Shown: piece by piece, positions 1 through 7,812 of the stretch | How positions within the stretch are numbered: position 1 is the first letter of the stretch | Layout: the number at the start of each line of letters is the position of its first letter | Origin: Gammaproteobacteria bacterium RIFCSPHIGHO2_12_FULL_37_14 | GTDB lineage: Bacteria > Pseudomonadota > Gammaproteobacteria > DSM-16500 | Reading direction: 5' to 3' | NCBI GenBank assembly: GCA_001801485.1 | Contig: MGXV01000017.1 | Coordinates: 1-7,812 of the forward strand | DNA length: 7,812 nucleotides | Notes under the pieces: model-generated | What the model was told of the DNA's origin: nothing | The model's input: only the letters and a program-made list of their open reading frames with translations | The model's database searches: none | Program-made: the position numbers and the translations under genes

Positions 1-1
1 A

Positions 2-1321
2 AACAATCCAGCCAGTGGTAGCTATCTCACGAAAAATGTCGGTGATAATATCAATGTTGCCGTCTCAGGCCTGGCTATTAGTGGCGCTGATAGCGGTAAT
101 TATCAATTAAGTGCCACCACAAGCAATGCTGATATCGGCAGCATTACACCAGCCACCTTAATTGCCACAGGAATACTTGCTGAAAATAAAACATTTGATT
201 CATCAACAACGGCAACATTAAATCTTACATCAGCGATTTTATCTACTGTATTGACTGGTGATGAAGTTAGCATTAATCCAAGTGGCTACATTGCAAATTT
301 TGATACTCCTAATGTTGGAAATAGTATTCCAATAACTGTTAGAAATTTGAGTTTAGTTGGAACTTCAGCTGCAAACTATATGTTAACGCAACCAACTGGC
401 ATTAGTGCCAGCATTTTTGCTTTGCCAACCGTCGTGAGCACAGAAGCAAGTAGTGTTCCTATTAATATTCCTATCCAAGCTATACTTCCTGTTTCCACCA
501 TCGAAAACTCAGTGACTACGGTGAATGTCACGCCTATCATTGACAATAATGTAAATAATTTGCCAAGCAACAGCATACCAATATTTGCATCACAAGGAGC
601 AAATGTGGAAGCTCCATTTGCTGAATCCACTCCTAGTATCCGTGCCCCAGGAGCAATTGGTCTCGCAGCAGGTACAACGCTTACTAATTTAACGTACAAA
701 TTGCTAACAACTCTATCTAAAAAAGCAGAAGGAGCAATGCTTCCTACTAAAGAGAATTATATTCGAACAATATTTGCATTTGCTTTCTTAGGTAGTATGA
801 TCAGTTTACTAAAACAAATTCGAACCGTACGAATGCCGAAAATTCCATCCATTGACGAAATTCAGCTATTAGATATGAATTATTTAAAAAAATTGAGTTT
901 TGATTTTAAAACATATCTCAATAACATTAATGGATTTTCACAAATGCTTTATGCTGGAAAATTTGGTGAGCTGCCCGCCGAGCAAAAAATTTATGTTGAA
1001 AACATTATCCAAAGCGCTAACGATATCCATCAGTTAATTCAAGATATAGATAAATTATATTTACTGAAGACAAATGATACGCCAAGTTATGCTGAATATG
1101 GCAAATTATTTTACCGATTATCTTTTGAATTGCGAACCGCATTAAATAATACAATTGGTTATTCTGATCTATTAGTTAATAATAAAATAGGACATATTAC
1201 TGCTGATCAAAGAATCTATCTAAACGAAATTACCAATAGCTCAACTCATATTTTAGAATTAACCAATATAACAATATGGCTATATACAGTTGAACAAGCC
1301 GTGCAGCCTATTGTCATGTAA
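2..1321 (+). CDS. YDG-repeat adhesin-like protein with C-terminal tandem HisKA-like domains (5' truncated by window)
   Basis: The frame is open from base 2 to the TAA at 1319-1321 (439 visible residues), so the gene starts before the window; the TTG at 251 is not its start. Visible residues 1-50 and 51-138 are YDG/MBG-type beta repeats: FDSST stands for the usual YDGTT, followed by GDEVSI, a Gly/Ile/Thr strand and the LVGTSAANYMLTQP ending. Such repeats occur in filamentous-hemagglutinin-like secreted adhesins. Residues 139-250 are a Ser/Thr/Pro/Asn-rich linker. Residues 254-270 form one hydrophobic segment followed by K and R residues, which by the positive-inside rule puts the C-terminus in the cytoplasm. 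Residues about 293-356 and 365-428 are two copies of a HisKA-like helical hairpin. No ATPase domain follows. The adhesin assignment is by family; the membrane topology and any signalling role are inference. Confidence 0.8.
   Translation, partial: NNPASGSYLTKNVGDNINVAVSGLAISGADSGNYQLSATTSNADIGSITPATLIATGILAENKTFDSSTTATLNLTSAILSTVLTGDEVSINPSGYIANFDTPNVGNSIPITVRNLSLVGTSAANYMLTQPTGISASIFALPTVVSTEASSVPINIPIQAILPVSTIENSVTTVNVTPIIDNNVNNLPSNSIPIFASQGANVEAPFAESTPSIRAPGAIGLAAGTTLTNLTYKLLTTLSKKAEGAMLPTKENYIRTIFAFAFLGSMISLLKQIRTVRMPKIPSIDEIQLLDMNYLKKLSFDFKTYLNNINGFSQMLYAGKFGELPAEQKIYVENIIQSANDIHQLIQDIDKLYLLKTNDTPSYAEYGKLFYRLSFELRTALNNTIGYSDLLVNNKIGHITADQRIYLNEITNSSTHILELTNITIWLYTVEQAVQPIVM
878..1285 (+). 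repeat. Tandem duplicated HisKA-like domain, phosphoacceptor His replaced by Phe in both copies
   Basis: Copy 1 (878-1069) reads SFDFKT then YLNNINGFSQML, and later GELPAEQKIYVENI. Copy 2 (1094-1285) reads SFELRT then ALNNTIGYSDLL, and later GHITADQRIYLNEI. Both match the HisKA pattern SHELRTPLN..IGFSELL...G.L...Q..YL..I. The residue aligned with the phosphorylated His is Phe in both (codons 899-901 and 1124-1126, both TTT). The two Phe residues lie 75 residues apart. The copies are clearly diverged, so the duplication is old. No HATPase_c domain follows, so kinase activity is not expected; a dimerisation or partner-binding role is inference. Confidence 0.68.
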
Positions 1322-1338
1322 CTGCATTTGATTGAACC

Positions 1339-1950
1339 TTACTCATTACGACGACTAGCTTTTACCGTATTTATCCAATAGTTTTTCATTTCTTCTGTAT
1401 CTTTAAAAAGAATACGTTCTAGGCACTCAGGCCCAGAATAATTATCCAGCCTACCATCAAATAGTTTTCCATTTAAGTGATCAGTTTCATGTTGAAATAC
1501 TCTGGCTTCCCATCCTTCCATCATATGCTCTATTTTCTCTCCTTCCAGATTATAATAAGTAGCAGTAATTGCTTCATAACGATTAACAATGCCAGCTGTC
1601 AGTGGAATAGAAAAACAACCTTCATAAGCCGCGACCATTTTAGGTTCTGTTTCGTTAGGGCGCAGGTAAGGAACATATAATGGATTAATCATTACCTCTA
1701 ATTTTTTTTCTTCCTCTGATCCTTGTGGCGTAAAAATAAATACTCTTCTTTTGATTCCCCATTGGTTTGCAGCCATACCAGCCGCACTTTCATGGACACC
1801 ATTAGCATTCTTTAGTTGAGTCGGCAAAATTGAATAACACATATCTTTTATAGTTTCACGAAGTTCCAGATCGTTAAAATCCATCACAGGCGGTATTATT
1901 TCACGTAAAATCGGATGGGTTTTTTCAACAAAAAATAATAATTTTGGCAT
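1339..1950 (-). CDS. def: Peptide deformylase
   Basis: This 203-residue protein belongs to the metalloenzyme family that removes the formyl group from the N-terminal Met of new proteins in the cytoplasm. All three motifs are visible. Motif I is AAGMAANQ at residues 56-63 (family GxGxAAxQ, with the first Gly replaced by Ala). Motif II is EGCFS at 110-114, with metal ligand Cys112. Motif III is QHETDHLNG at 153-161, with ligands His154 and His158 and catalytic Glu155. The length is somewhat above the usual 165-190, with a charged C-terminal tail after about residue 170. The ATG follows AGAGAT about 7 nt upstream. The gene converges on the adhesin gene with only 17 bp between them. It is not next to fmt, so it may be a second, accessory deformylase. 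That is inference, since the rest of the genome is unseen. Confidence 0.93.
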   Translation of the reverse strand: MPKLLFFVEKTHPILREIIPPVMDFNDLELRETIKDMCYSILPTQLKNANGVHESAAGMAANQWGIKRRVFIFTPQGSEEEKKLEVMINPLYVPYLRPNETEPKMVAAYEGCFSIPLTAGIVNRYEAITATYYNLEGEKIEHMMEGWEARVFQHETDHLNGKLFDGRLDNYSGPECLERILFKDTEEMKNYWINTVKASRRNE

Positions 1951-1977
1951 GGCACTTATCTCTATAGTGTTTTTAAT

Positions 1978-2006
1978 TTGCTCTCATTTAAATTTAACGC
2001 TATGAT
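1978..2006 (+). promoter_or_regulatory. Candidate sigma-70 promoter for the entericidin-like ORF
   Basis: TTGCTC (1978-1983), a 17-bp spacer and TATGAT (2001-2006) give a plausible sigma-70 promoter, with transcription expected near 2013. This lies about 30 bases before the ATG at 2044. The call is by motif only. Confidence 0.4.
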
Positions 2007-2010
2007 TATA
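2005..2010 (-). promoter_or_regulatory. Candidate -10 box for the deformylase gene
   Basis: The minus strand reads TATAAT here, about 55 bp upstream of the deformylase ATG. No good -35 lies 16-18 bp further upstream. The box overlaps the divergent -10 of the plus-strand promoter at 2001-2006. Confidence 0.35.
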
Positions 2011-2017
2011 TTTTTAC

Positions 2018-2032
2018 TGCGAAATCTTCGCA
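2018..2032. repeat. Short perfect inverted repeat between divergent genes
   Basis: TGCGAA, three bases (ATC), TTCGCA: six perfect pairs. It lies just downstream of the plus-strand promoter and where the minus-strand -35 would be. It could be an operator or a 5'-leader hairpin; chance is also possible at this size. Confidence 0.3.
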
Positions 2033-2043
2033 TGGAGCTTATC

Positions 2044-2118
2044 ATGTTACGGAATGTTTTGGTAATGATTTTGCTACCTGGTTGTCAAACTGTCCAAGGA
2101 TTAGGAAAAGACATATAA
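2044..2118 (+). CDS. Truncated entericidin-like small lipoprotein (24 aa)
   Basis: The ORF encodes 24 residues: a short basic start (MLRN), a hydrophobic stretch (VLVMILL), a lipobox-like LPGC with Cys14, then QTVQGLGKDI and TAA. This matches the entericidin A/B family, small envelope lipoproteins whose mature part begins C-x-TV-x-G-x-G-x-DI and normally continues another 15-20 residues (EAIxxAA). Here the reading frame stops directly after the signature, and the bases after the stop do not resume the usual EAI pattern. GGAG at 2034-2037 lies 6 nt before the ATG, a good ribosome binding site. An upstream in-frame ATG at 2032 lacks one. Pro at the lipobox -2 position is unusual. It is either a decayed entericidin or an unusually short one. 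Confidence 0.55.
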   Translation: MLRNVLVMILLPGCQTVQGLGKDI

Positions 2119-2119
2119 T
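2091..2119 (+). promoter_or_regulatory. Candidate promoter for the DUF218 gene
   Basis: A perfect TATAAT at 2114-2119 overlaps the stop codon of the entericidin-like ORF. A weak -35 (TGTCCA, 2091-2096) lies 17 bp upstream. It gives a leader of about 55 bases for the downstream gene. The -35 match is poor. Confidence 0.3.
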
Positions 2120-2179
2120 CTGTAGAATCAAATTTTATTACTGAGTGTTGAGTAGGGCAATGATAAACAAGTGGTAAAT

Positions 2180-2815
2180 ATGAAAATGAATTTAAGCGCT
2201 ATTATTATATTAGGACCAGGCCAGCTTCCTGATGGAACCATGTTACCGTGGGGAAAATCAAGAATAGATGCAGCTTATCAAAGATTCCTTAATACTGAAT
2301 ACCCATCGTACATTATTTTAAGTGGCGGCAGAAAGTCGCACTTTACTTCAGAAGCAAGCGCTATGCGTGATTTTGTACAGAATCATTATCCAGATATGCT
2401 GAAAACACTTTTATTAGAAGAATTATCAATAGATACATTGCAGAATGCATTTTTTACTAAAGTCATTCATATTGATCCACTCGAAATAAAGCAACTAACC
2501 ATTATTACTAATTTATTTCATATGCCAAGAGTAAGACAGATTTTTACAAATTTATTCAATGCTTCGTATCAGTTAAAATTTTTAGAAGCAGCCGATCCTG
2601 AAGCTGATGAAAAAACTATAGCAACCCAAAAAGTCATTGAAAAATCTGCGATCGAATTTAACGAACACACCTTATTTTGTAACGATATAAATATAAACCT
2701 AAAAACAGTTCATTCTTTGATCTTCAATATTAACCCTGATATATCACTCGCATACAAAAACATGATAACAAAGCTTCAACCGTTCTTCACACTCAATCCG
2801 CAGGCAGACTCTTAA
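2180..2815 (+). CDS. DUF218 (YdcF/SanA/ElyC-type) family protein
   Basis: The protein has 211 residues from the ATG at 2180. The DUF218 fold is recognised from ILGPG near residues 11-14, DGTMLPWGKSRID at 18-30, ILSGGRK at 46-52 with EA at 58-59, the SIDTLQNA motif (family E.S..T..NA), and TNLFHMPRVRQIF, which matches the family T..FH..R motif. Members with known roles act in envelope integrity or bind nucleotide-like ligands; the exact reaction is not settled. There is no N-terminal membrane segment, unlike SanA and ElyC, so this copy looks soluble, like YdcF. An in-frame GTG at 2171 is an alternative start. The ATG at 2180 is preferred for its AGTGG 5 nt upstream, though that site is weak. 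A five-codon ORF (2160-2177) overlaps the start region. It lies 89 bp before the deacetylase gene and may share transcription with it. Confidence 0.8.
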   Translation: MKMNLSAIIILGPGQLPDGTMLPWGKSRIDAAYQRFLNTEYPSYIILSGGRKSHFTSEASAMRDFVQNHYPDMLKTLLLEELSIDTLQNAFFTKVIHIDPLEIKQLTIITNLFHMPRVRQIFTNLFNASYQLKFLEAADPEADEKTIATQKVIEKSAIEFNEHTLFCNDININLKTVHSLIFNINPDISLAYKNMITKLQPFFTLNPQADS

Positions 2816-2892
2816 AGTATAGGAGTGACACCTCGTCGGAGCGGCAATAAAATAAAATTAGCAGATCAAATCAGCACCCTCATTGATATATA

Positions 2893-2896
2893 GGAG
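2893..2896 (+). promoter_or_regulatory. Ribosome binding site of the deacetylase-like gene
   Basis: GGAG lies 8 nt before the ATG at 2905. A nearer ATG at 2900 gives only MK and a stop, so this site fixes the start at 2905. Confidence 0.6.
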
Positions 2897-2904
2897 AAAA
2901 TGAA

Positions 2905-3819
2905 ATGAAATCTTTATCATCCTTTTTCATATTAATATTTATTTTTTTATCATCATTTACAACTATATCGTTTGCTCAGAATGTTGCTATTACTATGGAC
3001 AATCCTAATTCTGATTCTACGCCATTATTGAACCCTGAAATTCGGGATAAAAAAATACTGTCCGCCTTAATGAAAAATCATTTAAAAATTGTGCTTTTTG
3101 CTCAAGGTGCGCAAGTTGATAATCCGCAGGGACGCGCATTGTTAGCACGTTGGAATAACGCAGGTCATATAATAGGTAATCATACTTACTCACATTTAAG
3201 TATTAATGACGTCAGCGAAGAACACTATGAAGAAGATACATTGAAGAATGAGAAGCTATTACAGCCATATTCTAACTTTAAAAAAATATTTCGCTTTCCA
3301 TTTTTAAAAGAAGGCGACATATCAGCTAAGCGTGATGGATTTAGAAAATTTCTTCGCGAACATGGATATGAAATGGGAAGCGTTACCATTGACGCTTCAG
3401 ACTGGTACATTAGTAAACGTCTCGAAGAAAAATTAGCTCAAAAGCCAAATGCCGATATCACACCTTATAAAGAATATTATCTTCAACACATATGGAATCG
3501 CGCTCAGTATTATGACAACCTTGCTATAGAGGTACTTGGTAGAAGCCCGAATCATACGCTTCTTATTCATCATAATTTACTCAACGCTCTTTTCTTAGGT
3601 GATTTAATTCAAATGTTTAAAGATAAAGGATGGAAAGTGATTAATGCAGACGAAGCATTTCGAGACCCAATATTTAAATTAACGCCAAATACTTTACCGG
3701 CTGGCGAAAGTTTAATTTGGGCATTAGCAAAAGAAACTGGGCGCTATGATGATAAACTGCGATATCCAGCCGAAGATGAATCATATGAAAAAGAAGCGAT
3801 GGATAATTTGGGTCTTTGA
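2905..3819 (+). CDS. Exported polysaccharide deacetylase-like (NodB-fold) protein
   Basis: The 304-residue protein has a signal peptide: MKSLSS, a hydrophobic core at residues 7-22, and likely cleavage after SFA (residue 24). It is therefore exported. The NodB motifs follow in order. Motif 1 is TMDN (30-33) in place of TFDD: the catalytic-base Asp32 is kept, but the metal-ligand Asp is Asn33. Motif 2 is HTYSH (His93, His97, metal ligands). Motif 3 is RFPF (130-133). Motif 4 is DASDW (163-167). Motif 5 is LIHHN (220-224). The family removes N- or O-acetyl groups from peptidoglycan, chitin-like or exopolysaccharide chains. With His93, His97 and Asp32 intact, activity is possible, but the Asn substitution may weaken metal binding. 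The substrate cannot be read from the sequence. A polar C-terminal extension follows residue 255. Confidence 0.85.
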   Translation: MKSLSSFFILIFIFLSSFTTISFAQNVAITMDNPNSDSTPLLNPEIRDKKILSALMKNHLKIVLFAQGAQVDNPQGRALLARWNNAGHIIGNHTYSHLSINDVSEEHYEEDTLKNEKLLQPYSNFKKIFRFPFLKEGDISAKRDGFRKFLREHGYEMGSVTIDASDWYISKRLEEKLAQKPNADITPYKEYYLQHIWNRAQYYDNLAIEVLGRSPNHTLLIHHNLLNALFLGDLIQMFKDKGWKVINADEAFRDPIFKLTPNTLPAGESLIWALAKETGRYDDKLRYPAEDESYEKEAMDNLGL

Positions 3820-3992
3820 TTGTTTGATTTTAATACGAGTAATAAACAACCGACTCGACAGACGCTATCTTTACTGCTTTTATCGTATTTAATTTTGCTT
3901 ATAAGTTTATTTTTCAAGAAATTTTCATTTCCTGGTGGAACTATATTAAACGCACCTATTAACTTTAAAACTTCGCTGATCACATTAAACGA

Positions 3993-4196
3993 ATGGAAAA
4001 TAGCATCTTAGAACAGATAATTAATACGGGAAAATAATTTAGAAATTAAGTTGGCACAGAAAATAGAGCATATTTTTAGAATAAATATCATTTGCTTGAA
4101 GGAATCGATACTTCTATAGGACAAGATTTCTTTATAAATAGTCGTTATCTCCAATGTCCAATTCTTCACCTATCTCAGTTTTTTTCTGAAAACTAA
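3993..4196 (+). pseudogene. Possible frameshifted remnant of a small unrecognised gene
   Basis: Three short open stretches join end to end with one-base frame changes. From ATG 3993: MENSILEQIINTGK, stop at 4035-4037. From about 4033: NNLEIKLAQKIEHIFR. From 4080: NKYHLLEGIDTSIGQDFF, then INSRYLQCPILHLSQFFSEN, stop at 4194-4196. The first change falls in an A-rich run (near 4030-4038) and the second near a T-run (4072-4080), where slippage errors are common. The joined product, about 68 residues, looks protein-like, but I do not recognise the family. No ribosome binding site is visible. It could be chance in AT-rich DNA. Confidence 0.28.
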
Positions 4197-4255
4197 TATC
4201 ACCCTACAACATATGGTCTGTGCCTCAAATTGAATAAATTAAATAAATCATAAGC

Positions 4256-4281
4256 TTAAATATATTTATTAAGATATTTAA
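4256..4281. repeat. AT-rich inverted repeat upstream of the serine hydrolase gene
   Basis: TTAAATAT (4256-4263) and ATATTTAA (4274-4281) are perfect 8-bp inverted copies separated by 10 bp. The repeat lies about 20 bp upstream of the candidate -10 box, so it could be a regulator site. Chance is likely in such AT-rich DNA. Confidence 0.25.
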
Positions 4282-4301
4282 TTTCCTTTAATCCATATTC
4301 G

Positions 4302-4318
4302 TATAATAAAACTATAAT
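4302..4318 (+). promoter_or_regulatory. Two candidate -10 boxes for the serine hydrolase gene
   Basis: Perfect TATAAT hexamers lie at 4302-4307 and 4313-4318, about 40-55 bp before the ATG at 4356. No strong -35 is found at 16-18 bp; the best candidates match only three of six positions. The surrounding DNA is very AT-rich, which weakens the call. Confidence 0.35.
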
Positions 4319-4355
4319 TATTTATAAATACTAGAGTTAATTGGGTCCATATTTT

Positions 4356-5804
4356 ATGAATAGTAAAGGTAGTTGGTCTGAGCAAGAAATCCAAGAAAAG
4401 AACGATGCATCAATAGTTGATAAGGTATTAACAGCATTCTGGAATAAACGGGTTTTATCTAACGAGATTGATCGTATCAGCTCTTTTAAAAGATTTATCA
4501 AATATGAAAAATCAGAAGAACAAATAAAAATAATTGATGAGATTATAGATGATAGTATTAAAAGAAATGATATTGAATCTTTCAAAATATTAATATCTAC
4601 GTTTATTACCCCCTCAGAAGCTATCATGATTGATGTAGCGCAAGGATTAGGTGTTAAGCTCAAGGGCAATGAAGTACAAATTAATAAAATAACTTCTTAT
4701 GACAGAGAACAACTAGAAAGATATATGCAAGATGAAGGAATATCTGCCTCTGTTTATATTGGTAATACAAATTGTGAATTAAAAGAAGGGGATGAAATAT
4801 TGTCCTCAAATACACTCGCAGATGGATATTATACGATTCATTCTGTAACAAAAATATTTACAGGTATTTTGGTATTGCGATTTATTGAAGAAAAAATAAT
4901 TAAAGAAAGTGATTTAGTAAAACCGATTTGTGATATCTTCCCTGAATTTGTAGATTCTCTACCAAATAAATTAAAAGAACATTTTACCCAGTATAAAATT
5001 ACTTTGTATCAATTAATGGTACACGAAGGTGGCTTATCAGATTACTTACTTGATGATAAGAGTAAAAATCATTTAGGATATTTGACAGCTATTTCTACTT
5101 CACTAAAACAAAAATCTAAACTACCGGTAATAAATGATATTTGTGATTTCCTTCAATATGCTGGTCCAACTGAACCTGATATGATAAATAAGTCCCGCTA
5201 TAGCAATGTGGGATTCAATATAATTGGAATGTTATTAGAATATTTATCACATCAGAATTTTGAAACTTTGTTAAATAAATATATTTTAAAAGAAGCAGGT
5301 ATTTCAGCCGATGATTTTTCTAAAGTGATGCCAGCAAAAAATGCCATATTCAATACAATAGATGATAGGCCTCCATATATAATTGCTGGTCCAGCAGCAG
5401 GCCACTGGGCAAAATTAAAATCACTAGCACAATTCGCAAAATGGTTTTATGAAAAAAGTAATAATGATACTAATTTTAAATCCTTATTAAATAAGTGGGG
5501 GCAAGAATTTTATAAAAACGGAATAATAGAACATACAGGATATGTTGAATCTTCTGCTGCATTTCTATCTATCTCATTAAAAACAGGAAACATACTAGTC
5601 GTATTAACAAATCAAAAATCAGGTCAAGCTATTGAATTACCATTGATTATAAAAAAGCATATTCACAACCGTTTCTCTTCCTCAGAACAAGAAATAACTA
5701 CCGCCTCTCAATTGGGGATTTTCAGCAATTCAAAAACAGATACGCAAAAAGAAAGCATTGATTTTAGCCAAAATAAGGGTTCTAAGAGGAGCTCACCGAA
5801 GTAA
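4356..5804 (+). CDS. Serine hydrolase of the beta-lactamase / penicillin-binding-protein fold, cytoplasmic-type
   Basis: From the ATG at 4356 the protein has 482 residues. The catalytic motifs of the class C beta-lactamase/LACTB-like fold are present: SVTK at 163-166 (nucleophile Ser163, Lys166), HEGGLSDYL near 223-231, YSN at 282-284 (Tyr282), and HTG at 393-395 in place of KTG. Residues 1 to about 110 are a charged, helix-rich region with no counterpart in plain beta-lactamases. There is no signal peptide, whereas most relatives are exported. The last 40 residues are polar (Ser, Glu, Lys, Gln). Family members are peptidases, esterases or amidases, and the substrate is unknown here. An in-frame TTG at 4341 would add five residues and has TAGAG 4 nt upstream; ATG is preferred by codon. 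An antibiotic-resistance role is not supported, since the enzyme appears not to be exported. Confidence 0.82.
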   Translation: MNSKGSWSEQEIQEKNDASIVDKVLTAFWNKRVLSNEIDRISSFKRFIKYEKSEEQIKIIDEIIDDSIKRNDIESFKILISTFITPSEAIMIDVAQGLGVKLKGNEVQINKITSYDREQLERYMQDEGISASVYIGNTNCELKEGDEILSSNTLADGYYTIHSVTKIFTGILVLRFIEEKIIKESDLVKPICDIFPEFVDSLPNKLKEHFTQYKITLYQLMVHEGGLSDYLLDDKSKNHLGYLTAISTSLKQKSKLPVINDICDFLQYAGPTEPDMINKSRYSNVGFNIIGMLLEYLSHQNFETLLNKYILKEAGISADDFSKVMPAKNAIFNTIDDRPPYIIAGPAAGHWAKLKSLAQFAKWFYEKSNNDTNFKSLLNKWGQEFYKNGIIEHTGYVESSAAFLSISLKTGNILVVLTNQKSGQAIELPLIIKKHIHNRFSSSEQEITTASQLGIFSNSKTDTQKESIDFSQNKGSKRSSPK

Positions 5805-5814
5805 TTCGGTGGGT
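5791..5814. repeat. Strong hairpin with the stop codon in its loop
   Basis: Bases 5792-5800 (CTCACCGAA) pair with 5805-5813 (TTCGGTGGG) in nine pairs, one of them G-U; a further G-U pair at 5791/5814 is possible. The loop is GTAA (5801-5804) and contains the TAA stop of the serine hydrolase gene. No T-run follows on the plus strand and no T-run follows on the minus strand, so it is not a standard intrinsic terminator. It may protect the mRNA 3' end or act as a Rho-assisted stop. Confidence 0.5.
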
Positions 5815-5886
5815 CTACTCACAAGTACCCTGGGCACATACAATCCGGTAAACAGAATTACTAGATTTTTTTCCAAAAAGAGCCCC

Positions 5887-5911
5887 GTGGATTCAACCAA
5901 TAACTGCAACC
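5887..5911 (+). mobile_element. IS30-family-like terminal inverted repeat, left end
   Basis: The sequence is GTGGATTCAACCAATAA, C, then TGCAACC. It matches the repeat at 7701-7725 (reverse complement) in 24 of 25 positions. It resembles the IS30 end as I recall it (GT-A-GATTCAA...GCAAC pattern). The stop codon of the DJ-1/PfpI gene lies only 2 bp inside it. No direct repeat flanks the two ends. Confidence 0.65.
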
Positions 5912-5913
5912 CA

Positions 5914-6534
5914 CTATTTCAATGATTCCACAAGAGTATAGAAGTATTTCGCTTCCCTTGTCTTGTTTAATTGATACCAAGCTTCCAGAGTTTCTGGGTT
6001 CATTATATTTATCTTTTTGAATACTTCATATGAAAATTCTAATGGTGCAAGTCCTGTAGCTGTTATCAAGTTGCCATCAGTAACCGCTGGTTGATTTAAG
6101 TATAATTCCTCTCCTGAATATTCAGGGCAACTCATTTTTAAAAATTCTTTATCATTGCTGGTATGTTTTCTAGTATTAAGTATTCCATTTTTTGCTAAAG
6201 CAAGTGTCGCTCCGCAGATTGCCGCGATTGTCACGTTCTGATCTAGAAGCTCGGGGATAAGATTCATTATTTTTTTGTTACTATCTTCAAACCAAGTATC
6301 GGCTCCTGGTAAAATCAATATGTCACTCTTATTAAATACGATATTATTAATATTCTCATTTGGAGTAATTATAATTCCACCCATTGTTTTGATGGGCTTG
6401 GTAGTATCCCCAATTTTAATAAGATTAACCGGTGTTTTTGTTTTATTAAAAAACCTACCGCTGTTAAGTTCAGCGATTATATAGCCGATTTCCCAATCTG
6501 CTAATGTATCGAGTATATATAGAAATGCTTTCAT
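5914..6534 (-). CDS. DJ-1/PfpI-family (type 1 glutamine amidotransferase-like) protein
   Basis: The 206-residue cytoplasmic protein has the DJ-1/PfpI fold: ADWEIGYI with conserved Glu15, ILILPGADTW at 72-81, and the nucleophile elbow AAICGATLAL with Cys107. It is followed by RKHTSN with His124 and by TATGLAPLEFSYEVF at 158-172. The motifs resemble the YoaZ-like branch of putative amidotransferases and stress proteins. The superfamily includes proteases, glyoxalases and chaperones, so the reaction is open. The start is supported by AGGAAGAG 3 nt before the ATG. The gene ends 2 bp inside the left IS30-like end and starts 46 bp downstream of the stop of a transposase remnant on the same strand. 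It may therefore have been expressed by readthrough from the former transposase gene; no clear promoter was found in the 46 bp. Confidence 0.87.
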   Translation of the reverse strand: MKAFLYILDTLADWEIGYIIAELNSGRFFNKTKTPVNLIKIGDTTKPIKTMGGIIITPNENINNIVFNKSDILILPGADTWFEDSNKKIMNLIPELLDQNVTIAAICGATLALAKNGILNTRKHTSNDKEFLKMSCPEYSGEELYLNQPAVTDGNLITATGLAPLEFSYEVFKKINIMNPETLEAWYQLNKTREAKYFYTLVESLK

Positions 6535-6580
6535 TAACTCTTCCTAAATTAGTTTGTTTATAGAATGCTCTGCTTACATA

Positions 6581-6727
6581 TTAATTACTCTGGCTCGCAT
6601 TGAAAACTTCATTTGGTATTGCATAACCTAATGACTTTCTTGGTCTAGTATTCAGTTTATCCATAATAGCGATAAGATCATCATCTGTCACATTGTTAAA
6701 ATCAGAACCTTTTTTTAAATATTGACG
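6581..6727 (-). pseudogene. IS30-family transposase, C-terminal remnant (minus-strand copy)
   Basis: The minus strand encodes RQYLKKGSDFNNVTDDDL, then IAIMDKLNTRPRKSLGY, then AIPNEVFNASQSN and TAA (6581-6583). This is the typical IS30 transposase C-terminus (RQYxxKGxDF...LNxRPRKxLGYxTPxEVF). Only about 48 residues remain. The catalytic DDE core and DNA-binding domain are missing, and homology ends at the AATATT junction (6718-6723). It cannot act as a transposase. Confidence 0.85.
6718..6723. other. Palindromic junction between two transposase remnants
   Basis: AATATT is the point where the minus-strand remnant (QYL codons) meets the plus-strand remnant (also at its QYL region). Six-base palindromic microhomology could have served for joining two IS30 transposase genes in inverted orientation. 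Confidence 0.45.
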
Positions 6728-6860
6728 AAAGGGCAGTGATTTTAGTGAAGTAAAAGATGAATATCTGGATGTTATTTCAGAAAAATGAAATAATAGACCA
6801 CGAAAAAGCTTAGGTTATAAAACACCTAATGAAATTTTTAATAAGGAAGCAATATTATGA
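6726..6860 (+). pseudogene. Second IS30-family transposase, C-terminal remnant (plus-strand copy)
   Basis: The plus strand encodes RKGSDFSEVKDEYLDVISEK, a TGA stop (6786-6788), then NNRPRKSLGYKTPNEIFN and KEAIL, ending TGA at 6858-6860. The internal TGA replaces the Leu expected in KLNNRPRK, so the gene is dead. It shares 24 of 38 residues with the minus-strand remnant, so it comes from a different IS30-type element rather than a recent copy. The upstream part is lost at 6723. Its final codons contain the AAGGAAG ribosome binding site of the next gene, and its stop overlaps that gene's ATG (ATGA). Confidence 0.82.
6843..6849 (+). promoter_or_regulatory. Ribosome binding site inside the transposase remnant
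   Basis: AAGGAAG lies 7 nt before the ATG at 6857. It is made of codons of the dead plus-strand transposase frame. Confidence 0.65.
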
Positions 6861-7219
6861 GCGATAATATTTACACTGAAAAATTATTTTCTTATGGCAC
6901 TCTTAGATATGAGTCTGTTCAACTCGCTACATTTGGACGAAAACTAAAAGGTAACCAAGATATTTTGTCGGCTTTTAATTTATCTATGGTGGAAATTAAA
7001 GATAAGAATGTAGTAGAAACGAGCGGAGAAGCCGTCCATCCAATTATTACCTTTACAGGAAGTCAAACAGATCAAATAGCGGGTTTTGTATTTAATATAA
7101 GTTCAGAAGAATTAAAACGGGCAGATGAGTACGAAGTTGAAGATTATAAACGTATTAGCGTACAACTTCAGTCAGGAATAAATGCCTGGGTATATGTTAA
7201 TGCAGAAGAGAAAATTTAA
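6857..7219 (+). CDS. Gamma-glutamylcyclotransferase / AIG2-like family protein
   Basis: The protein has 120 residues. LFSYGTLR at 10-17 is the substrate-loop motif of the gamma-glutamylcyclotransferase fold. ADEYEVEDYKRISV at 89-102 matches the family LDxYEG...YxR motif, with Glu93 as the likely catalytic acid/base. AGFVFNIS at 75-82 and AWVYV at 110-114 form core strands. Family members release 5-oxoproline from gamma-glutamyl amines or dipeptides; the natural substrate here is unknown. The length fits the short AIG2-like subgroup. Translation starts from a ribosome binding site within the transposase remnant, and its TAA overlaps the next ATG (TAATG), so the two genes form a coupled pair. 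I found no well-spaced promoter upstream. Confidence 0.82.
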   Translation: MSDNIYTEKLFSYGTLRYESVQLATFGRKLKGNQDILSAFNLSMVEIKDKNVVETSGEAVHPIITFTGSQTDQIAGFVFNISSEELKRADEYEVEDYKRISVQLQSGINAWVYVNAEEKI

Positions 7220-7692
7220 TGATTAAAATTAGGCATATGTCTAATGACGACATTAAAGATGTTTCTTTTGTGCATAGTGAAGCATTTAATAGACAACTTG
7301 CATCAAGGAAATGGATAACTTGTAATTTTAATGCTTACCCAAGAATTATGATGTTCGTTGCAGTGGATGAAATGAACAAAATTGTTGGTTATATCCAATG
7401 GCTACAAAAAAGTGGTTTTAGAAAGGAAACAGTTGTTGAGTTAGAACAAATAGCAGTATTACCGGCTTTTCAGGGTAAAAAAATCGGTACTGAGTTGATT
7501 AATTGTTCGCTGAAATTTATTAAAGAATATTTAGTAACCCAAAATTCAATTTTAAAATCAATAATGGTTACAACCAGAACAGATAATCTTGCTCAGAAAT
7601 TGTATAAAAAAACTTTAGGCGTAGAAATCGTTGCTACAATTAAAAACCTTTATTCTGCAGATGAGGTTGTCATGGTTACAAAATATACCTAA
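7219..7692 (+). CDS. GNAT-family N-acetyltransferase
   Basis: The 157-residue cytoplasmic protein has the GNAT layout: an IKIRHMSNDDIKDVSFVHSE start, strands FVAVDEMNKIVGYIQW at 46-61, and motif A LEQIAVLPAFQGKKIGTELI at 75-94. The acetyl-CoA loop reads QGKKIGT where the family usually has Q/RxxGxG/A; the first Gly is Lys88. Motif B is the NLAQKLYKK region (123-131) with LGVEIV. Such enzymes move acetyl from acetyl-CoA to an amine of a small molecule or protein. Its ATG overlaps the stop of the cyclotransferase gene (TAATG), so expression is translationally coupled. A shared substrate, such as an amine or gamma-glutamyl amine, is inference. The stop lies 8 bp before the right IS30-like end. 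Confidence 0.87.
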   Translation: MIKIRHMSNDDIKDVSFVHSEAFNRQLASRKWITCNFNAYPRIMMFVAVDEMNKIVGYIQWLQKSGFRKETVVELEQIAVLPAFQGKKIGTELINCSLKFIKEYLVTQNSILKSIMVTTRTDNLAQKLYKKTLGVEIVATIKNLYSADEVVMVTKYT

Positions 7693-7700
7693 AAAATGAC

Positions 7701-7725
7701 GGTTGCATTTATTGGTTGAATCCAC
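7701..7725 (-). mobile_element. IS30-family-like terminal inverted repeat, right end
   Basis: The reverse complement reads GTGGATTCAACCAATAA, A, then TGCAACC, differing from the left end at one base (7708 against 5904). It faces the left end, so the pair forms a true inverted repeat. Beyond it (7726-7812) I see no gene. Confidence 0.65.
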
Positions 7726-7812
7726 CATCATCTCATTCCATATAGTTTAGAATAGCTCAATCTTTAGATTACACTTGTGGTGCAGCTTGTTTTGATAGCA
7801 TGTTTAAATATT

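Follow-up and report, generated by a model that had tools for sequence, protein, structure and literature searches.

The window, that is, the whole stretch of DNA that was analysed (7,812 nucleotides), carries between positions 5887 and 7725 three genes and two pieces of transposase enclosed by an inverted repeat. These features are, in order:

5887..5911, + strand: IS30-type terminal repeat, interpreted as the IRR (right end) of a left half-element (30.3 bits)
5914..6534, - strand: cargo gene for a DJ-1/PfpI family protein (Pfam PF01965, E=1.1e-24)
6581..6727, - strand: C-terminal tail of an IS30 transposase (RQYLKKGSDF...RPRKSLGY...NEVF; tblastn match)
6717..6860, + strand: C-terminal tail of another IS30 transposase, distinct from the first and interrupted by in-frame stops (tblastn match)
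6718..6723, no strand: self-complementary AATATT, the meeting point of both tails, where the Gln-Tyr of the RQY motif is encoded
6857..7219, + strand: cargo gene for a gamma-glutamyl cyclotransferase-like protein (GGACT; Pfam PF06094, E=6e-10)
7219..7692, + strand: cargo gene for a GNAT acetyltransferase (Pfam PF00583, E=3.4e-12)
7701..7725, - strand: IS30-type terminal repeat, interpreted as the IRR (right end) of a right half-element (29.5 bits)

The two arms form a 25-nt inverted repeat with 24 of 25 positions complementary, just as the original prediction had described it. The bare repeat lies near the edge of chance, a repeat of 25 nt (at most one mismatch allowed) having also appeared in 1 of 60 dinucleotide shuffles. 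The further claim that the arms resemble IS30 ends is borne out by an independent weight matrix, which was built from 18 hand-picked ends of ordinary IS30s without the ends of the window or of cargo-carrying elements. On this matrix the arms score 30.3 and 29.5 bits, while the next site within the window reaches 3.8 and the maximum in 2 Mb of random sequence of matched composition is 16.8. Because these scores far exceed both backgrounds, the arms are taken to be true IS30 ends, beyond chance; they share the form GNGRATTCAA...TGCAAC with the IS30 family, so that the window has the terminal inverted repeats that mark membership of it. IS30 itself makes a 2-bp target duplication (accessible part of PMC9333248). 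A duplication is absent here, the unit being flanked by CCC on the left and CAT on the right. No copy of the whole unit was seen at another place, and a 41-base query found no window ends in plasmids, which at such a query length is weak evidence.

The bracketed genes proved to be those that had been predicted (Pfam; tblastn), and the distances of 2 bp and 8 bp from the outer cargo stops to the ends were likewise reproduced. Thus, the DJ-1 stop codon lies 2 bp inside the left end; GGACT and GNAT overlap by 1 nt, and the GNAT stop lies 8 bp before the right-hand end. The DJ-1 protein scores under the cut-offs of both TIGR01383 and TIGR01382. A defence island and a phage or plasmid origin were considered and rejected: none of the three cargo proteins gave a defence-system match in PADLOC, the window DNA had no nucleotide match in plasmids and phages, and among viral contigs no relative of DJ-1 or GNAT was confirmed. 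At the protein level, plasmid records gave 61 matches to DJ-1, every one below 60% identity, and 2 to GNAT. The names attached to DJ-1 relatives include Coxiellaceae, and those attached to transposase and GNAT relatives include Legionella.

The transposase content of the window amounts to the two C-terminal tails, both of which fall below the Pfam cut-off. With an Acinetobacter IS30 transposase as tblastn query, 6730-6602 (-) corresponds to residues 269-311 and 6729-6839 (+) to residues 275-311. The tails point apart, each outward into its own cargo: the left half consists of transposase tail, 46 nt from its stop codon to the DJ-1 start, DJ-1, 2 bp and an end, and the right half of transposase tail, GGACT, GNAT, 8 bp and an end, with the last stop of the plus tail overlapping the GGACT start (ATGA). 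In DNA the tails align only imperfectly with one another and are therefore taken to stem from two distinct genes, not from a single gene that was recently duplicated. Where they meet, AATATT falls on the Gln-Tyr codons of RQY in both reading directions. Since it is both a direct and an inverted repeat, a deletion between head-to-head transposase genes would give exactly this junction.

Two IS30-derived pieces together with other genes in a single stretch could also suggest an old composite transposon, in which two ordinary IS30s surround host genes. Such transposons do exist. ISApl1 is a member of the IS30 family. It flanks the composite transposon Tn6330, which carries mcr-1 (accessible part of PMC6349718). 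Tn6330 is a case of IS30-family mobilisation of another gene. However, a composite transposon needs the insertion sequences on the outside and the genes between them, and in Tn6330 whole ISs do lie outside the carried gene, whereas in the window the tails are central, the genes are outer and the cargo sits inside the element, from the transposase to the right end. This order of parts led to rejection of the composite transposon, which would be a highly improbable origin for the region.

Right ends of IS30 elements and loci with cargo

IS30 elements are usually described as a transposase and its ends alone. The position of the right end was surveyed in 369 genomes (the class of SSA3, a genome discussed below), 99 of which had matches to the Acinetobacter IS30 transposase. 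The stretches examined comprised 30 loci, 60 more hand-chosen from the listed part of a longer set and the plasmid query, 91 in all, and a transposase C-terminus was present in 90 of these (89 from the class genomes, 1 being the plasmid query). A right end was found at the stop in 49 (11 of them also in the training set of the matrix), far downstream in 5, at both positions in none, and at neither in 36, of which 12, including L040, had less than 2465 nt of downstream sequence, so that far ends can escape. Among the 49 ordinary copies, 38 have their stop within the right end, 9 have an end that begins 2-10 nt past the stop, and in 2 the end is wholly upstream. The five far ends lie 596 to 2465 nt downstream of the stop, and in this first survey none of them accompanies an end at the stop. 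Wrong-facing downstream ends were seen at 2 loci, one of them being an abutting neighbour in G329.

Because the ordinary IS30 transposases surveyed read up to or into the right end, the arms of the window are best read as right ends. The label itself rests on the direction of the tails, since both halves are without left ends. The window differs from most of these ordinary copies, in which the transposase stops in or near the right end, in that cargo separates the two.

A second sample covered 398 genomes of the phylum, 10 of which matched at E<=1e-90, together with 5 viral loci. Of its 20 scored C-termini, 17 have an end at the stop, 1 (L162) has only a weak site that lies within the gene, and none was found for 2; the sole site beyond +80 (L167, +260) terminates a second copy. 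No cargo element was found among these 20, and therefore cargo is not general in IS30. Order-level samples around G001, G005 and G129 comprised 1, 2 and 1 genomes, respectively.

Nine further IS30 loci in four gammaproteobacterial genomes have the order seen in each half of the window: transposase or tail, then cargo, then right end. They are the 5 far-end loci of the survey and 4 found through their ends:

G129, three loci: L119 6267-8442; L119 1745-3418; L057
G329, three loci: L118 4179-5945; L118 5950-9215; L151
G021, two loci: L120/L099; L095
G005, one locus: L121

One of the nine, L119 6267-8442 in G129, is bounded by an end on either side, and its transposase is intact (NF033563, 302.9 bits; cut-off 80). 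As in the window, this element is without a target duplication, its flanks being GAT and CCC. At 8 of the 9 loci, the cargo gene that adjoins the transposase shares its orientation; in the intact G129 element the two are opposed. Ten cargo proteins were scanned with Pfam (the cargo of L095 and L151 being left out); those identified are CrcB and DUF190 (fluoride channel), nitronate monooxygenase and tautomerase, and a multicopper oxidase, while 5 of the ten had no match (three from G129, one from G021 and one from G329). In PADLOC, one cargo protein of G129 weakly matched JetC through a coiled coil, and a second one had a marginal match to a restriction enzyme. L095, which supplies one of the five far ends, is a more distant, weaker IS30, whose end scores 19.6 bits on a matrix trained also with cargo and window ends.

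Several observations accompany these loci. At L118 5922-5973 the right ends of two different cargo elements abut, tail-to-tail, with a 4-bp spacer, CTTC; the IS30 of E. coli inserts beside its own ends and forms abutted ends, as far as the accessible text of PMC9333248 describes it. In L146 (G329:C45), at 25-1524, an IS30 end that is identical to that of the multicopper oxidase element follows 129 nt after the end of a gene. This gene is assumed to resemble a heavy-metal-type RND pump. In L151 (G329:C14), where the tail match is weak and the cargo locus was recognised when read by hand, one open frame at 1556-2854 (-) begins as an IS30 transposase tail and continues as a protein that looks secreted; an IS30-like end follows, and the frame is possibly a fusion of tail and cargo. 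Contigs C17 and C44 of G329 were considered as two insertion sites of a single unit and rejected; they are overlapping assembly paths, 100% identical over 9697 bases.

The original prediction had called for a search of relatives for elements sharing these ends. Cargo-bearing IS30 loci, the nine above, did come to light, while the exact end pattern, scanned over the contigs of 84,980 species, gave a single lone end in the MAG Coxiellaceae bacterium SSA3. None of the 6 weak transposase matches in the SSA3 genome is above the IS30 family cut-off. At this locus (L001 6178-6201) a gene, which is presumably alpha/beta hydrolase-like, stops 162 nt inside the end, and no transposase tail was found there.

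Relatives of the tails and of the cargo genes

The intact G129 transposase has at least 7998 relatives among the best 8000 candidates scored. Its 120 nearest relatives, which were chosen by likeness to one cargo-bearing element and not by cargo state, contain RQ[YF][LF]KK in 65 cases and a VAL tail in 2. A VAL tail is acquired by an IS30 transposase that reads into its end, and VAL stands within the last eight residues in 22 of the 49 ordinary transposases. RQYLKK, which the minus tail of the window has, occurs in 5 of 7 'far' tails but in not one of the 68 'near' or the 38 'none' tails. For these counts L151 was filed as 'near' through a wrong reading frame, L032, L040, L059 and L099 were dropped as the same or overlapping places in L118, L119 and L120, and among the 68 'near' rows are three viral loci that share one match, as well as loci counted in two rows. 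Against the 120 G129-type relatives and the 49 ordinary tails, respectively, the minus tail of the window has mean scores of 143.8 and 97.5, and the plus tail 130.9 and 87.9. By these likenesses the window tails resemble the group of the G129 transposase more closely than they do ordinary IS30s.

When the best 120 transposases were set against the best 120 GNATs, 13 pairs shared both the size of their longest contig and their source, compared with a mean of 0.88 and a maximum of 3 pairs in slid controls (n=120). Three of the 13 shared contigs exceed 60 kb, which is little proof, and eight measure 1.6-3.5 kb. One of the latter, of 1583 bases, has 134 nt beyond transposase and GNAT, where the ends and spacers of a bare element need about 129; the other seven have 169 to 2109 nt left over. 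Judged by lengths and source, GNAT relatives thus seem to share contigs with such IS30 transposases. For the 119 DJ-1 rows, the transposases gave two common sizes (1452 and 1138), too short for both genes, and DJ-1 was not seen as IS30 cargo elsewhere in the lists of best transposases and DJ-1s.

No case was found of the three genes in the same order but lacking ends and tails, an arrangement that would have told against the original prediction. DJ-1 was found in 0 of the 369 class genomes at E<=1e-40, an empty result that, having no positive control, proves nothing; GNAT was found in 2, G030 and G129, in neither case beside the other two genes. The G030 gene has no IS30 nearby, and that of G129 lies on a contig without a transposase match; 803 nt downstream of it, beyond another gene, stands an IS30-like end with 4 mismatches.

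GNAT is a plain gene in G030, and a lone end does occur in SSA3; both fit the idea that two unrelated solo IS30 ends with their tails flank ordinary chromosomal genes of the window by chance. Against this stands the tight fit of both cargo sets, each enclosed by a tail and an end, oriented like its tail and with start and stop codons close by, as well as the recurrence of the same order at nine further loci and the restriction of far ends, in the first survey, to copies without an end at the stop. Chance flanking is thus quite improbable.

Origin of the locus

The region probably represents the remains of two passenger-carrying IS30-family elements, now fused head-to-head as half-elements. In this model, each parent element would have consisted of left end, transposase, cargo and right end, both elements having once been whole, with the cargo directly behind the transposase, read the same way and presumably co-transcribed with it. 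A deletion between the two head-to-head transposase genes would then have removed both N-terminal parts and both left ends, and the product would be the order that is seen: right end, DJ-1, tail / tail, GGACT, GNAT, right end. Within the long inverted repeat to which two such genes would give rise, slippage or microhomology could have produced the deletion, and the junction of the tails at the same codon positions, on a 6-bp palindrome, fits this. Two elements are also favoured by the overlap of the GGACT start with the stop codon of the transposase. Against them, an intact parent was found for neither half, and the ends are 24/25 alike though the tails differ clearly, which a selected or converted pair of ends fits at least as well.

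The original prediction had instead seen one symmetrical unit without a transposase, which would amount to a mobile insertion cassette with two right ends, moved whole in trans. The near identity of the ends and the open cargo genes, closing 2 and 8 bp inside them, are in line with this, as is the finding that an IS30 transposase acting in trans inserts circles lacking it (accessible part of PMC9333248). In addition, a longest contig of 16,666 bases is listed both for a DJ-1 that differs by one residue and for the cluster to which the window GNAT belongs, so that the two cargo sets seem to sit together in another assembly. However, that contig may be the same locus; the flanks show no direct repeat, no copy of the unit was seen at another place, it has no plasmid or phage DNA match, and decayed tails are not needed in such a unit. 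Thus, the predicted cargo inside IS30 ends stands, while a single unit is unlikely, given the outward tails and the nine loci with the same order. The preferred reading therefore remains that of two fused half-elements. As it stands, without a transposase, the unit would move, if at all, only with transposase supplied in trans.

Known classes of mobile units and the surrounding sequence

An IS that also carries passenger genes is named a transporter IS (tIS), and the mobile insertion cassette (MIC) is likewise a named class (accessible parts of PMC9330008 and PMC3129680). The G129 element L119 6267-8442 fits the former, with a transposase and other genes between one pair of ends, and the window differs from it in having no whole transposase and no left ends. 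With the MIC, the window shares IS-type ends that bracket cargo in the absence of a transposase; it differs in that it has no target duplication, no second copy that was seen, and two transposase tails inside. The suggestion that a symmetrical cargo unit would be of a new kind is not borne out; such units would already bear the MIC name, which appears in the accessible text of PMC3129680. No IS30-family transporter IS was found in the literature searched, which lay outside ISfinder and most subscription papers, and it is not established that such an element is new to the literature.

If a branch of IS30 regularly carries genes, an element of about 1.6 kb can move stress and detoxification genes between bacteria, and annotation that equates the transposase stop with the end of the element would miss cargo. 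It is conceivable, though doubtful, that an IS30 branch with an exchangeable cargo slot, from transposase stop to right end, serves as a small gene shuttle among uncultured Gammaproteobacteria, with cargo of the detoxification type expressed behind the transposase, and that end-to-end joining, as in G329 and the window, makes new two-cargo units movable in trans by a related transposase. The window itself would illustrate a way in which decay and fusion of such elements may yield what resembles a new transposon.

Two other parts of the window deserve mention. At 251-1321 (+), an open frame joins YDG and HisKA domains, with Pfam matches that do not include an ATPase domain. At 7748-7812 (+), the right flank reads FRIAQSLDYTCGAACFDSMFKY after an in-frame stop, with no start codon ahead in frame, and this frame is presumed to resemble the start of a C39-type cysteine peptidase.
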